A stretch of DNA of 64,000 nt from Candidatus Brevefilum sp. (GTDB lineage: Bacteria > Chloroflexota > Anaerolineae > Anaerolineales > Anaerolineaceae), in the NCBI GenBank assembly GCA_019428905.1, contig JAHYJN010000011.1, positions 1-64,000 of the forward strand, given 5' to 3'. Shown here piece after piece: positions 1 to 64,000 of the stretch. How positions within the stretch are numbered: position 1 is the stretch's first letter; each line of letters starts with the position of its first letter. The notes below the pieces were generated by a model. The model had not been told where the DNA came from. It saw only the letters and a list, made by a program, of their open reading frames with translations, and did no database searches. Made by a program: the position numbers and the translations under genes.

Positions 1-359
1 TACAATATTTTTGATGGAAAGTTGCCACTTTCTGCGCTAACCTTGTGTCTAGCGAGATTCCAAGTCTTTGACTTGTTTAGGGTGCCTTTGGCCCCGTCCT
101 TTTGAGCAACTTTCCATCACTTTTTTTTCCCTGTTTGGTTCCGGCTTGTCCGGGTTAGGTAATAGGTAATAGGTATTAGGAAAAGAAAAAACAATAACCG
201 GATGGTTGTTACCAGCTTGCTGGTAGGAAAACATTAACCGGAGGTTCTTAGCGACACTGGTAGATAGACGGAGGACAGAGGACGGGGGACGGAAATAGGA
301 TGCGATGACATTCCATGGGCGGAGCAGCCCAAGGACAGGAGACGGGAGAGAAGAAAGCA
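1..359. other. gene-free spacer downstream of fibre gene
   Basis: I see no convincing gene here. Both strands have short open frames without a ribosome site and with improbable composition. Positions 154-180 carry a degenerate word repeat of the type taggtaata/ggtatt that recurs in other spacers (31.2 and 60.1 kb). The left end of the prophage is not recognisable in this stretch. Confidence 0.5.
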
Positions 360-2627
360 TCAGCTTACCGACCTAACGACGTCTGCGAGGATGGTAAAGG
401 TGCCGCCGTAGGCTTCGGAGACAAAGCCCAGGGCGTCAACAGATTGGATGCCAAAGATGTAGGCGCCGGGAGCCAGCAAGTAGGTAGCAGCAGCACTGAG
501 GGTGATGGTGAGAGTGGAGCCAACATAAGAAAGCGACCCCAGAGAAGAATCAGCAGCCTGAACACCATTGAGATACAGTAAACCGGAATCTGAGTCGATG
601 AAGATCAGCGAATCAGCGTCGGGAGAAGTCATCTGCCAGGTAGAAGCGGACTGGTTGAGAGATGCGTTGAGGTGGGTGTATTTGATAGCAAACTGCTGCT
701 TGTTTTCAGAAAGAATGAGATCTTCGATGGGAATGGACCAGGAGTTGCCACGGATCTGAATGATCTCGCCTGCGGTGATAGACTCGTCGAGGTTGATAGC
801 TGCCCAGGCGACTAGGTCAAGAAACTGCTGATCGAGGTTGGCGGCAGCCAGGCCGATAGCAGCACGGATGCCAGCGGCGTCCAGGTCATTGAGGGCGGTA
901 AGCTCGGCACTGGTTGCCAGGGCGCTAACATCGGCCATGTAATCAGCAGGTGTAGTGAGCTCCTTGGTGGCGTAGGTCCACACAGCCTGGGCAATGTCGG
1001 ATGTGTCGGGAACTGTTTGGATGTTATAAGCTGAATAAGCATTACCAGAAGCGTTTTTGGCTAGGAACCATAAAACATAATCATGGTCATAATCGGTGTT
1101 ATTGGTGATGGAAAAAGAATCTTGTTCCCAAACGTCAACACTATCGGTCATGATAAAAGTTTGAATGGCAGCAGCGCCCATTAATGGATTGGAGACGCCT
1201 TCCATAAGCAGAGCACGGGGAAGGTAACTCATGGAAGAATCTTTGCGAAGGTGTAGATCGATAACAACAGTTTCACCTGCGGCGACTGTAAAGGATTTAT
1301 ACCAATGACATTCAAAATCATTGTTACTAAGAGCGTGTTGATAGGCTTGTGAATAACCGGTTGGAAGTACGCTGTTTTGACTGGAAACAATGCCGCCATT
1401 ACTGCGAACCCAAATAGAACCAGCGACAAGGTTCTTATTAATCATGTAAACTTCACGAAAACGGGAAATGCTGAAATTGGTAACATTGGGTTCAGTACGA
1501 TCGAAGACACAATCAAGGTATATACCATAGTTACCCCTGCTAAGAATATAGGAATTGCCGGTGACAGTACAATTGGTAAATATAGAACCAGATTGACTAT
1601 CAATGGCCCTACCGCACCCTTGTATAGTAACATTATCATAGATGGATAAACCATAAGCACCATAATCACAGCCAGAAACTAGGACACCTTTAGCAGCAGT
1701 GGCACGAGAGAGACCATATTTGCCATTACTAAGGATAATTGGCCCATCAAGAACAATATTATTGGAATTTGTACCAAAATCCTGATAATAAGAAAAGACA
1801 CCGCCATAAAAATTACCCGTCTGGCAAGCACTATGAACACGGTTAAACCCATAGAATATGCCGCCATAGATGATAAAGATGCCGGACGAATTGTTTACAG
1901 CAGCAAAATAACGATAGTAATTGCCCTGAAATTCACCGCTGCCGACAATAAAATTATGACACTGATAAAAGAAGTACCTGGTAACACCAGCATCACCAAT
2001 GACACGAACGTTGCGGGTTAACAGATGAACTAAAGTGCCTTCGCCCTTGGCATTGGTGAGACCTGCTGTAATGGTGATGGTGCTTGACGCAATACCACCG
2101 ACAGCAATGGTGCGCTTTTCACCATCACAATAAGGGATGATGTCATCGATAACAATTTCATCCCCAGCTTGCCAGATATCACCAGTAACATCGGTATCGA
2201 CATTGAGCACTGTATCGGTGGCAATAGCAGCGGATGAAAGACGGATGGTGGTGTTTACTGGTTCAGAGCCGAACACCGAGATAGCAAGCCCACTATTACC
2301 ATCAATATACCAGCCAGCAGCGCCCATAATGAGGTGCTTTGATGAAAACGGAATGGGATTGCCGCTGGTGCCGATGTACCAATTACCAGCACCGACGACA
2401 CTGGCACCAGTCTTGATAAACAGGCAATATGAGCCAGCACTGGTGGTATGGGTGAGGGTGCCGGTGATGGTGAGACTTACGCCCGTAACAAAGGCACTTT
2501 GATCAACATCGAAGGTGACAACATGCCCCGAAGCAATAACAACATCGTCCCCATCAACTGGTACGCCAGCATCCCAGGTGCCAGCAACTGACCAGAGACC
2601 GGAGCCAACAGATGTAATGGTTGCCAT
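360..2627 (-). CDS. phage beta-helix fibre / adhesin-like protein
   Basis: A 755-residue protein that probably forms a virion-surface fibre or receptor-binding protein. The N-terminus (about 1-60) has the GxWSxxxTWDxGVP...GDDVVIASGH pattern seen in G8-like beta-rich extracellular domains. Residues about 200-400 are rich in Gly, Asn, Tyr and short beta strands with the look of a right-handed beta-helix. The C-terminal 150 residues contain an IRGNSWSIPIEDL stretch that resembles baseplate or fibre attachment modules, a weak likeness. There is no signal peptide, which fits a virion protein. A GGAGG ribosome site lies 7 nt before the ATG and overlaps the stop of the upstream gene. It is the last gene of the minus-strand structural operon visible here. 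Function is inferred from position and composition; the exact receptor or enzymatic activity is unknown. Confidence 0.6.
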   Translation of the reverse strand: MATITSVGSGLWSVAGTWDAGVPVDGDDVVIASGHVVTFDVDQSAFVTGVSLTITGTLTHTTSAGSYCLFIKTGASVVGAGNWYIGTSGNPIPFSSKHLIMGAAGWYIDGNSGLAISVFGSEPVNTTIRLSSAAIATDTVLNVDTDVTGDIWQAGDEIVIDDIIPYCDGEKRTIAVGGIASSTITITAGLTNAKGEGTLVHLLTRNVRVIGDAGVTRYFFYQCHNFIVGSGEFQGNYYRYFAAVNNSSGIFIIYGGIFYGFNRVHSACQTGNFYGGVFSYYQDFGTNSNNIVLDGPIILSNGKYGLSRATAAKGVLVSGCDYGAYGLSIYDNVTIQGCGRAIDSQSGSIFTNCTVTGNSYILSRGNYGIYLDCVFDRTEPNVTNFSISRFREVYMINKNLVAGSIWVRSNGGIVSSQNSVLPTGYSQAYQHALSNNDFECHWYKSFTVAAGETVVIDLHLRKDSSMSYLPRALLMEGVSNPLMGAAAIQTFIMTDSVDVWEQDSFSITNNTDYDHDYVLWFLAKNASGNAYSAYNIQTVPDTSDIAQAVWTYATKELTTPADYMADVSALATSAELTALNDLDAAGIRAAIGLAAANLDQQFLDLVAWAAINLDESITAGEIIQIRGNSWSIPIEDLILSENKQQFAIKYTHLNASLNQSASTWQMTSPDADSLIFIDSDSGLLYLNGVQAADSSLGSLSYVGSTLTITLSAAATYLLAPGAYIFGIQSVDALGFVSEAYGGTFTILADVVRSVS

Positions 2628-2629
2628 GG

Positions 2630-2980
2630 TTAGACCTCCATTTGTTTATAAAGGGCTTTGAGACGGGTTAGGCGCTCACGAACCTGAACAAGATCCAAGA
2701 TAACGGGAGAATCAGAAAGGGCAAGATACATGTTATCCAGCAATTGGAGGACCCGATCTTTACGACCTTTGGTGATGTTTTGAGCTTTGACCAGGGCGAC
2801 AAGATCGGCATAGTCCTGCTGCAGAACGGTTAGATCGGGATGGGAAGCGACAGTGGTTTCGAGGGCGGCAATGGTGGCGGCAAGCTGGGGTTTATTGAAC
2901 TGATCGAGGATGCGTTCATGATCGGTATCGACCAGGACCCACCAAAGGGTGTTACCTAAGCGAAAAATTTGTTCGGGCAT
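2630..2980 (-). CDS. hypothetical phage helical protein
   Basis: A 116-residue protein of unknown function. The ATG at 2980 is chosen because GGAGG lies 5 nt upstream; an in-frame extension to 2992 would bury that site. It is predominantly alpha-helical with leucine/valine heptad-like spacing (LAATIAALETTV, VLQLLDNMYLAL) and no membrane segment or signal peptide. It lies between the hendecad rod protein and the beta-helix fibre, and its stop codon overlaps the fibre gene's Shine-Dalgarno, so the two are probably translationally coupled. A fibre chaperone or fibre-joining protein would fit the position, but nothing in the sequence proves this. Confidence 0.5.
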   Translation of the reverse strand: MPEQIFRLGNTLWWVLVDTDHERILDQFNKPQLAATIAALETTVASHPDLTVLQQDYADLVALVKAQNITKGRKDRVLQLLDNMYLALSDSPVILDLVQVRERLTRLKALYKQMEV

Positions 2981-3049
2981 GGATACCTCCAAAGAAGCTG
3001 ACAGCTGACAGCTAACTGCTGACAGCTAAAAGATAAAAGAATTAAAAGA

Positions 3050-5323
3050 TTAAACATCGAGATCCCATTGGGAGTAGGGGGGGACGTCGGAGTTTTGAAA
3101 AGCCGTTAAGCGATTGATGCGATCGGTTTCGAGCTCGTCTTCTCGATCGGATTTGGCTTGAAGCATGGCCAACTGGTGAGCACGATCAAGGGCATTTTCG
3201 CTGGTCTTCCAATCTTGCTGATCGTCTTGAAGGTCCAGCTTAAGCTGGCGATCGAGAGCAGCTTCGGAAACTTTGTGAGCTCGATCGAGGATCGCTTCAG
3301 CGGACTTCCAGAGAAAGAGATCCGCTTGGAGATCGTCCTTGGCAGCACGATCGAGGGCAGCTTCGGAAACCTTGTGAGCACGATCAAGGATCGCTTCAGC
3401 GGATGCCCAGGTTTGCTGATCATCTTGGAGGTCACCTTTGGCAGCCCGATCGAGGGCGCTTTCGGAAACCTTATGGGCACGGTCAAGGATCGCTTCGGCG
3501 GATGCCCATAGTTGTTGATCATCTTGAATGGCTAACTTATTAGCACGATCGAGGGCAGCTTCGGAAACCTTATGAGCACGATCAAGGATCGCTTCAGCGG
3601 ATGCCCAAAGCTGCTGATCATCTTGCAAAGCTTGTACAGCAGCCCGATCGAGGGCGCTTTCAGAAACTTTATGAGCACGATCGAGGATTGCTTCAGCAGA
3701 CTTCCAGAGCAAGAGGTTTGCTTGGAGACCTTCTTTGGAAGCCCGATCGAGTGCGCTTTCTGACACTTTGAGAGCACGATCAAGGACACTTTCAGCGGAC
3801 TTCCAGAATAAGAGATCATCTTGAAGATTGTCCTGGGCGGCCCGATCGAGGGCGCTTTCGGAAACCTTGTGAGCCCGATCGAGGATCGCTTCAGCGGATG
3901 CCCATAGTTGTTGATCATCTTGAATGGCCAACTTATTAGCACGGTCGAGGGCGCTTTCGGAAACCTTGTGGGCACGATCAAGGATCGCTTCAGCGGAAGC
4001 CCAAAGCTGCTGATCATCTTGCAAAGCTTGTACAGCGGCCCGATCGAGGGCGCTTTCAGAAACTTTATGAGCACGATCGAGGATCGCTTCAGCAGAGCGC
4101 CAAATGAGAAGATCATCCTGGAGGGCATCTTTGGCAACACGATCAAGAGCGGCTTCAGAAACGACCAGGCCCCGATCGAGGGCGCTTTCGGAAACCTTGT
4201 GAGCACGATCTAAAACTGCTTCGGCAGACTTCCAGAATAGGAGATCGCCCTGGAGATCTGTTGCGAGGGCACGATCGAGGGCAGCTTGTGCGACCTGGTG
4301 AGCACGATCAAGAACAGCCTGAGCCGCTTTCCAAACCAGGAGATCTGCTTGGAGACCTTCTTTGGAAGCACGATCGAGGGCGGCTTCAGAAACCTGGAGG
4401 GCACGGTTGAGGATTTCTTCGGCAGATGCCCAGGCTTGTTGATCATCTTGGAGAGCTAACCTGGCGGCCCGATCGAGGGCGCTTTCAGAAACTTTGTGGG
4501 CACGATTGAGGACCTCTTCAGCGGATGCCCATAGCTGCTGATCGTCTTGAAGGGCAAGCTTATTGGCCCGATCGAGGGCAGATTCAGCGACCTTATGAGC
4601 ACGATCGAGGACTGCTTCAGCGGATGCCCAAAGCTGCTGATCGTCTTGAAGGGCTAACCTGGCGGCCCGATCGAGAGCAGCTTCAGCCACCTTATGAGCA
4701 CGATCGAGAATGGCTTCAGCGGATGCCCATAACTGTTGATCATCTTGAAGGCCAAGTTTGGCAGCCCGATCAAGAGCGGCTTCTGCCACCTTATGTGCAC
4801 GATCGAGAACTGCTTCAGCGGATGCCCACAGTTGTTGATCATCTTGAAGGCCGAGGTTACTGGCATGCTGGTATTGATACTTGGTAACATCATGAGATCG
4901 ATCGAGGGCATTTTCGGCAGTCTTCCAGAGATAAAATTCCTCATTACCGATGAAGATACCAGAAGCGGCATAGATAGGAATAAGATAGGCCTTAAATTCC
5001 TGCATGCGCTTTTCGGCCAGGCTGGCAAGCTCGGGAGTGATATTAGGTTCGGGGGTGGCTTCTTCATAACGACCGACAACACGAAAAACCAGGGCGTGGG
5101 CGACAGCGCCTTTGACCAGGACATAAATATCGAGATCGTCGACGGTGGTGGCTGGGGCCCCATCCAGGCCGTTAAGAAAGAGGGCGGTATCGTAGGCACG
5201 AGAAAGATCGGCCAGAGAAGCACGAATGGCTTCATCGAGGATGGTGGTCGACCAAATAAGATTGGTTGAATCCATCAAGTTGATTTCAACTTGATCACGA
5301 ACGGATGCTAGGGTATGTGCCAT
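3050..5323 (-). CDS. phage connector-like domain fused to long 11-residue-repeat coiled-coil rod
   Basis: A 757-residue protein. Residues 1 to about 125 (RDQVEINLMDSTNLIWS..ILDEAIRASLADLSRAY) resemble the short helical head-tail connector/adaptor proteins of tailed phages; this is a pattern judgement. Residues 159-697 are 16 tandem units of 33 residues with the core LQDDQQLWASAEAxLDRAHK followed by V(A/S)E(A/S)ALDRAAKxx, except unit 7, which is 44 residues. A partial unit follows, then an acidic tail ending in QWDLDV. Since 33 = 3x11 and the odd unit is exactly 11 longer, the rod keeps an 11-residue (hendecad) phase, the signature of a straight or slightly right-handed helical bundle. It contains no Cys-rich or membrane segment. 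It sits between head and fibre genes. It could be a portal-anchored fibre, a whisker or a length-setting rod; a classical tape measure would be longer and more hydrophobic. Confidence 0.7.
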   Translation of the reverse strand: MAHTLASVRDQVEINLMDSTNLIWSTTILDEAIRASLADLSRAYDTALFLNGLDGAPATTVDDLDIYVLVKGAVAHALVFRVVGRYEEATPEPNITPELASLAEKRMQEFKAYLIPIYAASGIFIGNEEFYLWKTAENALDRSHDVTKYQYQHASNLGLQDDQQLWASAEAVLDRAHKVAEAALDRAAKLGLQDDQQLWASAEAILDRAHKVAEAALDRAARLALQDDQQLWASAEAVLDRAHKVAESALDRANKLALQDDQQLWASAEEVLNRAHKVSESALDRAARLALQDDQQAWASAEEILNRALQVSEAALDRASKEGLQADLLVWKAAQAVLDRAHQVAQAALDRALATDLQGDLLFWKSAEAVLDRAHKVSESALDRGLVVSEAALDRVAKDALQDDLLIWRSAEAILDRAHKVSESALDRAAVQALQDDQQLWASAEAILDRAHKVSESALDRANKLAIQDDQQLWASAEAILDRAHKVSESALDRAAQDNLQDDLLFWKSAESVLDRALKVSESALDRASKEGLQANLLLWKSAEAILDRAHKVSESALDRAAVQALQDDQQLWASAEAILDRAHKVSEAALDRANKLAIQDDQQLWASAEAILDRAHKVSESALDRAAKGDLQDDQQTWASAEAILDRAHKVSEAALDRAAKDDLQADLFLWKSAEAILDRAHKVSEAALDRQLKLDLQDDQQDWKTSENALDRAHQLAMLQAKSDREDELETDRINRLTAFQNSDVPPYSQWDLDV
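3233..4849 (-). repeat. coding tandem repeat: 15 units of 99 bp plus one of 132 bp
   Basis: Sixteen head-to-tail units encode residues 159-697 of the rod protein. On the plus strand the array is visible as the recurrent gcacgatcgaggatcgcttcagcggatgc word. Units differ at many third-codon positions while the protein pattern is kept. This suggests an old expansion under protein-level selection, with some later unit shuffling: units 8-10 and 12-14 are close copies in the same order. Confidence 0.93.
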
Positions 5324-5373
5324 GGAAAACCTCCAGAAATGCTACAAAAAGAAACAAGCCATACTAAATGACC

Positions 5374-5661
5374 TTAAGGCGTGGATTTTGGCTTAGAAGC
5401 GGGTTTAGATGGCGCAGATGGCTTCGTGGTTGCGGTTTTGGGCGCTGTTGCGGCAGCGGTTTTAGGCTTGGTTGTGTTTGTATTTGATTTTGGGTTTAAG
5501 AAATGACGCACAGATGCGATCTGATCGGCGGAAAACGTGTACTTCTTACCGGTGTCGGCAATGACGACCAGGGACCCATCGTCATAGAGTTTGAAAGAAA
5601 GCGGATCACCGGGGAGATAGTGTTCGATAATTTTGAGGATGTCGGCGGTAGAGATAGACAT
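5374..5661 (-). CDS. small phage protein with basic Lys/Thr/Pro tail
   Basis: A 95-residue protein. The ATG at 5661 is preferred over the upstream in-frame start at 5703 because AAAGAAAGG lies about 7 nt upstream and the extra N-terminal residues look non-coding. Residues 1-60 form a compact domain (DILKIIEHYLPGDPLSFKLYDDGSLVVIADTGKKYTF...IASVRHFL). Residues 62-95 are a low-complexity, strongly basic Lys/Ala/Thr/Pro tail resembling histone-H1-like or DNA-binding tails. It is the first gene after the DnaA-box/iteron region. A DNA-binding role is plausible from charge and position but unproven. Confidence 0.6.
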   Translation of the reverse strand: MSISTADILKIIEHYLPGDPLSFKLYDDGSLVVIADTGKKYTFSADQIASVRHFLNPKSNTNTTKPKTAAATAPKTATTKPSAPSKPASKPKSTP

Positions 5662-5703
5662 TGGAAGACCTTTCTTTAGTAGGTTATGCGGAAAATTTCG
5701 CAT

Positions 5704-5928
5704 ATACCTGTGGATAAACTGTGGATAAATTGAGAAAGAAGCTCAAAAATTGACCCTCGGAATTTAAAAAATAAAAAACGAAGCTCAAAAATTGACCTTC
5801 GAAGCTCAAAAATTGACCCTCGCTACTACTACTGCTCAGTAAAAAGCTCTTTTCCTTCTTATTAAAAGTAGTAGTAGTAGTAGTAATAGACATACGAAGG
5901 TCAAAAATTGAGCTTCGAGAAAATAGAA
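5704..5928. promoter_or_regulatory. candidate origin or control region: two DnaA boxes, four iteron-like repeats, TAG-trinucleotide run
   Basis: A 225-bp AT-rich gap in the otherwise packed phage operon. Two perfect copies of TGTGGATAA (complement of the DnaA box TTATCCACA) lie at 5709-5717 and 5720-5728, 11 bp apart. Four copies of a 22-23-bp near-palindrome, CGAAGCTCAAAAATTGACCTTCG and variants, follow at 5738-5759, 5779-5801, 5800-5822 and, inverted, 5895-5917. Complementary CTA and GTA trinucleotide runs lie at 5822-5833 and 5868-5885. Repeated protein-binding sites plus DnaA boxes are the usual grammar of a phage or plasmid replication origin; a transcriptional control region is the alternative. 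Confidence 0.5.
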
Positions 5929-6117
5929 TTAAGAACGGCTGAGACCGTCTTCGATGCCAGTGCCCAGGATGTAAGCGACGAGGACATAGACAACAGCGGT
6001 GAGCTGTTCCTCAAGCAGGGGGAAATCGGGCCTGAAGGCTTTGATGATGATCAGGACCAGGCCGAAGAGAGCAGCCCAAAATTTACGAGAAGCGAGAAGC
6101 AGTTTGAATTTTTCCAT
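5929..6117 (-). CDS. putative holin-like small membrane protein
   Basis: A 62-residue protein starting MEKFKLLLASRKFWAAL, with one hydrophobic segment at about 13-27 and a second at about 41-53 (TAVVYVLVAYILGTG) separated by a short polar loop, and a charged C-terminus (IEDGLSRS). Size, the SRKFWAAL entry motif and two-helix layout fit small phage holins, which permeabilise the inner membrane so that the endolysin can act. AAAGG lies about 8 nt before the ATG. The lysozyme gene is 5 kb upstream in the same operon rather than adjacent, and another tiny membrane protein (10752-10895) is a rival holin candidate, so the assignment is tentative. Confidence 0.55.
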   Translation of the reverse strand: MEKFKLLLASRKFWAALFGLVLIIIKAFRPDFPLLEEQLTAVVYVLVAYILGTGIEDGLSRS

Positions 6118-6233
6118 GTGAATAACCTTTCGAGAATGGTGAGTAGTGAATGGTGAGTAGTGAATAGTAAAAAATTTTGTTGCTCCCAGGCCTGAGCCAA
6201 AGACCTGGGAGCTTGGAGGGAAGCAGCGGCGGG

Positions 6234-6743
6234 TTACAACCGCAAGGTGTAGTTGACCCGGGCACCAAAGAGGGTGAAGACGGTACCAGCAGCAGCATCG
6301 ACGACACAGCTAAGGAAATAAGCGTAGTCTTGATCGATGAAGACCTCAGCATCGAGGGTGACGGTCATCTTATGGCTGGCGATTGCTTTGCGTTCAGCAG
6401 CGGCATCGTGGGCGGTATCGATGGTGACATCGACAGCGGCACCAGAAACAGCGACGGTATCGGCTGCCAGGGTGACCTGGTTGAGGGCAACAGTGGCGAA
6501 ATCATCAGCAGCGGCGGTGGCAATTTTGTACCAAACATCAATGCTCTTGATCTTTGCGCCTTGGAGGGCAATCTCTGACCCGGGCAGGACCAGGGGGATC
6601 AGGAGGGTGAAGCTGGCATCGGCAGCGGAGCGGACGTCGGAGACGACATTGTAAGCGATGGTTGGCGTCCAGGTGCCCAGCGTTTTTTGGATGGCGGAGG
6701 GGGGGATGAACTGAGAAATATCAGTGACATTTACATAACCCAT
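6234..6743 (-). CDS. phage virion protein of unknown role
   Basis: A 169-residue protein, rich in Ala, Val, Thr and Asp, predicted mainly beta, with no signal peptide or transmembrane segment. It is encoded directly downstream of the capsid fusion gene, with AAAGGA about 10 nt before the ATG. This slot is typically filled by a capsid decoration/head-stabilising protein or a head-proximal structural protein. The sequence itself (for example VTLAADTVAVSGAAVDVTID) gives no family I recognise with confidence. The roughly 115-bp spacers on either side contain degenerate gtgaatagtgaat words and no gene. Confidence 0.55.
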   Translation of the reverse strand: MGYVNVTDISQFIPPSAIQKTLGTWTPTIAYNVVSDVRSAADASFTLLIPLVLPGSEIALQGAKIKSIDVWYKIATAAADDFATVALNQVTLAADTVAVSGAAVDVTIDTAHDAAAERKAIASHKMTVTLDAEVFIDQDYAYFLSCVVDAAAGTVFTLFGARVNYTLRL

Positions 6744-6884
6744 GGGGAGTTATCCTTTCAGTGGGATAGTGAATAGTGAATAGTGAATAGTGAATGGTCT
6801 ACCCTTTCCCCAGCCGATAGGAGTTCGGCTGGGGATTGGGATGGGTAGGGGGAGGTGACAGTTAGGAGCGAGCTAACTGAAACT

Positions 6885-8888
6885 TTAGGCAACATTGCTC
6901 TTGTGCAGCGGGCGGAAGTCGTTGACCCACACGGCCAAGAAGTGACGCACCTTTAAGCGGTGTTCGTCGTTCATGAACACAGCAGGTGAAAGCTCGTCAC
7001 CAGCGACATAGATCTCGGGCATGAGACCAAAGCGCTCGCCAACATAGATGGCTGGGGCAACTGCTGGATCACAAACGGCGGCCCAGTCGTTGGCATCGGT
7101 CCACTCGGGGACGGTGACGGGGACGCCAGAACCCTTGAGAACATTGTCGTACATCTTGTCGGTTTCGTTGACGAAGGACCCAGTGAGCAGCTGCCAGGCC
7201 GTATTTTGGAGGGTACGGGGCACCAAGAGGAACTTGGGATTGATGGCCATCTTGGGACCGGTGCCATACAAACCTGCGACATTTTTGATGAGCAGGGGCT
7301 GGTTATAGACTGCGGCACAAGCGGCATCCCAGGCGGCAATTGCCAGGGCGGTGGTGAGCAAGTTGGCATGACCACCGGCGGTGGTGACAGCGGTGCTGTT
7401 GAAGAGATCGCCCGTATCGGCCATGGTGGGGCCGACGCCAGAATTGGCGGTAAAGATGGCAGAAACCAAGCTGGAAATCTTACGGATGCCAGCGGAGCCA
7501 AGCTCACGAGCGTAGGCTTTGAGCTTACGAGTTTGATCTCGGTCGATCAGTTCCAAGGTGAGGGGGATGTAGCCACCATATTTGACGAAGCTGGCTGTTT
7601 CGGGGGAGTCGCCGATCTGGAGTTCGGTGTATTCGGCACCTTCAGCAACGACAGGAAGGTCACCTACGGTACCAATGAGGGTACCGGTGATGTCTTGCAA
7701 GCTGGAGAAGTGTTCTTGAACGGTGATCTGCTTCCACCAATCGTAGCCAGCCCGGCCGAGCATGTTCCACTGGTTTATGACCAGCTTATTGAGGGCGTTT
7801 TTGACCAGGCCGGTAAAATCGGCGGTGGTGGCCAGGTGGACCCGATCGGGATGGTAGCCGCCGTGGAGATCATGATCACCAGTGAGCATGAGATAAAGCT
7901 CACGCACGCCAGAGAGCTTTGGCACTGACAGGTTTTGGAGCTTTTCTTCACGGGGGGCTTCGAAGAGATCGTCGACCGCTGCTTGGAGCTTGTCTTTTTC
8001 GTCGAACATGCTGGAAATTCGGCCAGGGCCTGAGACGGTTTGAGCCGCTGAGAGATCTGCCAGCAATTGACGGTGGTCATTGATGACATCTTGCAATTCG
8101 GCAGCTTCGAAAACCTTACCATCGAATTGAGCACGAATGCGATCTTGAATGGGCTTGGGCAGCTTGGAAGCGTTGAGACCTGATTCAAGCAAGTAGCCGC
8201 ACATCTGGACCCGGGTTTTACGGGCTTCTTGCAAGGCCTGATCCAACTGGGCTTGGCGTTTTTGCTCATCGAGCAGGGAGCGCATGGCGGCATGATCAGC
8301 TTGAAGCTGATCGATAACCTGGTTGGGCGGATCTTGATTGGCGGGTGGATCGGGGGGGAGGGGATTTTGAGTATTTTCGGGCATTGGGTTTAACCTTTCG
8401 ATATGATTGAGGGCACGAAGGAAAGCGCCGCCACGAGCGGGATCGTAAACGAGATCAACAGACAAGACTCGGGTAATTTCTGTAACCTGCTTGTTGTTGG
8501 CTTTAAAGAGAATGTCAGCAGAAAATCCGATCTTGGGAGGTGATTCGCTTTTGAGGACTTCGTGCCCAAAGGATGAGAGTAATTCGCCACCTGGGCCAAT
8601 GGTGGTGAGGGTGGCGTGGATGCCCTGGGCATCCGCATCCCAAACGGGATTTACAATCTGACCAGCAAGATCACGCACGGAGCGAGAAAGCCAGGCATGA
8701 TCGATAAAGCAGTGGACCCCTGCCCAAAGTGCCAGAGAAGCTTGGAGGACTTCGGGGGAGAAGTGCCAGCCATTGCCAACACCGGCAGTGATGCAGAGGA
8801 TCTCAAAATGACCAGCCTGGGTGACCTGGCCAGACGCCGAAAAACGGACTTGGTGTTCGGTGATGTATTCTGGGCTAGATTCTGGCAA
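6885..8888 (-). CDS. prohead protease-scaffold-major capsid fusion protein
   Basis: A 667-residue HK97-type head protein. Residues 1 to about 165 look like a Mu gpI/U35-type prohead protease, with candidate catalytic His64 (FIDHAWLS) and Ser123 (KIGFSAD). Residues about 170-330 are a Pro/Gln/Glu-rich, helical scaffold or delta-domain-like region. Residues about 335-667 resemble an HK97-fold major capsid protein (NQWNMLGRAGYDWWKQI; PEWTDANDW; HRLKVRHFLAVWVNDFRPL). The start is a TTG at 8888, fixed by a perfect AGGAGG (8894-8899). An internal ATG at 8384 (residue 169) has its own GAAAGG site 9 nt upstream, so a shorter scaffold-capsid product is likely. Protease-capsid fusions are known in some phages. 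The protease presumably frees the capsid and degrades the scaffold inside the prohead. Confidence 0.82.
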   Translation of the reverse strand: MPESSPEYITEHQVRFSASGQVTQAGHFEILCITAGVGNGWHFSPEVLQASLALWAGVHCFIDHAWLSRSVRDLAGQIVNPVWDADAQGIHATLTTIGPGGELLSSFGHEVLKSESPPKIGFSADILFKANNKQVTEITRVLSVDLVYDPARGGAFLRALNHIERLNPMPENTQNPLPPDPPANQDPPNQVIDQLQADHAAMRSLLDEQKRQAQLDQALQEARKTRVQMCGYLLESGLNASKLPKPIQDRIRAQFDGKVFEAAELQDVINDHRQLLADLSAAQTVSGPGRISSMFDEKDKLQAAVDDLFEAPREEKLQNLSVPKLSGVRELYLMLTGDHDLHGGYHPDRVHLATTADFTGLVKNALNKLVINQWNMLGRAGYDWWKQITVQEHFSSLQDITGTLIGTVGDLPVVAEGAEYTELQIGDSPETASFVKYGGYIPLTLELIDRDQTRKLKAYARELGSAGIRKISSLVSAIFTANSGVGPTMADTGDLFNSTAVTTAGGHANLLTTALAIAAWDAACAAVYNQPLLIKNVAGLYGTGPKMAINPKFLLVPRTLQNTAWQLLTGSFVNETDKMYDNVLKGSGVPVTVPEWTDANDWAAVCDPAVAPAIYVGERFGLMPEIYVAGDELSPAVFMNDEHRLKVRHFLAVWVNDFRPLHKSNVA
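8384..8399 (-). promoter_or_regulatory. internal ribosome site and ATG inside capsid fusion gene
   Basis: GAAAGG (8394-8399 on the minus strand) precedes the in-frame ATG at 8384 by 9 nt. The ATG lies exactly where protease homology ends and the Pro-rich scaffold begins (LNPMPENTQN). Initiation here would give a 499-residue scaffold-capsid protein lacking the protease, analogous to the internal Nu3 start within lambda gene C. Confidence 0.55.
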
Positions 8889-8955
8889 AAATACCTCCTG
8901 AATGTATTAGGGAATGACTAATAATTCCGGGCAGCTGATAGAAAAAAGAAAAAGA

Positions 8956-9192
8956 TTAGGCATAAGGGCCATCTTGCAACTTCCTGAGGTAGTAATCGTG
9001 CCCCTGGTGGTTGTGGAGGGTGGGTTCGGATAGCTGCGAATCAAGATAGGGGCAGACTTTTTCGGGGCAAGGCAAGAAAGCCATACCTTGAATTTCAATA
9101 ATGCCAATGAGGACCTTTCCGCAGGTTTTAAAGCATAGGGCGGAGATGGCGTCTTTTTGGAGATCGAAGCTAACTAAATACCTATTGGCCAT
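8956..9192 (-). CDS. small cysteine-containing phage protein
   Basis: A 78-residue protein whose ATG overlaps the stop of the portal gene (ATGGCCAATAG), indicating translational coupling. It has four cysteines in two close pairs (LCFKTCGK and PCPEKVCPYL), followed by a His/Tyr-rich C-terminus (HNHQGHDYY). The pairs could bind zinc or form disulfides. Position between portal and protease-capsid genes suggests a head-assembly or virion accessory function, but I recognise no family. Confidence 0.6.
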   Translation of the reverse strand: MANRYLVSFDLQKDAISALCFKTCGKVLIGIIEIQGMAFLPCPEKVCPYLDSQLSEPTLHNHQGHDYYLRKLQDGPYA

Positions 9193-10630
9193 TAAATTCA
9201 CCGATCCAATTGTTAAGGGGATCCTCTTGGAGGACTGATTTTTTGGGATCACCGGTCGCAGGTTGAACGGGATCTTGGGAAGCAGGCTGGATGGGCTTGG
9301 ATGTTTCCCGACGGTCCACACCGGTACCGGCTGCCATAATTTCGTCGATATCGACTGATTCACCGGCGAAGCGATAGGTAGCACGGAGCAACTCTCGCTG
9401 GGAGATAAGGCCCATGTCGTAGAGCCGTTCGAGGGCATTGAGCATGTTTACCGCTGCAATGGAATGAGCGACATTATCACGGGCTGAAATATCGGCACCA
9501 GAGAACTTGATATCGGCCTTGGGGCTGACGACATAATCGACCTGGGCACGACGGGAGACGACCACAGACAGCAGGTCTTGGAGCAGCCAGAGGAAAAAGC
9601 GCTGGCGCTGCTCAAAGTGGCGGAAGGTGGGACCACCGGCGCTGTCGGCCGTGGTGCGAGTGGAGCCTTCGGGCTCGGCCAGGAAGTGCATTGGGATACC
9701 TGCGCCAGCAGCGATGAGCTTTTTGAGGGCAAGACCATCCTCCCGGGCATCCATGGCTTCCAATTTGGGGGAAATAACGGACCAAGTTTCGCTGGCATCT
9801 GAAACCAGGATCGAGCCTGGGGAGGGGGGGTTGGCTGCCAGGGTGGCCTGGCGTGCTTTGCGAGCGTCTTCACTGACAAAGGACCCTGACACGACATAAA
9901 GAAACGCATTGCGAAAGCGATTGAGGCGGACCCGGTCTTCGAGCCAAGCTGAGTAGCGGCGGAGCCAGGGCAGCAGGGGCGAAATATCGGGTTCGCCCCA
10001 TTGGGCCCCAGCAGGGCGGTTGATGGCATAGTGGAGGACAACGGGTAAGAAGGTGCCATCGGGTAACTGCCAATCGGCATTGGCGGTGTAGGCGGCGTAG
10101 GTGTTTGTTTCAAGATTCTCGTCGGGCTTGGTGATAAACAATAAGGGCTGTTCGATATCGTTGGGGGTGGGGAGGATCTTATCGATGTTGGTGGCTGGGA
10201 TGGTGCGAATGTAGGTCATACCAGCAGTATCGGTGGTGAGCAAAAGAAAGAGATTGCCAGTACGGGTGAGCTCGTCGCATAATTCAACGATACGGGCATC
10301 CATACGGTTAAGGCGATGGGACCAGAATTGATCGATAAAGGCTTTGGTGTGTTCGTCTTTGCAATGAACGTCAAAGCCGTTACCGACGACATATTGACTG
10401 GAGAGTTCTACGATCCGTCTGGCCAGGGGATTATCACGCCAGGCTTCTAAACACTGTTCCAAAACATCCTGGCGGTTATATTCCATGCGGTCCCGATCCG
10501 ATTCATCATAACGACGGGTGCCGACAAAGAAAGTGTTATCATCTTCGCTCACTGAGAGCGTTTCTCTCAGGGCAGCAGGTGAATTTGGTGGAAAAACACG
10601 AGTTAAAAAACGAGAGAAGGCATTTGGCAT
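9182..10630 (-). CDS. phage portal protein
   Basis: A 482-residue portal: the dodecameric ring at one capsid vertex through which the terminase pumps DNA. Typical features are the N-terminal segment RMEYNRQDVLEQCLEAWRDN with LARRIVELSSQYVVGNGF, the central beta-rich clip/stem (TIPATNIDKI.. PDGTFLPVVLHY), and the long helix with LKKLIAAGAGIP then RTTADSAGGPTFRHFEQRQ, characteristic of the lambda/SPP1-like portal family. The C-terminal about 50 residues are Pro/Gln-rich and disordered. Length is normal. The ATG at 10630 follows a weak site. Downstream the small Cys protein overlaps by 11 bp. The terminase lies three genes upstream, separated by the lysis genes. Confidence 0.85.
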   Translation of the reverse strand: MPNAFSRFLTRVFPPNSPAALRETLSVSEDDNTFFVGTRRYDESDRDRMEYNRQDVLEQCLEAWRDNPLARRIVELSSQYVVGNGFDVHCKDEHTKAFIDQFWSHRLNRMDARIVELCDELTRTGNLFLLLTTDTAGMTYIRTIPATNIDKILPTPNDIEQPLLFITKPDENLETNTYAAYTANADWQLPDGTFLPVVLHYAINRPAGAQWGEPDISPLLPWLRRYSAWLEDRVRLNRFRNAFLYVVSGSFVSEDARKARQATLAANPPSPGSILVSDASETWSVISPKLEAMDAREDGLALKKLIAAGAGIPMHFLAEPEGSTRTTADSAGGPTFRHFEQRQRFFLWLLQDLLSVVVSRRAQVDYVVSPKADIKFSGADISARDNVAHSIAAVNMLNALERLYDMGLISQRELLRATYRFAGESVDIDEIMAAGTGVDRRETSKPIQPASQDPVQPATGDPKKSVLQEDPLNNWIGEFNGQ

Positions 10631-10663
10631 GGTAATCCTTTAGCTGACAGGTGGTTAAATGTT

Positions 10664-10737
10664 CGCAAGGCGCGAACACATAGACTGCAGCACCCCCCGT
10701 GGGTGTCGGGGGCTGCTGCATGTGTTCGCCCCTTGCG
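10664..10737. ncRNA. long GC-rich hairpin between lysis and portal genes
   Basis: Near-perfect inverted repeat of about 28 base pairs: CGCAAGG (10664-10670), a C/C mismatch, GCGAACACAT (10672-10681), a 5-nt bulge, GCAGCA, a mismatch, CCCCC, a short loop, then the complementary halves back to CCTTGCG (10731-10737). It has no U-tract, so it is not a simple intrinsic terminator. It could be an mRNA processing/stability element separating the two gene groups, a packaging or protein-binding site, or a small structured RNA. The structure is seen directly; function is unknown. Confidence 0.6.
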
Positions 10738-10751
10738 GGTAAATGATTGGA

Positions 10752-10895
10752 TCATTGCTGATCGCTTTCGCCAGGGTGGGTGGAAGATCGTTTAAGATCT
10801 TCTTCCGCCATGGCAGCGGTTGTGAGCAGGGCGATGAGAAAAGCGCCCAGGCAAACGCCAACAACAACACCAATTAAAAAACCTAACCAGAACAT
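10752..10895 (-). CDS. tiny single-pass membrane protein (DUF3789-like)
   Basis: A 47-residue protein starting MFWLGFLIGVVVGVCLGAF, with one Gly-rich transmembrane helix (about 3-29) and a charged C-terminal tail (EEDLKRSSTHPGESDQQ). The ATG lies two bases after the lysozyme stop codon, with GGAG inside the lysozyme gene's last codons as ribosome site, so the two genes are coupled. The pattern resembles short DUF3789-type proteins of prophages. Position next to the lysozyme makes it a candidate pinholin or lysis accessory protein. An in-frame upstream start at 10943 would overlap the lysozyme and is less likely. Confidence 0.55.
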   Translation of the reverse strand: MFWLGFLIGVVVGVCLGAFLIALLTTAAMAEEDLKRSSTHPGESDQQ

Positions 10896-10896
10896 A

Positions 10897-11655
10897 TTAG
10901 ATGGTCTCCAAGTATTTGCCACCTGTGCAGGGTTGATCATCAAGTGGGCAGGTGACAGGCTGCGGATCGGGCAAACCGATGAAGGTTTTTAGGTCTTCTT
11001 CGGAGCCGTTGAAGCGGTTGTAATCCATGTAGTGCATTGCTTCAGTGCCGATGGACTGGCCACGTTGGGAGGTTTGATGGAAAGACCAGGTTATGACGCC
11101 AGAAGGCAAGGCAGGTGGGCAAGGAAATTCGGGGGTATAGAGGGGATATGGCCAGGAGAAGCGGTATTGAGCCAGCCACCAATAAACGGGGGGGAGATCT
11201 TGAACGCACAAGAATCGATTGACCCAATTGGCCCGGGAATAAATAACGGGGATGCAGCCGGTACGGTTGGCAAGGATGGTGATACATTTGGCGGTGGTGG
11301 TGGTGATGCGAGCGGGTGTTTGGCCATGGTCAATTTCGAGATCCAACACCAGGGGCACGGCATAAAAGTTGGTATCGCCCAGGATACGGAAGAAATTATC
11401 CATTTGGGTGATGGGTGATTCGCCAGGATAAAGGACATGATAGGGCATACGGATCCGGCCGATGCGCTCGGCCTCTTGGAAGTAGTAGCTGAACCATGGG
11501 TCTTGATATCCCCAGGAGATACCAGAGCGCATGGCAATAAAAGCGACCTTGGGCACGTGGGCAGCGACGACATTAAAATCGACCTTTTTCCGCCCATCGG
11601 CAGACGTGTTGTATTTGGAGAGATCGATACCAAAAGCGAGATTTGAATTAGGCAT
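10897..11655 (-). CDS. GH25 family lysozyme (endolysin)
   Basis: A 252-residue glycoside hydrolase family 25 (Chalaropsis-type muramidase), cleaving the MurNAc-GlcNAc bond of peptidoglycan. Candidate catalytic residues are the Asp in the N-terminal FGIDLSKYN and the DxE of VPLVLDLEID; IPVIYSRANWVN, PVYWWLAQY and ITWSFHQTS are typical barrel motifs. No signal peptide is present, so release needs a holin. The last about 40 residues (GLPDPQPVTCPLDDQPCTGGKYL) are a short tail with two Cys. It starts two bases after the terminase stop codon. Endolysin placed directly after the terminase and before the portal is an unusual gene order. Confidence 0.85.
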   Translation of the reverse strand: MPNSNLAFGIDLSKYNTSADGRKKVDFNVVAAHVPKVAFIAMRSGISWGYQDPWFSYYFQEAERIGRIRMPYHVLYPGESPITQMDNFFRILGDTNFYAVPLVLDLEIDHGQTPARITTTTAKCITILANRTGCIPVIYSRANWVNRFLCVQDLPPVYWWLAQYRFSWPYPLYTPEFPCPPALPSGVITWSFHQTSQRGQSIGTEAMHYMDYNRFNGSEEDLKTFIGLPDPQPVTCPLDDQPCTGGKYLETI

Positions 11656-11657
11656 AT

Positions 11658-13169
11658 TTAAAAACCTTTCATATCATCGAGGGGATCAGCAGCCTGGACG
11701 ATAGCAGTGGGCCCAGGGAGGAACCAGGACTGCTGATCGAGGGCGCTCAACAAGGCGGCGGAGATCAGCAAATCATCGTGGACCAGCTCGCCGCTGGATA
11801 GATCACGTGACCCGTCGGGTACACCCCACTGGATCCGCTTCTCCGGTCCGGGCTGGATCTCGTAGTGGCAGTGTGATAGTTGGCTGAAGAATAGGTCCTG
11901 CAGCTGTTTGAATGCAACCGGGTGCGCCTCATCCCAGGCGTAGTCGATCAACCGCCCGCTGTCGACCAGCGCCAGGAACGACCAGCCCAGGTCACTTTTC
12001 GACTTGCCGCTGAACACGAAGGGGATCACCCGCGCCCCCAGCGAGCGGGCTAAAAAGGAGGTCAGCCCGGCACCGATGCCGGTGGCATCGCACACCAAGT
12101 ACTTGGCCTTCCAGGTGGCAGCTGTCGTCAGCAGTTGGGTGTACAGCTCGGTGTGCTTCACCCCGGTCCACAGCTGGCGCTGGACGATGCGGTAGGTCGG
12201 CAGGTCGCTCTGAGCAGCCAGGTCAACCTGGGCGATGGTCAGGGCCGTTGCATCGCGCCGTGAAGCCTCACCTGTCAGGTCCTGTCCTTCCTCGTCTTCC
12301 CCGGCCACATCCAACGCCATCACGTAGATGCGCCCCAGCTGGGGTTTTTCCTCGGGCGGATGGAGGCCGCGCAGGCGGCTGATGCGTTGGGGTTGGAACA
12401 GGCCGCCTTGCGCATCGATGTCTTCTGAGTAGTACTGCGTGCGCACCATGGGGTGATTTCGCCCCAGCCGCCCCACCTGGTTAGCGACGAACGCACCGTA
12501 AGCGGGCACCTCTCGGGCCACGTCCTCACAGGTCAGCCGCCACACCCGCCGTACCCCATCCGCCCGCTGCAGCGCCAGGGCGGCTTTTTCCTCGCGTGCC
12601 AGCAGGGTATTCGAGGTCCAGGCGGTGCCCCAAAATACGCGCGTGGCGTTGGTCGAGGCCGCCATCGGGGCGATCTCCTTATCGTATTTATCAGCCTGGA
12701 TGTCCTGGGCTTCATCTACCGAGAGCAGCAAGTCTGCCGTGGCACCAACGATATTGGCTGTTGGCGACCCCGACAGGAAGGTGACGCGGGCGCTCCCCAC
12801 CTGGTAAACATGCCCATAATGCTTCTCCCAGCGATCCTTGACCACTAAATTGCCGCTCAGGTTCGCCTCCAAGCGGTACATGGCGTTCATCGTCTGGGGC
12901 TTCCACGTCGGTGAGACCTGCACGATCTCCGCCCGCTGACCAAAAAACAGAGTCAGCAGGTAAGCCTGCAACTGCGCCTGGAGCTCATTCTTGCCCGACT
13001 GACGCGGGAAGATCACCACAAAGCTCAGCCCCTGGTGTTCCACCACCGAGCGCACCACCGCCCTCGCCACAGCTTCCTGGTAGCCGCGCAGCTTCAGCCC
13101 GCTGGCATGGCGCACAAAGGGCACCACATCTAGCCCCAGTTTGATCAATAGTCTATCCAGGTCTGCCAT
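11658..13169 (-). CDS. phage terminase large subunit
   Basis: A 503-residue DNA-packaging motor protein. The ATPase domain shows Walker A FPRQSGKNE (about residue 55), an adenine/coupling region TFLSGS, and Walker B LLLSVDEAQD (about 148). The C-terminal RNase-H-like nuclease domain shows acidic residues in VMALDVAGEDE (about 277), LVCDATGIG (about 350) and VHDDLLISAALL (about 470). Length is normal. The first residues MADLDRLLIKLGLDVVPFVRHASG and the Q-motif LRGYQEAVARAV are typical. It lies just downstream of two small genes in the slot usually holding the small subunit. GC content here is visibly higher than in the downstream head and fibre genes. Confidence 0.88.
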   Translation of the reverse strand: MADLDRLLIKLGLDVVPFVRHASGLKLRGYQEAVARAVVRSVVEHQGLSFVVIFPRQSGKNELQAQLQAYLLTLFFGQRAEIVQVSPTWKPQTMNAMYRLEANLSGNLVVKDRWEKHYGHVYQVGSARVTFLSGSPTANIVGATADLLLSVDEAQDIQADKYDKEIAPMAASTNATRVFWGTAWTSNTLLAREEKAALALQRADGVRRVWRLTCEDVAREVPAYGAFVANQVGRLGRNHPMVRTQYYSEDIDAQGGLFQPQRISRLRGLHPPEEKPQLGRIYVMALDVAGEDEEGQDLTGEASRRDATALTIAQVDLAAQSDLPTYRIVQRQLWTGVKHTELYTQLLTTAATWKAKYLVCDATGIGAGLTSFLARSLGARVIPFVFSGKSKSDLGWSFLALVDSGRLIDYAWDEAHPVAFKQLQDLFFSQLSHCHYEIQPGPEKRIQWGVPDGSRDLSSGELVHDDLLISAALLSALDQQSWFLPGPTAIVQAADPLDDMKGF

Positions 13170-13170
13170 G

Positions 13171-13449
13171 CTAACCCCCTAAAAAAGTCTTGAGCAGCGC
13201 CACCAGCGACATCAACCCCGACCCGCCCGAAGCCAGCCCCGAAAACAGCTTGAACTGGGTCACGCCCTCGGTGGCCGCCCGGATACGGGTCTCATGGTCG
13301 CGCATCTGCTCTTCCAGCAGCGCCAGGCGCTGGTGGTTCATCGCCGCCTGGTGTGAAAGCTTGGCCTCCAACGACTGGATCTGGGCGCCCATCATGTTGC
13401 TGGCATGGCGCAGCTGCTCGGTCAGCAGGGCGGTGGTCTTATCCTCCAT
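13171..13449 (-). CDS. XhlA-like coiled-coil/membrane protein
   Basis: A 92-residue protein. Residues 1-60 form a strongly amphipathic coiled coil (LTEQLRHASNMMGAQIQSLE.. ALLEEQMRDHETRIRA), followed by a Gly-rich C-terminal membrane helix (LFSGLASGGSGLMSLVALL). This layout matches small phage XhlA/hemolysin-type lysis accessory proteins that anchor to the cytoplasmic membrane. The start overlaps the end of the preceding gene by 11 bp, and the terminase begins two bases after its stop. Confidence 0.55.
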   Translation of the reverse strand: MEDKTTALLTEQLRHASNMMGAQIQSLEAKLSHQAAMNHQRLALLEEQMRDHETRIRAATEGVTQFKLFSGLASGGSGLMSLVALLKTFLGG

Positions 13450-13801
13450 GGGCATCCTTCCCCGGGTGGGTAGGCCCTTGCAGTTCCTCCAGCACAGCTG
13501 CCATGCTGCGTGTGAGGGCTTCGCCCAGCTCGTCCACGCGCTGGTCCTGCAGCTGGCGCTCGGTCTGGAGCAGCTTCGCCAGGCGCGTGCAACTCAGGCC
13601 CAGGGCGCGCAGCGCATCCGCCAGGGCTTTGACGTCATCGGCCTGCTGGGCAGCGCAGGCGAAGAAGCGCCGCATCACAACCCGCAGCATGCCGATCTCC
13701 CCCCGCAAGCTGTCGCCCAAGGCGCGGTCGAGGTCGGCCATCTCCGCCCGGGTGAAGTGTTCGCTGTAGTAGTCCTGCGTAGTGGTATTTTCAGGGGTCA
13801 T
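13439..13801 (-). CDS. first gene of phage operon, unknown (terminase small-subunit position)
   Basis: A 120-residue, mostly helical and charged protein (FTRAEMADLDRALGDSLRGE; a Leu/Arg-rich heptad-like stretch in LGLSCTRLAKLLQTERQLQDQ). No family is recognised. It is the promoter-proximal gene of the minus-strand phage operon. Being upstream of the large terminase it occupies the usual place of a small terminase subunit, but no helix-turn-helix is evident and the neighbouring XhlA-like gene separates it from the terminase. The expression region with LexA box and promoter lies about 120-175 bp upstream. Confidence 0.55.
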   Translation of the reverse strand: MTPENTTTQDYYSEHFTRAEMADLDRALGDSLRGEIGMLRVVMRRFFACAAQQADDVKALADALRALGLSCTRLAKLLQTERQLQDQRVDELGEALTRSMAAVLEELQGPTHPGKDAHGG

Positions 13802-13921
13802 CCGTGTTGGTCCTCCGCGGTCGTGTAAGTCGTGGGTGAGTAGAGAAGTGTCCGGGTGCCTCGCAAAGCGCTATAAAGGGGTTGGGTCAGGGCTGCCGTC
13901 ACCCGGACAGTTCTTTTTATA

Positions 13922-13937
13922 TAGAACATATGTTCTA
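13922..13937. promoter_or_regulatory. LexA (SOS) box ahead of prophage operon
   Basis: A 16-bp perfect palindrome TAGAACATATGTTCTA containing GAAC-N4-GTTC, the Gram-positive-type LexA operator. It lies about 11-26 bp downstream of a -10 hexamer reading into the phage genes, an ideal repression position. The identical 16-mer occurs at 27504-27519. It predicts that the phage structural operon is switched on by DNA damage. Confidence 0.75.
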
Positions 13938-13947
13938 ATTTAGGTAT

Positions 13948-13976
13948 ACTATAGCAGGTTGGAAAGGGGATTACAA
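13948..13976 (-). promoter_or_regulatory. sigma70-like promoter for phage operon
   Basis: On the minus strand TTGTAA (13971-13976), a 17-bp spacer, and TATAGT (13948-13953). Transcription would start near 13941 and run through the LexA box into the 13801 gene. Confidence 0.6.
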
Positions 13977-14030
13977 TCCGTCAAAAGCGGCGAAAATAGG
14001 GGCAAAAATTGCCGCAAGCGGCATAAGTAG

Positions 14031-14055
14031 GGTGTGCACCTCATCTGTGCACACC
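14031..14055. repeat. perfect 9-bp inverted repeat, 7-nt loop
   Basis: GGTGTGCAC (14031-14039) and GTGCACACC (14047-14055) flank CCTCATC-type loop sequence. There is no U-tract. It lies between the prophage promoter and the nuclease-like gene; it could be an operator, a transcription-ending hairpin or part of an attachment region. Confidence 0.5.
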
Positions 14056-14237
14056 AATATTGGATGTATGAAGGGAATTAGGTTACTGGTGGCTTGTAAA
14101 TTGATAGCTGAAAGCTGATAGCTCATAGCTGGTAGCTGACGGTTACGCTCCTAGCTGCAGGCCATCTGTCCTTCCAAGAGGGTTCCCACTGGTCCCGATC
14201 CCACGCCGCTGTGCTGCGGGGACAGAGGGGCCTACTT

Positions 14238-14334
14238 GGCAATCACACTGAAAGCGTGGCTTCGTTCCGGCTGTTCTCCTAAGTGCGAAGCCTCCTGAAA
14301 GGACCAGTCGCATTGTGAAGCAAGAAAACCTACT
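14238..14334. repeat. REP-like dispersed repeat, copy 1
   Basis: GCAATCACACTGAAAGCGTG followed by gcttcgttccggctgttctc matches 18515-18577 at most positions, and the trailing cctcctgaaagga/tgaagcaag words also recur near 18360-18390. It is non-coding and bounded upstream by a word-repeat of the type agctgatagct (14097-14145). Confidence 0.5.
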
Positions 14335-14384
14335 TTGCAACGCTAAAAAAACCCACCATTCACGGCTGACCACCACCTTTATGC

Positions 14385-14390
14385 TATAAT
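14385..14390 (+). promoter_or_regulatory. extended -10 promoter of the nuclease-like gene
   Basis: TATAAT preceded by TGC (extended -10), without a good -35. A GCTCCCA/TGGGAGC hairpin lies at 14403-14429 in the leader, and AAAGGAAAGGG precedes the ATG at 14453. Confidence 0.5.
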
Positions 14391-14452
14391 GCCCTTAGAC
14401 AAGCTCCCAATACCGGGAAATATGGGAGCACGAAAGGAAAGGGTGTGAAATC

Positions 14453-15694
14453 ATGCAAATAAACTTCATCGAATCTTTGATGGACCATATCATGGAAGCA
14501 ACAATGATTCCCAAGGCACAGGTTGAACGTGCCGTGGGTCCGATCCTGAGTATGTTCTTGGCGGATGTCCTGACCGAGACACTGGCGGATGACCCACATC
14601 TCTCAGGTCCAATTGCGATGATCTGTCCTGAATTTCCTCTCAAGAAAGCACATAACCGTCAATCCACCAACATCGACTGGCTAATGCACCACGAAAACCG
14701 CGGCATACTGCTATTTGTCGAGCTCAAAACTTCAGATACCTCTGTCAACGAAAGCCAGAACGCCATCTACCATGAGCATATCCGCCAAGTACAAGCTCGG
14801 GGTGGCGGGTTCCTGGTACAAGACGTGGAAGCCTTGCGTGACGCTTCTAATGAATCCGGCAAGTACCAGTATTTGTTGGAAGAAAGGATTACACCCTTCC
14901 GTGATCAAATCGCAGCCAGCCGCGCAGCCTCGCTGGTTTACCTGGTGCCCAAAAGCGCACAGAACAGAGTGCAAGACCACGCTGATCGAGTCATAACCTT
15001 CAGTGAGCTGTCTGCCAATATCCAGAGTCCTTATGCCCGCGAGTGGGCTGTCATCCACGATCGGCTGTCCCAACTTGACCAGATTTCCCGCCGCTCGCGC
15101 AATCTGAATTACCGAGGCATACAAACCGACCAGACCGGGTATACAGCGCTTAGCAGGATTAATTTCAAAGGTAAAATCTCCCTCAACGAAATCTTCGATC
15201 TGTGTAAAGCATATGGTGATGCAATTGTCGTCGGCTTCTCTGGTGGGCGAAACGCGCTTGAAAACAGCAGCCTGGCTTATCTAGAACAAAGGCTGTACAA
15301 ATGGGACGAAGTCAAACAGAGGACTGGGGTGAAAAATTTCCAAAACTGGGTTCCAGGTGGAACCTTTGTCTGGGTGATCGAAAGAAAAACAGCCCGCCAA
15401 GGACAAGCAATCCAGGGGCCTGTTAGGGAAAAGGTTTCCCGATCTGTCAATTGGTCCGGGACGTGTAAATTCGATGAAATGGTCCAGCTCTGCCAGGAAA
15501 ACGGGAACAACATCCTGATCGGCTTTACTGGCGGGAAAACGGCCTTTGCCGATACAACCCTGGAGAAATTGCGGAATCGTCCACATTACAAATGGGATTG
15601 GTCCAGCAGTACTGCCAAAAGGAACATCGCAGATTGGCTCCCAGGTGGGACGGTGCTGGCGCTTTTAAGACAGGCTCATAAGTGTCAGGTTTAA
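14453..15694 (+). CDS. PD-(D/E)XK nuclease-like protein with duplicated C-terminal module
   Basis: A 413-residue protein of unknown function. Residues about 55-115 carry a restriction-endonuclease-like core: Glu60 (CPEFPLK), Asp75 (NIDWLM) and Glu90-X-Lys92 (LFVELKTSD), with a following helix rich in Gln/His. Residues 239-312 and 336-408 are two copies of one about 75-residue module, each with VGFSGGRNAL or IGFTGGKTAF, then a YKWD motif, then NWVPGGT or DWLPGGT. The module is not one I can name; it may bind nucleic acid or a nucleotide. No membrane segment is present. It is divergent from the prophage operon and has its own promoter. A stand-alone restriction or anti-phage effector is a reasonable hypothesis; a prophage cargo gene is equally possible. 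Confidence 0.65.
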   Translation: MQINFIESLMDHIMEATMIPKAQVERAVGPILSMFLADVLTETLADDPHLSGPIAMICPEFPLKKAHNRQSTNIDWLMHHENRGILLFVELKTSDTSVNESQNAIYHEHIRQVQARGGGFLVQDVEALRDASNESGKYQYLLEERITPFRDQIAASRAASLVYLVPKSAQNRVQDHADRVITFSELSANIQSPYAREWAVIHDRLSQLDQISRRSRNLNYRGIQTDQTGYTALSRINFKGKISLNEIFDLCKAYGDAIVVGFSGGRNALENSSLAYLEQRLYKWDEVKQRTGVKNFQNWVPGGTFVWVIERKTARQGQAIQGPVREKVSRSVNWSGTCKFDEMVQLCQENGNNILIGFTGGKTAFADTTLEKLRNRPHYKWDWSSSTAKRNIADWLPGGTVLALLRQAHKCQV

Positions 15695-15859
15695 GTTACA
15701 GTCTCATGTAATGCTGCCTTAGGAGCATATTTTTCGTGTGTTTTTACTATCTAAAGTGGCAATTTTCACCTACTCCCGCTTAATATCATAAAATACTTTT
15801 GATAAACATGTTCTTGGTCCGTTTACAAAGAATCAATTTGTACAAACCAGAAGGTTCTG

Positions 15860-16099
15860 ATGGGAATATCAACGATTAACCTATGCGTGCTGTGGATCGT
15901 GACCAAAAGACTTGGTAAAGAATTTTCAACCAAAGACGTATCTCAACATCCACTAATGACCACAGCACACCCGATAAAAGCAAAACATACGCATTTCCAC
16001 GCCTTTGTAGGCAGAGCAATCAGTAAAAATCGTCATATACTAATGGTGAAAGAGATTAAAAAAGGAACAAAGCGCGGTTCAATCTGGCGAAAGATCTGA
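15860..16099 (+). CDS. small basic protein of unknown function
   Basis: A 79-residue basic, His-rich protein. An AGAAGG site lies about 6 nt before the ATG. The C-terminal 60 residues (KEFSTKDVSQHPLM.. HFHAFVGRAISKNR.. GTKRGSIWRKI) have the even helix/strand pattern of a small winged DNA-binding domain, but I recognise no family. It lies 165 bp behind the nuclease-like gene, in the same direction, and may be cotranscribed with it. Confidence 0.45.
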   Translation: MGISTINLCVLWIVTKRLGKEFSTKDVSQHPLMTTAHPIKAKHTHFHAFVGRAISKNRHILMVKEIKKGTKRGSIWRKI

Positions 16100-16305
16100 T
16101 TAGTTACATGGTATAGTCTGAAGCCTGCCTGAAGCGCAGCGAACACTATTAGGTTAACGCTCTTCGAGGAGGTGCGGATAGAGCAGAAAAAAACAGCAAA
16201 TTCACATTCAGAACCCGCCCTACACCCACCGCCCGTTGACTCGCATCCCAGGCCTCCCCCCCATGTTATAATTCACCCAACCATTCCAAACCCCGGAGGC
16301 CATGT

Positions 16306-17364
16306 ATGACCAATTTCACCTGGCTGCTGGACCAATACCGCCACCTGCTCAACCTACCAGCCCACACGGCACGCGTCACCCTGCACGAAGGGCATACCCC
16401 CCTCATCCCAGCGCCCAGCCTGGCCGGCGCACTGGGTGGCGGTTTCCAATTATGGATCAAATATGAAGGCCTCAACCCCACCGGCTCCTTCAAAGACCGC
16501 GGCATGACGGCCGCCATCAGTGAAGCCCTCGGACGGGGTGCCAAGAGCGTGATCTGCGCCTCAACCGGCAATACCGCCGCTTCCGCTGCGGCCTATGCTG
16601 CCCGGGCCGGTATGCAGGCCGTCGTGCTGATCCCCCAGGGCAAGGTGGCCGCCGGCAAGTTGGCCGGGGCGGTCGCCTACGGTGCCCAGGTGGTCCAGGT
16701 GGATGGCTCTTTTGATCAAGCCCTGGCCATGGTGGTGGCGCTGACCGAGAAGCACCCCCTGGCATTGGTCAATTCGATCAACCCCTACCGTATTGAAGGC
16801 CAAAAAACCGCCGCCTTTGAAATTTGCGATGCCCTGGGCACGGCCCCCGATTGGCTCTGCCTGCCGGTGGGTAATGCCGGCAACATCACCGCCTACTGGG
16901 CCGGGTTCAAGGGTTACCATGCCGTCCAAGCCACAGGCCTGCCGCAGGTGCTGGGAGTGCAGGCGCAAGGGTCCGCCCCCCTGGTGCTGGGACACCCGGT
17001 GGACCACCCAGAAACTGTTGCGACCGCCATCCGCATCGGCAAGCCGGCGCGCGGCGAGGAGGCCCTGCTGGCCGCCGAGGAATCGGGTGGGCGGATCATC
17101 GCCGTCAGCGACGACGACATTCTCGCCATGCAAAAACTGCTGGCCAGCAGCGAGGGCATTTGGGTCGAACCCGCCTCGGCGGCCGGGTTGGCCGGGCTGG
17201 CCCAGGAGATCGCGGGCGGCCGCTTTGACCCGCACGGTCAGCGCATTGTGGCGGTCTGCACCGGGCATGGGCTGAAGGACCCCGGCATTATCACCCAGGG
17301 CGGCATCCAGCTAGAGAGCATCCCGCCTGAACTGGGGGCCCTGGAGGCGGTTATCCGTTCATGA
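16306..17364 (+). CDS. thrC: threonine synthase
   Basis: A 352-residue PLP enzyme converting O-phosphohomoserine to threonine. The PLP lysine lies in LNPTGSFKDRGM (about residue 62), the phosphate-binding motif in ASTGNTAASAAAY, and PVGNAGNITAYW and CTGHGLKDP are family hallmarks. Length matches the short bacterial/archaeal form lacking the extended N-terminal domain. CGGAGG precedes the ATG; a TATAAT-like -10 lies around 16266-16272. The stop overlaps the start of thrB in an ATGA, so the two are translationally coupled. Confidence 0.95.
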   Translation: MTNFTWLLDQYRHLLNLPAHTARVTLHEGHTPLIPAPSLAGALGGGFQLWIKYEGLNPTGSFKDRGMTAAISEALGRGAKSVICASTGNTAASAAAYAARAGMQAVVLIPQGKVAAGKLAGAVAYGAQVVQVDGSFDQALAMVVALTEKHPLALVNSINPYRIEGQKTAAFEICDALGTAPDWLCLPVGNAGNITAYWAGFKGYHAVQATGLPQVLGVQAQGSAPLVLGHPVDHPETVATAIRIGKPARGEEALLAAEESGGRIIAVSDDDILAMQKLLASSEGIWVEPASAAGLAGLAQEIAGGRFDPHGQRIVAVCTGHGLKDPGIITQGGIQLESIPPELGALEAVIRS

Positions 17365-18287
17365 CCGACAAGCTGCGTGTTCGTGTTCCCGCCACCACGG
17401 CCAACCTCGGCCCCGGGTTTGACGCCCTGGGCTTAGCTTTGGACTTGTGGAACGAAGCCGAGTTTACTGTGCAGGCTGACAACCGCATCATCGTCAGATT
17501 AACCGGCGAAGGTGCAGATGTTTTGCCGTCAGACGAACACAACCTGATTGCCCAAGCCGCCCTGCACGTCTTCGCCCTGGCTGATGAGCCTCCGCCCGGC
17601 TTGCAGATTGACTGCCGCAACCGTATCCCCCTGGCCTCGGGTATGGGATCCAGCGCGGCGGCCGTACTGACCGGCGTGCTCGGCGCAAATGCCCTCCTGG
17701 GCGGCCGCTTCGACCAGCAAGCGCTGTTAAAACTGGCTGTGCAAATTGAGGGTCACCCCGACAACGTCGCCCCAGCCCTGCTGGGAGGTCTGGTCGTGTG
17801 CCTGGCAGATGGTGAGGGGGTCCACGCCCGTCAGCTGCCTCCCCTTGAGAACCGCAATCCGATTAACATCACCCTGGTCTTGCCCGAGTTTGACTTCCCC
17901 ACCCAGGGGGCTCGGTCGGTTTTACCCGCACAGGTGGACCGATCGGATGCGGTCTTTAACCTCAGCCGGGCAGTGCTGGTGGCCGAAGCGTTGCGCACCG
18001 GTGACCTTGACCTGCTGGGGACGGCTATGGAAGACCGACTGCACCAGCCCTACCGCCTCTCGCTGATCCCGGGTGCCTTGGGGGCAATGGAAGCGGCCAA
18101 AAGCGCCGGCGCGGCTGCAGTGGCGCTCTCCGGCGCAGGTCCCAGCCTGGCGGCCTTTTCAGCCCAGCACAACCCTGCGATTGGCGAGGCGATGCAGCGC
18201 GCCTTTGCCGCCGCAGGCTTGCCTGCCCGGGTCTTTGAGCTTATGCCAAGCCAGGCAGGGGCGAAAGTTGTTAACTTAAGGGATTAG
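17361..18287 (+). CDS. thrB: homoserine kinase
   Basis: A 308-residue GHMP-family kinase phosphorylating homoserine, the step before ThrC. It shows the N-terminal RVPATTANLGPGFDALGLAL, the ATP-binding loop IPLASGMGSSAAAVLTG (about residue 90-105), and the C-terminal SGAGPSLAAF motif. ATGA overlap with thrC. Length is typical. Downstream there is a 300-bp spacer with REP-like sequence and no gene. Confidence 0.95.
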   Translation: MTDKLRVRVPATTANLGPGFDALGLALDLWNEAEFTVQADNRIIVRLTGEGADVLPSDEHNLIAQAALHVFALADEPPPGLQIDCRNRIPLASGMGSSAAAVLTGVLGANALLGGRFDQQALLKLAVQIEGHPDNVAPALLGGLVVCLADGEGVHARQLPPLENRNPINITLVLPEFDFPTQGARSVLPAQVDRSDAVFNLSRAVLVAEALRTGDLDLLGTAMEDRLHQPYRLSLIPGALGAMEAAKSAGAAAVALSGAGPSLAAFSAQHNPAIGEAMQRAFAAAGLPARVFELMPSQAGAKVVNLRD

Positions 18288-18320
18288 GTTTTGGGGAGCA
18301 GGTATTAGGCAATCAGGTCT

Positions 18321-18577
18321 GTCGTTGCGAGAAGGTCGCTGCGCGACCGCCGACTACAAAGCGTCCTGAAAGGAAGCAATCTCGGAGGGCAAACTTACAA
18401 ATGTTATACCTCTAGCCGTTGATCGCCATTACACCCCCGACCAACCCACCGAATTTATCACTGTAAATTCTTGTAGACTGAGTAGGTGATGTGTGGTCCC
18501 AAACGGACCCACATGACAATCACGCTGAAAGCGTGACTTCGTTTTGCTGATCTCCCTACTAGAAAGCGAAGAAATCT
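18321..18577. repeat. REP-like dispersed repeats, copy 2
   Basis: The 300-bp spacer after thrB contains gtcgttgcgag...gaagcaatctc (18321-18391), a word widely seen as an intergenic palindromic repeat in environmental bacteria, and a second block (18515-18577) closely matching 14238-14300: GACAATCACGCTGAAAGCGTG followed by cttcgtt and gctgatctcc. No gene is present. Confidence 0.5.
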
Positions 18578-18590
18578 CTGAGCCAACCGC

Positions 18591-20438
18591 TCACCCATAC
18601 CGCAACCCGTACCCAAACGGGTAGAGCGGATCTTCCGAATCAAACGGGACATCCGTCCGCTGGGCACGCACAGCATCCATCGACGAGGGCAGCTCAAAGG
18701 GCAGCTTGCCCTCGGGGGCGGCCTCGCCAAACACCACCTTCATCACTGCTTCGTCGCTGGCGCCAAAATCACCCAACAGCGCCGTCGCCCTCGCACTGAT
18801 CTCCGGGATGACGGCTGGGCGGTCCAGCTCGATCACCACGATCGCCGGTTTGATGGCCAGCAAGCGCAGGATGGCGTCCTTCTCCTCACCTTTGAAGTCC
18901 AAATCGCCGTGGTGGAAATTGCGCCCAAAGGGGACCTCTGTCTCGGCTGGTGTCCAGGGCGTGCTCAACCGCATAAGGATGAAATCCGCGTCCTCCGGGC
19001 TGGATACCACGTCAGCGTATCGGCGGACAACCTCCTCAGCCATGTTTTCAATGTAAAGCCTCGGGCTCCGTCGCAGGGGCAGCGTTTTGTGATCATTTTT
19101 CAACAGCGTCATCGCGCGCGTTTGGGAGGCTAAACCCGCTGCAAGGATATCCGGGTTCCCGATCACCTGGTTGAGATCAGCAGGGTCGCAGAAGGGGTTA
19201 TCGAACAACCCCAAGGCGAACTTCAGGTGCAGCACACGCCGCACAGATTGGTCGACCTGTTCAAGTGAGACTAAACCCGCCTCCAGCGCCTCGATCACGT
19301 ACGCAGGACAGCTTTCACCGCCGAACATATCCACCCCAGCGTTGAGGATCTTGGCGACCCGCTCGACTTCACTCAGGTGCTCAACGCCCCAGGCGCGCGC
19401 CGGCCAGGTGAACTCGGGGGTGACCAGATCGGTCACGAGACCCCAATCGCTGCATACCAGCCCATCATAGCCCAGGTCCTGGCGCAGCAGCCCCTTGATG
19501 ATGGCGTGGTTATAAGCCATGCCGACATTTTCATCGGTCTGGTCCATCGGGACGCCGTAATAGGGCATGATGGCCGCCGTTTTGGCCGCTATGGCCGCTT
19601 TGAACGGGATCAGGTGATAATCGAAATTGTCACCGGGGTAAACCTGGCCCTGATGAAACGGGAAGTGCGGGTCGAGGCCGTCCTTTTGCGGCCCGCCCCC
19701 CGGGAAGTGCTTGGTCATGCAAGCCACGCTCTCGGGGCCGAGGGCTTCCCCCTGGAAGCCAGCGATATAAGCCGCGGCCAGCCTGGCGCTGAGCTCAGCA
19801 TCCTCACCAAAGGTGCCGTTGATACGCGGCCAGCGCGGCTCGGTCGCCAGGTCAATTTGGGGATGCAGTGCCACCCGCATCCCCACGGCCAGGTATTCCT
19901 GGCGCACATAGTTTGCAAATTGCCATACCAGTGCTTCATCACCGACAGCCGCCATTCCCAGCGGCTGGCACCACTGCGAGAAATCCCTGGCTTGCATCTC
20001 GTAGATCGAGCGGCTGAAGTGGCTGCGAGGGTCAGACGCAATCGTCACCGGGATCCCCAGGCGGGTCTCTTCAGCGAACTGCTGCAGACGGTTGTGCCAG
20101 CGCGCCACGATTGCCGCATCGGGTACATCCCACAGGTTGAAGTGATTCATCAGTTGGTCTTGCATTTGGATCTTGGCGGATAAGCCAAACGAACCCGGCA
20201 AGGGACGCTCATCCAGCGAGGCGTCTTCGTTGACCACCGCGCCATTGATAAACAAGGCCCCCGCCTTTTCCGCCAATGTCATTTGGCGCAGCAGGTCTTC
20301 GACCCGGGCATCAATCGGCTGGCGTGGGTCTTCATAGGCATCCAGGATGCCGTTTTTGTTCAGGTCACGGTAGGTGACGCCGTTATCCGTCCGAACCAGG
20401 TTGGAAAATTGATGCAGGAGATGGGGGTTGTGGGGCAT
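18591..20438 (-). CDS. glycoside hydrolase family 3 protein
   Basis: A 615-residue GH3 enzyme, probably a beta-glucosidase-type or beta-xylosidase-like hydrolase. The barrel domain includes MTLAEKAGALF, KHFPGGGPQKDG and the presumed nucleophile Asp in GLVCSDWGLV. The C-terminal alpha/beta sandwich begins near AMTLLKNDHKTLPL. The N-terminus has DLNKNGILDAYEDP, an EF-hand-like calcium loop, before the barrel. No signal peptide is seen, so it is probably cytoplasmic. The third, fibronectin-like domain of many GH3 enzymes is absent. AAGGAG precedes the ATG. Substrate cannot be deduced. Confidence 0.85.
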   Translation of the reverse strand: MPHNPHLLHQFSNLVRTDNGVTYRDLNKNGILDAYEDPRQPIDARVEDLLRQMTLAEKAGALFINGAVVNEDASLDERPLPGSFGLSAKIQMQDQLMNHFNLWDVPDAAIVARWHNRLQQFAEETRLGIPVTIASDPRSHFSRSIYEMQARDFSQWCQPLGMAAVGDEALVWQFANYVRQEYLAVGMRVALHPQIDLATEPRWPRINGTFGEDAELSARLAAAYIAGFQGEALGPESVACMTKHFPGGGPQKDGLDPHFPFHQGQVYPGDNFDYHLIPFKAAIAAKTAAIMPYYGVPMDQTDENVGMAYNHAIIKGLLRQDLGYDGLVCSDWGLVTDLVTPEFTWPARAWGVEHLSEVERVAKILNAGVDMFGGESCPAYVIEALEAGLVSLEQVDQSVRRVLHLKFALGLFDNPFCDPADLNQVIGNPDILAAGLASQTRAMTLLKNDHKTLPLRRSPRLYIENMAEEVVRRYADVVSSPEDADFILMRLSTPWTPAETEVPFGRNFHHGDLDFKGEEKDAILRLLAIKPAIVVIELDRPAVIPEISARATALLGDFGASDEAVMKVVFGEAAPEGKLPFELPSSMDAVRAQRTDVPFDSEDPLYPFGYGLRYG

Positions 20439-20646
20439 AACTGGCGCTCCTTACTGGGTGAGGGTGATAAGGAGGATTATAACCGCGATGGAATGAAAAA
20501 AAGCGTGTTCAGAACCAAAACCCGCCCTGCGGCTTCCCAATGCCTTCACCGGCCCCACCGACCAATCATTCCAACTTACGGATTCGTTTGGTCAATCCAG
20601 CTGGTTTTCCAGCAAATTTTCCCCTACCTCCCTAGCAGGTTTCATG

Positions 20647-20679
20647 TTGTTATCATTACATCATTTATGATATAATGAT
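20647..20679 (+). promoter_or_regulatory. toxin-antitoxin promoter with palindromic operator
   Basis: TTGTTA (20647-20652), 18-bp spacer, TATAAT (20671-20676). Inside it lie a perfect ATCATTTATGAT palindrome (20660-20671) and outer ATCATTA/TAATGAT arms (20652-20658 and 20673-20679). This arrangement fits autorepression by a ribbon-helix-helix antitoxin. Confidence 0.65.
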
Positions 20680-20701
20680 TACACTAAGAAAAGGGAATAT
20701 C

Positions 20702-20947
20702 ATGATCCGCACTCAAATTCAATTAACGCCCGATCAGGTCAGGTGGCTTAAGCAAAAAGCGGCCGATGAAAACACCTCCATGGCAGAGGTCATCCGCAAG
20801 AGCCTGGATATTATTATGGACATTAATGGACCAATTAACCCGGTCGATCAGCGTCAGAAAGCAAAGCAAGCGATTGGCGCACTGTCTGGTCCCCGTGATT
20901 TTTCAGAAAACCACGATCAATATTTAGCGGATGCCTATCAGAAATGA
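20702..20947 (+). CDS. ribbon-helix-helix antitoxin (VapB-like)
   Basis: An 81-residue protein starting MIRTQIQLTPDQVRWLKQKA. The first about 45 residues form a ribbon-helix-helix DNA-binding domain; the C-terminal half (ALSGPRDFSENHDQYLADAY) is the toxin-neutralising tail, with the DHDxYL-like ending common in such antitoxins. The ATG at 20702 is chosen because AAGGGAAT precedes it; the earlier in-frame ATG at 20675 overlaps the -10 box. The stop overlaps the toxin start in ATGA. Confidence 0.82.
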   Translation: MIRTQIQLTPDQVRWLKQKAADENTSMAEVIRKSLDIIMDINGPINPVDQRQKAKQAIGALSGPRDFSENHDQYLADAYQK

Positions 20948-21351
20948 ACTTGTTCATCGATACCTCCGGTTTCCTAGCAGTCCTCAATCAGAACGACCGC
21001 TTTCACGCCCCCGCCAAGGGGACCTGGCTCGATATCCTGGCAGATGATTCCGTGCTCTTCAGCAGCAATTATGTGCTGCTCGAAACGACCGCCCTGCTTC
21101 AGCATCGCTTCGGTGTGGATGCCTTACGTCTCTTCCACAACACCATCCGCCCCATCCTGCGCATCATCTGGATCAATCAGGATATCCACGATCTTGCGAT
21201 GAGTGTATTGCTGTCTCTCAACCGCTGCCAGCTCTCACTGGTTGATTGCACCAGTTTTCAAATCATGCGCACGGCCAGCCTTGAACACGTCTTCACCTTT
21301 GATGAACATTTTTCTGAACAGGGCTTCACCGTCGCACCAAAGCTGGATTAA
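20944..21351 (+). CDS. PIN-domain toxin (VapC-like ribonuclease)
   Basis: A 135-residue PIN-domain protein. Acidic active-site residues are visible in NLFIDTSGFLAV (Asp6), NYVLLETTALL (Glu), SLVDCTSF (Asp) and TFDEHF (Asp). It presumably cleaves RNA when not held by the adjacent ribbon-helix-helix antitoxin. It overlaps the antitoxin by 4 bp and converges with the aldo/keto reductase 8 bp away, so a terminator must be short or shared. Confidence 0.85.
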   Translation: MNLFIDTSGFLAVLNQNDRFHAPAKGTWLDILADDSVLFSSNYVLLETTALLQHRFGVDALRLFHNTIRPILRIIWINQDIHDLAMSVLLSLNRCQLSLVDCTSFQIMRTASLEHVFTFDEHFSEQGFTVAPKLD

Positions 21352-21359
21352 CCCCAGCC

Positions 21360-22520
21360 TCAATCCCCGATTAACATCCCCCGTAAATACTGCTGGATGC
21401 CCTGCATCTGGCGCCGAGCGTTTTCGTCCAGTGCCCCGCGCAAGGAAAACAGCTCTAAAAAGGTCGCCATCACCACCCCCTCCTCAGCCATCCCCAGCGA
21501 CACAGCCGTCTCCATCACGTACACCAGGTCGTTGAAGGCCGCTTCAAGGTCGGTAACCAGGGGTCCCTCCAGGATTTGCCGGACGGTCACTCGCTGCGCA
21601 TCAGCCAGGCGACTGTCCTCTTGTGCCAGGAAGGCATTCAGTGTGTCCAGGTGCTCCTGCGCCAGGTCGATCTCACTCGCCGCCAGGTTCTCAGCCAGGT
21701 GCGCTGGCGATGAGGTGCCGGTCAACGCACAGGCCACCTGCGGTTGCGCCAGAACCCAGGCGATTCCCATTTGCACTGCGGTGGCGCCATACGCCTCCCC
21801 CAACTTTGCCAAGTGTTCCCGCACCCGCACGGCGGCGTCAAAGCACTCTCGTTTGAAAAGCGGGTCCATCCGCCGAATATCACCCTCAGCAAAGTGATGC
21901 CCGCTTTCAAAGTGCCCGGAAAGGATCCCCCGGCCGGTGACGCTAAAGGCAATCGCCGCCAAATTGTGCTGCTCACAGATTGGCAGTAGGGTATCAAGCG
22001 CGCCGCGCGCCACTGAACTCAACTCCATTAAAATCGAAAACAAGGTCCCTGATTCAGCATAGGCCAGCACCCGCTCGACCGGCAAATGGCTGACCCCGTA
22101 GCGCCGGATCAATCCCTCTTTAACCAAGTCATCCAACGCAGCTACAGTTTCCAATACAGGGGTATGAGGGTCATCAAAATGGATCTGGTACAGATCAATC
22201 ATCTCGGTGCCCAACCGACGCAGGCTGGCCTGGCAGGCCGACCGCACCGCGCCGGACGAAAGATCCGGCTGCCCACCTGTACCGCTCAGCTTGGTGGCAA
22301 TGTACACCCGGTCACGCACCGGTGCTAAAACCTGCCCTAAAAAGGTCTCAGCGTCGCCGTAGCCCTCAGCTGTATCGAAAAAGTTGACCCCCTGCTCAAT
22401 CGCCGCACGCAACGTGCGTGCAAACGCTGCCTTATCAACTATCCCATAGGCGCCGCTCAACCCATAACACCCCAACCCGATTCGAGAAAGGCGCCAATCC
22501 CCAACCGTGCAGTATTTCAT
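21360..22520 (-). CDS. aldo/keto reductase family oxidoreductase
   Basis: A 386-residue NAD(P)H-dependent oxidoreductase. The catalytic tetrad is visible: Asp in NFFDTAEGYG, Tyr of the same motif, Lys in YIATKLSG, His in YQIHFDDPH. The C-terminal about 70 residues after the barrel (DLEAAFNDLVYVMETAVSLG..) exceed the usual 310-330 residues and form an extra helical extension. GGAGG lies before the ATG, just inside the spacer after the M20 peptidase gene, so these are probably one transcript. Substrate unknown. Confidence 0.88.
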   Translation of the reverse strand: MKYCTVGDWRLSRIGLGCYGLSGAYGIVDKAAFARTLRAAIEQGVNFFDTAEGYGDAETFLGQVLAPVRDRVYIATKLSGTGGQPDLSSGAVRSACQASLRRLGTEMIDLYQIHFDDPHTPVLETVAALDDLVKEGLIRRYGVSHLPVERVLAYAESGTLFSILMELSSVARGALDTLLPICEQHNLAAIAFSVTGRGILSGHFESGHHFAEGDIRRMDPLFKRECFDAAVRVREHLAKLGEAYGATAVQMGIAWVLAQPQVACALTGTSSPAHLAENLAASEIDLAQEHLDTLNAFLAQEDSRLADAQRVTVRQILEGPLVTDLEAAFNDLVYVMETAVSLGMAEEGVVMATFLELFSLRGALDENARRQMQGIQQYLRGMLIGD

Positions 22521-22523
22521 CCG

Positions 22524-24209
22524 TTAAACCTCCGGGTCGGTTTCATCCTCCGCAGATTCATGCTGTTCGGCTTCTCTGTCCTCGCCTTCCTTCAGGGCCA
22601 TCGTCTCTTCTAGTGTCGGGATGAGCAGGTCGTCCTCATCCGCCAATTCAGTGGATTCTTCAATGTCTAATGCTTCACCAACGTCATCCTCTTCTTCAAT
22701 CAGGACATCGGCGCCGGCCGGCAGGGTTGCCATTTCCTCAATATAAGCGATAAAGAACCCCACCATCCGAGCACAGTTCTCAGTTGACAGCCGTTCGTTA
22801 ACAGCGTGGACGCTCTCCAGGTCCGCTTTTTCGATTTGGATCGGCATGAAGCGGAAGGCATTATCCGTCACAGGGGCATAATGGCGGGCATCTGTTCCGC
22901 CCAAATCCAGGAATGGGGCGGCTAGCGCCTTGGGGAAGGCTTCCCGCACCAGGCGTGAGAGCCACACAAAATACGGCGACTCCACATCTGCTACCGGGGA
23001 GGGGTCCCAACCCGAGGGACCTTCCAGCCTATCACCTTCAAACGGCGTGACCTTAACGCGCTCATCCCCAATGCGTTCCAGCACCATTTCATACACCGAA
23101 CGCAGGTCATCCCCGGGCAGCAGGCGAAAGTTGACCACTGCTTCAGCCCTGGAGGGCAAAACATTGTCCTTTACGCCAGCCTTGATGATGGTCGGCGCGG
23201 TGGTGGTTCGGATGGATGCATTCAACAGCTTCGATTTAGATAACTGCTTCTTGAGGTGGCCGCCATACAGCCAGGTGTTGGCAAATTTCATGCGCTGCGA
23301 GAAGGGCAGCGCTGAACCCAGGTAGCTCATCAAAAACTCGACCACCTCCAGGTGCGCCGGGAGCGGCAGGGCTTCCAACCTGGCAATCGCCGTCGAGAGG
23401 ATCCCAATCGCGGTCTGCTGGGCTGGCATCGAGGAATGCCCCCCATCTTCCGCCACGGTCAGGCGCAAGCTGAGGTAACCCTTTTCTGAAATGCCGATCA
23501 GCGCCACAGGCGTTGTCACATCGGGCAGTAGATCTTCGTAAACCGAACCGCCCTCATCCAGCAGGCACCCGAGCTTGACGCCGCGCGCCGCCAGCAGTGC
23601 CGCAATGGCCACCGCACCGTTTTGACCGCCGATTTCCTCATCATGGCCAAATCCCAGGTAAACCGTGCGCTCGGGTTTGAACTCTTGCTTTAACAGGTAT
23701 TCCACAGCCTCTAAGATGCCCACCACGCCGCACTTGATGTCCAGCGTCCCCCGACCCCACACATAGCCGTCGGCGATCTCACCGCTGAAGGGCGGATGCT
23801 CCCAGGCCTCATCTTCTTCATCCGCTGGGACCACGTCCAGGTGAGAGATCAACATGATCGGCTGCAAATCGGGGTCACTACCCTCCCAGGTGTACAGCAG
23901 GCTGTATTCATTGACCGTTTCCAGCTTCAGATGTGTGTGAACCAGGGGGTAAAGGGTCTTAAACAGCCGGTGCAGTCCTAAAAAGGCGCTGCTATCAATT
24001 TTTTCAGGGTCATCATAAGAGACCGTCTTGTACTGCACCGCCAACCCCAGCCGTTCAGCCACCGAATGGCCGTCCACAGTGGGGAAATTACGCAATTTGA
24101 CTTTTCCCTGTGGGGGAGAAAACAGGCTGGCACGCAAGATCACAAAACCGAACAGGAACAGCAGCAAAACAATCAACCCGATCCCCAGTGAAATCAGTAC
24201 CATCTCCAT
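22524..24209 (-). CDS. membrane-anchored M20 family metallopeptidase
   Basis: A 561-residue zinc peptidase of the M20 (carboxypeptidase S/acylase-like) type. An N-terminal hydrophobic anchor (about 4-26) is followed by the catalytic domain: HLDVVPADEEDEAW, GRGTLDIKCGV (bridging Asp), GHDEEIGGQNG (general-base Glu and metal Glu) and GTDARHYAP. It resembles CPS1/PM20D1-type enzymes. The last about 60 residues are unusually acidic (repeated Glu/Asp) and likely disordered. RBS AGAGGA precedes the ATG. The aldo/keto reductase follows 3 bp after its stop. Confidence 0.88.
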   Translation of the reverse strand: MEMVLISLGIGLIVLLLFLFGFVILRASLFSPPQGKVKLRNFPTVDGHSVAERLGLAVQYKTVSYDDPEKIDSSAFLGLHRLFKTLYPLVHTHLKLETVNEYSLLYTWEGSDPDLQPIMLISHLDVVPADEEDEAWEHPPFSGEIADGYVWGRGTLDIKCGVVGILEAVEYLLKQEFKPERTVYLGFGHDEEIGGQNGAVAIAALLAARGVKLGCLLDEGGSVYEDLLPDVTTPVALIGISEKGYLSLRLTVAEDGGHSSMPAQQTAIGILSTAIARLEALPLPAHLEVVEFLMSYLGSALPFSQRMKFANTWLYGGHLKKQLSKSKLLNASIRTTTAPTIIKAGVKDNVLPSRAEAVVNFRLLPGDDLRSVYEMVLERIGDERVKVTPFEGDRLEGPSGWDPSPVADVESPYFVWLSRLVREAFPKALAAPFLDLGGTDARHYAPVTDNAFRFMPIQIEKADLESVHAVNERLSTENCARMVGFFIAYIEEMATLPAGADVLIEEEDDVGEALDIEESTELADEDDLLIPTLEETMALKEGEDREAEQHESAEDETDPEV

Positions 24210-24322
24210 CGTGTCCTCTTTTCAATCTAATGGGTACCACCTTATTTCAAACGTGTGTGGGTGGACCGCGTTGTGGCTAAAATCGCATGATTAATCCATA
24301 CGAGATCTGCTGTTGGGGGAAA

Positions 24323-24844
24323 TTATATCACCTTGATCTCTTTTTCCCTGAAAAATGCCATTATTACCTCCCGATCTTGCGTATCAGGAACAGCCCGTCC
24401 AGGGATAAAGGGGTACACCAATTGATCGCCTTTAAACATCATCAGATAACAATCCCTGCCCTCCACCACCTTACTTAAGCTCTCCCAGGGCAAGTCAACC
24501 CCTCGCTCGCCAAACGCCATGCGCAGGTGGGTATCAAAAAATGACAGGGTGCGTTCCATGCGCAGGTGTTCGTTGGCTTGATAAGCCCGTCTCAACTGCC
24601 AGGGGATCATCAACACATAATACAGCAGGTAAACCACGCCCGCCACCAAAACAATATAAGCTATGCTGAGCAGGTTCTCACCCCCGAGCCCGGGAAAGAT
24701 CACCAGCAGTCCAGAGCCAATCACCGCTAGCAGGATCAATCCTGCCAAAACCAGGAACCACGGCGATTTTTGCGCCAATGTGCGTGATGCTCGCACATAA
24801 TCTCCCTTTTCAGGTGTAAAGCGGATGGTCAATCTCGGTTCCAT
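24323..24844 (-). CDS. YcxB-like membrane protein
   Basis: A 173-residue protein with two adjacent transmembrane helices (about 28-52 and 60-80: WFLVLAGLILLAVIGSGLLV; SIAYIVLVAGVVYLLYYVL) and a C-terminal soluble domain with the pattern of YcxB-like proteins (LSFFDTHLRMAFGERGVDLPW.. VEGRDCYLMMFKGDQLVYPFIPGRAV). Function of the family is unknown. The ATG at 24844 is preferred over the TTG one codon earlier. Confidence 0.65.
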   Translation of the reverse strand: MEPRLTIRFTPEKGDYVRASRTLAQKSPWFLVLAGLILLAVIGSGLLVIFPGLGGENLLSIAYIVLVAGVVYLLYYVLMIPWQLRRAYQANEHLRMERTLSFFDTHLRMAFGERGVDLPWESLSKVVEGRDCYLMMFKGDQLVYPFIPGRAVPDTQDREVIMAFFREKEIKVI

Positions 24845-24889
24845 CAAAGACCCTTTCTCCGGTCATTACCTGATTCTACCACTGTGAGT

Positions 24890-24911
24890 GGGGCACGGCA
24901 TGCCGTGTCCC
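24890..24911. repeat. GC-rich palindromic repeat
   Basis: GGGCACGGCATGCCGTGTCCC (one mismatch from perfect), of the gggcacggcatgccgtg(c/t)ccctac type often seen as dispersed intergenic hairpins in environmental genomes. Only one copy is seen in this window. Confidence 0.4.
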
Positions 24912-25074
24912 TACATTATAATAATATTTAATTGAATTAACTCGAGATAGTAAACATTCACATAACAGGGCGTTGTCAATCTCTTCTTGTTTCAACGCTC
25001 GCCTTCTTCAGGCCTTGGAAACCCTCGCTGAATGTGGCATAATCAAGCACACACACAGATCAGGAACACCTCCT

Positions 25075-25902
25075 ATGACTGAACCCCAACCCTATTCGCC
25101 AATCTACCCACCCATGCTGTATTTGATCTATGCCACCACGGACCTGCCGGCCCCCAACACGGCGCGCCTAGTTCAACACATGCCATTTTTCTCATCAGAT
25201 GCGCAAGATGATCCCACCCTCACCTGGACCCAGGGATCCTCCCACAGTGGTCAGGGCAGTGCTGTCTTTATCGGGCATCAGCTGCAAATGGCAGGTTTGG
25301 CGGCGCCCTTGCCCCCAGGTGTTATCGACCGCACAGTGATGGTCTCACCCTGGGGGGCTCAGATCAAAGCCGCCATGCGCCAGCACCGCGCCCATATCAG
25401 CCTGGTCTACGCCGGGCAGAATCCCGATCCGGTTGAACAAATGCTGGCACTGTATGCCCTGGCAGGCACCTTTGAAACCGAGGACCTGCTAGGCATCGTC
25501 AATCCCAACGCCTGGAACGCCCATCCCCCGGCGGATTTCCTCTCCCCAGCAAGCCTCGCCCAATTTCGCCAGGAGATCCCGTTCAACTTGTGGGTCGGTT
25601 ATGTTCGCTTCTACACCGATGATCAATCCTTCTGGCTGGTCACCAAGGGTCACCACGTTTTCGACGTTCCCGACCTGGCCTATTTTATCGAACCCGGTCA
25701 GGACCCGGATGCGGTCATCACTCTCTTCACTAACCTGTTTTATTATCTATATGAGGATGATGTGTTCGTCACTGCTGGGGATACACTGGAAATTCAAGGC
25801 ACTGGTCAGCAGCTGCAATTTTCACAGGTGACCGAAATGATCGATGACCTGATGGGTCCCTCTGGGACCTTGGTTATCACCCAGGCAGAATCACCCGATT
25901 AG
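25075..25902 (+). CDS. DUF4261-like protein
   Basis: A 275-residue soluble protein, start chosen at 25075 (MTEPQPYSPIYPPMLY), where the protein-like sequence begins. The frame extends upstream to 24973 but that part looks non-coding. Features: AAMRQHRAHISLVYAGQNPDPVEQMLALYALAGTF, then NLWVGYVRFYTDDQSFWLVTKGHHVFDVPDL, then LFYYLYEDDVFVTAGDTLEI, the order seen in DUF4261 proteins of unknown function. It converges with and overlaps the phosphatase gene by 4 bp. Confidence 0.6.
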   Translation: MTEPQPYSPIYPPMLYLIYATTDLPAPNTARLVQHMPFFSSDAQDDPTLTWTQGSSHSGQGSAVFIGHQLQMAGLAAPLPPGVIDRTVMVSPWGAQIKAAMRQHRAHISLVYAGQNPDPVEQMLALYALAGTFETEDLLGIVNPNAWNAHPPADFLSPASLAQFRQEIPFNLWVGYVRFYTDDQSFWLVTKGHHVFDVPDLAYFIEPGQDPDAVITLFTNLFYYLYEDDVFVTAGDTLEIQGTGQQLQFSQVTEMIDDLMGPSGTLVITQAESPD

Positions 25903-26393
25903 GGCCTTTGATAATCGAGCACAAACTGGTATTGGGCGCGGTTTTCGACTGCATCAGGGATAAATTGGCGCACCCAGGCCACAGCATCTTCACCCGACAA
26001 CCCAAACACAACCTTTGCCAGGCAGGCAGCTAACGTCCCTGTACGCCCGATACCAGCGTGGCAGTGGATCACGATTGTGCGTCCTTCTTTGGCAGCGACC
26101 AGGGTGCGCTCCAGCGCAGGCTGGAGCACTGCCAGTGGAGGGGTCTGGAAATCCGGCACCGGCGCATGGATCAGGTCATATCCCAGCTCGCCATACAGTG
26201 CGCCAAGGTCATATCCAAGGTAACCCTGCAACTCGTCGATGGTGTTCAGCATGACCACCATATCCACACCGGCCGCCTCGTAAGCTGGCAATACCTGCCC
26301 CTCGGGGTCAAATAGGGGGCTGTTAGGCAGCGGGCTGCGGTAAATCGTCCCGGCCAGGCCGTAGGGAAGTTCTGTTAGGATATTCTTCATCAT
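25899..26393 (-). CDS. dual-specificity / tyrosine phosphatase-like protein
   Basis: A 164-residue protein of the cysteine-dependent phosphatase superfamily. The P-loop IVIHCHAGIGRTGTL contains the CX5R signature; an upstream Asp in PDFQTPP is a candidate general acid. It resembles small KAP/CDKN3-type or archaeal dual-specificity phosphatases. The start is uncertain: several Met codons cluster at 26390-26402, and 26393 (MMKNILTEL) is chosen because sequence upstream looks unstructured. Confidence 0.75.
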   Translation of the reverse strand: MMKNILTELPYGLAGTIYRSPLPNSPLFDPEGQVLPAYEAAGVDMVVMLNTIDELQGYLGYDLGALYGELGYDLIHAPVPDFQTPPLAVLQPALERTLVAAKEGRTIVIHCHAGIGRTGTLAACLAKVVFGLSGEDAVAWVRQFIPDAVENRAQYQFVLDYQRP

Positions 26394-26669
26394 TACCATC
26401 ATTTTGATTCTTAATCTTGCCGATTTGCATAACACACTCTGGCCAAAGCCAACCAGCACGACGGGATAAAACCAAACACAAAGGTGTGGTCAGCGAGCCA
26501 TCCAATGTCTTCATTATACGCCTTGGAAAAGCTAAAAATAAATCCGCCTTGTGGTATAATGTCGCTGGATAATATCCAAACGTACAATGCAAACGGCGTT
26601 GAAGGATCTGCCAGATGGCCGACCTTCCCCCGTTGAAGTTAACCAAACATATGTTTAGGAGGATGACAA

Positions 26670-26864
26670 ATGAGAGTAATCGTAGATGAAGATCTGTGCT
26701 TGGGTTGCGGTATTTGCGAAGGTTTAGCCCCTGAGGTGTTCAGCATGGCCAATGAGCCCTTTGCTGAAGTCCTGGTCGACCCCGTGCCGGAAGAGTACGA
26801 AGAAGCTGTCCGGCAATCCGTTGAAGAATGCCCCGAAGAAGCGATCATTATCACTGAGGAGTAA
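26670..26864 (+). CDS. single-cluster 4Fe-4S ferredoxin
   Basis: A 64-residue acidic ferredoxin with Cys10, Cys13 and Cys16 (LCLGCGICE) and Cys54 (EECPEEA), the ligand set for a single [4Fe-4S] cluster as in the Thermotoga/Desulfovibrio small-ferredoxin type. A strong AGGAGG precedes the ATG. Upstream is a 12-bp palindrome AAACATATGTTT (26644-26655), similar to but not matching the LexA box. A hairpin terminator follows. Confidence 0.92.
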   Translation: MRVIVDEDLCLGCGICEGLAPEVFSMANEPFAEVLVDPVPEEYEEAVRQSVEECPEEAIIITEE

Positions 26865-26886
26865 TTCGCCAACCACTGGCTGATCA

Positions 26887-26924
26887 AACCAGAGGCTGTG
26901 CCACCCGGTACAGCCTCTTTGGTT
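26887..26924 (+). terminator. probable terminator after ferredoxin
   Basis: AACCAGAGGCTGT and ACAGCCTCTTTGGTT form a stem with a small bulge around a 10-nt loop, followed by a short T-rich stretch. Confidence 0.55.
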
Positions 26925-26934
26925 CTTAAGGATA

Positions 26935-27052
26935 GTGAATGGTGAATAGAAAAAAGTGAATTGTCATATTCTTTTTACCATTCAAATTATTCCTGAAGAA
27001 AAGCATAGCGGGACCATTCACCACTCACCATTCACTACTCACCACTCACTAT
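26935..27052. repeat. degenerate gtgaatggtgaat word repeats (two orientations)
   Basis: The spacer holds tagtgaatggtgaatag at 26934-26950 and the reverse-complement words attcaccactcaccattcacta at 27018-27058. Similar blocks occur at 6137-6170, 6765-6800, 48640-48665, 48908-48943 and 59953-59990. No gene is present. Confidence 0.7.
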
Positions 27053-27457
27053 TCACAATTCTGGCCTAAACAACCCCAAGGCCACAGCCCGGGCGACCAG
27101 CTGTTGGATGTTGTGCGCGCCCAGGCGGGCTTTCATACCGGCCACATAGCCGCGTACGGTGCGCGGGCGCAAGCCCAAGCGCAGCGCAATCTCGGCGGTG
27201 GTTAACCCCTCGCCCAGCATCACCAGCACCTGGTGCTCCCGGCGGCTGAGCTTGGGCAGGTCCTCCTCGGACACCGGTGCGCTGTGCGTCACCACTACCA
27301 CTTCCCCCTGCTGCCGGGCATACAGCGGACCAGATTCGCCTGGTAGAAAATCCTGCCAACGCCCCTGATTGATCGCCCTGACGATGCGTTCAACGGGCGC
27401 GTCCACCTCGATCACGCCAAAGGCATCCGGCGCTTTAAAGATTAAAATTCTCGTCAT
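27053..27457 (-). CDS. small LuxR-type HTH regulator under a LexA box
   Basis: A 134-residue protein. The C-terminal half is a LuxR/GerE helix-turn-helix (LSRREHQVLVMLGEGLTTAEIALRLG, then RTVRGYVAGMKARLGAHN). The N-terminal about 65 residues (ILIFKAPDAFGVIEVDAPVERIVRAINQGRW) form a small domain I do not recognise; there is no receiver or PAS domain. A perfect LexA palindrome lies 47 bp upstream (27504-27519), identical to the one ahead of the prophage. This suggests damage-induced expression, and the protein may relay the SOS signal to other promoters. Targets are unknown. Confidence 0.82.
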   Translation of the reverse strand: MTRILIFKAPDAFGVIEVDAPVERIVRAINQGRWQDFLPGESGPLYARQQGEVVVVTHSAPVSEEDLPKLSRREHQVLVMLGEGLTTAEIALRLGLRPRTVRGYVAGMKARLGAHNIQQLVARAVALGLFRPEL

Positions 27458-27503
27458 CCTGGCAACCTCCTGAGCGCTAAACAGCCCTGCTCAACCCATT
27501 AAG

Positions 27504-27519
27504 TAGAACATATGTTCTA
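27504..27519. promoter_or_regulatory. LexA (SOS) box upstream of LuxR-type regulator
   Basis: TAGAACATATGTTCTA, a perfect 16-bp palindrome identical to 13922-13937, located between the regulator (start 27457) and the MFS gene stop (27560). Confidence 0.75.
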
Positions 27520-27559
27520 ATCATACGCAATTAATGACTGTTTTGTCAAGGGAAAAAGC

Positions 27560-28777
27560 TTAAGAAATCAGAACATCTTCACGCGTCTGTCGTTGGTTGA
27601 GCTGCCGAAAGGCGATCACAGCCAGCAACCCGATCACCACACCGCCGAACCAGGGTGCACGCGGACTGACCTGGTCGCTCAAGAATCCCCCTACCACCGG
27701 GCTGATCCCGGCGGCAACATTCCAGCTGAGGCCGTACAGGCTCATGTAGCGCCCGCGTTTATCGATCGGGGCTAGGTTTGCAGCGTATGCACTGGCGCGC
27801 GGCACCACCACCAACTCCCCTAAGGTCATCACGATCATCGCCAGCCAGAAACCCCAAAACCCGTTCGAGAGCGCGATCAGCAGGGGTGCAAATATATAGA
27901 AAAACGCGCCCCAACTCATCACCTGCACAGCAGGGAATCGTTTTGTGCTGCGGGTGATCAGCACCTGGAAGAACACCACCATCAGGGCGTTGGTCGTCGG
28001 AAGCCAGCCGTATAACTGCTCACTGATCCCAAAATTGGATTTGAGGTATACCGACAGCAGCACCCATACCAGGGCAGCCGTCATCTGTACCAGGGTGAAG
28101 GCGCCCACCAGGCCCATAAAAGGTTTATCTTGCAAGGCCGTCCAATAGCCGCGCAGCTGTCCCATCAGGGTCGCTTTCTCCATCACAGCTTCCTTGGGAA
28201 GCGTCTCTTTTGCGAAAAACAGCAGCATCAACCCGTACAGGATCAAGCCGGCCGCTGCGCCGTACATGCCAAAGCTGTAGGACTGGGCCAAAACAAATCC
28301 CCCGATCGCCGGCCCCGCCGCCACACCGATATTGCGCGCCATGCGGATTAGGGCGAAGGCGTCAGCCCGTTTCTCCATCGTGAACAGGTCAGCCAGCATG
28401 GCATCCGTCGCCACATGGTACAGGGGTGAAAAGACCCCGGTACCGCCCAGGATCAAGGCGAAGGCGCCAAAGGTGCTGGCCCGGCTGAGTAAAAAGTAAC
28501 AGACACCGTTACCCATCAAGCCAACAATTAACACGCCCTTGCGCCCCAGCCGGTCGATCACCGGTCCGGCCAATATCGACGAGACCAACCCTGTCCCCGC
28601 GTTGATCGTCATCAGGCTAGCCACCGCCACCAGCGGCAGCGAAAGCGTTTCGCTGGCGTAGATCATTAGAAACGGCCAGATCATCGTCATGCCGATCGTG
28701 GCAATCATCATCCCAAAGAACATCAGCCAGAACTGTTTTGGGGTGTCAGCGTAGTCGCGTTTCAGGCGTTTCAACAT
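27560..28777 (-). CDS. MFS transporter
   Basis: A 405-residue, 12-helix major facilitator, likely a drug/proton antiporter type exporter. It has the loop 2-3 signature region AGPVIDRLGRKGVLIVGLMGN and a long central loop (KETLPKEAVMEKATLMGQLRGYW) between helices 6 and 7. Substrate unknown. The mRNA appears leaderless: TATAAT (28785-28790) ends 7 nt before the ATG. Confidence 0.88.
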   Translation of the reverse strand: MLKRLKRDYADTPKQFWLMFFGMMIATIGMTMIWPFLMIYASETLSLPLVAVASLMTINAGTGLVSSILAGPVIDRLGRKGVLIVGLMGNGVCYFLLSRASTFGAFALILGGTGVFSPLYHVATDAMLADLFTMEKRADAFALIRMARNIGVAAGPAIGGFVLAQSYSFGMYGAAAGLILYGLMLLFFAKETLPKEAVMEKATLMGQLRGYWTALQDKPFMGLVGAFTLVQMTAALVWVLLSVYLKSNFGISEQLYGWLPTTNALMVVFFQVLITRSTKRFPAVQVMSWGAFFYIFAPLLIALSNGFWGFWLAMIVMTLGELVVVPRASAYAANLAPIDKRGRYMSLYGLSWNVAAGISPVVGGFLSDQVSPRAPWFGGVVIGLLAVIAFRQLNQRQTREDVLIS

Positions 28778-28784
28778 GCGGAGA

Positions 28785-28790
28785 ATTATA
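28785..28790 (-). promoter_or_regulatory. -10 box for leaderless MFS mRNA
   Basis: TATAAT on the minus strand, separated from the ATG of the MFS gene by exactly 7 nt (28778-28784). No room for a Shine-Dalgarno site. Confidence 0.55.
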
Positions 28791-28939
28791 ACCGCAAGGA
28801 TAAGGAAAGGATGATGAATTTAACGAAATTTCAGTCTCAGTGCACCATCAAATCCAATGTGAACAGATAAGATGAATGATTATTTTGACTGCGGTTCACT
28901 CGTTAATTCAACAACTTTGGAAACTCGGATGCAAAGAAA

Positions 28940-29640
28940 TATCCCCCCCAACCCCCCGCATGCAGGGGGCTAGGGGGGGGGTAAAGCCAACTCAGGTTGT
29001 GTGGCAATACAGCTTGGAAATCGTTTCCCAACCTAAGCGAGACATGACCCAAATCCAAATTTACTACCTCATAGTAAATACACCCGTTTTCAACGAAAAG
29101 ACTGAATATTTCATAAAATGCAGTTTCACTCAACACCAAGAATTTCCATCCAACCCCCCGCATGCGGGGGCCAGGGGGGGAAAAGGTCAACTCAGGTTGT
29201 GTGGCAATACAGCTTGAAAATCGTTTCCCAACCTAAGCGAGACATGACCCAAATCCAAATTTAATACCTCATAGTAAATACACCCGTTTTCAACGAAAAG
29301 ACTGAATATTTCATAAAATGCAGTTTCACACAACACCAAGAATTTCCATCCAACCCCCCGCATGCGGGGGGCCAGGGGGGTACTCATAAGATCAATCAGT
29401 CATCTACGTTGATAAAAACCCAGTTACTTGAAAATTTGCTTTCAATTCAATCATTAAGTTTTCCAAAATCTAAATTTATTTTCGAAACCAAGATCAACCC
29501 CCCGCCTTGTTGAAATGTTAGAATTTGAACCAAGTTACGGTTTCCTCACAAACCAATCTCTTATTTTCGCGATAAAATTCCAGTTTCACACAACACCAAG
29601 AATTTCCATCCAACCCCCCGCATGCGGGGGGCCAGGGGGG
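28940..29640. repeat. AT-rich block with 200-bp direct repeats and GC-rich palindromes
   Basis: Two nearly identical units start at 28988 and 29188 (period exactly 200 bp), each from caactcaggttgtgtggcaa to a GC palindrome. The perfect palindrome CCCCCCGCATGCGGGGGG occurs at 29354-29371 and 29614-29631, and shorter variants at 29154-29170 and 28952-28967. Each is followed by (c/t)(c/t)aggggggg. The 35 bases preceding the palindrome (cagtttcacacaacaccaag..) are shared by three copies. Short open frames here look non-coding. The block directly precedes the Hint-DUF559 gene. Confidence 0.85.
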
Positions 29641-29754
29641 AAGTTCAATCTTTCGTCTATGTTGATCAAATCCAAATCTCTTAAGAATTCGCTCCTATAA
29701 AAACCTGAGATTTCCTCCAAAACCGGTTATGATTATCACACCACGACCTTGTAG

Positions 29755-30660
29755 ATGATGGAAAATTCCCACATGACTTTAAAATCTGTTCTGGTTTCAG
29801 ATACAAAAATTTTTTGTCTCCATCAACCTTACAGACAAGCTCAATCAGACAGCCAATCCCTACCATCAAATAAGACAGAAGAACCAAAGATCCAAACCTA
29901 CTTCAAACCCGTCAAAGAAATTCAAGCCGGCGATCGTGTACTAGGACTCGATCAATTACCCAACCTTGTGAAACATTCCACATCCTTCACCTACGAAGGT
30001 CCTCTTATCGCCATCAAACATAAAGCATCTGTAGATTATGAGTATATTCTGCCTGAAAGCCTGATTCTCATCAAACGCCGCGTCCAATCACTGAGCACTT
30101 CTGGTGGTTGGTCTAGCATCCCATCGGGCCATTTCAGCCGAGCTAGGGAATTACGTAATCGGATGACACCACCTGAATATAAACTTTGGGCGATCTTGGT
30201 TAATAAAGGACTGGGATTAAAATTTCGCCCTCAGCATCCAATTGGCCCTTATATCGTTGATTTTTTTGCCCGGCAAGCCGGTTTGGTGATTGAGGTTGAC
30301 GGCGAGTTAGCGCACAGCACACCTATGCAACAAGAAGATGATCACAATCGTCAGACATGGCTTGAGTCATTGGGTTTAACGGTACTACGATACACAGCAA
30401 GTGAAATTTTCTCAGACCTCGAAGGGGTCGTGGCAGATATTTCTTATCACCTGCATGAATGTATTGTGAATCAGATCCCCCAAGCACAATGGATTTATGC
30501 TCAACACATCAAAAACATCGATTCGCTCTACATAGGTCCTGACAAAGATCTCACCCAGGTGATAAAGGTAAAAGAGATTCGGCTTATTATCCAATGCTAT
30601 CAAATAATTTTCGAAAATCCAGGTAACTTCATCACAACATCTTTGATCCACAAAGTTTGA
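29755..30660 (+). CDS. free-standing Hint/intein-like protein with DUF559 (Vsr-like) endonuclease domain
   Basis: A 301-residue protein. Residues 21-108 resemble the N-terminal half of an intein/Hint fold: Cys21-Leu22, then FKPVKEIQAGDRVLGLDQ (50-67), then a block-B-like position YILPESLILIKRR where the usual T-x-x-H is replaced by L-x-x-S. Residues about 127-235 are a DUF559 nuclease (RELRNRMTPPEYKLW, FRPQHPIGPYIVDFFARQ, LVIEVDGELAH, LGLTVLRYTASEI) with candidate catalytic Asp169, Glu180 and Asp182. Residues 281-301 (CYQIIFENPGNFITTSLIHKV) match intein blocks F/G, but the terminal Asn is Lys. No extein gene surrounds it. The splicing residues are degenerate while the nuclease core looks intact, so it may be a homing-type mobile element or its relic. 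DUF559/Vsr-related homing nucleases have been described with split inteins. Confidence 0.72.
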   Translation: MMENSHMTLKSVLVSDTKIFCLHQPYRQAQSDSQSLPSNKTEEPKIQTYFKPVKEIQAGDRVLGLDQLPNLVKHSTSFTYEGPLIAIKHKASVDYEYILPESLILIKRRVQSLSTSGGWSSIPSGHFSRARELRNRMTPPEYKLWAILVNKGLGLKFRPQHPIGPYIVDFFARQAGLVIEVDGELAHSTPMQQEDDHNRQTWLESLGLTVLRYTASEIFSDLEGVVADISYHLHECIVNQIPQAQWIYAQHIKNIDSLYIGPDKDLTQVIKVKEIRLIIQCYQIIFENPGNFITTSLIHKV

Positions 30661-30706
30661 CTTAAGCAAAATCTGGTGAATTTTCCCCTCTCCCCCCATC
30701 GGCCAG

Positions 30707-31057
30707 CTACCCCAAATAAAACAGCTGATGACCGACAAAAATCAGCCGGGTCGGGCGGATGCAGGGCGCTACATCCGGTAGGGCAGCCAGCAGCGCAGCC
30801 ACATAAACCGCGTTAAACGCTGAAAACTCCTCGGCGATCGCCACCCCTGTCAGCTCACGGCGTTCTACCAACGCGCTGAAAGCGTCCTCCAGCGTCTCGC
30901 GTTGAATTGTGCGCGGCTTTCCACTCACCGCAGGGGAGAGCACCACGCCTACGTCATTTACAGACACCACGTCAAACGGCCGCCCGCGATCCAACGTTTT
31001 CAACTCGCGTCCATCCAGCCGGCAAATACTTGGCCAAAATTGCTCTTGTGTTAGCAA
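30707..31057 (-). CDS. conserved hypothetical protein
   Basis: A 116-residue soluble protein. The N-terminal part (CRLDGRELKTLDRGRPFDVVSVNDVGVVLSPAVSGKPRTIQRETLE) looks like a small beta-barrel fold that reads as one domain; the C-terminal part (GVAIAEEFSAFNAVYVAALLAALPDVAPCI) is helical. I do not recognise a function. No strong ribosome site is seen before the ATG at 31057. It lies between the Hint-DUF559 insert and the YgjP-type gene, on the opposite strand to both. Confidence 0.5.
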   Translation of the reverse strand: MLTQEQFWPSICRLDGRELKTLDRGRPFDVVSVNDVGVVLSPAVSGKPRTIQRETLEDAFSALVERRELTGVAIAEEFSAFNAVYVAALLAALPDVAPCIRPTRLIFVGHQLFYLG

Positions 31058-31285
31058 AGATCATCCCCCCATGCTGGACAGTCTATTCGCTGATTCAATT
31101 TACGCTGTTCTGCTCGTGTGATCTTCATCGCCCTCTCGGCCTCGTCCCGTTGACATTAGCACGATTATACACGATCTCCTTCCGGAATTCACTCATTTAA
31201 AATCGACCGTTCCGTTGATATCACTCACAACCAAATACCTGATACCTGATACCTGATACCTGCTCCCTACTACCTTTAAGCCAAG

Positions 31286-31291
31286 TATAAT
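31286..31291 (+). promoter_or_regulatory. -10 box for leaderless YgjP-type mRNA
   Basis: TATAAT ends exactly 7 nt before the ATG at 31299, with no Shine-Dalgarno between. The preceding stretch is made of ataccTg-type word repeats (31230-31275). Confidence 0.55.
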
Positions 31292-31298
31292 TTCACCC

Positions 31299-31982
31299 AT
31301 GAAATCTCCCTCACCTGAAATCCCAGAAATCATCCGCACACAGCGCAAATCCTTCGGCCTGGAGATCACCCCCGACGGTCAGTTGATCGTACGTGCCCCC
31401 AAATCCGCCTCAGATGCCCAAATCAAAGCTGTTATCGCTCAAAAAGCCGCCTGGATCTCCAACGCCCGGGCGCGCCTTGCCGCACAATACCCCGATCGCA
31501 CGCCCCATACCTTCGCCCCTGGTGAGACCTTCTGGTATCTCGGTGATCAATATTCCCTGCACCTGGTGGACCATCAGCGCCCGCTCTTAGACCTAGACGG
31601 GTCCTTCCACCTGGCACAACAGGCCCACAGCCAGGCTAAGCAAATCTTTATCGCCTGGTACCGTGAGGAGACCCGCCACATCACCCACAAGCTGATCGTA
31701 GACTATACGAAGCGCTTTAACCTCAAGGTCAATCGCGTGCGTATCACCAGCGCCCGCACCCGCTGGGGCAGCTGTTCGGGGAAGGGCAACCTCAACTTCA
31801 CCTATCGCCTGTGCATGGCGCCTTTGGAAGTGATTGAATATGTGGTCGTACACGAGCTGGCCCACCTTAAAGTTCCCAACCACAGCCGTACCTTTTGGGT
31901 TGAGGTCGCCAAAATGTACCCAGATTATCAAAAACAGCGCAACTGGCTCAAACAGCACGGCTACCGTCTCAACCTGGATTGA
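31299..31982 (+). CDS. YgjP-type DUF45 metal-dependent protein
   Basis: A 227-residue DUF45/YgjP-family protein with the zinc motif VVHELAHLKVPNHSRTFW (HExxH plus a downstream His) and the family signature TSARTRWGSCSGKGNLNFTYRL. The N-terminal beta domain (SFGLEITPDGQLIVRAPKSAS) is typical. E. coli YgjP has been reported as a UTP pyrophosphatase; related proteins are SprT-like peptidases. Substrate here is unknown. The transcript is probably leaderless. Confidence 0.85.
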   Translation: MKSPSPEIPEIIRTQRKSFGLEITPDGQLIVRAPKSASDAQIKAVIAQKAAWISNARARLAAQYPDRTPHTFAPGETFWYLGDQYSLHLVDHQRPLLDLDGSFHLAQQAHSQAKQIFIAWYREETRHITHKLIVDYTKRFNLKVNRVRITSARTRWGSCSGKGNLNFTYRLCMAPLEVIEYVVVHELAHLKVPNHSRTFWVEVAKMYPDYQKQRNWLKQHGYRLNLD

Positions 31983-32069
31983 AACCCAATTGTTAACCCC
32001 CTGATTACAATTTCGAAAAATACCCACAATCATCTCTTGATACAAAACTTGTATAACCATATTAAAATA

Positions 32070-32131
32070 TTAACGGCTCAGGTAACACCGCTGTTGAAGG
32101 CTGCCCTCGCACACTGAGAAGGTACAGTTAA
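32070..32131. repeat. dispersed ~50-62-bp palindromic element, copy 1
   Basis: TTAAC...CTCAG...gctgttgaaggctgccctcgcacACTGAG...GTTAA. Its reverse complement aligns with 39884-39940, 44843-44898 and 56461-56508 over ctcagtgtgcgaggg / ccttcaacagc / cctgag. It lies 35 bp before the arsC gene. Confidence 0.65.
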
Positions 32132-32165
32132 TGAACAAAATCACGGCGTAAATGGAGATAATTAA

Positions 32166-32600
32166 ATGACAGAACAGGACAAGTTAAGGGTTATCTTTTT
32201 ATGCACAGGCAATTCCTGCCGCAGCCAAATGGCTGAAGCCTGGCTGCGAGCCTTGGGTGGAGAGGACTTTGAAGTCTACAGCGCAGGGCTTGAACCCCAT
32301 GGGGTTAACCCTTACACCATCACCGTGATGGAAGAAGTGGGAATCGACATGAGCGCGCACCGCTCAAAACATTTGGATGAGTACATCGGTAAAATCGACT
32401 TCGATTACCTGATCACCGTCTGCGGGCATGCGGACGAAAACTGTCCCTTCTTCCCCGGCATGGGGACCCGCCTGCACTGGCCTTTTGAGGACCCAGCAGC
32501 CTTCGTCGGTCCAGACACGGAAAAATTAGCCGCTTTTCAGGATGTGCGCGACCAGATCAAAGCCAAAATCCAATCCTGGCTGGCGGAGATAGAAGAGTAG
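32166..32600 (+). CDS. arsC: arsenate reductase, thioredoxin-coupled type
   Basis: A 144-residue protein of the low-molecular-weight tyrosine phosphatase fold. The P-loop FLCTGNSCRSQMAE carries the catalytic Cys, and VCGHADENCPFFPG provides the two further cysteines seven residues apart, the redox relay of pI258-type ArsC that is recycled by thioredoxin. It reduces arsenate to arsenite. No arsenite pump or ArsR regulator is adjacent, which is unusual; the enzyme may act alone or with distant genes. AACGGCGT-free leader, with palindromic element 1 just upstream. Confidence 0.85.
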   Translation: MTEQDKLRVIFLCTGNSCRSQMAEAWLRALGGEDFEVYSAGLEPHGVNPYTITVMEEVGIDMSAHRSKHLDEYIGKIDFDYLITVCGHADENCPFFPGMGTRLHWPFEDPAAFVGPDTEKLAAFQDVRDQIKAKIQSWLAEIEE

Positions 32601-32754
32601 AACACCCCACAGCACAGTATTTGCGACAAAAAAAGGTCAGGCGGGTTGCTGCCCAACCACATAAGGCCTGCACAACCTACCAAAGAGACGCCCAGACCGG
32701 GCATCTCCACGATTAACTGGCAAAAAATAAAACAAGTGGGAAAGTCGCCTCACC

Positions 32755-33336
32755 TCACAGCTCGCAATAGCGGTCAATATGCTTCCCGATCACGGCCAGG
32801 CTGTCCGCCCAGAACCCCTTGGACCGGATGTCGATCCCAAGCCGGGCTGCCAGTTCTGCCGCCGGGGCTTCACCCGTACTCGACAGCAGCTGCTTGTAGT
32901 CCGGAACAAATTCCTCTCCCCGCTGCTGGTAGATGGCATACAGCCCTACACCAAACAGCTTGCCGAAGGCATACACCCTGCGCGTTGTGGGCTGGTTTTC
33001 ACCAGCCCACACTCACCTTCACTTCTATTTGAATTCTTACAATCTTTACAGCTCGCAATAGCGGTCGATATGCTTCCCGATCACGGCCAGGCTGTCCGCC
33101 CAGAACCCCTTGGACCGGATATCGATGCCAAACCGGGCTGCCAGTTCTGCCGCCGGGGCTTCACCCGTGCTTGACAATAGCTGCTTGTAGTCCGGGACAA
33201 ATTCCTCTCCCTGCTGCTGGTAGATGGCATACAACCCCACACCAAACAGCTTGCCGAAGGCCTACACCCTGCGCGCTGTGGGCTGGCATTCGCCAGCCCA
33301 CACCCATCTTCACTTCTATTTGAATTCTTACAATCT
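32755..33336 (-). pseudogene. two extra tandem copies of the pepF 3' end
   Basis: Two head-to-tail 291-bp units (from 32755 and from 33046) each repeat the last about 65 codons and stop of pepF (GLYAIYQQ..GEEFVPDYKQL to HIDRYCEL) at very high identity. They are followed on the 5' side by a non-pepF junction containing TGTGGGCTGG/CCAGCCCACA hairpins (32986-33011 and 33277-33302). The functional gene ends at 33337, exactly one period further. The copies lack a start and the catalytic region, so they are non-functional duplicates. Confidence 0.9.
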
Positions 33337-35139
33337 TTACAGCTCACAGTAGCGGTCGATATGCTTCCCAATCACGGCTAGGCTGTCCGCCCAGAACCCC
33401 TTGGATCGAATATCAATGCCAAACCGGGCTGCCAGTTCTGCCGCCGGGGCTTCACCCGTGCTTGACAATAGCTGCTTGTAGTCCGGGACAAATTCCTCTC
33501 CCCGCTGCTGGTAGATGGCATACAGCCCTACACCAAACAGCTTGCCGAAGGCATAGGGGAAATTATAAAACGATAGGCCAGCGTAGTAATAATGCGGCTT
33601 CCAAGTCCACATAAACTTATGGCGATAAGCCGGGTCCAACCCCTCGCCATAGGTTTGCGCCTGGGCATCTTCCATAATCTCACACAACTCATCCGCGCTC
33701 AATTCCGACCTAATCCGGCGTTCAAAAACCTCTTTCTCGAACAGGAAGCGTGAGTAAATATCCACGATCACCTGCGCATCGCCAATCAGCGCAGTTTCCA
33801 GCAGGCCCAGCTCGGCCTCGGGTTCCCGAATCGTATCCATCACCGCATTGAAGACAATTGTTTCGCACATGATCGAAGCGGTCTCCGCCATGGTCATTGG
33901 CGTCTGCCGCTGCAGCGGTGTTTTACCGGCCTGGAACATATTGTAATTGTGATACCCATGCCCCAGCTCGTGGGCAATAGTGAATACCTGGTCGAGGGAG
34001 CCGTCAAAATTGCATAAAATTCGAGACTCTTTAACCTCTGGAACAGACATGCAGAATGCGCCGCCGCGCTTGCCCGGCCGCTGTTCGGCATCGATCCAGT
34101 TATTTTCAAAGGCGGCCTGCGCAAACGCCTTCAAATCTGGTGAAAACGTTTCAAAATTCGTCAGGATGAAATCAGCCGCTTCGCCAAAGGAGTAGGATTT
34201 ATCCAGCTTCCCGGTGGGGGCAAACAGGTTCCACCACGGCAGCGCCTCACCACCAAAGCGGGCCGCTTTGGCCTTAAAATAGCGGCGGAAGCGGGGGAAG
34301 GCGTCTTTCATCGCTTCCATCATCACATCCAGTGTCTCGCGGTCGATCCGTGCCTGGTCAATCGGCCCGTGGATCGCATCCGTCCGACCCCGGTGCTTAT
34401 TGAGGGTGTTTACCCAGCCCTTGACGCCGTTCATGCTGGCTGCCAGCGGCTCCTTGATCGACTCCCAAGCTTCAAACTCGGCTGCATATGCCCGCTTGCG
34501 GACGTCCTCATCGGGATGAGCATGCAGGTTAATCAGGGCGGGCATCGGCAGGGTCTGCAACTCGCCCTCCAGCTCAAATTCAACCGACTTTTGTGAGGTC
34601 ACGGTCCCTTGCAGTTTAGACCAGGCATTCGCCCCCGAAAGACTGAGCTCACTCGAAAGGATCTCCTCTTTTTCACTCATCAAATATTGGCTCTGCTCGG
34701 CGATTTCCATCACCGGGAAGGCATGGGCTTGTGCGCTGCCGCCCAATGCCAGCGCTGCCGGCAATTGATCCTTAATTTGACCGACCCACGCTTCCAGCAG
34801 GACATTCACTTTATGGATTTCAACCATCACCTGGTCGAATTGCGAACTCATGCGCATCGCATCCTGGTTATAAGAATCGGTTGAGATGAAGGAATGAAAA
34901 TAAGAACGGATGGTCGCTGCCTTTTCCAACAGGCCGTTCAACCGGTCAACCATGCTGCTAACCGCCTGGTTGACGGCTTCAGGTGGGCTGCTGGCATCCA
35001 CCGGCGCTAATGCCACCTGGTAATGCTGCCGCAGCGATTCAGTGGCAGTTTTGACCCACTCGATATCCTTGGCCAATTCAGCCGAATCCAGCCCAGGGTA
35101 AACATTCGAGAGATCCCAGCGTGGGGGTTTGGTTGTCAT
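33337..35139 (-). CDS. pepF: oligoendopeptidase F family M3 metallopeptidase
   Basis: A 600-residue cytoplasmic zinc peptidase that degrades oligopeptides. The zinc motif FTIAHELGHGYHNY (HExxH) is followed by the third ligand Glu in MAETASIMCETIVFN. N-terminal MTTKPPRWDLSNVYPGL, SFGEAADFILTNFETFSPD, and C-terminal PDYKQLLSSTGEAPAAELAARFG are family typical. GGAAGGAG precedes the ATG. Its 3' end is tandemly triplicated downstream. It lies behind the PHP phosphoesterase in the same direction with a 126-bp gap. Confidence 0.93.
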   Translation of the reverse strand: MTTKPPRWDLSNVYPGLDSAELAKDIEWVKTATESLRQHYQVALAPVDASSPPEAVNQAVSSMVDRLNGLLEKAATIRSYFHSFISTDSYNQDAMRMSSQFDQVMVEIHKVNVLLEAWVGQIKDQLPAALALGGSAQAHAFPVMEIAEQSQYLMSEKEEILSSELSLSGANAWSKLQGTVTSQKSVEFELEGELQTLPMPALINLHAHPDEDVRKRAYAAEFEAWESIKEPLAASMNGVKGWVNTLNKHRGRTDAIHGPIDQARIDRETLDVMMEAMKDAFPRFRRYFKAKAARFGGEALPWWNLFAPTGKLDKSYSFGEAADFILTNFETFSPDLKAFAQAAFENNWIDAEQRPGKRGGAFCMSVPEVKESRILCNFDGSLDQVFTIAHELGHGYHNYNMFQAGKTPLQRQTPMTMAETASIMCETIVFNAVMDTIREPEAELGLLETALIGDAQVIVDIYSRFLFEKEVFERRIRSELSADELCEIMEDAQAQTYGEGLDPAYRHKFMWTWKPHYYYAGLSFYNFPYAFGKLFGVGLYAIYQQRGEEFVPDYKQLLSSTGEAPAAELAARFGIDIRSKGFWADSLAVIGKHIDRYCEL

Positions 35140-35265
35140 AAAAGAACTCCTTCCGATTAAATCAAGGGTTGATCAGTTCACAGCGCCCTAATTATAAGAC
35201 AATATCCCCCACAACAAAACCGTCCTCTCACGGAAAAATTGTCAGCCAACATCGAATCAGGAAGA

Positions 35266-36156
35266 TCAGGCAGGGCTGATCTGATGAGTCAACCGGGTGA
35301 TGATTTCATCCTCCTGACCCTCACAATCCACTCCGCCAATCCGAATGCTCTTCTTGGTTTTACCGTGGAAATCACTGCCGCAGGTCGCCAACAACCCATG
35401 TATGAGGGCTGCATCGCGATAGAATGCCACCTGGGCGGGGTTATGATAGCTGCTGTATACTTCAATACCTATCACCCCCGCCGCGATCATCTTTGCCAGC
35501 AGCTGTGGGTCTTCTTTGACGTTCAAACCAGGATGGGCCAAAACGGGCACGCCATGATGGGATTGGACGACCTCGATGGCTTGCGCCAGGCTGATAAAAT
35601 GCATCGGCGTGTAGGCCGGCTTGCCTTGTGCGCAATAATCCCAGTAAAAATTCACATAGGGATTATCGGACCGGTCCCCATTCCCACGATAGGGGTCTAA
35701 CAGCGGGTTTTTTCTCTCGCGATCATACAATAAAGCCGCTTCTGCCAGGATCTCGCCGGTCACCACACCCTCATGGGCCAAGTTTGCTACCACAGCATCC
35801 TCAAAATCGATCCCCAGCTGCCGTACCAGGTGCATCAGCAAGGCCGAGTTATCCTGAGCCTGCTGAAGAAAATCTCCCTCAATTCGATCGAAAACTGGGG
35901 CAGACTGATCGATGCCGTACCCCAGCAGGTGAAAATTGATGCCTTCAAATTCACAATCTATCTCAATCGCAGGGATGACGGTCAAACAAGTACCATCAGC
36001 TGCGCTCAACGCCTCTGTAACAGCCCGAACCGAGTTATGATCAGCAATGGCCGCATAGGTTAACCCGGCCTCAAGACACAGGTTCACCAATTGCGCTGGC
36101 GAAAACTCACCATCTGTGCTGTAATTCGAATGCATATGAAGATCAATCGTCGCCAT
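35266..36156 (-). CDS. PHP-domain phosphoesterase (YciV/TrpH-like)
   Basis: A 296-residue PHP metallophosphoesterase. Metal motifs are TIDLHMHSNYSTDGEFSP (start), YAAIADHNSV, IPAIEIDCEF, LAHPGLNVKED and CGSDFHGKTK. Relatives hydrolyse nucleoside 3',5'-bisphosphates (TrpH/RNase AM). The ATG at 36156 is preferred; a TTG nine codons upstream is possible. RBS weak. Confidence 0.82.
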   Translation of the reverse strand: MATIDLHMHSNYSTDGEFSPAQLVNLCLEAGLTYAAIADHNSVRAVTEALSAADGTCLTVIPAIEIDCEFEGINFHLLGYGIDQSAPVFDRIEGDFLQQAQDNSALLMHLVRQLGIDFEDAVVANLAHEGVVTGEILAEAALLYDRERKNPLLDPYRGNGDRSDNPYVNFYWDYCAQGKPAYTPMHFISLAQAIEVVQSHHGVPVLAHPGLNVKEDPQLLAKMIAAGVIGIEVYSSYHNPAQVAFYRDAALIHGLLATCGSDFHGKTKKSIRIGGVDCEGQEDEIITRLTHQISPA

Positions 36157-36301
36157 ATTGCTGATTCTTTCAAGAAATTTCAACTAACAAATACCAGTGA
36201 CACCGTTTTCATAACCATAGACTCCTCATCCCCGTGGTGCGCGATCATACATCTTTTCATCTTTCATCTTTCACCTTTGAGCTTTGAGCTTTTACCTGCT
36301 G

Positions 36302-36685
36302 CTAACACGTCCCATGCGCCAGCAGGGCAACCGCCTTACCCTGCCGGATAAGCTGGTTGTAAATTTCACAGGCTTTGTGGGTCTTTTCAATCATCAGCAT
36401 ATCAATCCCAGCAGCAGCAACTACCTGGCGCGTTTTCTTCGTCACCTTGATCCTGCCATGGATGCCATTGCCAATGACCAAAATCTCAACATCAGGACGC
36501 AGTACGGGTTTCACCATCTTGGGGGTTAAGCGATGTCCCACCCGTTCTGTCCAGGGGCCTACCTCACCCCCCACGATGCAAATATCCTTGCCCACGCCCC
36601 GGCCGTCAGCATCGTGCACCTGGCCATTGATCTCAAATCGGCCCCACTCAAAACGTTCAATTGGTCCTGCAGGATCTGTAAACAT
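36302..36685 (-). CDS. Mth938-like domain protein
   Basis: A 127-residue protein of the Mth938/AAMDC (DUF498) family: VKPVLRPDVEILVIGNGIHGRIKV, then a helix region ending CEIYNQLIRQGKAVALLAHGTC. The family's molecular function is unknown. The ATG at 36685 is chosen because homology-like sequence begins there (MFTDPAGPIERFEWGRFEING). The gene is divergent from 36820. Confidence 0.7.
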   Translation of the reverse strand: MFTDPAGPIERFEWGRFEINGQVHDADGRGVGKDICIVGGEVGPWTERVGHRLTPKMVKPVLRPDVEILVIGNGIHGRIKVTKKTRQVVAAAGIDMLMIEKTHKACEIYNQLIRQGKAVALLAHGTC

Positions 36686-36819
36686 AAGCTTCCTTCCATC
36701 CAGGCGGGCAGTGCTCCTCTCGAAGAACTGCTCTGCAGGTATAATTACCACAACCTGATTATAATGTGAACCAGGTGCTGGCAGTAACACCACTGGGACC
36801 TGGGATAAGAAAGGACCGT

Positions 36820-37233
36820 ATGGCATTTCAGATCACAAAAGAATGGCTCATCGACCTGCCGGAAGATTTCGAGAGCCGGGTGGAAGATAGCAAGCTTATC
36901 TTTTGGAAAACCGGGGTAACCGTGGTGGTGGCCGCATTCCGCGTGCCGCAGGAGACCGGTAAAATTGACCTGCTCAACCAAATTCAAAACAAGATCCCCG
37001 AAGATTCCCTGGAGACGCTGGTGTCCACCAAAGGCGAGATCGTTGGCCTGGGATATACCCAAATCCACACAGCGTTGGATCAGAAAAAACGCCTGTCCCT
37101 GTACACCTTCACCGCCAGCGATACATCCTGCTTGCAAACAGCTTTCTACCTGGATAACCCGGATGACCTTACCTGGGCAAAATCCATGTGGGAGAGCATC
37201 CTGTTTCACCCAAACCCAGAAAACAAGGCTTAG
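36820..37233 (+). CDS. hypothetical protein
   Basis: A 137-residue soluble protein starting MAFQITKEWLIDLPEDFESR; AAGAAAGGA precedes the ATG at 36820. It has a mixed alpha/beta pattern with a Trp/Tyr-rich C-terminus (YLDNPDDLTWAKSMWESILFHP). It reads like a small beta-sheet domain similar to stress-protein accessory domains, but no family is recognised. Divergent from the Mth938-like gene, with start sites 134 bp apart. Confidence 0.55.
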   Translation: MAFQITKEWLIDLPEDFESRVEDSKLIFWKTGVTVVVAAFRVPQETGKIDLLNQIQNKIPEDSLETLVSTKGEIVGLGYTQIHTALDQKKRLSLYTFTASDTSCLQTAFYLDNPDDLTWAKSMWESILFHPNPENKA

Positions 37234-37397
37234 GTGCCAAAACAGGACCAAACTTAACCCGGTTAGAATCTGATATCAATTTCCATACATTTACCGCTCC
37301 TTAACTTCAGATTTATCAATATTTATATTTGTTTTCTTAATATTTATTTCGTTATTCTTTAACTTTGTGATATAATCATCGTAATAAATCAAACATC

Positions 37398-37499
37398 GTA
37401 ACTGCACAACGTGCCAGAGCACAAAGAGGTTACAGTATGGCGGTTTCACCCTCACACCATAACCTCCCCCGCCAGCAGTAGGGCTGCCTGGGCAGTTAC
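37398..37499 (+). ncRNA. structured leader upstream of GIN-domain gene
   Basis: A 102-nt element closed by GTAACTGC (37398-37405) and GCAGTTAC (37492-37499). Inside are the hairpins GTGC-caga-GCAC, a longer arm with GAGGT/ACCTC and TATGG/CCATA, and a CAGC/GCTG hairpin near the 3' side, giving a three-hairpin junction. A TGATATAAT -10-like box lies about 25 nt upstream (37367-37375) and the gene starts 27 nt downstream. It does not match any riboswitch class I know by sequence. Confidence 0.5.
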
Positions 37500-37526
37500 C
37501 ACAGCTCGAAAAAAAGAGGTGATTTC

Positions 37527-38189
37527 ATGCAAAAACAAATCAATCTGGTAGAGCATTTTGACAAAGTCCGGGTTAAGGATTTTGGAAAGCTGATCCTGAC
37601 CCAGGGCGAACAACCCTCCCTGGTGGTCGAAGCGGATGAGGAGCTGCTTTCAGAACTGGTTGCTGAGGTGCGCGGCGATACCCTGCTGTTAGGGTTTGTT
37701 GAAGACTGGTTCAGCCGTTTCGGAAAAGTGGTCTCATCCTTCTTCGACAGCACCGACCGCAAGGTGACCTATTACCTGACCGTGGTCGATTTAGACAAGC
37801 TAAGCATCAGCGGAAAGATCAACCTGGAATGTCCGTCTTTCGTCACCAAAAGCCTGACCCTCAAGATTTCCGGCCTGGGCAACTTGACTTTCACCCACCT
37901 GGAATGTGATAGCCTGGATGTGATCATCAGCGGTCGCGCCGATTTTGCGGCTGCAGGTCGAGCGGATCACCAAACGGTGCGCATCTCCGGCTCTGGCGAT
38001 TATAATGCGCCAGACCTTGCCAGCCAAACAGCCCACATTGTGATTTCCGGCCAGGGGAACGCCAACCTCCGTGTAGAGGACTACCTCGACATCACCATCT
38101 CCGGCTTAGGCCAGGTGAACTATCATGGTCGTCCAAAGTTGCGACAGGTCATCAGCGGCTTGGGTAAGTCAAACAAGTTGAACGATTAA
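37527..38189 (+). CDS. GIN-domain (DUF2807) protein
   Basis: A 220-residue protein with the DUF2807/GIN auto-transporter adhesin head-like domain: repeated ISGxGxL patterns (KLSISGKINL, LTLKISGLGNLTF, VRISGSGDYNA, IVISGQGNANLR, ITISGLGQVNY) forming a beta-solenoid. There is no signal peptide, unusual for the family, so it may be cytoplasmic or membrane-associated. AGAGGTGAT precedes the ATG. It sits downstream of a highly structured leader, and a pentapeptide-repeat gene follows 32 bp later, probably cotranscribed. Confidence 0.7.
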   Translation: MQKQINLVEHFDKVRVKDFGKLILTQGEQPSLVVEADEELLSELVAEVRGDTLLLGFVEDWFSRFGKVVSSFFDSTDRKVTYYLTVVDLDKLSISGKINLECPSFVTKSLTLKISGLGNLTFTHLECDSLDVIISGRADFAAAGRADHQTVRISGSGDYNAPDLASQTAHIVISGQGNANLRVEDYLDITISGLGQVNYHGRPKLRQVISGLGKSNKLND

Positions 38190-38221
38190 GGAAAATTCGT
38201 TACAATAATAGTGGAGGTCCT

Positions 38222-38887
38222 ATGAGCCAAGAGATAAAAATCGAAAAGAAAGCGTCCGAAGTCATTCAACCGGACAATGAAGAAGAAGCACGCCTAGCCA
38301 TCCGCACCCGCCAGGATCTTTCCGGCGCCCACCTGCAAGGGATGGTGCTGGACAACATCAACGCGGTCGGCTCGATCCTTCGTAAGACAGATCTGACCAA
38401 TGCGGACCTTTCCCACGGCCTGCTGATCAACCCCAATTTTTATAAAGCTTCGCTGCACGGCACCGCTGCCCACAATACCATCATCCTGGGAGGTGACCTG
38501 GTAAAAACCAGCTGCAAAGGGGCGAATCTCAGCCATTCAGCCATTATCGGCACCGACGCGCAAGAAGCCAACTTCGAAGGTGCTAACCTCAACAACGCTG
38601 CCCTGGTCAGCACCAGCCTCCTCGATGCTGACTTCACCCGGGCTGACCTTTCCAATACCCGCTTAGCAAGCCTGGATGTGACCGGGGCTGATTTTTCAGA
38701 TGCCAACCTGTCTGGGGCACGCGCATACAATATCAACTGGGAGCAAGCTAAAGTCGCGCCAACAATCCTCCCAGAGCCGTTGGTCAAGCTGCCCGTCTGG
38801 GCCTGGTCGGTGTTGGTTGGCAGCCTCTTCGGGTTTATCGCCCTGATTCTTTATTCACTAACCCGTAAGAAGAATAACAACCATTAA
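38222..38887 (+). CDS. pentapeptide-repeat protein with C-terminal membrane anchor
   Basis: A 221-residue protein. Residues about 35-175 consist of A(D/N)Lxx repeats (ADLSHGL, ANLSHSAI, ANFEGANLNNAAL, ADFTRADLSNTRL, ADFSDANLSGARA) that fold as a right-handed quadrilateral beta-helix. A TM helix at about 190-213 (VWAWSVLVGSLFGFIALILYSL) is followed by basic residues. GGAGG precedes the ATG. The function of membrane-anchored forms is not known. Confidence 0.8.
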   Translation: MSQEIKIEKKASEVIQPDNEEEARLAIRTRQDLSGAHLQGMVLDNINAVGSILRKTDLTNADLSHGLLINPNFYKASLHGTAAHNTIILGGDLVKTSCKGANLSHSAIIGTDAQEANFEGANLNNAALVSTSLLDADFTRADLSNTRLASLDVTGADFSDANLSGARAYNINWEQAKVAPTILPEPLVKLPVWAWSVLVGSLFGFIALILYSLTRKKNNNH

Positions 38888-38919
38888 GTTCACCACAAGT
38901 AAAACAGCATGAAATGAAC

Positions 38920-38949
38920 AAGAGAGCTTTCCACTCCGGATGCTCTCTT
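38920..38949. terminator. bidirectional hairpin between convergent genes
   Basis: AAGAGAGC and GCTCTCTT (8 bp) with an inner TCC/GGA and short loop, 33 bp after the pentapeptide gene stop. The U-tract is weak. The convergent LprI-like gene ends at 39082. Confidence 0.5.
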
Positions 38950-39081
38950 ATCTGATTAACCTGCTGCTCATCGTCCAGCAAATGAAGCAACATCTGTTTG
39001 GGTGACATTCCCCATAAGTTAAGTTTTTTAAAGCAAAAACATCGGGTCACGCCTATCTTTACCCCCCATAACGAAATTCAC

Positions 39082-39591
39082 TCATTCATCTGCAGTGTCC
39101 TCATCTGCACAGTCCGCTGGGTCATACCACTCACAGCGAAAACGCTCCAGCTGCTCAAGGCGTAACAGGTTATGTTCTAACAGGCAGATCCGTTCTTGCA
39201 ATTCACGTTCACCGGGATCTGCAATTGAATCCCGTAGAAAAGCACAATCAGCGTCCCGCGACACCTCCCACGCAAACTGGGTGTCTAAAAACGCCAGCCG
39301 ACGTGCACTTTCAGGTTCCTTTGCTAATAATTCGTCCACCACAAAGATCACCCGGTCATCGGACGCCCGCACAGCCTCAACATAACATGCGAGTTGTTCA
39401 TCCTGCGCACTGACATCTGTACAGGTTGGGATCTCCTCCGGTATGCTGCCGTTCACATGTGGTGTGATCGTTGGTCGGCGCTTATCTTCGCCCGAGCGGG
39501 TTTGGAGAGAGATAAAAAAAGCGCCAGCCAGCAATAAGCCCGCAATCGCCACCAACGAGAGGCTCTGAATATGCCGTCGAATCAGTTTCAT
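39082..39591 (-). CDS. LprI/DUF1311-like secreted protein
   Basis: A 169-residue protein with an N-terminal signal-anchor (LSLVAIAGLLLAGAFFISL, about 11-29). The mature part includes TQFAWEVSRDADCAFLRDSI, ERICLLEHNLLRLEQLE, the cysteine and helix pattern of LprI/DUF1311 lysozyme-inhibitor-like proteins. A TAAAAT box (39600-39605) lies 8 nt before the ATG, so this may be another leaderless transcript. Confidence 0.65.
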   Translation of the reverse strand: MKLIRRHIQSLSLVAIAGLLLAGAFFISLQTRSGEDKRRPTITPHVNGSIPEEIPTCTDVSAQDEQLACYVEAVRASDDRVIFVVDELLAKEPESARRLAFLDTQFAWEVSRDADCAFLRDSIADPGERELQERICLLEHNLLRLEQLERFRCEWYDPADCADEDTADE

Positions 39592-39816
39592 AATTTGAGA
39601 TTTTACTACAAATTAACCAAACTCTCACCGCAGGGGCGTTGAGAACACCTTGCAGCCCTGTTGCTAATCGCATTGGAAGGCTTGCGGCGTCGAATTTTTA
39701 CTTAACCAGTTAACCTTGTACAAATATTTCAGTTAATAGCCCGTTTCTGGCATAATCACTTTTAAACCACATCCTTTACTGGTAACAGTGGTTGTACGTC
39801 TCCTTAATGGTGAGTT

Positions 39817-39850
39817 GCTGGGCTGCGGGTAAAAACACCCGCAGTTCAGC
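39817..39850 (+). terminator. stable hairpin upstream of URO-D-like gene
   Basis: GCTG-gg-CTGCGGGT, six-base loop, ACCCGCAG-tt-CAGC. It lies in the long (about 360 bp) spacer before 39955 and could be an attenuator, since it precedes palindromic element 2. Confidence 0.5.
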
Positions 39851-39883
39851 ATTTAAAACGCTGGTAGAATCGATCGAGGAGAA

Positions 39884-39940
39884 GTAACTGCTCAGGGAGA
39901 ACCTGCTGCTGAAGGGCGCCCTCGCACACGGACTCGTTAC
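39884..39940. repeat. dispersed palindromic element, copy 2
   Basis: GTAAC-tg-CTCAG...GCTGCTGAAGGGCGCCCTCGC...GACTC-GTTAC, closed by GTAAC/GTTAC. It lies 15 bp before the URO-D-like gene, and the gene's AAGGAG ribosome site follows directly. Confidence 0.65.
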
Positions 39941-39954
39941 AAGGAGAAGACATT

Positions 39955-40902
39955 ATGAACAAAATTGAACGCATGCGTGCTGTCCTTGCTGGTGAGATCG
40001 CCGACCGTGTCCCGGCCAGTTTCTGGTTTCATTTTCCTCAAGCCCAAGCCCACGGGGAAGAATCCGTTAAAGCTCACCTTAATTATTACCGCCAGGCAGA
40101 CCTTGATTTTCTCAAGATCATGAACGAGCACCCCTATCAAGTGGAAACGCGCATCAAAAATCCAATCGATTGGCGCAAGCTTAAACCCGCACCCCTCAGC
40201 AGTGATTTTTACCAGGCACAGCTGGACGAAATCAAGATGATCGCAGACCAGCTTGGCGGGGATTGTCTGACAGCGACCACCATCTTTAACCCCTTTTCAT
40301 CCGGCAACCACGCCTCAAACCGCCTAGTAACTGAACACCTCAAAGAAGATCCTGAATCAGTCAACATCGGCCTAGCGACCATTGCTGAAAGCCTGGCTGA
40401 ATTTGCCCTGGCCTGCCTGGAAGCCGGTGCAGATGGGATTTATTTCTCAGCACAAGGTGGTGAGGCAGATCGCTTTGAAGAGCAAGCATTCCTTGAGTTT
40501 ATCAAACCTCATGATCTAACCGTCTTGAACGCCATCAACGGCAAAGGCGAATTGAATATCGTCCACATCTGCCGTGACAACGTCCGCTTGCACTTATATT
40601 GCAATTATCCCGGGTCTGTCTTCAATTGGGCAGTGACGGCACCCTCTAATCTTTCCCTTAAATCCGGCAGGAAACTCTTCAATCGCACCGTCCTGGGGGG
40701 CTTGGATAATCGCGGCGTGATCGTCGACGGCAGCCCAAAGAAAATCGAAGCAGCCGTCCACCAGATCATCCGCACTGTGGGGCCCAGGAACTTGATCCTC
40801 GGTGCAGATTGCACCCTACCAACGGAGATCAACATCGACCACATCCAGGCTGCCATTGAGGCAACGGCCACTTTCCCGATGGATGAATTTTCAGTAAGTT
40901 GA
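39955..40902 (+). CDS. uroporphyrinogen decarboxylase (URO-D) family protein
   Basis: A 315-residue URO-D/corrinoid methyltransferase-fold protein (start MNKIERMRAVLAGEIADRVPASFWFHF). The barrel ends in VGPRNLILGADCTLPTEI, typical of the family, and HICRDNVRLHLYCNY with a candidate metal-binding His/Cys set is seen. Relatives include MtaA/MtbA-like methylcobamide transferases and true HemE; without HemE-specific substrate-binding residues this is more likely a methyltransferase-type homologue. AAGGAG precedes the ATG. Confidence 0.72.
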   Translation: MNKIERMRAVLAGEIADRVPASFWFHFPQAQAHGEESVKAHLNYYRQADLDFLKIMNEHPYQVETRIKNPIDWRKLKPAPLSSDFYQAQLDEIKMIADQLGGDCLTATTIFNPFSSGNHASNRLVTEHLKEDPESVNIGLATIAESLAEFALACLEAGADGIYFSAQGGEADRFEEQAFLEFIKPHDLTVLNAINGKGELNIVHICRDNVRLHLYCNYPGSVFNWAVTAPSNLSLKSGRKLFNRTVLGGLDNRGVIVDGSPKKIEAAVHQIIRTVGPRNLILGADCTLPTEINIDHIQAAIEATATFPMDEFSVS

Positions 40903-40986
40903 TCCAATTTTTAAGCTGTTTTGATCCATCTCTAACCCATTTTATGTTATGATTCCCAATCAGCAATCATGATAGGAGAACCTTAA

Positions 40987-41487
40987 ATGAAAACACTTTT
41001 ATTGATGCGGCATGCAAAATCTAGTTGGAAAGATGAGGGGCTCAGTGACCATGAGCGTCTCCTGAAAAAGCGCGGCCGCAAAGATGCCAAGAATATGGCC
41101 AAAATAATCCAGAAGAACGACCTTGTGCCGGATCTGATCCTGTGTTCGCCTGCCATACGGGCGGTTGAGACTGTGGAGGTCATCACTGAAACCATTGGGT
41201 ATGAAAATGAAATCACCTATTTAGAAGCCCTATACATGGGTGAACCGAGTGATTTTGTCGAAGCCCTCAAAACCGTTGATAAGCATATCGAAAAGGTGAT
41301 GATCGTCGCCCATAACCCGGGGCTTGAAGCTTACCTGCAGATCATTGACGGTGAGATCGAATCCTTACCCACAGCCGGTTTGGGATACCTGGTGCTTGGG
41401 ATTGATAAATGGAAAGACCTCAGCTTTGAAACCATGGGTGACCTAATCGGCTATTGGACACCTAAATCCATCGAAGAAAAGTCTTAA
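40987..41487 (+). CDS. SixA-type histidine phosphatase
   Basis: A 166-residue RHG-motif phosphatase: LLMRHAKSSWKD (phospho-His), LILCSPAIRAVET, and VMIVAHNPGLEAYL, which define the SixA/histidine phosphatase family. In E. coli SixA dephosphorylates phosphorelay histidines; here the target is unknown. AGGAG precedes the ATG. The neighbour, an S66 peptidase, is not functionally linked. Confidence 0.82.
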   Translation: MKTLLLMRHAKSSWKDEGLSDHERLLKKRGRKDAKNMAKIIQKNDLVPDLILCSPAIRAVETVEVITETIGYENEITYLEALYMGEPSDFVEALKTVDKHIEKVMIVAHNPGLEAYLQIIDGEIESLPTAGLGYLVLGIDKWKDLSFETMGDLIGYWTPKSIEEKS

Positions 41488-41613
41488 TCGACCCTCGCCT
41501 ACAAAAATAATTTAATAACGCCGCTTTGTAGATCAATACCTTTAGCTTTTAATGAAGTTGACTGATTTTGCACGCCAAAGGTGGTGCATTTTGTTTAACC
41601 AATAGGAGCGAAT

Positions 41614-42546
41614 ATGGCAGATCTCATTCCCCACAGACTCATCCCGGGTGACACGGTTGGCGTGATCGCACCTTCCGACCCCGTCCTGCCCAAACAAGAA
41701 AACAACCTCCAAATGGGGGTCCAATACCTGCAAGCTATGGGCTTCCAGGTTAAATGTGGTGCCCATATTCACGCCAACACCCTTGGGTACGCGGCAACAC
41801 CGGGTGAAAAAGCGGATGATATCAACCACATGTTTGCGGACCCCAAGGTCAAAGCCATCATATGTGCCCAGGGTGGTAACACGGCCAATGCGCCCTTAAC
41901 CCTGATCAATTGGGATGTCGTCCAGCGCAACCCCAAGATTTTCCTTGGCCTGAGTGATATTACCGTGCTGCTAAACGCCATCTATCACCGTACCGGGTTG
42001 GTCACCTTTCATGGCAATGATATCTTGTGGGGTTTTGGCAACAACTTGGTTGAATATGAACGGTCGGAATTCATCCGCACGCTGATCGACGCCAAGATCG
42101 GGTTCATCCCTGCCCATGGGGGACGAATGACCATCCGGGGCGGCCAGGGGAGCGGGAAACTGCTGGGCGGCAACTTGCACTGCCTGCTCAAGCTGGCTGG
42201 CACACCTTACTGGCCGGATTTCACAGGCGCGATCCTGTTCCTTGAGGCTTACGAGATTTCAGCCAGCGCCTGTCACACCGCTTTTCTCCAACTGCAGCAC
42301 ATGGGGGTGTTCGACCAAATTCACGGCGCTGTGGTCGGGTATATCTACAGCATGCAGCACAATAACGAACCCCGCCCGCACATGGAAGATGTCCTGCTCG
42401 AGGTCACCAGAGACAATCACTTCCCGATTTTGAAAATGAATGACTTCGGCCACGTCTGCCCCAACACGGTTCTGCCCGTTGGCGGGGAAGTGTTCCTGGA
42501 TGCCACCATCCTGTCACTTGAGCTGTTAACCCCAGTGGTTCAGTGA
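41614..42546 (+). CDS. LD-carboxypeptidase (S66 family)
   Basis: A 310-residue S66 peptidase. Motifs: GDTVGVIAPSDPV near the N-terminus, VKAIICAQGGNTANAPL, FLGLSDITVLLN (nucleophile elbow), LLGGNLHCLLKLAG, and FPILKMNDFGHVCPNTVLPVG. Such enzymes trim the terminal D-Ala from tetrapeptides during peptidoglycan recycling (LdcA) or hydrolyse microcin C-like compounds (MccF); the gene alone does not decide. AGGAG precedes the ATG. Confidence 0.85.
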   Translation: MADLIPHRLIPGDTVGVIAPSDPVLPKQENNLQMGVQYLQAMGFQVKCGAHIHANTLGYAATPGEKADDINHMFADPKVKAIICAQGGNTANAPLTLINWDVVQRNPKIFLGLSDITVLLNAIYHRTGLVTFHGNDILWGFGNNLVEYERSEFIRTLIDAKIGFIPAHGGRMTIRGGQGSGKLLGGNLHCLLKLAGTPYWPDFTGAILFLEAYEISASACHTAFLQLQHMGVFDQIHGAVVGYIYSMQHNNEPRPHMEDVLLEVTRDNHFPILKMNDFGHVCPNTVLPVGGEVFLDATILSLELLTPVVQ

Positions 42547-42638
42547 CAAACAGATCAACACGAACACAAAAAAGACAAACTTTCCTCAATTATCGGCGGA
42601 TGGTCATTCAATCGTCCTGTAATGCACATCCATTAATT

Positions 42639-44804
42639 TTATTCTGAAAGCTGGTGACCTCGCAGTAACTGCGCGTTAACAGCCACGACCACCGTGCTGA
42701 GCGACATCAGCAGCGCTCCGACAGCCGGTGAGAGGTTGATCCCAATCGGTGCCAGCACACCGGCGGCAAGCGGCAGGGCAATCACGTTATACCCCGCGGC
42801 CCAGATCAAGTTTTGGATCATCTTGCGGTAGCTCGCTTTGCTCAGGTCAAAGATCTTGACCACATCCATCGGATTGTCTCTGACGAGGATGATCCCGGCC
42901 GACTCGATCGCCACGTCCGTACCGCTCCCAATCGCAATACCCACATCTGCCCGTGTCAGGGCGGGCGCATCGTTGACCCCATCTCCGACCATTGCCACCC
43001 TTTTCCCCTCCTCCTGCAGCCCAATGATTTTCTGGTCCTTGTTTTCAGGGAGAACTTCGGCAAAATATGTCTCGATCCCCAGCTCGTCGGCAACAGCTTT
43101 CGCCACTGCTTCACTATCACCTGTCAGCATGGCGATATCGATATTCATTTTTTGCAGCCTTTTGATGGCTTCAGCACTTTCCGGCCGGATGACATCTGCC
43201 AGGGCAAATGAGGCCATAACCTGGGTTCCTTGCGACTCTTCTCGAATCAGGTGCACCACGCTGTGCCCTTTCTGGTTGGCTTCTGCCTCAAACGCTTTAA
43301 GCGTTTCAGGCAATTCGACTTCCAGCGCCTCCAGCATCCGGGGACCACCAACATAAACCGGCTTTCCTTGGGATTTTGCCTTTACACCCCTGCCCTTGAC
43401 TGCCTCAAAATCGGTGATTTCCGGCAGTTCAAGGTCACGATCCGCCGCAGTTTTACGGATGCCTTTGGCAATCGTGTGTTCCGAATCGCCTTCAACGGCT
43501 GCGGTAAGCGCCAGGGCTTCTACTTCACTGGTGCCCTCAACGGTTTTAATATCCACAACACCAAACGCACCCTCCGTCAGTGTGCCGGTTTTATCAAATA
43601 CAATCATGTCGACCAGGCGTGATTCCTCCAACGCCAAACGATCCCTTACCAGAATCCCATTTTGGGCACCCATTGAAGTTGTGATCGCCACCACCAGCGG
43701 GATTGCCAAACCCAGTGCGTGGGGGCAGGCAATCACCAGCACGGTCGCCACCCGGGCAACAACTTCGGCGTTAAACCCAATCGCGATCACCCAGGCAATA
43801 GCAGTTATGATGGCCACACCCAATGCAACATAAAACAACCAGCCAGCTGCCTTGTCAGCCAATACCTGGGTATTTGATTTGCTCGCCTGGGCATCTTCAA
43901 CCATCCTCATAATGCCAGCCAGGGCAGTTTCATCCCCCGTGGCAGTGACTTTTACTCTCAAACTGCCGTCCCCATTGATTGTGCCGCCGATCAACTTGCT
44001 CCCAGGAGTTTTCTTAACAGGTTTTGATTCCCCGGTTATCAATGCCTCGTTAACATCCGATTCACCTTCTTGGACTTCCCCATCTGCGGGAACGCTCCCC
44101 CCAGGGCGGACCAAAACAAGATCTCCGTTGCTCAGTTGACTGACCGGAATTGATTCCGTGTTTCCATCCGCATCGATCCGTTCAGCCATATCTGGCATTA
44201 ACTTTGCCAGCTCATTCAAGGCACCCGATGCCTGTCGGATACTGCGCATTTCTATCCAATGTCCCAACAGCATGATATCGATCAGTGTGACCAGCTCCCA
44301 AAAGAAAGTCATGCCGGTTTCTAGGAGCAGGACAGCCAGGCTGTAAACAAAGGCCACGCTGATCGCCAACGAGATCAAGGTCATCATCCCGGGTTGGCGT
44401 TTCTTCAATTCGGGTATTGCCATCTTTAAGAAGGGGACCCCACCGTACAGGAACACAATCACCGAAAAAACCGGTGTGATCCACTGACTTCCCGGGAAAG
44501 GCCGCAAGGTATAACCCAGCCAATTCTGAATGGTTGGGCTGAAAACAAGTACCGGGATAGAAAGCAATGTTGAGATCCAGAATTTGCGCTGAAACATTTC
44601 CTCATGGCCCCGATGGTCAGTATGCCCTTCGTGATTGCCACCCCCAGTGTGACCTTCATGGGATTCGCGGGATGCATGCGCTTTTTGGGCATCGCTCAGC
44701 GGATGATCTTCTTGCATTCCATGTTCATCATGATCTCCATGGCTGCCAAGTTCATGCTGGGCTTCATGATCAACAATCTCTTCATTCTTATTGTGTTTAT
44801 CCAT
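42639..44804 (-). CDS. copB: copper-translocating P-type ATPase, CopB type
   Basis: A 721-residue P1B ATPase. The ion-binding motif CPH ([12 protein letters not shown]) indicates the CopB-type, P1B-3 group, generally copper/silver export. Phosphorylation site [15 protein letters not shown] in [10 protein letters not shown], hinge [12 protein letters not shown]. The His-rich N-terminus ([19 protein letters not shown]..., many His/Asp/Glu) replaces the CXXC domains of CopA. GGAGG lies before the ATG at 44804; an upstream start at 44825 adds seven residues. Palindromic element 3 is upstream (44843). Confidence 0.88.
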
Positions 44805-44842
44805 GACTTCCTCCAAAATTTTCAACGCTTTTACTTAAACTC

Positions 44843-44898
44843 GTAACGACTCAGGTAAGCCTGCTGCTGAAAGGCACTCCTAGAGACTTAGGCGTTAC
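44843..44898. repeat. dispersed palindromic element, copy 3
   Basis: GTAACG..ACTCAG...CCTGCTGCTGAAAGGC...ACTTAG..CGTTAC, closed by a 6-bp GTAACG/CGTTAC stem. It lies 39 bp upstream of the copB start, aligned with copies 1, 2 and 4. Confidence 0.65.
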
Positions 44899-45035
44899 TG
44901 ATAATCTTCCTTTTTAATTTTACCCAAACGATTTGCCGTTCTCCAAATGACCGCTTTATCTCCAGAAGATACTGATTTAATCACTCGTTCCAAGAGGTAG
45001 GCGGCCAGACACCCCTCCGCTGGAAAAATAACGAA

Positions 45036-45066
45036 AAGCCCCATGCCTAAAAAGACAGGGGGCCTT
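45036..45066 (-). terminator. probable terminator of the mmd operon
   Basis: On the minus strand AAGGCCCCC...GGGGCTT forms a stem, followed by a T-rich tail (ttcgttattttt). It lies 31-61 bp after the mmdB stop codon. Confidence 0.5.
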
Positions 45067-45096
45067 AGCTTCCAATAAAATTCCGTTCTCTTCTTT

Positions 45097-46212
45097 TTAC
45101 AGACCTGTAACCAGTGCCAGCAATAACCCACCCGCGATCACACTGCCAAGCTGACCGGCGGTGTTGGCGCCCATGGCATGCATCAGGATGAAGTTTTCAA
45201 AATCCTCATCCTGCGCCATCTTGGCTGAAAGCCGTCCCGCCATCGGGAAGGCGCTTATTCCCGACGCGCCGATCAGCGGGTTAATCTTCCCACCGCTCAA
45301 AACCGACATCAACTTACCAAACAATAACCCGGCTACTGTATCCAAAATAAAGGCGAACAAACCCAACGCCAAAATCATCAGCGTCTGCACGTTGAGGAAA
45401 GATGCCGCTTTCATCGTCGCGCCGATCGCCAACCCCAAAAACAGCGTGGCGATATTGATCATCTCATTTTGTGCGCTCTTGCTCAGCCGGTCTACCACCA
45501 GGCTCTCCCGCAACAGGTTGCCTAGCATCAGTGAGGCGATTAAGGGCGCCGCATCTGGTGCCACCAGGCTGACCACGATCGTCACGAAGATCGGGAAGAT
45601 CACCAAGGTCAAGCGGGAAATCGGGCGGGGAGAATAATCCATGCGGATCATACGCTCTTTGCGTGTGGTCATCAGTTTCATGATCGGCGGCTGGATGATG
45701 GGGATCAGGCTCATATAGGAATACGCAGCCACCGCAATCGGTGCCAGCAGCTCTGGTGCCAGGCGGCTGCCCACAAAAATTGCGGTCGGGCCGTCAATTG
45801 CGCCGATCACGCCAATCGAAGCCGCCTCATTCATGGGGAAGCCCAACAGCAGCGCCAGCAGCAGGGTGCCGTAAATGCCAAATTGGCCGGCAGCACCCAG
45901 CAAAACCATTTTGGGCTGCGAGAGTAAGGGGCTGAAATCGATCATCGCGCCCACACCGACAAAGATCAACAACGGGAACAGCTCGGTCTTAATTCCGGCG
46001 TCATAGATTACCTTCATAAAGCCCGCATCGGTTGACATACCAATGTTGGCCATGATGCAGCCAAACCCAATCGGCAGCAGCAAAACCGGTTCATACTCCT
46101 TGACCACCGCCAAGAAGATCAACACCACCCCAGCCAGAATCATCACCGCGTTTCCCCAGGTGAAGCTTGTGAAACCGGTCATGATCTCCGCCAATAAGTA
46201 CGAAAAGTTCAT
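45097..46212 (-). CDS. mmdB: sodium pump decarboxylase subunit beta
   Basis: A 371-residue polytopic membrane protein of the sodium-ion-translocating decarboxylase beta family. Motifs: GVGAMIDFSPLLSQPKMVLLGAAGQFGIYGTLLLAL, IGVIGAIDGPTAIFVGSRLAP and the C-terminal HAMGANTAGQLGSVIAGGLLLAL. It decarboxylates carboxybiotin and exports Na+. It follows the biotin carrier gene by 12 bp. A terminator-like hairpin lies downstream. Confidence 0.92.
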   Translation of the reverse strand: MNFSYLLAEIMTGFTSFTWGNAVMILAGVVLIFLAVVKEYEPVLLLPIGFGCIMANIGMSTDAGFMKVIYDAGIKTELFPLLIFVGVGAMIDFSPLLSQPKMVLLGAAGQFGIYGTLLLALLLGFPMNEAASIGVIGAIDGPTAIFVGSRLAPELLAPIAVAAYSYMSLIPIIQPPIMKLMTTRKERMIRMDYSPRPISRLTLVIFPIFVTIVVSLVAPDAAPLIASLMLGNLLRESLVVDRLSKSAQNEMINIATLFLGLAIGATMKAASFLNVQTLMILALGLFAFILDTVAGLLFGKLMSVLSGGKINPLIGASGISAFPMAGRLSAKMAQDEDFENFILMHAMGANTAGQLGSVIAGGLLLALVTGL

Positions 46213-46224
46213 ACGCTGGCTCCC

Positions 46225-46659
46225 TTACTCTGCGTAGGTGATTAAGACCTGGCCGTGACCGACCTGGTCGCCGATGTTCACCTCAATCGAGGCGATCGCC
46301 CCATCCCGGTTGGCGCGGATGGCGTTCTTCATCTTCATCGCTTCCAGCGTACACAGCTCCTGGCCGCGCGTCACGCTCGCACCCGGTTTGACCAGGATCG
46401 CCACAATCACACCGGGAAGCGGTGAGACCACATCGCGCCCACCTGAGGTGTCCGCGGGCGCATCCAGAGCGCTGCTGACCGGCTCGCCTTCCGGCACTGA
46501 GACGGCTGGCGCTCCGGTGGGGGCTGTGCCTCCGGTGTCGGCTGCCTCCGGCCATACCTCGAAACGTTCGCCTTGCACGGTGGCAATCACGGGACGGCTG
46601 TGAAGATCCTCAACCTCAACCGTGTAGGATTGGTTATCAATAACAACTTTGATTTTCAT
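46225..46659 (-). CDS. mmdC: biotin carboxyl carrier subunit of sodium pump decarboxylase
   Basis: A 144-residue biotin carrier protein. The C-terminal lipoyl-like domain contains TLEAMKMKNAIRANRDG with the biotinyl Lys in EAMKM. The N-terminal 30 residues (KIKVVIDNQSYTVEVEDL) begin a beta domain, and a Pro/Ala-rich linker (about 45-75) joins the two. The start at 46659 uses the ribosome site GAGG overlapping the previous gene's stop. Confidence 0.9.
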   Translation of the reverse strand: MKIKVVIDNQSYTVEVEDLHSRPVIATVQGERFEVWPEAADTGGTAPTGAPAVSVPEGEPVSSALDAPADTSGGRDVVSPLPGVIVAILVKPGASVTRGQELCTLEAMKMKNAIRANRDGAIASIEVNIGDQVGHGQVLITYAE

Positions 46660-46663
46660 CAAT

Positions 46664-47017
46664 TCAACCTCGTCTGTTGTGCTGTTCTAATTGTTGGGCG
46701 CGGTGGACGCTTTGCCAGGGGCTCATGCCGCCATCGGCCTGCGTTTTAACCTGGCGTCGGCGGGCTGAGCGAGCTTCAATCGTTAAGCCCACAGACACCG
46801 CCGCAGCCGCTGCCCGGCGCAGTTGTTCAATGGCTGCCATCTCGGGCACCCGCGTTTCACTAATTGCAGCTGGTTCGGGTTCTTCCACACTAACTTCGGC
46901 TTTGGTGGTCACCTTGACCAGCAGTCCCATCAGCCACCACAAAAAGATGATCACCAGGAATACCAGCCCCATGCCGATCAACGTAATCATCAGCCCTTGT
47001 TGGATCACACTGCTCAT
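46664..47017 (-). CDS. mmdD: OadG/mmdD-like sodium pump delta subunit
   Basis: A 117-residue protein with one N-terminal transmembrane helix (ITLIGMGLVFLVIIFLWWLMGLL, about 10-33) and a cytoplasmic domain with Ala-rich and Arg-rich helices (AAIEQLRRAAAAAVSVGLTIEARSARRRQ). This is the OadG/MmdD family, which assembles alpha with the beta/biotin subunits. It lies between mmdA and mmdC. Confidence 0.82.
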   Translation of the reverse strand: MSSVIQQGLMITLIGMGLVFLVIIFLWWLMGLLVKVTTKAEVSVEEPEPAAISETRVPEMAAIEQLRRAAAAAVSVGLTIEARSARRRQVKTQADGGMSPWQSVHRAQQLEQHNRRG

Positions 47018-47028
47018 CTCTCGACCTC

Positions 47029-48573
47029 TCAGACCGGCATGTTGCCGTGTTTGCGGGACGGATGCCGTTCGGATTTATGCTGAATTGCCCGCAGGGCTGT
47101 GATGATCTTCCGGCGGGTCTCCGCCGGCTCAATCACCTCATCCACATAGCCCGCATAGGCTGCTGCATAGGGCGTCAGGTAGCGTTGCCGATATTCTGCT
47201 TCAAGGCGCGCCCGGTCAGCCTTAGGATCCTCGGCTTTGGCCAGCTCCCTCCCGTGGAGGATATTGGTCGCACCCTCCGCTCCCATCACGGCGATTTCAG
47301 CACTGGGCCAGGCGTAGTTGATATCCGTGCCAAGGTACTTGCTGCTCATCACCACATACGCGCCGCCGTAGGCTTTGCGCGTCACCACGCTGATCTTGGG
47401 GACGTTCGCTTCGGAATACGCGTACAGCACCTTGGCGCCATGCCGGATGATGCCGCGATGTTCCTGGCCGACGCCCGGCAGGAACCCGGGTGAGTCCACA
47501 AAGGTCACCAGGGGGATATTGAAGGCATCACACAAGCGCACCGTTCGGCACAGCTTATCCGCCGCATCGATATCGATCACCCCGGCCATCACGCTCGGTT
47601 CCTGGGCTAAGATACCCACCGTCATCCCGTCAAAGCGGGCCAAACCCACAATCGCATTACGGGCATAGCCTGCCTGCAGCTCAAGGAAGGAACCCCGATC
47701 CACCACGGCTTCGATCACCTCATGCATGCTGTAAGGCATGCCAGGGTCCATCGGCACCAGGCTGTTCAGGCTTTCCGCCAGCCGGTCGGGGTCATCAGCA
47801 CTGTCGGCAAGGGGCGGGTTCTCAACATTATTGGCGGGCAGATACCCCAGCACATAGCGCACCAGGGCTAAGGCAGTTTCCTCATCTTTGGTGATCAGGT
47901 GCGCTGTCCCGCTCACGTTCAAGTGCACCTGTGCCCCGCCCAGGGATTCGAAATCCGTTTCCTCACCGGTCACAGTTTTGATCACTTGTGGGCCGGTCAG
48001 GAACATAAACGACTGCTTCTCAACCATGATGATTATATCGGTCAACGCCGGGGAGTAAGCCGCACCGCCAGCGCAAGGCCCCAGGATCAGGCTGATCTGC
48101 GGCACCACCCCGGAATATTGGGCGTTGCGCTTGAAAATCTCCGCATACCCACCCAGGCTTTTGACGCCTTCCTGGATGCGGGCGCCGCCCGAATCGATCA
48201 AGCCGACGATTGGGCTCCCATTGGCCGCTGACAGGTCCATCACACGGCAGATCTTACGGCTGTGCATCTCCCCCAATGCCCCACCCATCACGGTGAAATC
48301 CTGGGCGTAGACGTAAACTGTCCTGCCGTCAACCGTGCCGTAGCCGGTGACTACCCCATCACCCAGGAGGGCTTCATCTTCGGGTGTATTTTGCTGGACG
48401 ACAAAGGGCTCCAGCTCGGTGAAACTGTCCTTATCCAGCAGCAAATCCAGGCGCTCCCTGGCAGTTAATTTTCCTTTGGCATGCTGGCGGTCAATCTTGT
48501 CCTGTCCGCCGCCGCCCTGTGCTTTGGCGCGCATTTCGCGCAGCACCTCGATTCGTGGATCAATATCAGTCAT
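47029..48573 (-). CDS. mmdA: methylmalonyl-CoA decarboxylase alpha (carboxyltransferase) subunit
   Basis: A 514-residue acyl-CoA carboxyltransferase. N-terminal GKLTARERLDLLLDKDSF, GALGEMHSRKICRVMDLS, LIDSGGARIQEGV and GPCAGGAAYSPALTD form the acyl-CoA and carboxylbiotin binding sites; C-terminal EHRGIIRHGAKVLYAYSEA and the KHGNMPV tail are typical of MmdA/PccB. It transfers CO2 from methylmalonyl-CoA to biotin. AGGAG is 6 nt before ATG 48573; a start four codons upstream is possible. Confidence 0.92.
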   Translation of the reverse strand: MTDIDPRIEVLREMRAKAQGGGGQDKIDRQHAKGKLTARERLDLLLDKDSFTELEPFVVQQNTPEDEALLGDGVVTGYGTVDGRTVYVYAQDFTVMGGALGEMHSRKICRVMDLSAANGSPIVGLIDSGGARIQEGVKSLGGYAEIFKRNAQYSGVVPQISLILGPCAGGAAYSPALTDIIIMVEKQSFMFLTGPQVIKTVTGEETDFESLGGAQVHLNVSGTAHLITKDEETALALVRYVLGYLPANNVENPPLADSADDPDRLAESLNSLVPMDPGMPYSMHEVIEAVVDRGSFLELQAGYARNAIVGLARFDGMTVGILAQEPSVMAGVIDIDAADKLCRTVRLCDAFNIPLVTFVDSPGFLPGVGQEHRGIIRHGAKVLYAYSEANVPKISVVTRKAYGGAYVVMSSKYLGTDINYAWPSAEIAVMGAEGATNILHGRELAKAEDPKADRARLEAEYRQRYLTPYAAAYAGYVDEVIEPAETRRKIITALRAIQHKSERHPSRKHGNMPV

Positions 48574-48585
48574 ATATCTCCTCAT

Positions 48586-48976
48586 CCCGTGTCTGATCAG
48601 GGTCTAAAGACCAATTGTAACATTAATGGGGCTTAGGTGAGTTGTGAATGGTGAATGGTGAATGGTTCAAGAATTAGCCTGAAACCGGGTTGTTTTGTAA
48701 AAAAATTTTTCAGGTTGACTTAGTGAGAACTTTTTCATTAATGTCCCCTGAAAACAAGTGCACTTTAATGAAACACCATCAGAAACTACCGATGTAATGC
48801 GGTTGAAAAACTATTCACCTCATTAATATTCCAATGATTCACTTCCCAGAAGCCATACAGTGAGTTGCCTGTTCACTAATATTTTCTGTAAACGTTATTT
48901 AGGACGGGTCACTATTCACTATTCACCATTCACTATTCACCACGAAGTCCCCGAAACGCAAGCTGAGTGGGATTCA
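48586..48976. repeat. gene-free spacer with gtgaat-type word repeats
   Basis: About 390 bp with no gene. Positions 48640-48665 hold gtgaatggtgaatggtgaatggt and 48908-48943 hold the reverse-complement words cactattcactattcaccattcac. The middle is AT-rich. Confidence 0.6.
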
Positions 48977-51463
48977 CTATTCCACATAAGCATAAAACAC
49001 TTGGTGACCGTAGGCAACAAACGCGATCCGGTCTACCCCGATAGTGAAAGCTGTCGCTGTCGGTGAGAGGATCTCATAATTGCCAAAATCGGACCGCAGC
49101 CGTTGATGCAGCCTGAAGCGCAGTGAAAAGCGGAAAATGTCAGCGCTCTCACCTTCCAGGATGTTGACCGCCGGCTCGGGCGGCAGGGTGTACTGTACGG
49201 CAATAAACGGCGAGTCTGGCATCACGACCGGCTGGTCCTCTTTCCCAGGTCGCCCATCCACATAGGTCACCGGGTTTTCGCAGTTCACCGGGTTGCCCTG
49301 CAGTCCCGTCACGACGCAACTCACCAACAGTCCGTCATCGCGCAGCAGGTACAACTCAGACCCATTCACCGCTATATCGACGATCCTCCCCAGCGGTGGT
49401 TTTTGCCCATCATCAGCGCCGGTGAAGAAGTTCGTCGGCTCATCCAGAAACTGACCATTGGTCGATCGGTACACCCGCACCGCGTCTGCAGATGGATCGA
49501 GTACATACAGCAAGTTGCCCTCGCCTGCAATGCGAGTCACTGCATCAACGCCACCTTCCCCGCGCGGCAGGGTTTGCACCACCGGGGATTGACCGGGTCC
49601 GCAGTAAATCACATTTCCAATCGCGTCGGCTGCCAACACATGAGCCTGGTAGGGATTGTTGATCGGTAGGGAGACCATGTCAATCAGCGTATCCACCGCG
49701 CCGCCGCTGAAATTACCCGCGCTGCACACAAACTCAGGGTCGACTTGGTAGCCCTGCCCCCCGCGGGTGGCATGGATCACACGCCCACCGGCAGCATCGA
49801 GCAGGTATAAGTCCAGACCATAAGAGATAATCCGGGTGATATTGATCCCATCATGCAACGAACCAGCAATCGCCGGATGATAGGCCAACCGCACCGCGCC
49901 ATCTAAAAGATCCAAGGCGCGTTGGGTATCCGACCTCATCTGGGTCACCTCATCGGTCCGCCGGAAGGATTCCGCCTGGTCCAAATACATCATCGCCTGC
50001 GACCAGCTCGCGCGCGCCAGGCTAGGATCCTCAGCGGCATAGGCGCTGATAGAGGCCATTTCAGCCTGTTCCAGGTAATACTGGTATTGCAATGTGCGGC
50101 CGCGTGACAGGTAAATACCGACAGCCATTACAACCACCACCAGGGGGATGGCCAGGGCGATCGCCAACATGGTCTGATTGGAGAGGGTCGTCACACCCTC
50201 TTCGTCGGTCAATCCCACCCTGGAGAAGAAGGTTTTAAAAAAATGTCCAACATCAGCGCTGGCTTTTCGGCGCCAATCAAAGAATTCCGCCAGGCTGCGC
50301 AGCGTCCCTTCTCGCACAAGCTCGACATTCTCATTGAAAGACCTGGCTGGTTGCTTGGTTTTCTTTTCTTTTCTTTTTTTCGGTGCGTTCAGCACCTCAT
50401 CTAAAAGGTCAACTTCAGGCTCATCTTGATGTTCACTCTCAGGCTCACCTATAGGTTCTTCTTCCAGCTCATCTTCGGACGCTTCTTCTGACTGATCTTC
50501 CGTTTCATCACCAAGGCTTTCCACCAACACCTGGTCGGTGCCTGGCTGAGCTTCGGATTCCTCCGGTAAACTGGGGGCGGTTTCGCTGGGTAGCGGGATT
50601 TCTGCACCCGCTGTTTCGTCAATCTCAACTGTCTCGGGTGGTTGGGACATCTTTTGCGTGTCACCCACCTCATCCACCACAGGTGATTCCGGTTCAAACA
50701 CGTCGCGAGCAGGTATGGGTTGCGCTTCCTCAAAGGTCACCGATGGGGTCGGTTCAGCTGCATCAGCAGCTGGGATCGCTGGTTTAAGGGTAACGACCTG
50801 GCCTTCACCCGGTACGATTTGGACCAAATCCAATCTTAAATTGGGTGAGGCCTGGTTGAGCAGCCGGCGGCGCAGCTGTTCCAGGTTCGGGAAACCCCCA
50901 AAATTCAATTGGTCTTCATTCCAGGTTTTTGACGGTGAATCCGACATGAACAGGTAGCCGCCACTGCCTAAATCGGCCTGGTAATACCGCACGGTTGGCG
51001 TCCGGCTTACGCCTAAGCCCCGATCCGTTTGGCTGGCATCAAAAAAGTGCTGCAGTCCCAACGGTGTCAGGGTGAAAGCATGGGTTAACCCGCACTGAAC
51101 CACATACACCGATCGCCGGTGTACCGCAGCCAGGTTGATCGCCCCGGTAGCGGCAGCTCCTCCCTTGGCGGATTTGAGATTTCTCTCCATCATGGTCAGG
51201 TTGAGGGTATCGATCAACACCCGCAGGGCCGAGGTCACCGACCCGCTGGTTTTAAAGAAAATTTGCACCAGGTTGGCCAGCCAGGCATTCTGCAGCTCAG
51301 GCGTGATGCGCTCGCTGTTGCTGGTCGTAAACGAGAGGATCAACATGTCTTCAGACCGGCTGCGAGCAGCGCGGCGGGGCGGACTAGCCGCCAGGAAACC
51401 CGATCCATTCGGAATGGGCTTACCGTGAGCTTGGACAATGGGAATCAGTTTCAAATCATACAT
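48977..51463 (-). CDS. PP2C-like / membrane / beta-propeller-type protein, unknown
   Basis: An 828-residue membrane protein. Residues about 20-220 resemble a degenerate PP2C-type phosphatase (DMLILSFTTSNSERI; VYVVQCGLTHAFTLTPLGLQ; GGYLFMSDSPSKTWNEDQL) lacking the standard metal Asp residues. Residues 235-365 are a long acidic Pro/Glu linker. One membrane helix lies at about 433-454 (MLAIALAIPLVVVVMAVGIYL). After a helical segment the extracytoplasmic part (about 530-830) has repeated strands compatible with a beta-propeller. A start two codons upstream (GTG 51469) is possible. It resembles a signal-transducing receptor with a sensor outside and a pseudo-phosphatase inside. Ligand unknown. Confidence 0.55.
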   Translation of the reverse strand: MYDLKLIPIVQAHGKPIPNGSGFLAASPPRRAARSRSEDMLILSFTTSNSERITPELQNAWLANLVQIFFKTSGSVTSALRVLIDTLNLTMMERNLKSAKGGAAATGAINLAAVHRRSVYVVQCGLTHAFTLTPLGLQHFFDASQTDRGLGVSRTPTVRYYQADLGSGGYLFMSDSPSKTWNEDQLNFGGFPNLEQLRRRLLNQASPNLRLDLVQIVPGEGQVVTLKPAIPAADAAEPTPSVTFEEAQPIPARDVFEPESPVVDEVGDTQKMSQPPETVEIDETAGAEIPLPSETAPSLPEESEAQPGTDQVLVESLGDETEDQSEEASEDELEEEPIGEPESEHQDEPEVDLLDEVLNAPKKRKEKKTKQPARSFNENVELVREGTLRSLAEFFDWRRKASADVGHFFKTFFSRVGLTDEEGVTTLSNQTMLAIALAIPLVVVVMAVGIYLSRGRTLQYQYYLEQAEMASISAYAAEDPSLARASWSQAMMYLDQAESFRRTDEVTQMRSDTQRALDLLDGAVRLAYHPAIAGSLHDGINITRIISYGLDLYLLDAAGGRVIHATRGGQGYQVDPEFVCSAGNFSGGAVDTLIDMVSLPINNPYQAHVLAADAIGNVIYCGPGQSPVVQTLPRGEGGVDAVTRIAGEGNLLYVLDPSADAVRVYRSTNGQFLDEPTNFFTGADDGQKPPLGRIVDIAVNGSELYLLRDDGLLVSCVVTGLQGNPVNCENPVTYVDGRPGKEDQPVVMPDSPFIAVQYTLPPEPAVNILEGESADIFRFSLRFRLHQRLRSDFGNYEILSPTATAFTIGVDRIAFVAYGHQVFYAYVE

Positions 51464-51525
51464 ACGCACCTGGCCAATTCTGTTGATAAGTTATCACCTT
51501 CATTATACACACTCCCGTGCTAAGG

Positions 51526-51531
51526 TATAAT
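51526..51531 (+). promoter_or_regulatory. -10 box for leaderless acetyltransferase mRNA
   Basis: TATAAT ends exactly 7 nt before the ATG at 51539 (cacgtct between), with no Shine-Dalgarno. Confidence 0.55.
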
Positions 51532-51538
51532 CACGTCT

Positions 51539-52564
51539 ATGAAATTTAAACGCTACACACATTTTGACGATCTGGCAGGTCTAAAAGACCAATGGAACCA
51601 TTTGCTGGAAAACAGTGCAAGTCATGTACCATTTCTCACCTTTGAATACCAGGCGGCATGGTGGGCAACCCGCGGCGGTGGCGAATGGCCGCCAGACAGC
51701 CAGCTGGTGATCGTGGCCGCTTTTGAGAATGATCAACTGGTGGGCGTCGCGCCCCTGTTTCACGCGCACAATATCCTCGGTGAGCCGGCGTTGATGTTCA
51801 TCGGCGCCATCGAAGTCTCGGACTTCCTGGATTTCATCGTCAAACCAGGCGACCTGCCGAATTTTATTGCTGGCCTGCTGGATTTTCTTTTTAATGAAAA
51901 AGACCTCCCTCATTGGGAAGTCTTAGACCTCTACAACCTGTTAGAATCCTCCCCCACCCTGGCGGCGTTGGCATCCGAAGCCGACCAACGGGATTGGGAT
52001 CATAAACAAATTCACCTCCAGCCATCGCCCTTCATCTCCCTCTCTGGTGATTACGAAACTTACCTGGCCAGTCTTGATAAGAAACAACGCCACGAAATCC
52101 GCCGGAAATTTCGCAATGTGGAGACCAGCCTGGCAGTTGCGGACTTTTATTTCGTTGAAGACCGGGAACAGCTGGCATCCGAGACCCAGGCCTTCATCGA
52201 AATGATGGCTCAGGACCCCACCAAACGCGATTTCCTGACCGACGCCATGCAGCAGCACCTTCGCAATACAGCCGAAATCGCCTTTGACCATGGCTGGCTG
52301 CAGATGGCATTTTTCACCCTGGATGGGAAAAAAGCCGCCGCCTACCTCTCATTTCGCTTCAACAACCGCATCTGGTGCTACAATTCCGGCTGGGAGTGGG
52401 AATTTCGTGATTTCTCACCGGGCTGGGTGTTACTGGCGTACCTGATCCAATGGGCCAATGAGAATGGGATCGATGAATTTGATTTCATGCGCGGCGATGA
52501 GCCCTACAAATACAAATTTGGCGCCACCGACCGGCATATTTACCGGGTAACCCTCAAACCGTAA
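51539..52564 (+). CDS. BioF2/FemAB-like GNAT acetyltransferase
   Basis: A 341-residue protein with tandem GNAT folds like the BioF2-like acetyltransferase family (FEYQAAWWATRGGGEWPPDSQL; SLDKKQRHEIRRKFRNVE; AAAYLSFRFNNRIWCYNSGWE; EFDFMRGDEPYKYKFGATDR). Relatives add amino acids or acyl groups in cell-envelope or exopolysaccharide synthesis. Substrate unknown. Transcript probably leaderless. Followed by an intrinsic terminator. Confidence 0.8.
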   Translation: MKFKRYTHFDDLAGLKDQWNHLLENSASHVPFLTFEYQAAWWATRGGGEWPPDSQLVIVAAFENDQLVGVAPLFHAHNILGEPALMFIGAIEVSDFLDFIVKPGDLPNFIAGLLDFLFNEKDLPHWEVLDLYNLLESSPTLAALASEADQRDWDHKQIHLQPSPFISLSGDYETYLASLDKKQRHEIRRKFRNVETSLAVADFYFVEDREQLASETQAFIEMMAQDPTKRDFLTDAMQQHLRNTAEIAFDHGWLQMAFFTLDGKKAAAYLSFRFNNRIWCYNSGWEWEFRDFSPGWVLLAYLIQWANENGIDEFDFMRGDEPYKYKFGATDRHIYRVTLKP

Positions 52565-52607
52565 AACAAGAACAACCCCACCTACATCTGCTAGATTCAA
52601 CAAGGTT

Positions 52608-52635
52608 AAACACCTGGTAATAGGTGTTTTCTTAT
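52608..52635 (+). terminator. intrinsic terminator after acetyltransferase
   Basis: AAACACCT and AGGTGTTT (8 bp) around a 6-nt loop, followed by TTCTTATA. Confidence 0.7.
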
Positions 52636-52667
52636 ATATTATTAACGCTCTAGGCCCTCGCCGTTTC

Positions 52668-52696
52668 TTGACGCACAAAAATCATCATGGTAACAT
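52668..52696 (+). promoter_or_regulatory. heat-shock operon promoter
   Basis: TTGACG (52668-52673), 17-bp spacer, TAACAT (52691-52696); predicted start about 52703, just before the CIRCE element. Confidence 0.65.
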
Positions 52697-52711
52697 TAAG
52701 TTTGTGCTATT

Positions 52712-52738
52712 TTAGCACTCTCACTATGAGAGTGCTAA
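52712..52738. promoter_or_regulatory. CIRCE element (HrcA operator)
   Basis: Perfect TTAGCACTC-N9-GAGTGCTAA, the canonical HrcA-binding inverted repeat. It lies between the promoter and the hrcA ribosome site (GGAGG), so HrcA autoregulates the hrcA-grpE-dnaK-dnaJ block. Confidence 0.97.
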
Positions 52739-52757
52739 AATTTAAGCGGAGGAACCC

Positions 52758-53789
52758 ATGCGATTAACGGACCGGCAAAAACTGATCCTGACCCTGATCA
52801 TTCACGAACACATCCAAACGGCACAGCCGGTTGGATCTAAAACGCTGGTCCAAAAATACCATCTCTCGATGAGCTCCGCCACCGTGCGCAACGAGATGGC
52901 CACCCTGACAGACTACAACCTGTTACGTCAGCCCCACACCTCCGCCGGTCGGGTGCCGAGTGAAGAAGGCTACCGCTATTTCGTCGGCAACCTGATCCAC
53001 AACAGCACCCTCCCCACTACCACCCGGCGCACGATCACCCACCAGTTCTACCAATCCCGCCAGGACGTTGAGCAATGGCTCAAATTGGCTGCCTCTGTGC
53101 TGGCCAACCAGTCCCAGGCAGCCTCATTGGTGACCGCACCCCACGCGGAAAAAGCTATCTTCAAACACCTGGAATTGATCGCCACCAGCGGCCGGCAAGT
53201 CTTAATGGTGCTGGTCCTGATGGGGGGCGAGATCCGCCAGCAGTTTATCAGCCTGGCTGAACCCGTTCCGCAGGACCGCTTATCAGAAATTGCCACCAAG
53301 CTTTCCAACCTGTGCGTCAGATGCGATGCCGAGGGCATTGCCCGTCTGCGCGGCCATTTTGACCCACTGGGGCAGGATATTTTAGATATCCTCCTGGCTG
53401 AAATGACGCTGATCGAAGAATCTGCCACCGGCCAAATCTACCTGGATGGGATGACCAATGTCCTCGCTGAACCAGAATTTTCAGAATCTGATGACGCCCG
53501 TCAAGCCCTGAATCTGCTTCAGGAACCGTCCCTGCTTGAAAACTTGTTAGCCAGCACCGTGATGAACACCGATGTGGGTGGGATCCAGGTCCTGATCGGT
53601 GGTGAGGGCAATTGGGAACAACTGCGCCAGTGTTCCATTGTTTTAGCACGTTACGGCGATCCAAACACGCTCACCGGATCGATTGGTGTGTTAGGACCGA
53701 TCCGCATGCCCTATGACCGCACCATCTCAACCGTACGCTTTATCGCCAACGTCCTCAGCGACTTGGTCTCTGAAACCTTGGCCGTTTAA
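52758..53789 (+). CDS. hrcA: heat-inducible transcription repressor HrcA
   Basis: A 343-residue repressor. N-terminal winged helix: RLTDRQKLILTLIIHEHIQTAQPVGSKTL, then MSSATVRNEMATL and HTSAGRVPSEEGYRYFV. The C-terminal GAF-like part ends in a typical VLGPIRMPYDRTISTVRFIANVLSDLVSE. It represses class I heat-shock genes through the adjacent CIRCE. First gene of the operon. Confidence 0.97.
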   Translation: MRLTDRQKLILTLIIHEHIQTAQPVGSKTLVQKYHLSMSSATVRNEMATLTDYNLLRQPHTSAGRVPSEEGYRYFVGNLIHNSTLPTTTRRTITHQFYQSRQDVEQWLKLAASVLANQSQAASLVTAPHAEKAIFKHLELIATSGRQVLMVLVLMGGEIRQQFISLAEPVPQDRLSEIATKLSNLCVRCDAEGIARLRGHFDPLGQDILDILLAEMTLIEESATGQIYLDGMTNVLAEPEFSESDDARQALNLLQEPSLLENLLASTVMNTDVGGIQVLIGGEGNWEQLRQCSIVLARYGDPNTLTGSIGVLGPIRMPYDRTISTVRFIANVLSDLVSETLAV

Positions 53790-53828
53790 GAATAAACATC
53801 ATAAACTCAGTATCACTTGGAGTAATCT

Positions 53829-54407
53829 ATGGATAAAGACAAACAAGATAAAAACAAAAAACGACCGGAAATTGAAAACAATCGCGAAGGCAAAAATTCA
53901 GCTGACAATGGCCAGACCATGGTCGCCCTGACCTTTGACGAATATGATGCCCTGGAAAAAGAATTGGAATCGCTCCAGGCACAGGTCGAAGAACAGCAGG
54001 ATGGCTGGCTGCGCACCCGCGCCGATTTTGACAACTACAAAAAGCGGGTTCAGCGCGATGCCGCCCGTTCATATCAGGACGCCATGGCCAGCATTATCAA
54101 AACCTACTTAGCCGTCGCCGACGACCTGGAACGCGCCCTCAAGAATAAACCCGAGGGTAAACAGGTCGCCGGGTGGGTCGATGGGATCGAATTGATCTAT
54201 CAGAAATTATTGACCCAAATGAAAAATCAAGGGGTGGAGCAGATGGATGTCAACCCGGGCGATATATTTGACCCCAACATCCACGAAGCCATCACCCAGG
54301 AAGAACACCCGGCGTACACAGAAGGACAGATCATCGACATCGTTCAACCCGGGTACCGCATTACTGACCGTATCATCCGCCCAGCCATGGTACGCGTCGC
54401 CCGCTAA
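53829..54407 (+). CDS. grpE: nucleotide exchange factor GrpE
   Basis: A 192-residue GrpE, the ADP/ATP exchange factor of DnaK. It shows the long N-terminal coiled coil (EYDALEKELESLQAQVEEQQDGWLRTRADFDNYKKR), the motif FDPNIHEAITQEEHP and the C-terminal beta domain ending PGYRITDRIIRPAMVRVA. GGAG precedes the ATG. 40 bp after hrcA. Confidence 0.96.
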   Translation: MDKDKQDKNKKRPEIENNREGKNSADNGQTMVALTFDEYDALEKELESLQAQVEEQQDGWLRTRADFDNYKKRVQRDAARSYQDAMASIIKTYLAVADDLERALKNKPEGKQVAGWVDGIELIYQKLLTQMKNQGVEQMDVNPGDIFDPNIHEAITQEEHPAYTEGQIIDIVQPGYRITDRIIRPAMVRVAR

Positions 54408-54434
54408 CAATATCATATAGGAGGCATAATCAAC

Positions 54435-56348
54435 ATGGGAAAAATCATTGGAATTGACCTTGGAACCACGAACTCCGTCGCAGCCGTCATGCTTGGCGGT
54501 GAACCGGTTGTGATTCCATCTGCAGAAGGCGAACGGCTCGTCCCCTCCGTCGTCGCAGTTAATAAAAATGGTGAGCGTTTGGTCGGCCGAGTCGCCCGCA
54601 ACCAGGCCATCACCAACCCGGAGAACACCATCTTCTCCATCAAACGCTTTATGGGACGTAAATATGATGACCCCGAAGTACAGCGCGCGCTGAAGCAGGT
54701 TCCCTACCAGGTCAGCAAGGCGCCTAACGGTGACCTGCGCGTCATGCTAGGCGGTAAGGAATACTCGCCCCCGGAGATCAGCGCCATGATCCTCTCCAAA
54801 ATCAAACGCGATGCCGAGGCTTACCTGGGCGAACCGGTCACCCAGGCGGTGATCACCGTGCCGGCATACTTCAACGATGCCCAGCGCAACGCCACCAAGG
54901 ATGCCGGAAAAATTGCCGGCTTGGAGGTGATGCGCATCATCAATGAGCCGACTGCTTCGTCATTAGCATACGGCCTCGATAAGAAAAAGAACGAGGTGAT
55001 TGGCGTCTACGACCTGGGCGGCGGCACCTTCGATATTTCCATCCTGGATGTGGGTGAAGGCGTTTTCCAGGTGCGCTCAACCAGCGGTGACACCTTCCTC
55101 GGCGGTGACGATTTCGATCAACGCTTGATCGATTTTATTGCCGATGAATTCAAGAAAGAAAACGGGATTGACCTGCGCAACGACCGCCAATCCTTACAGC
55201 GCCTTAAAGAGGCTTCTGAAAAAGCAAAGATCGAATTATCCACCACCATGCAGTCCGAGATCAACCTGCCCTACATCACCGCTGACGCGTCGGGTCCCAA
55301 ACACCTGGTGATGAACCTCACCCGATCCAAGCTCGAGCAGCTGACCGAAGACCTGATCAACCGCAGCCTCACCCCGGTTAAGCAAGCCCTGAATGACGCC
55401 AACCTCTCCAAAAATGACATTAACGAAATCGTGCTTGTGGGCGGTATGACCCGCATGCCCAGGATCCAGGAAGAAGTTCAAAAACTGTTCGGCAAAGAGC
55501 CTCACAAAGGCGTCAACCCCGACGAAGTGGTCGCGGTCGGTGCGGCCATCCAGGCTGGTGTTTTGGGCGGCGAAGTCAAGGATATCCTCCTGCTGGATGT
55601 GACCCCCCTCACCCTCTCGGTTGAGACCCTGGGCGGCGTGGCCACACCCTTGATCAAACGCAACACCACCATCCCCACCCGGGAAAGCCAGGTGTTTTCC
55701 ACCGCCAGTGACAGCCAGACCCAGGTGGAGATTCATGTCCTCCAGGGTGAAAGGCCAATGGCAGCCAACAACAAATCTCTGGGTAAGTTCATCCTCGACG
55801 GCATCCCACCCGCGCCGCGCGGTATCCCGCAGATCGAAGTCACCTTTGATATCAATGCCAATGGCATCCTCGAGGTAACCGCCCAGGATAAAGCCACCGG
55901 GCGCAGCCAGAACATCACCATCACCGCCTCCTCCGGCCTCAGCGAAGACGAAGTCGAAAAGATGCGCCGGGAAGCGGAGCTGCACGCCGATGAAGATCGC
56001 AAACGCCGTGATCTGATCGAAGCCAGGAACCGCTCTGATAACATGGTCTATTCCGCAGAGAAAACCCTGAAAGACCTGGGTGACAAAGTCCCCGGTGACC
56101 TGAAAGGTAAAGTGGAGGATGCAGCCGCCAAAGTCCGTGAAGTCAAGGACAGTGAAGACCTGGAAGCCATCAAAAAGACCACAGATGAACTTTCTGAGGT
56201 GCTGCAGCAGCTCGGTCAGGCAGCCTATCAGCAGGGTGCTGCTGAAAGCCAAGCGCCCGAAGGCTACCCGGCAGGCGACACATCACCGGAGGCTGAACCC
56301 GGCGGAAATGATGACGATGTCGTCGATGGAGAATTTAAACAGGTTTAA
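54435..56348 (+). CDS. dnaK: chaperone DnaK (Hsp70)
   Basis: A 637-residue Hsp70. Motifs: [60 protein letters not shown], substrate-binding domain [22 protein letters not shown], and a C-terminal lid and acidic tail ending [18 protein letters not shown] precedes the ATG. It folds and protects proteins together with DnaJ and GrpE. A stable hairpin follows. Confidence 0.98.
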
Positions 56349-56373
56349 GATCCTCTAGAATTTTTAAGAATCC

Positions 56374-56401
56374 AGGTGCCCGGAAATAATTCCGGGCACC
56401 T
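56374..56401. terminator. stable hairpin after dnaK
   Basis: Perfect 12-bp stem AGGTGCCCGGAA/TTCCGGGCACCT with a 4-nt loop ATAA, 25 bp after dnaK. No U-tract follows, so it may reduce rather than stop transcription into dnaJ, or protect the dnaK mRNA 3' end. Confidence 0.65.
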
Positions 56402-56460
56402 CAATCCAGCCGAAAATTGACACTTTCAGGCCAAATGAGTAAACTTATCCGGGTTAAAAC

Positions 56461-56508
56461 GACTCAGTGTGCAAGGGAACAGCCCTTCAGCAGCCGTGCT
56501 CGCTGAGG
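56461..56508. repeat. dispersed palindromic element, copy 4
   Basis: GACTCAGTGTGCAAGGGAAC..GCCCTTCAGCAGCCGTG..CGCTGAGG, an aligned copy (reverse complement orientation to 1 and 2) of the family at 32070, 39884 and 44843. It sits 67 bp upstream of dnaJ. Internal AAGGG/CCCTT and outer CTCAG/CTGAG pairs are visible. Confidence 0.65.
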
Positions 56509-56575
56509 GGTTCCTCCAGATGAAATTTTAGGTCACACATCAATGTGGCTGCGATGAAATGAACGATTAACAATA

Positions 56576-57700
56576 ATGGCAAAACGTGATTATTACGAAG
56601 TACTGGGCGTCCCTCGTGGCGCAAGTGAAGATGAGTTAAAATCTGCCTTCCGCCGGCTGGCGCGCCAGTACCATCCGGACGTTAGTAGTGAACCGGATGC
56701 AGAAGAAAAATTCAAAGAAATCAACGAAGCTTACGCCGTCCTTTCCGACGGCGAGAAACGCGCCGCCTACGACCGCTACGGTCATGCCGGCGTCAACACC
56801 CAGGGTATGCCCGATTTCACCAATATTGACCTGTCAGATATTTTAGAAGGTCTCTTTGGTGGATTTGGGGGGTTTGGCGGGATGGGGGGTCGGCGCGCTC
56901 GCAACGCCCCTCGCCGCGGGGCAGACCTTGGCGCACGGGTCAAGCTGACCTTTGAAGAAGCCGCTTTCGGTGTTGAAAAAGAGGTCAACATCACCCGCGA
57001 TGAAGGTTGCCAAACCTGTAACGGGTCCGGCGCCAAACCCGGCACCACGCCCCAAACCTGCCCCCAGTGCAACGGCCAGGGAGAAGTGCGCCAGGTACAT
57101 CAAACCCTGCTGGGTTCCATGGTACAGGTCGTCACCTGCCCGCGCTGTAATGGGCGCGGCGAGGTGATCGACACCCCTTGCCCAACCTGTAATGGCCGTG
57201 GTCTCGAACAAAAGACCATCAGCAAGCTGGTCACCATCCCGGCCGGGGTATCCAACGGCGTCCAGATCCGTTTGGCAGGTGAAGGCCAACCCGGCATCAA
57301 CGGTGGACCGCATGGAAATTTTTACATTGAAATTGAGGTTGAGGACCACGCTTACTTCCGCCGCAAGGGCGATGACGTCCTGCTCGACCTGGACATCAAT
57401 ATCTCCCAGGCCGTGCTGGGCGATGAGATCCACGTCCCAACCCTAAACGGCGATGTTGAACTGCGTATCCCTCCGGGCACCCAACCCGGGAAAACCTTCC
57501 GCCTGCGCAGCAGGGGCATCCCCCACTTGCGCGGCTCCGGCAGCGGTGACCAGCTGGTCACAGTTTCCGTACAAATCCCTTCCCGGCTAACAGCAGAACA
57601 ACGTGATTTGTTCGAAAAATTAGCTGAAACCATGGATCCTGACATCAAAATTCAGGACCAGAGTTTCTTTGACAAATTGAGAGAGGTCTTTGGTGGCTGA
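56576..57700 (+). CDS. dnaJ: chaperone DnaJ
   Basis: A 374-residue type I J-protein. J-domain: [21 protein letters not shown] with QYHPDV (HPD). A Gly/Phe-rich region ([14 protein letters not shown]) follows; then four zinc motifs [32 protein letters not shown]; then the C-terminal substrate domain. No clear Shine-Dalgarno precedes the ATG. Separated from dnaK by 227 bp with a hairpin and palindromic element 4; prmA follows with overlap. Confidence 0.96.
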
Positions 57701-58634
57701 ACTGGAAGGACAAATCCGCTGGATTGAAGTTAAATTTTCAAGCAACGGCGAATTAGCCGAAGCCCTGGCAGAAGTGCTGGGGCGCTTTGTTTCTAATGGG
57801 GTCGTCCTTGAAGCCGTCACCCGCTTCAACCCCAAAACCCAGGAAAATGAACCCACCGGCGAGATGATGGTTTCGGGCTACCTGGCGGCTGACGATCAAC
57901 TGGAAGGACAGCGCCACAAGCTGGAAGTCGCCCTGTGGCACCTGGGGCAGATTCTACCGCTGCCAGAGCCCCAATACCGACCGGTTAAGAATGAAGACTG
58001 GATGGCAGCCTGGAAAAAACATTACACGCCCATCGCCATCGGTGATCGCTTGTTGGTCATGCCCGCGTGGAAGGACCCCGACCCGGACCAAACCCGGATC
58101 GTGGTGCGCATCAACCCCGCCATGGCCTTTGGCACCGGCACCCATCCCACCACCCAGCTCTGCCTGCGCCTGCTGGAACGGCATTTCAGCCCGGGACAAG
58201 CCTTGATCGATGTCGGCTGCGGCTCAGGCATCCTCACCATTGCCGCCTTGAAGATGGGCGCAACCCACGCCCTGGCGGTGGACGTCGACAGCCAGGCGGT
58301 AGCCTCGACCCTCGAGAACGCAGGTCTGAACGCCATTGCACCGGAGACCCTCGAAACGGGCAAAGGTTCGGTTGAGGAGATCCTCACCGGGCGCTTCAGC
58401 ATGATCGAAGCGCCGTTGGTGCTGGTCAATATCCTGGCGCCGATCATCATCCGCCTGTTTGGCCAGGGGTTGGCGGAATTGGTGAGCGAGGGCGGAACCT
58501 TGCTGCTCTCAGGCATCCTCCTCGACCAGGAACCCGAGGTCATCCGTGCCGCAGGAGCGGCTGGTTTCTCCCAGGTTGACCGCCTGGCCGACGGGGATTG
58601 GGTTGGGCTGGCGCTGACCAAAGATGCAGCATAG
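57693..58634 (+). CDS. prmA: ribosomal protein L11 methyltransferase
   Basis: A 313-residue methyltransferase that trimethylates L11. SAM motif [38 protein letters not shown] is the PrmA signature; [16 protein letters not shown] follows. The start is a GTG at 57693 (AGAGAGG 8 nt upstream), overlapping the dnaJ stop; a TTG one codon earlier is also possible. The dnaJ-prmA pairing is common. Confidence 0.9.
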
Positions 58635-58733
58635 CCCGATGCCGCACCTCCAGCATCGCCTGGTTGTATTATGAATTCAGAGTCCATTACCCACAATCCA
58701 AAGTGGGAACAAAATCTGCCCAGGAATTGACAG

Positions 58734-59183
58734 ATGGAATTTCAAAACAAACCCCTCATTCGCACATTGATCGCTTATTACGGCCTCCTGCAAAGCTTGC
58801 ACCTGGTTATCCTGGTCAGGGCAGGAGTAATCCTGCTCCTGCAGGGCCGATTCCCCTTCCCCATCCTGCCGCCCCCCGGCGGCTGGGATCCACAGGTCAT
58901 GCCCTTTATGCTTGGCTTGGGCACAACCGATCTGGCCGGCATCCTGCTGGGGCTGTGCTTTGCTTACCGGGCGCTGATCACAGGGGCCTTTTACCGGCGC
59001 CAGGGGGTGATCTCGCTCACAATCTTCATTACCGGCGCAGTCGTCTTCGCCATCGGCACCTTCCCCAGCGGCGCCTGGGCAGCCCACCCGATCGCCTATG
59101 GGTCCATGACTGTCCTCTTTCTGCCAACAGTCCTCCTATATGCCCGGCTGCTCAGGTCAAACCTCACCCATAAACCGACCTGA
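58734..59183 (+). CDS. small membrane protein of unknown function
   Basis: A 149-residue protein with four predicted transmembrane helices (about 10-37, 56-78, 88-107, 113-137; e.g. LIAYYGLLQSLHLVILVRAG and VISLTIFITGAVVFAIG) and few charged residues between them. AGGAA precedes the ATG. It follows prmA by about 100 bp. No family recognised. Confidence 0.6.
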   Translation: MEFQNKPLIRTLIAYYGLLQSLHLVILVRAGVILLLQGRFPFPILPPPGGWDPQVMPFMLGLGTTDLAGILLGLCFAYRALITGAFYRRQGVISLTIFITGAVVFAIGTFPSGAWAAHPIAYGSMTVLFLPTVLLYARLLRSNLTHKPT

Positions 59184-59289
59184 AATCAAGCAGCAGCCCC
59201 AACCCCCCATGTCCAATCCCCACCCGTTTCACCCTGCCTGTGCATGGTATCATTGATAATTGCAGCCCACACGAACATGAGGACATCGC

Positions 59290-59946
59290 ATGCCCGGAAA
59301 ACCAGCTGAAAACCACAACCCCTTTGAAAATATCCGCTGTTTAATGTTCGACCTGGATGATACCCTCTACCCACGTGAAAGCGGCGCCTGGGATCGGGTG
59401 CGTGTCCGCATCGACCAGTTCTTGATCGAAAAAATGGGCTTCCCGCCAGGTGACGTCCCTGCCCTGCGTTCGCGGCTCTTTCACCAATACGGCACCACCC
59501 TGCGCGGGCTGCAAATTGAATACCAAGTCGATATGGAAGATTACTTGCGCTTTGTGCATGATGCCCCCTTAGTCGATATCCTCTCCCCTGACCCCGAGCT
59601 TGACCAAGTCTTACAGGCCTTCCCCCAGCACAAGGTGATTTTCACCAACGCGTACGCCCCGCATGCCCACAGGGTGATGGCCATCCTGGGCGTCCAGCAT
59701 CACTTTGACCAGGTCATTGATATTTACAACACTTACCCTTACTGCAAACCGGAAGCCGAAGCTTTCAACAAAGCCCTGGCCTTCATCAATCAAGCCCCCG
59801 AGCATTGCCTGTTGATTGACGACAACCCCGCCAACCTGGATACAGCCAAAACACTCGGCCTGGGCACCATTTCCGTGGGGATCCATCACCATAACGGCAG
59901 CCCCCATATCGCGGACATCAAACACCTGATCCATCTACTCACGTAA
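59290..59946 (+). CDS. HAD-type pyrimidine 5'-nucleotidase-like phosphatase
   Basis: A 218-residue HAD hydrolase like the yeast SDT1/PHM8 and bacterial pyrimidine 5'-nucleotidase group. Motif I CLMFDLDDTLYPRES, motif II IFTNAYAP, motif III KPEAEAF, and motif IV LIDDNPANLDTAK. It has the cap insertion expected between I and II (DYLRFVHDAPL...). MSG at 59290 with GAGGACATCGC before the ATG. Substrate inferred. Confidence 0.8.
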   Translation: MPGKPAENHNPFENIRCLMFDLDDTLYPRESGAWDRVRVRIDQFLIEKMGFPPGDVPALRSRLFHQYGTTLRGLQIEYQVDMEDYLRFVHDAPLVDILSPDPELDQVLQAFPQHKVIFTNAYAPHAHRVMAILGVQHHFDQVIDIYNTYPYCKPEAEAFNKALAFINQAPEHCLLIDDNPANLDTAKTLGLGTISVGIHHHNGSPHIADIKHLIHLLT

Positions 59947-59952
59947 AAAAAA

Positions 59953-60160
59953 AAGTGAATCGTGAATGGTGAATAGTGAATAGTGAAAGCTCATAGCTGA
60001 TCCCACTCCCTTGCGCTTCAGGGACTCCGTAGTTAGTAGTAGGTAACTGGAGGATGGTTGGTTACCCTTCCTAATACCTAATCGCCTAATACCTACTACC
60101 TACTACCTACTACCTACTACCTAATACCTGACCTTCCCATTTTCCCTATCCCCCCGATCA
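59953..60160. repeat. gene-free spacer with gtgaat and ctaccta word repeats
   Basis: Positions 59953-59990 hold gtgaatcgtgaatggtgaatagtgaat; 60022-60131 hold taatacctaatcgcctaatacctactacctactacctact and related words; 59990-60012 has agctcatagctga. No gene is present. Confidence 0.75.
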
Positions 60161-60221
60161 TTTTTCATGTACAATAGATAACATCCACTCATTTCCATCT
60201 ACATGTCAATGGAGGTTTATT

Positions 60222-61274
60222 ATGGCTAAAGACGAAAAAGAAAAAAAAGATAAGAAGGTAAAGAAGGAAAAGCAAGAAAAGAAAGAAAAGAAAAACAAGA
60301 AAAAAAAAGATAAGAAGAAAAACAAAAAAGAAGAAGACTCCGTAGGTACCCAAGAAAAAGCTGAGGAAGATCCACAGGATTCTCACGCTCCCGAAGATCC
60401 AGTCGCTGAGGCAGCGCTTCGGGAGCACATTGAAGATTTAGATCACGACCATTATCGGTTCGTAGAGCCTGGCGATATCCAACCGCAAAGACAAACCAAG
60501 AAGCTCTCGAAAAAGAAATATGAAAAAGAGCTCCGCCGTTTGCAAATCGAATTGGTTAAACTCCAGGAGTGGGTCAAGAAAGAAGGCCTAAAGGTGGTGG
60601 TGGTCTTCGAAGGCCGCGATGCTGCCGGGAAGGGCGGTGTGATCAAACGCGTCATGCAGTGCCTTAATCCCCGCATCGCGCGCGTGGTTGCCCTGGGCGT
60701 GCCCACGGAACGCGAGAAAACCCAATGGTACTTCCAGCGCTACGTACCGCACCTGCCTGCCGCCGGGGAAATCGTCCTCTTCGACCGCAGCTGGTATAAC
60801 CGTGCGGGCGTTGAGCGCGTGATGGGCTTTTGCACGGATGACGAATACTGGGAGTTCATGCGCACCTGTCCTGAGTTTGAACGCATGCTTGTCCGTTCCG
60901 GCATTATCCTGGTCAAGTACTGGTTTTCAGTCAGTGATTCTGAGCAAGAAAAGCGCTTCATGGCGCGCATTGATGACCGCACCAAACGCTGGAAATTGAG
61001 CCCAATGGATGTTGAAGCCCGCAGCAAATGGGTGGAATATTCTAAGGCCAAAGACGTGATGATGAAGTATACCGACATCAAACAAGCGCCCTGGTACGTG
61101 GTCAACGCAGATGACAAGCCCAAAGCCCGGCTGAATTGCATCGCCCACCTGCTCACCCAGATCCCATACGAAGACCTAACCCCTGATCGTATCGAGCTGC
61201 CGCCCCGCCAATCAGATGAGGGCTACGTCCGGCCGCCTTTCGAAGATCAGACCTTCGTGCCTGAGCTCTACTGA
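60222..61274 (+). CDS. ppk2: polyphosphate kinase 2 with lysine-rich N-terminus
   Basis: A 350-residue PPK2 family kinase using polyphosphate to phosphorylate nucleotides. Walker A VFEGRDAAGKGGVIKRV, Walker B/lid LFDRSWYNRAGVERVMGF, and MARIDDRTKRWKLSPMDVEARSKW are family hallmarks. Residues 2 to about 40 are almost entirely Lys with Glu/Asp/Asn; they are absent from most PPK2 proteins and read as A-rich DNA (60230-60345). The tail may bind polyphosphate or nucleic acid. GGAGG precedes the ATG. Subclass (AMP or ADP) is undetermined. Confidence 0.88.
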   Translation: MAKDEKEKKDKKVKKEKQEKKEKKNKKKKDKKKNKKEEDSVGTQEKAEEDPQDSHAPEDPVAEAALREHIEDLDHDHYRFVEPGDIQPQRQTKKLSKKKYEKELRRLQIELVKLQEWVKKEGLKVVVVFEGRDAAGKGGVIKRVMQCLNPRIARVVALGVPTEREKTQWYFQRYVPHLPAAGEIVLFDRSWYNRAGVERVMGFCTDDEYWEFMRTCPEFERMLVRSGIILVKYWFSVSDSEQEKRFMARIDDRTKRWKLSPMDVEARSKWVEYSKAKDVMMKYTDIKQAPWYVVNADDKPKARLNCIAHLLTQIPYEDLTPDRIELPPRQSDEGYVRPPFEDQTFVPELY

Positions 61275-61300
61275 CCAACATACCCACCAGCATAATTCAA

Positions 61301-61334
61301 CCGACTGCGGTGTGACCTAACCCATCGCAGTCGG
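61301..61334. repeat. perfect 9-bp inverted repeat
   Basis: CCGACTGCG (61301-61309) and CGCAGTCGG (61326-61334), 16-nt loop, in the spacer between ppk2 and the amidohydrolase gene. No U-tract follows on the plus strand. It may be a bidirectional transcription or mRNA element. Confidence 0.45.
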
Positions 61335-61346
61335 GGTTACGCGCCT

Positions 61347-62600
61347 ATGCCCAAACAGACACACATCCAAACTATCCAGTCCCTCGCACAAGGGGTCTTT
61401 GACCACCTGGTCCGCATCAGGCGTGACCTGCACCGCCACCCAGAACTGTCTGGCCATGAAGCATGGACCGCTCACTACCTGGCTAGCGAACTAGTTCAAC
61501 TGGGACTGGAAGTCCGCACAGGCGCTGGCGGGCACGGGCTGTGGGCGGACCTGGTCACCGACCCCTCCCGTCCCAGCGTGGCGCTGCGTGTGGACATCGA
61601 TGCCCTGCCCATCCAGGAGGTCAACCGGGCACCGTACCGCTCCGCCAACCCGGGGGTGATGCACGCCTGCGGGCACGACGTCCACAGCGCCATCGGGATC
61701 GGCGTCGTTGGGGTGCTATCCCAAATGCGCACGTCTTTACCGGGAAATATCCGCTTCATCTTCCAGCCAGAAGAGGAGGAGATCACCGGGGCACAGCGTA
61801 TGATCCGGGCTGGGGTTTTAAATCGCCCCACACCAGCCGCCATCTTTGGGCTGCACGTCGCACCCCTGCCCGTCGGGGTGATTGGCTGGACGGATAACCT
61901 GTTCCTGGCAGGCTTTGCGCATTACCTGGTCACCCTGACAGATCAGGACCTGACCAAGGTCCAGCCCGGTCACCTGGATGCGGTCGCTCGCCGCTGCTGC
62001 CAGGTCATCAACCGCTTCAACACCTGGCACCTGCCCACCACCTGGGAGGAGATGGAGGCCTTCTGGCAGCTGATGCACATTGGACCCCGGCAGCTTAAGA
62101 ACTTCATCACTTATGACGCCACCCCTAACGCGGACGACCCCGCTGCCTGGGAGGGCCAGTTCGGCCTGGGTATCACCGCTGCCAACCCGCATCTTCGCCT
62201 GGCTGCGCTGGGCCGGGTGCGAGCTGCGCTGAACGCCATCTGCGGGGCGACCCGCACCCGCTACCATATTGAACCCATGGGTTCGATAATCGATATGCGT
62301 AACGACCCGCAGCTCGTCCTCTCCAACCTGCCTGCGCTCACAGCAGCCGTCAGATCGGAGCAATTAATCCACCTCAGGGGGGCCTTTCCCTTCAATTGTG
62401 AGGATTTTGCTTACTATACGAAGCGCATCCCCGGTGCCATGTACTGGTTAGGCGCTGCCAACCCCGCCGCGGGCAAATTCGCCATGCTTCACACCCCTGA
62501 TTTTGATGTCGATGAGGGTTGCATTCAAACCGGGACGATCGCCATGGCGACCCTGCTGTTCAACACCCTGTCACAACTCGCGCTTAATCCCCCCGATTGA
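61347..62600 (+). CDS. M20D amidohydrolase
   Basis: A 417-residue zinc amidohydrolase of the M20D/HipO-like group (aminoacylase/IAA-hydrolase type). HRHPELSGHEAW; LRVDIDALPIQEV; VMHACGHDVHSAIGI; the E-containing PEEEEITGAQRMI; and GANPAAG near the end. It probably deacylates N-acyl amino acids; substrate unknown. No clear ribosome site is seen: the preceding spacer reads gttacgcgcct. Extra length over the typical 390 residues comes from an insertion in the middle. Confidence 0.82.
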   Translation: MPKQTHIQTIQSLAQGVFDHLVRIRRDLHRHPELSGHEAWTAHYLASELVQLGLEVRTGAGGHGLWADLVTDPSRPSVALRVDIDALPIQEVNRAPYRSANPGVMHACGHDVHSAIGIGVVGVLSQMRTSLPGNIRFIFQPEEEEITGAQRMIRAGVLNRPTPAAIFGLHVAPLPVGVIGWTDNLFLAGFAHYLVTLTDQDLTKVQPGHLDAVARRCCQVINRFNTWHLPTTWEEMEAFWQLMHIGPRQLKNFITYDATPNADDPAAWEGQFGLGITAANPHLRLAALGRVRAALNAICGATRTRYHIEPMGSIIDMRNDPQLVLSNLPALTAAVRSEQLIHLRGAFPFNCEDFAYYTKRIPGAMYWLGAANPAAGKFAMLHTPDFDVDEGCIQTGTIAMATLLFNTLSQLALNPPD

Positions 62601-62767
62601 TCTTGATCTGCGCCGCTCAAAAGGTTGCACATTCCTACCAATTGTTAATAAATCTGTGGTAAATTTCATAAAATATTGATATGTTACAAACCAGCCTGCC
62701 TGGGTTTTAATCAAGACTTCAATTTCGATTAACACACCTGCTCCAGCTGGATTTTAAGGAGAAATGC

Positions 62768-64000
62768 ATGGAAAACAAAGGTATCCGCACCTGTTTAACC
62801 GTTGGGATTGGGCTGATCATCCTGGTCATCGTCTTTGGATTGGGCGCTGGCGCAGGCTATTTCTTGCCACGCCTGATAACGACACCGTCACCCGTGTCCG
62901 GCCCCATCAGCTGCCCCCCCTGTCCCGAAGTGATCACCGTGCCGACGGATGAGGAGGGTACCCCAACCATCATTGCACCCCTTGAATGTCCTGTGTGCCC
63001 CTACGTGGATGCTGAAGGTGACACACCCGAAGCATACCAAAACCTGTTTGCCCCCTTCTGGGAAGCCTGGGATATCGTCCACGATCAATTTGTCGACCAG
63101 CCCGTCGATGATCTGGCCTTGATGCGCGGTGCGATCAAAGGCATGCTGGACGCCCTGGGTGACCGCCACACGTCTTACATGAGCCCGGAAGAATTTCAGC
63201 AAGCCAATGAAGCGCTGGATGGCGAATATGAGGGGATTGGTGCCTGGGTCGATACCACCGGGGAATATATTGAGATCATCAGTCCGATGCGCGGCTCCCC
63301 AGCTGCTGAAGCAGGTTTGCAGCCCAACGACCTGGTGATTGGCATCGATGGTGAAGATATGACCGGCATCCCTGGTGACCTGGTCCTCAGGCGCATCCTT
63401 GGGCCAGCCGGCACGGATGTGACCCTGACCATCCGGCGCGGCGACGATATCTTCGATGTCACCATCACCCGTGCCAAAATCATTGTGCCCACGGTTGAAT
63501 ATGAAATGTTAGAAGATGATATCGCCTACATCGGTCTTTACAACTACGGTGATAAGACCACCGCCCAATTACGCAGCGCCTTGCAGGAACTGCTCGACCA
63601 GGACCCGGTGGGGTTGATCTTTGATCTGCGCGGCAACGGCGGCGGCTACCTCAATACGGCTATTCAGGTCGTCTCGGAATTTATTGGCGAGGGTGTTGTT
63701 ATGTACGAACAGTATGGTGATGGTGAAACCTACGCTTATGAAGCTATCCCGGGCGGCCTGGCCACGGAAATTCCCCTGGTGGTACTGGTCGATCAAGGCA
63801 CAGCCTCAGCCTCTGAGATTACCGCCGGTGCCATCCAGGACCTGGGCCGGGCTCCCTTGGTTGGTGTGACCACCTTTGGCAAAGGTTCGGTGCAAAACTG
63901 GAACACCCTGCAGAACAATGCTGGCGGCGTGCGCGTCACGATCGCCCGCTGGCTCACACCCAATGGCCGCCAGATCAGTGAAATCGGGCTGGAACCCGAA
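62768..64000 (+). CDS. S41 family C-terminal processing protease, 3' truncated by window
   Basis: Starts ATG at 62768 (AAGGAGAAATGC before it) and runs off the window without a stop; 411 residues visible. An N-terminal signal-anchor (TCLTVGIGLIILVIVFGLGAG) is followed by a linker with two CPxCP motifs (SCPPCPE, ECPVCPY), then the conserved SDRHTSYMSPEEF-type sequence (GDRHTSYMSPEEF), a PDZ domain (IISPMRGSPAAEAGLQPNDLV) and the catalytic core: Ser in GTASASEITAGAIQD, Lys in GVTTFGKGSVQ. A serine/lysine periplasmic or cell-surface protease. Note that an overlapping alternative ATG at 62764 is out of frame. Confidence 0.88.
   Translation, partial: MENKGIRTCLTVGIGLIILVIVFGLGAGAGYFLPRLITTPSPVSGPISCPPCPEVITVPTDEEGTPTIIAPLECPVCPYVDAEGDTPEAYQNLFAPFWEAWDIVHDQFVDQPVDDLALMRGAIKGMLDALGDRHTSYMSPEEFQQANEALDGEYEGIGAWVDTTGEYIEIISPMRGSPAAEAGLQPNDLVIGIDGEDMTGIPGDLVLRRILGPAGTDVTLTIRRGDDIFDVTITRAKIIVPTVEYEMLEDDIAYIGLYNYGDKTTAQLRSALQELLDQDPVGLIFDLRGNGGGYLNTAIQVVSEFIGEGVVMYEQYGDGETYAYEAIPGGLATEIPLVVLVDQGTASASEITAGAIQDLGRAPLVGVTTFGKGSVQNWNTLQNNAGGVRVTIARWLTPNGRQISEIGLEPE

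Follow-up and report, generated by a model that had tools for sequence, protein, structure and literature searches.

Introduction

The nuclease I-Bth0305I is intron-borne, and work by Dassa in 2009 reportedly associated Vsr-like nucleases with split inteins. We know of no Vsr-like or EDxHD homing endonuclease that forms a whole, solo Hint protein. In yeast, HO and WHO are intein-like proteins without exteins that do not splice, are expressed from genes of their own and hold a nuclease within a Hint-type splicing domain whose C-terminal motif G has been lost, according to the parts of the source available to us (PMC7282813). In these respects they resemble P0001, a putative free-standing Hint-DUF559 protein encoded in a 64,000-nucleotide stretch of DNA from Candidatus Brevefilum sp. 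that was analysed as a whole (hereafter, the window). They differ from it in nuclease, LAGLIDADG superfamily in HO and WHO and DUF559 in P0001; in carrying a zinc finger, whereas P0001 has no C-terminal zinc finger and its chain ends in block G; and in the setting of WHO, which sits downstream of FBA1 with fragments of that gene's 3' end, whereas P0001 has hairpin repeats beside it (PMC7282813, as far as the accessible text goes). A Pfam search of P0001 returned no LAGLIDADG family at E≤10.

Four inteins in methyltransferase genes (L069-L072) share the domain order of P0001 and can be aligned with it over nearly its whole length; they have exteins, an initial Cys (C1), the motif T(A/D)DH and a terminal His-Asn followed by Cys, and of these features P0001 retains the His alone. 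REP/TnpA-REP (RAYT) systems are marked by bracketing by repeat copies in opposite orientation. Like our locus, they tie dispersed palindromic repeats to a DNA-processing enzyme (PMC8266576, available in part); their enzyme is a HUH transposase, whereas the gene beside the repeats here is Hint-DUF559. Unlike REP sequences, repeats of the P0001 kind also lie in frame within proteins.

We interpret P0001 as an intein-derived, apparently splicing-dead, free-standing endonuclease with a DUF559 (Vsr-like) domain inside a Hint fold, forming a homing-type element with its repeats, and assign this reading a probability of roughly 0.66. As far as sequence and a predicted model can carry it, support comes from kinship with inteins, the absence of exteins, lost splicing residues, the Hint fold, nuclease residues, evolutionary constraint and an insertion containing hairpins.

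P0001 contains a DUF559 nuclease domain

The coding part of P0001 occupies 29755-30657 (+), and the coordinates of the original prediction hold (Table 1). Pfam PF04480 (DUF559) matches residues 128-232 at E 7.5e-27 (93.8 bits against a cut-off of 20.6) and is the only family above its cut-off, with no further separate domain. The five residues listed for the domain in Table 1 belong to the 15 columns that do not vary across an alignment of 24 sequences, in agreement with the earlier claim of a DUF559 nuclease with intact-looking acidic residues. Foldseek links the nuclease fold to I-Bth0305I (3r3p; E 1.2e-3, probability 1.00), and the DUF559 structure 3hrl aligns to residues 136-238 of the P0001 model (Z 12.8, 1.8 A over 93 residues). 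DNA cleavage by P0001 is an inference, as there are no cleavage data.

Table 1. Features at the P0001 locus, in window coordinates. Block names in the Hint N-terminal half are presumed.
Feature	Position	Strand	Basis or remark
Stretch holding the insertion relative to congeners	28793..30706		exact ends not fixed
Hairpin repeat copy 1, nearly symmetric (C7-AA-C6-GCATGC-AG5-CTA-G9)	28941..28981	+	
Two 200-bp direct repeats, 96% alike, one hairpin each	28974..29373	+	
Hairpin repeat copy 2	29150..29180	+	
Hairpin repeat copy 3	29350..29380	+	
Hairpin repeat copy 4, ~115 bp before the P0001 start codon	29610..29640	+	
P0001, free-standing Hint-DUF559 protein, 301 aa + stop	29755..30660	+	ORF, Pfam, model
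Hint N-terminal half, residues ~11-123	29785..30123	+	structural and sequence alignment; extent inferred
Hint N-half parts: block A (residue 1 = V12), loop ~26-45, N2-like block QAGDRV 57-62, block B LPES 99-102			
DUF559 PD-(D/E)XK-type nuclease domain; D169, E180, D182, H187, R199 present	30136..30453	+	Pfam, alignment
Hint C-terminal half, residues ~237-301, blocks F/G, ends H299-K300-V301	30463..30657	+	alignments; extent inferred
Weak candidate for a decayed inverted repeat, right end, TTCCCCTCTCCCCCCAT	30683..30699		by eye

A predicted Hint fold surrounds the nuclease

Neither Pfam nor NCBIfam gave a Hint-family match to P0001, whole or as halves, even at E≤10, so the claim of a Hint fold needed other, indirect evidence. 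An AlphaFold2 model built from 24 alignment rows (pLDDT 83.4, pTM 0.78) was compared with Hint structures (VIA-align), and these aligned from residue ~9-12 to 301. They included the intein-like domain 2lwy (Z 15.9, rmsd 2.2 A, 129 residues), the gp41-1 intein (Z 15.7) and hedgehog (Z 15.5); Hint-fold rows among the 50 structural matches listed for the model had Z 12.6-15.9. The alignment output gives first and last aligned residues only; that the two halves around the nuclease form one Hint fold is an inference drawn from the number of residues aligned (122-140) together with 3hrl taking 136-238. Among homologues, the intein C-terminal profile TIGR01443 (intein_Cterm) scored above its cut-off in all five near-full-length sequences scanned (L069-L072 and L126), and PF14890 (Intein_splicing) matched them at E 6.6e-6 to 8.5e-4, below its cut-off. 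The Hint/intein-like character proposed for both halves thus gained nothing from direct profile search of P0001, yet the model displays a Hint fold and the homologues speak for it; the fold is predicted and not a solved structure.

Splicing residues are lost and no exteins remain

The altered residues of the original prediction (block B L/S for T/H, terminal Lys for Asn) were confirmed by alignment: block B reads L99-P-E-S102 and not T-x-x-H, and the chain ends H299-K300-V301-stop and not H-N followed by C. Only the penultimate His is kept, and there is no C-terminal Asn followed by Cys, Ser or Thr. In many structural alignments intein residue 1 corresponds to V12, not Cys, Ser or Thr, and the first nucleophile is therefore also missing; Ser11 adjoins this position, making a one-residue shift conceivable. 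The absence of an extein host gene likewise stands. The 301-aa ORF starts 11 residues before position 1 and stops at block G, without in-frame exteins.

When 400 genomes of the phylum were searched with a two-row profile built from P0001 and its homologue in a congener, four further matches besides the window appeared, over positions ~50-305 of 306. All four (L069-L072) are inteins of N6/N4 DNA-methyltransferase genes, each continuous in frame with its exteins; the methyltransferase family PF01555 matches L070 at E 5.6e-22, and the exteins are short in L069. The sequence runs TTDP(GD/NG)LV(L/F)D(P/A)T and on into CVRKG(T/S), C1 and block B T(A/D)DH are intact, and HN precedes CGS(G/V)TTAY of the methyltransferase. 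P0001 is 31-37% identical to these inteins and L126.

The congener homologue (L005, genome G008) is 37% identical to P0001 and also lacks exteins; a record labelled Anaerolineaceae bacterium 46_22 (L125) has the same protein. Its start lies ~15 residues ahead of a Cys that occupies or adjoins position 1; block B reads LPEN, and the chain stops at block G with the C-terminus F-H-I. The two solo proteins have in common the block-B change LPE(S/N) and the absence of the terminal Asn, and an eight-sequence tree separates them from the six others with support 100/99. As they group together and share losses, the losses most simply precede their split. A model of the second solo protein (L125), made without an alignment, had a pLDDT of 35 and was of no use.

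No solo member beyond these two was found in searches of phylum genomes, genus genomes and genome contigs, and 2 of the 16 genus genomes, not all of which are complete, carry the solo gene. A scan of genome contigs with P0001 alone gave no match; a scan with the two-row alignment gave L125-L127 and 26 DUF559-only loci. L126 (4690-6101) and L127 (4400-6200) are broken, frameshifted inteins of the Hint-DUF559 type in which palindromic repeats abound; HN followed by CGCGTTT of a methylase survives in L126, and L127 ends HR with no recognisable extein. Viral contigs scanned with the Hint-DUF559 alignment gave three matches, all DUF559-only, and none when scanned with part of the Hint N half. Two phage-labelled records, one apparently reaching the Hint C half, were rejected, both holding DUF559 genes of ~125 aa beside bacterial-type genes. 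The phage-labelled L256 and L257 (MT835749.1, MT835756.1) read like bacterial chromosome; judged by eye, their ORFs resemble ABC transporter, peptidoglycan-binding and exonuclease genes. The branching of a 111-row DUF559 tree was unresolved: the Hint rows need three changes, and a single origin was not rejected (p-AU 0.63).

P0001 and its hairpin repeats form a lineage-specific insertion

From the start codon of an MFS-like gene (28777; named by eye) to the ORF at 30707-31057, the window has a gap of 1,929 bp, against 152, 52, 94, 53 and 431 bp in the five congeners whose stretch covered both neighbours (L218, L219, L222, L223 and L224, respectively). The L223 value rests on an extrapolated MFS start, and four congener loci (L220, L221, L225, L226) were not counted because an ORF like 30707-31057 was not seen there. 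This difference identifies gene and repeats as a lineage-specific insertion, roughly 1.5-1.9 kb in size and present or absent at one site among relatives. The candidate repeat at its right end was listed by neither the strict hairpin pattern nor the unit search. Mobility of P0001 is inferred from the insertion and the repeat association, without an observed movement event of the gene.

The repeat block originally noticed beside P0001 is real and consists of four copies of a 31-nt hairpin unit (starts at 28948, 29150, 29350 and 29610), C6-GCATGC-G6-CCA-G6 with variants. We counted 19 matches to the unit pattern in the window against 0.82 expected, 18 of them in the repeat block (overlapping registers, both strands). 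Genome-wide, the hairpin pattern at ≤2 mismatches gave 36 strand-hits, against 4 for a reversed control pattern. The hairpins are no more stable than shuffles of the same composition, and Rfam found nothing at gathering scores in 28700-30800.

A homologue elsewhere with the same repeats, which the original prediction had suggested seeking, exists in G008: the solo ORF there contains one unit towards its 5' end, and a second, inverted unit follows immediately on its stop codon. There is no clear repeat downstream of P0001 in the window, so the bracket seen in the congener is absent here. In three of the methyltransferase inteins (L069-L071) a similarly built hairpin, C6-G-NNNN-C-G6, lies 39 bases downstream of the first C1 base, and the fourth (L072) has a shorter one at 44 bases; this hairpin in the loop after block A recurs in the congener solo and not in P0001.

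Other repeats were noted in the window. Short intergenic tandem repeats with a 14-bp period, ACCATTCACYACTC-like, lie at 27013-27061. At 32757-33629 the 3' end of an oligoendopeptidase F-like gene (33337-35139, - strand; name by eye) is present as three tandem copies of 291 bp (100/93/75%). This recalls the FBA1 fragments beside yeast WHO; other genes intervene before P0001.

DUF559 genes are commonly flanked by palindromic repeats

Across DUF559 loci in general, the 250-bp left and right flanks of the domain core shared a repeat (local score ≥40) in 41 of 90 cases; the corresponding figure for control placements within these loci was 10 of 633. A match was present in 105 loci, of which 15 were excluded because they were identical to others or lay too close to an end. 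When small-ORF cores served as the control at a score ≥34, the counts were 52 of 103 for DUF559 and 5 of 107 for small ORFs (p 1e-14), after 23 of 126 loci had been dropped on the same grounds. A unit of hairpin plus second G-tract occurred 20, 14, 9 and 16 times in the flanks of 112 loci (left +, left -, right +, right -), against 0, 0, 1 and 0 in flanks 900 bp further out. Under an earlier, stricter control that took ORF ends as flanks (score ≥34), the excess was not significant (4 of 23, against 3 of 41 small ORFs, p 0.24, and 4 of 94 for all ORFs), because the repeats often sit inside the DUF559 ORF. Distance was then taken from the domain core for that reason, a choice made after seeing the result.

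As these tests followed sight of the repeats, we ran a plasmid sample with criteria fixed beforehand. Repeats bracketed 14 of 19 DUF559 loci against 1 of 38 controls (p 2e-8), the hairpin unit was found at 10 of 19 against 1 of 19, and the inverted match outscored the direct one in 13 of the 14 bracketed loci. The sample, from Cyanobacteriota, Alpha- and Gammaproteobacteria and Deinococcota, represents 19 of 44 records, with Neisseria, E. coli and others left out; the plan of one record per species was departed from for Synechocystis sp. B12 and Sphingomonas parapaucimobilis, with two genes each, and the flank-score control placements were outside the pre-set criteria. Kinship among loci is uncorrected in all of these DUF559-palindrome tests.

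In four genomes the linker of methionine synthase (metH) carries an in-frame DUF559, with palindromic repeats on both sides in G104, G321 and G795 and seen on the left side only in G042. The linker in G773 holds one bare hairpin, and that in G739, G794, G749, G736 and G044 is short (18-39 bp); metH of G037, also without DUF559, was left out of the DNA comparison. The metH comparison shows an in-frame insertion. DUF559 is likewise in frame in type ISP, MmeI-like and Eco57I-like enzymes (L076, L082, L119) and in DUF1156 proteins (L089, L090). Pro/Gly-rich peptides derived from palindromic repeats stand beside DUF559 in most of L094, L197-L200 (metH), L076, L082, L119, L089 and L090. DUF559 genes also occur inside ordinary clusters (L261, L264, L268, L269, L272, L275), namely sufB-sufC, transhydrogenase, hpa and paaD-paaZ; the hpa cases are three Deinococcus, at different places.

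The repeats might instead have been moved by a REP-type transposase or by replication slippage and have gathered near DUF559 in dispensable DNA, with the nuclease uninvolved. Their distribution lends this some weight: most copies found are solitary and away from DUF559 genes, and no unit turned up within the 10 or 11 kb surrounding the genome's remaining three DUF559 genes, of which two lie on C119 and one on C27. In the genus, the unit was found in 6 of 16 genomes, including G006 and G012, which lack Hint-DUF559, and the repeat family also occurs at one site each in G003 and G007, again without that gene. However, small ORFs in the same loci were bracketed far less often than DUF559 (5 of 107 against 52 of 103), the pre-set plasmid sample repeated the contrast, and its matches were predominantly inverted. 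On this evidence we consider a mover other than the nuclease unlikely, while still the strongest of the alternatives.

Constraint persists after the loss of splicing residues

Comparing the codons of P0001 with those of the congener solo, we obtained identities at positions 1/2/3 of 0.46/0.65/0.29 for the Hint N part (residues 45-123), 0.59/0.74/0.31 for the DUF559 part and 0.38/0.61/0.31 for the Hint C part. Residues 1-44, block A included, are hardly conserved (0.31/0.45/0.28; amino-acid identity 10% over 29 codons). Third positions are saturated, so that dN/dS could be computed for one part only, the Hint N part (NG86; dN 0.73, dS 3.67).

These values bear on whether P0001 is a decaying relic, an intein expelled from its host gene that is drifting and open by chance. 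Every splicing residue examined is gone except the penultimate His, two copies only are known, their block-A end has little conservation left, and frameshifts and abundant repeats mark the broken relatives L126 and L127, all as expected of decay. Yet the frames of the two solo proteins, which are 37% identical and share the loss of splicing residues, have stayed open over ~300 codons since that loss, and in the nuclease as well as the two main Hint parts the first and second codon positions agree better than the third. Open frames with positions 1 and 2 constrained in most of the Hint fold argue against a relic, which we judge improbable; the evidence favours an independent nuclease.

A further alternative is a domesticated host enzyme, such as a Vsr-like repair or methylation-linked nuclease, that is no longer mobile. 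There are precedents: the Caulobacter DUF559 protein VsrA has a functional link to a solitary cytosine methyltransferase (PMC12907096, from the portion available), and HO represents a domesticated form related to the WHO elements (PMC7282813, with the same restriction). The patchy occurrence of the solo gene in the genus and the lineage-specific insertion are nevertheless unlike a shared host function, and we give domestication little credence. A bacterial intein-like (BIL) autoprocessing domain still cleaving itself or attached peptides can be set aside almost entirely: a BIL domain is among the best structural rows listed (Z 15.9, tied with inteins), His299 is kept and Ser11 lies beside position 1, but other residues stand in place of the T and H of block B, of the nucleophile at position 1 and of the terminal Asn, and nothing downstream of P0001 is there to be cleaved off.

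Discussion

The original prediction saw here an intein that had become an independent mobile nuclease or a relic. Kinship with methyltransferase inteins, losses shared with the second solo protein and constraint sustain that view, with mobility only inferred. If P0001 is the free-standing, intein-derived endonuclease that we propose, its gene and the hairpin repeats may act as one homing-type element. The DUF559 domain would cut DNA at or near a hairpin repeat or an unoccupied site, and repair would copy the repeat-bounded element into the cut. The repeats could serve as the ends of the element or as homology arms, and the Hint scaffold might be retained for folding or as a surface for DNA recognition or contact.

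A wider reading is possible, and we offer it tentatively. DUF559 may be the nuclease of widespread homing-type elements, bounded by G/C-tract hairpins that are often oppositely oriented. The elements would insert into operons and, keeping the frame and not splicing, into coding linkers, for example the one in methionine synthase. One branch would have gained splicing within an intein, and P0001 would be a descendant that gave splicing up and is again free-standing and repeat-associated.

In the part of the text accessible to us, PMC9403480 puts a DUF559 gene of Thermosynechococcus TA-1 in the EDxHD homing endonuclease family, in a section on inteins, which supports the mobile reading and lowers its novelty. 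As far as the available portions of these papers extend, PMC12308824 describes repeated transposase/DUF559 segments of Legionella as recombination hotspots, and PMC8861277 mentions DUF559 in passing in Aliivibrio. In the open-licence literature searched we found no description of a DUF559 homing-element class of this kind, no palindrome-bounded DUF559 element, no link of DUF559 to palindromes, no solo Hint-DUF559 protein and no paper on stand-alone inteins; RepRanger (PMC12306157) contains no mention of endonuclease, DUF559 or Vsr.

The passage from intein to free nuclease is known from yeast HO and WHO. P0001 would add an example from bacteria, with a nuclease unrelated to theirs, and this path would therefore have been taken more than once. 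The association with palindromes gives DUF559, a common and poorly understood family, a testable role. It also points to DUF559 as an enzyme that might spread G/C-tract palindromes, among them copies embedded in frame in proteins.
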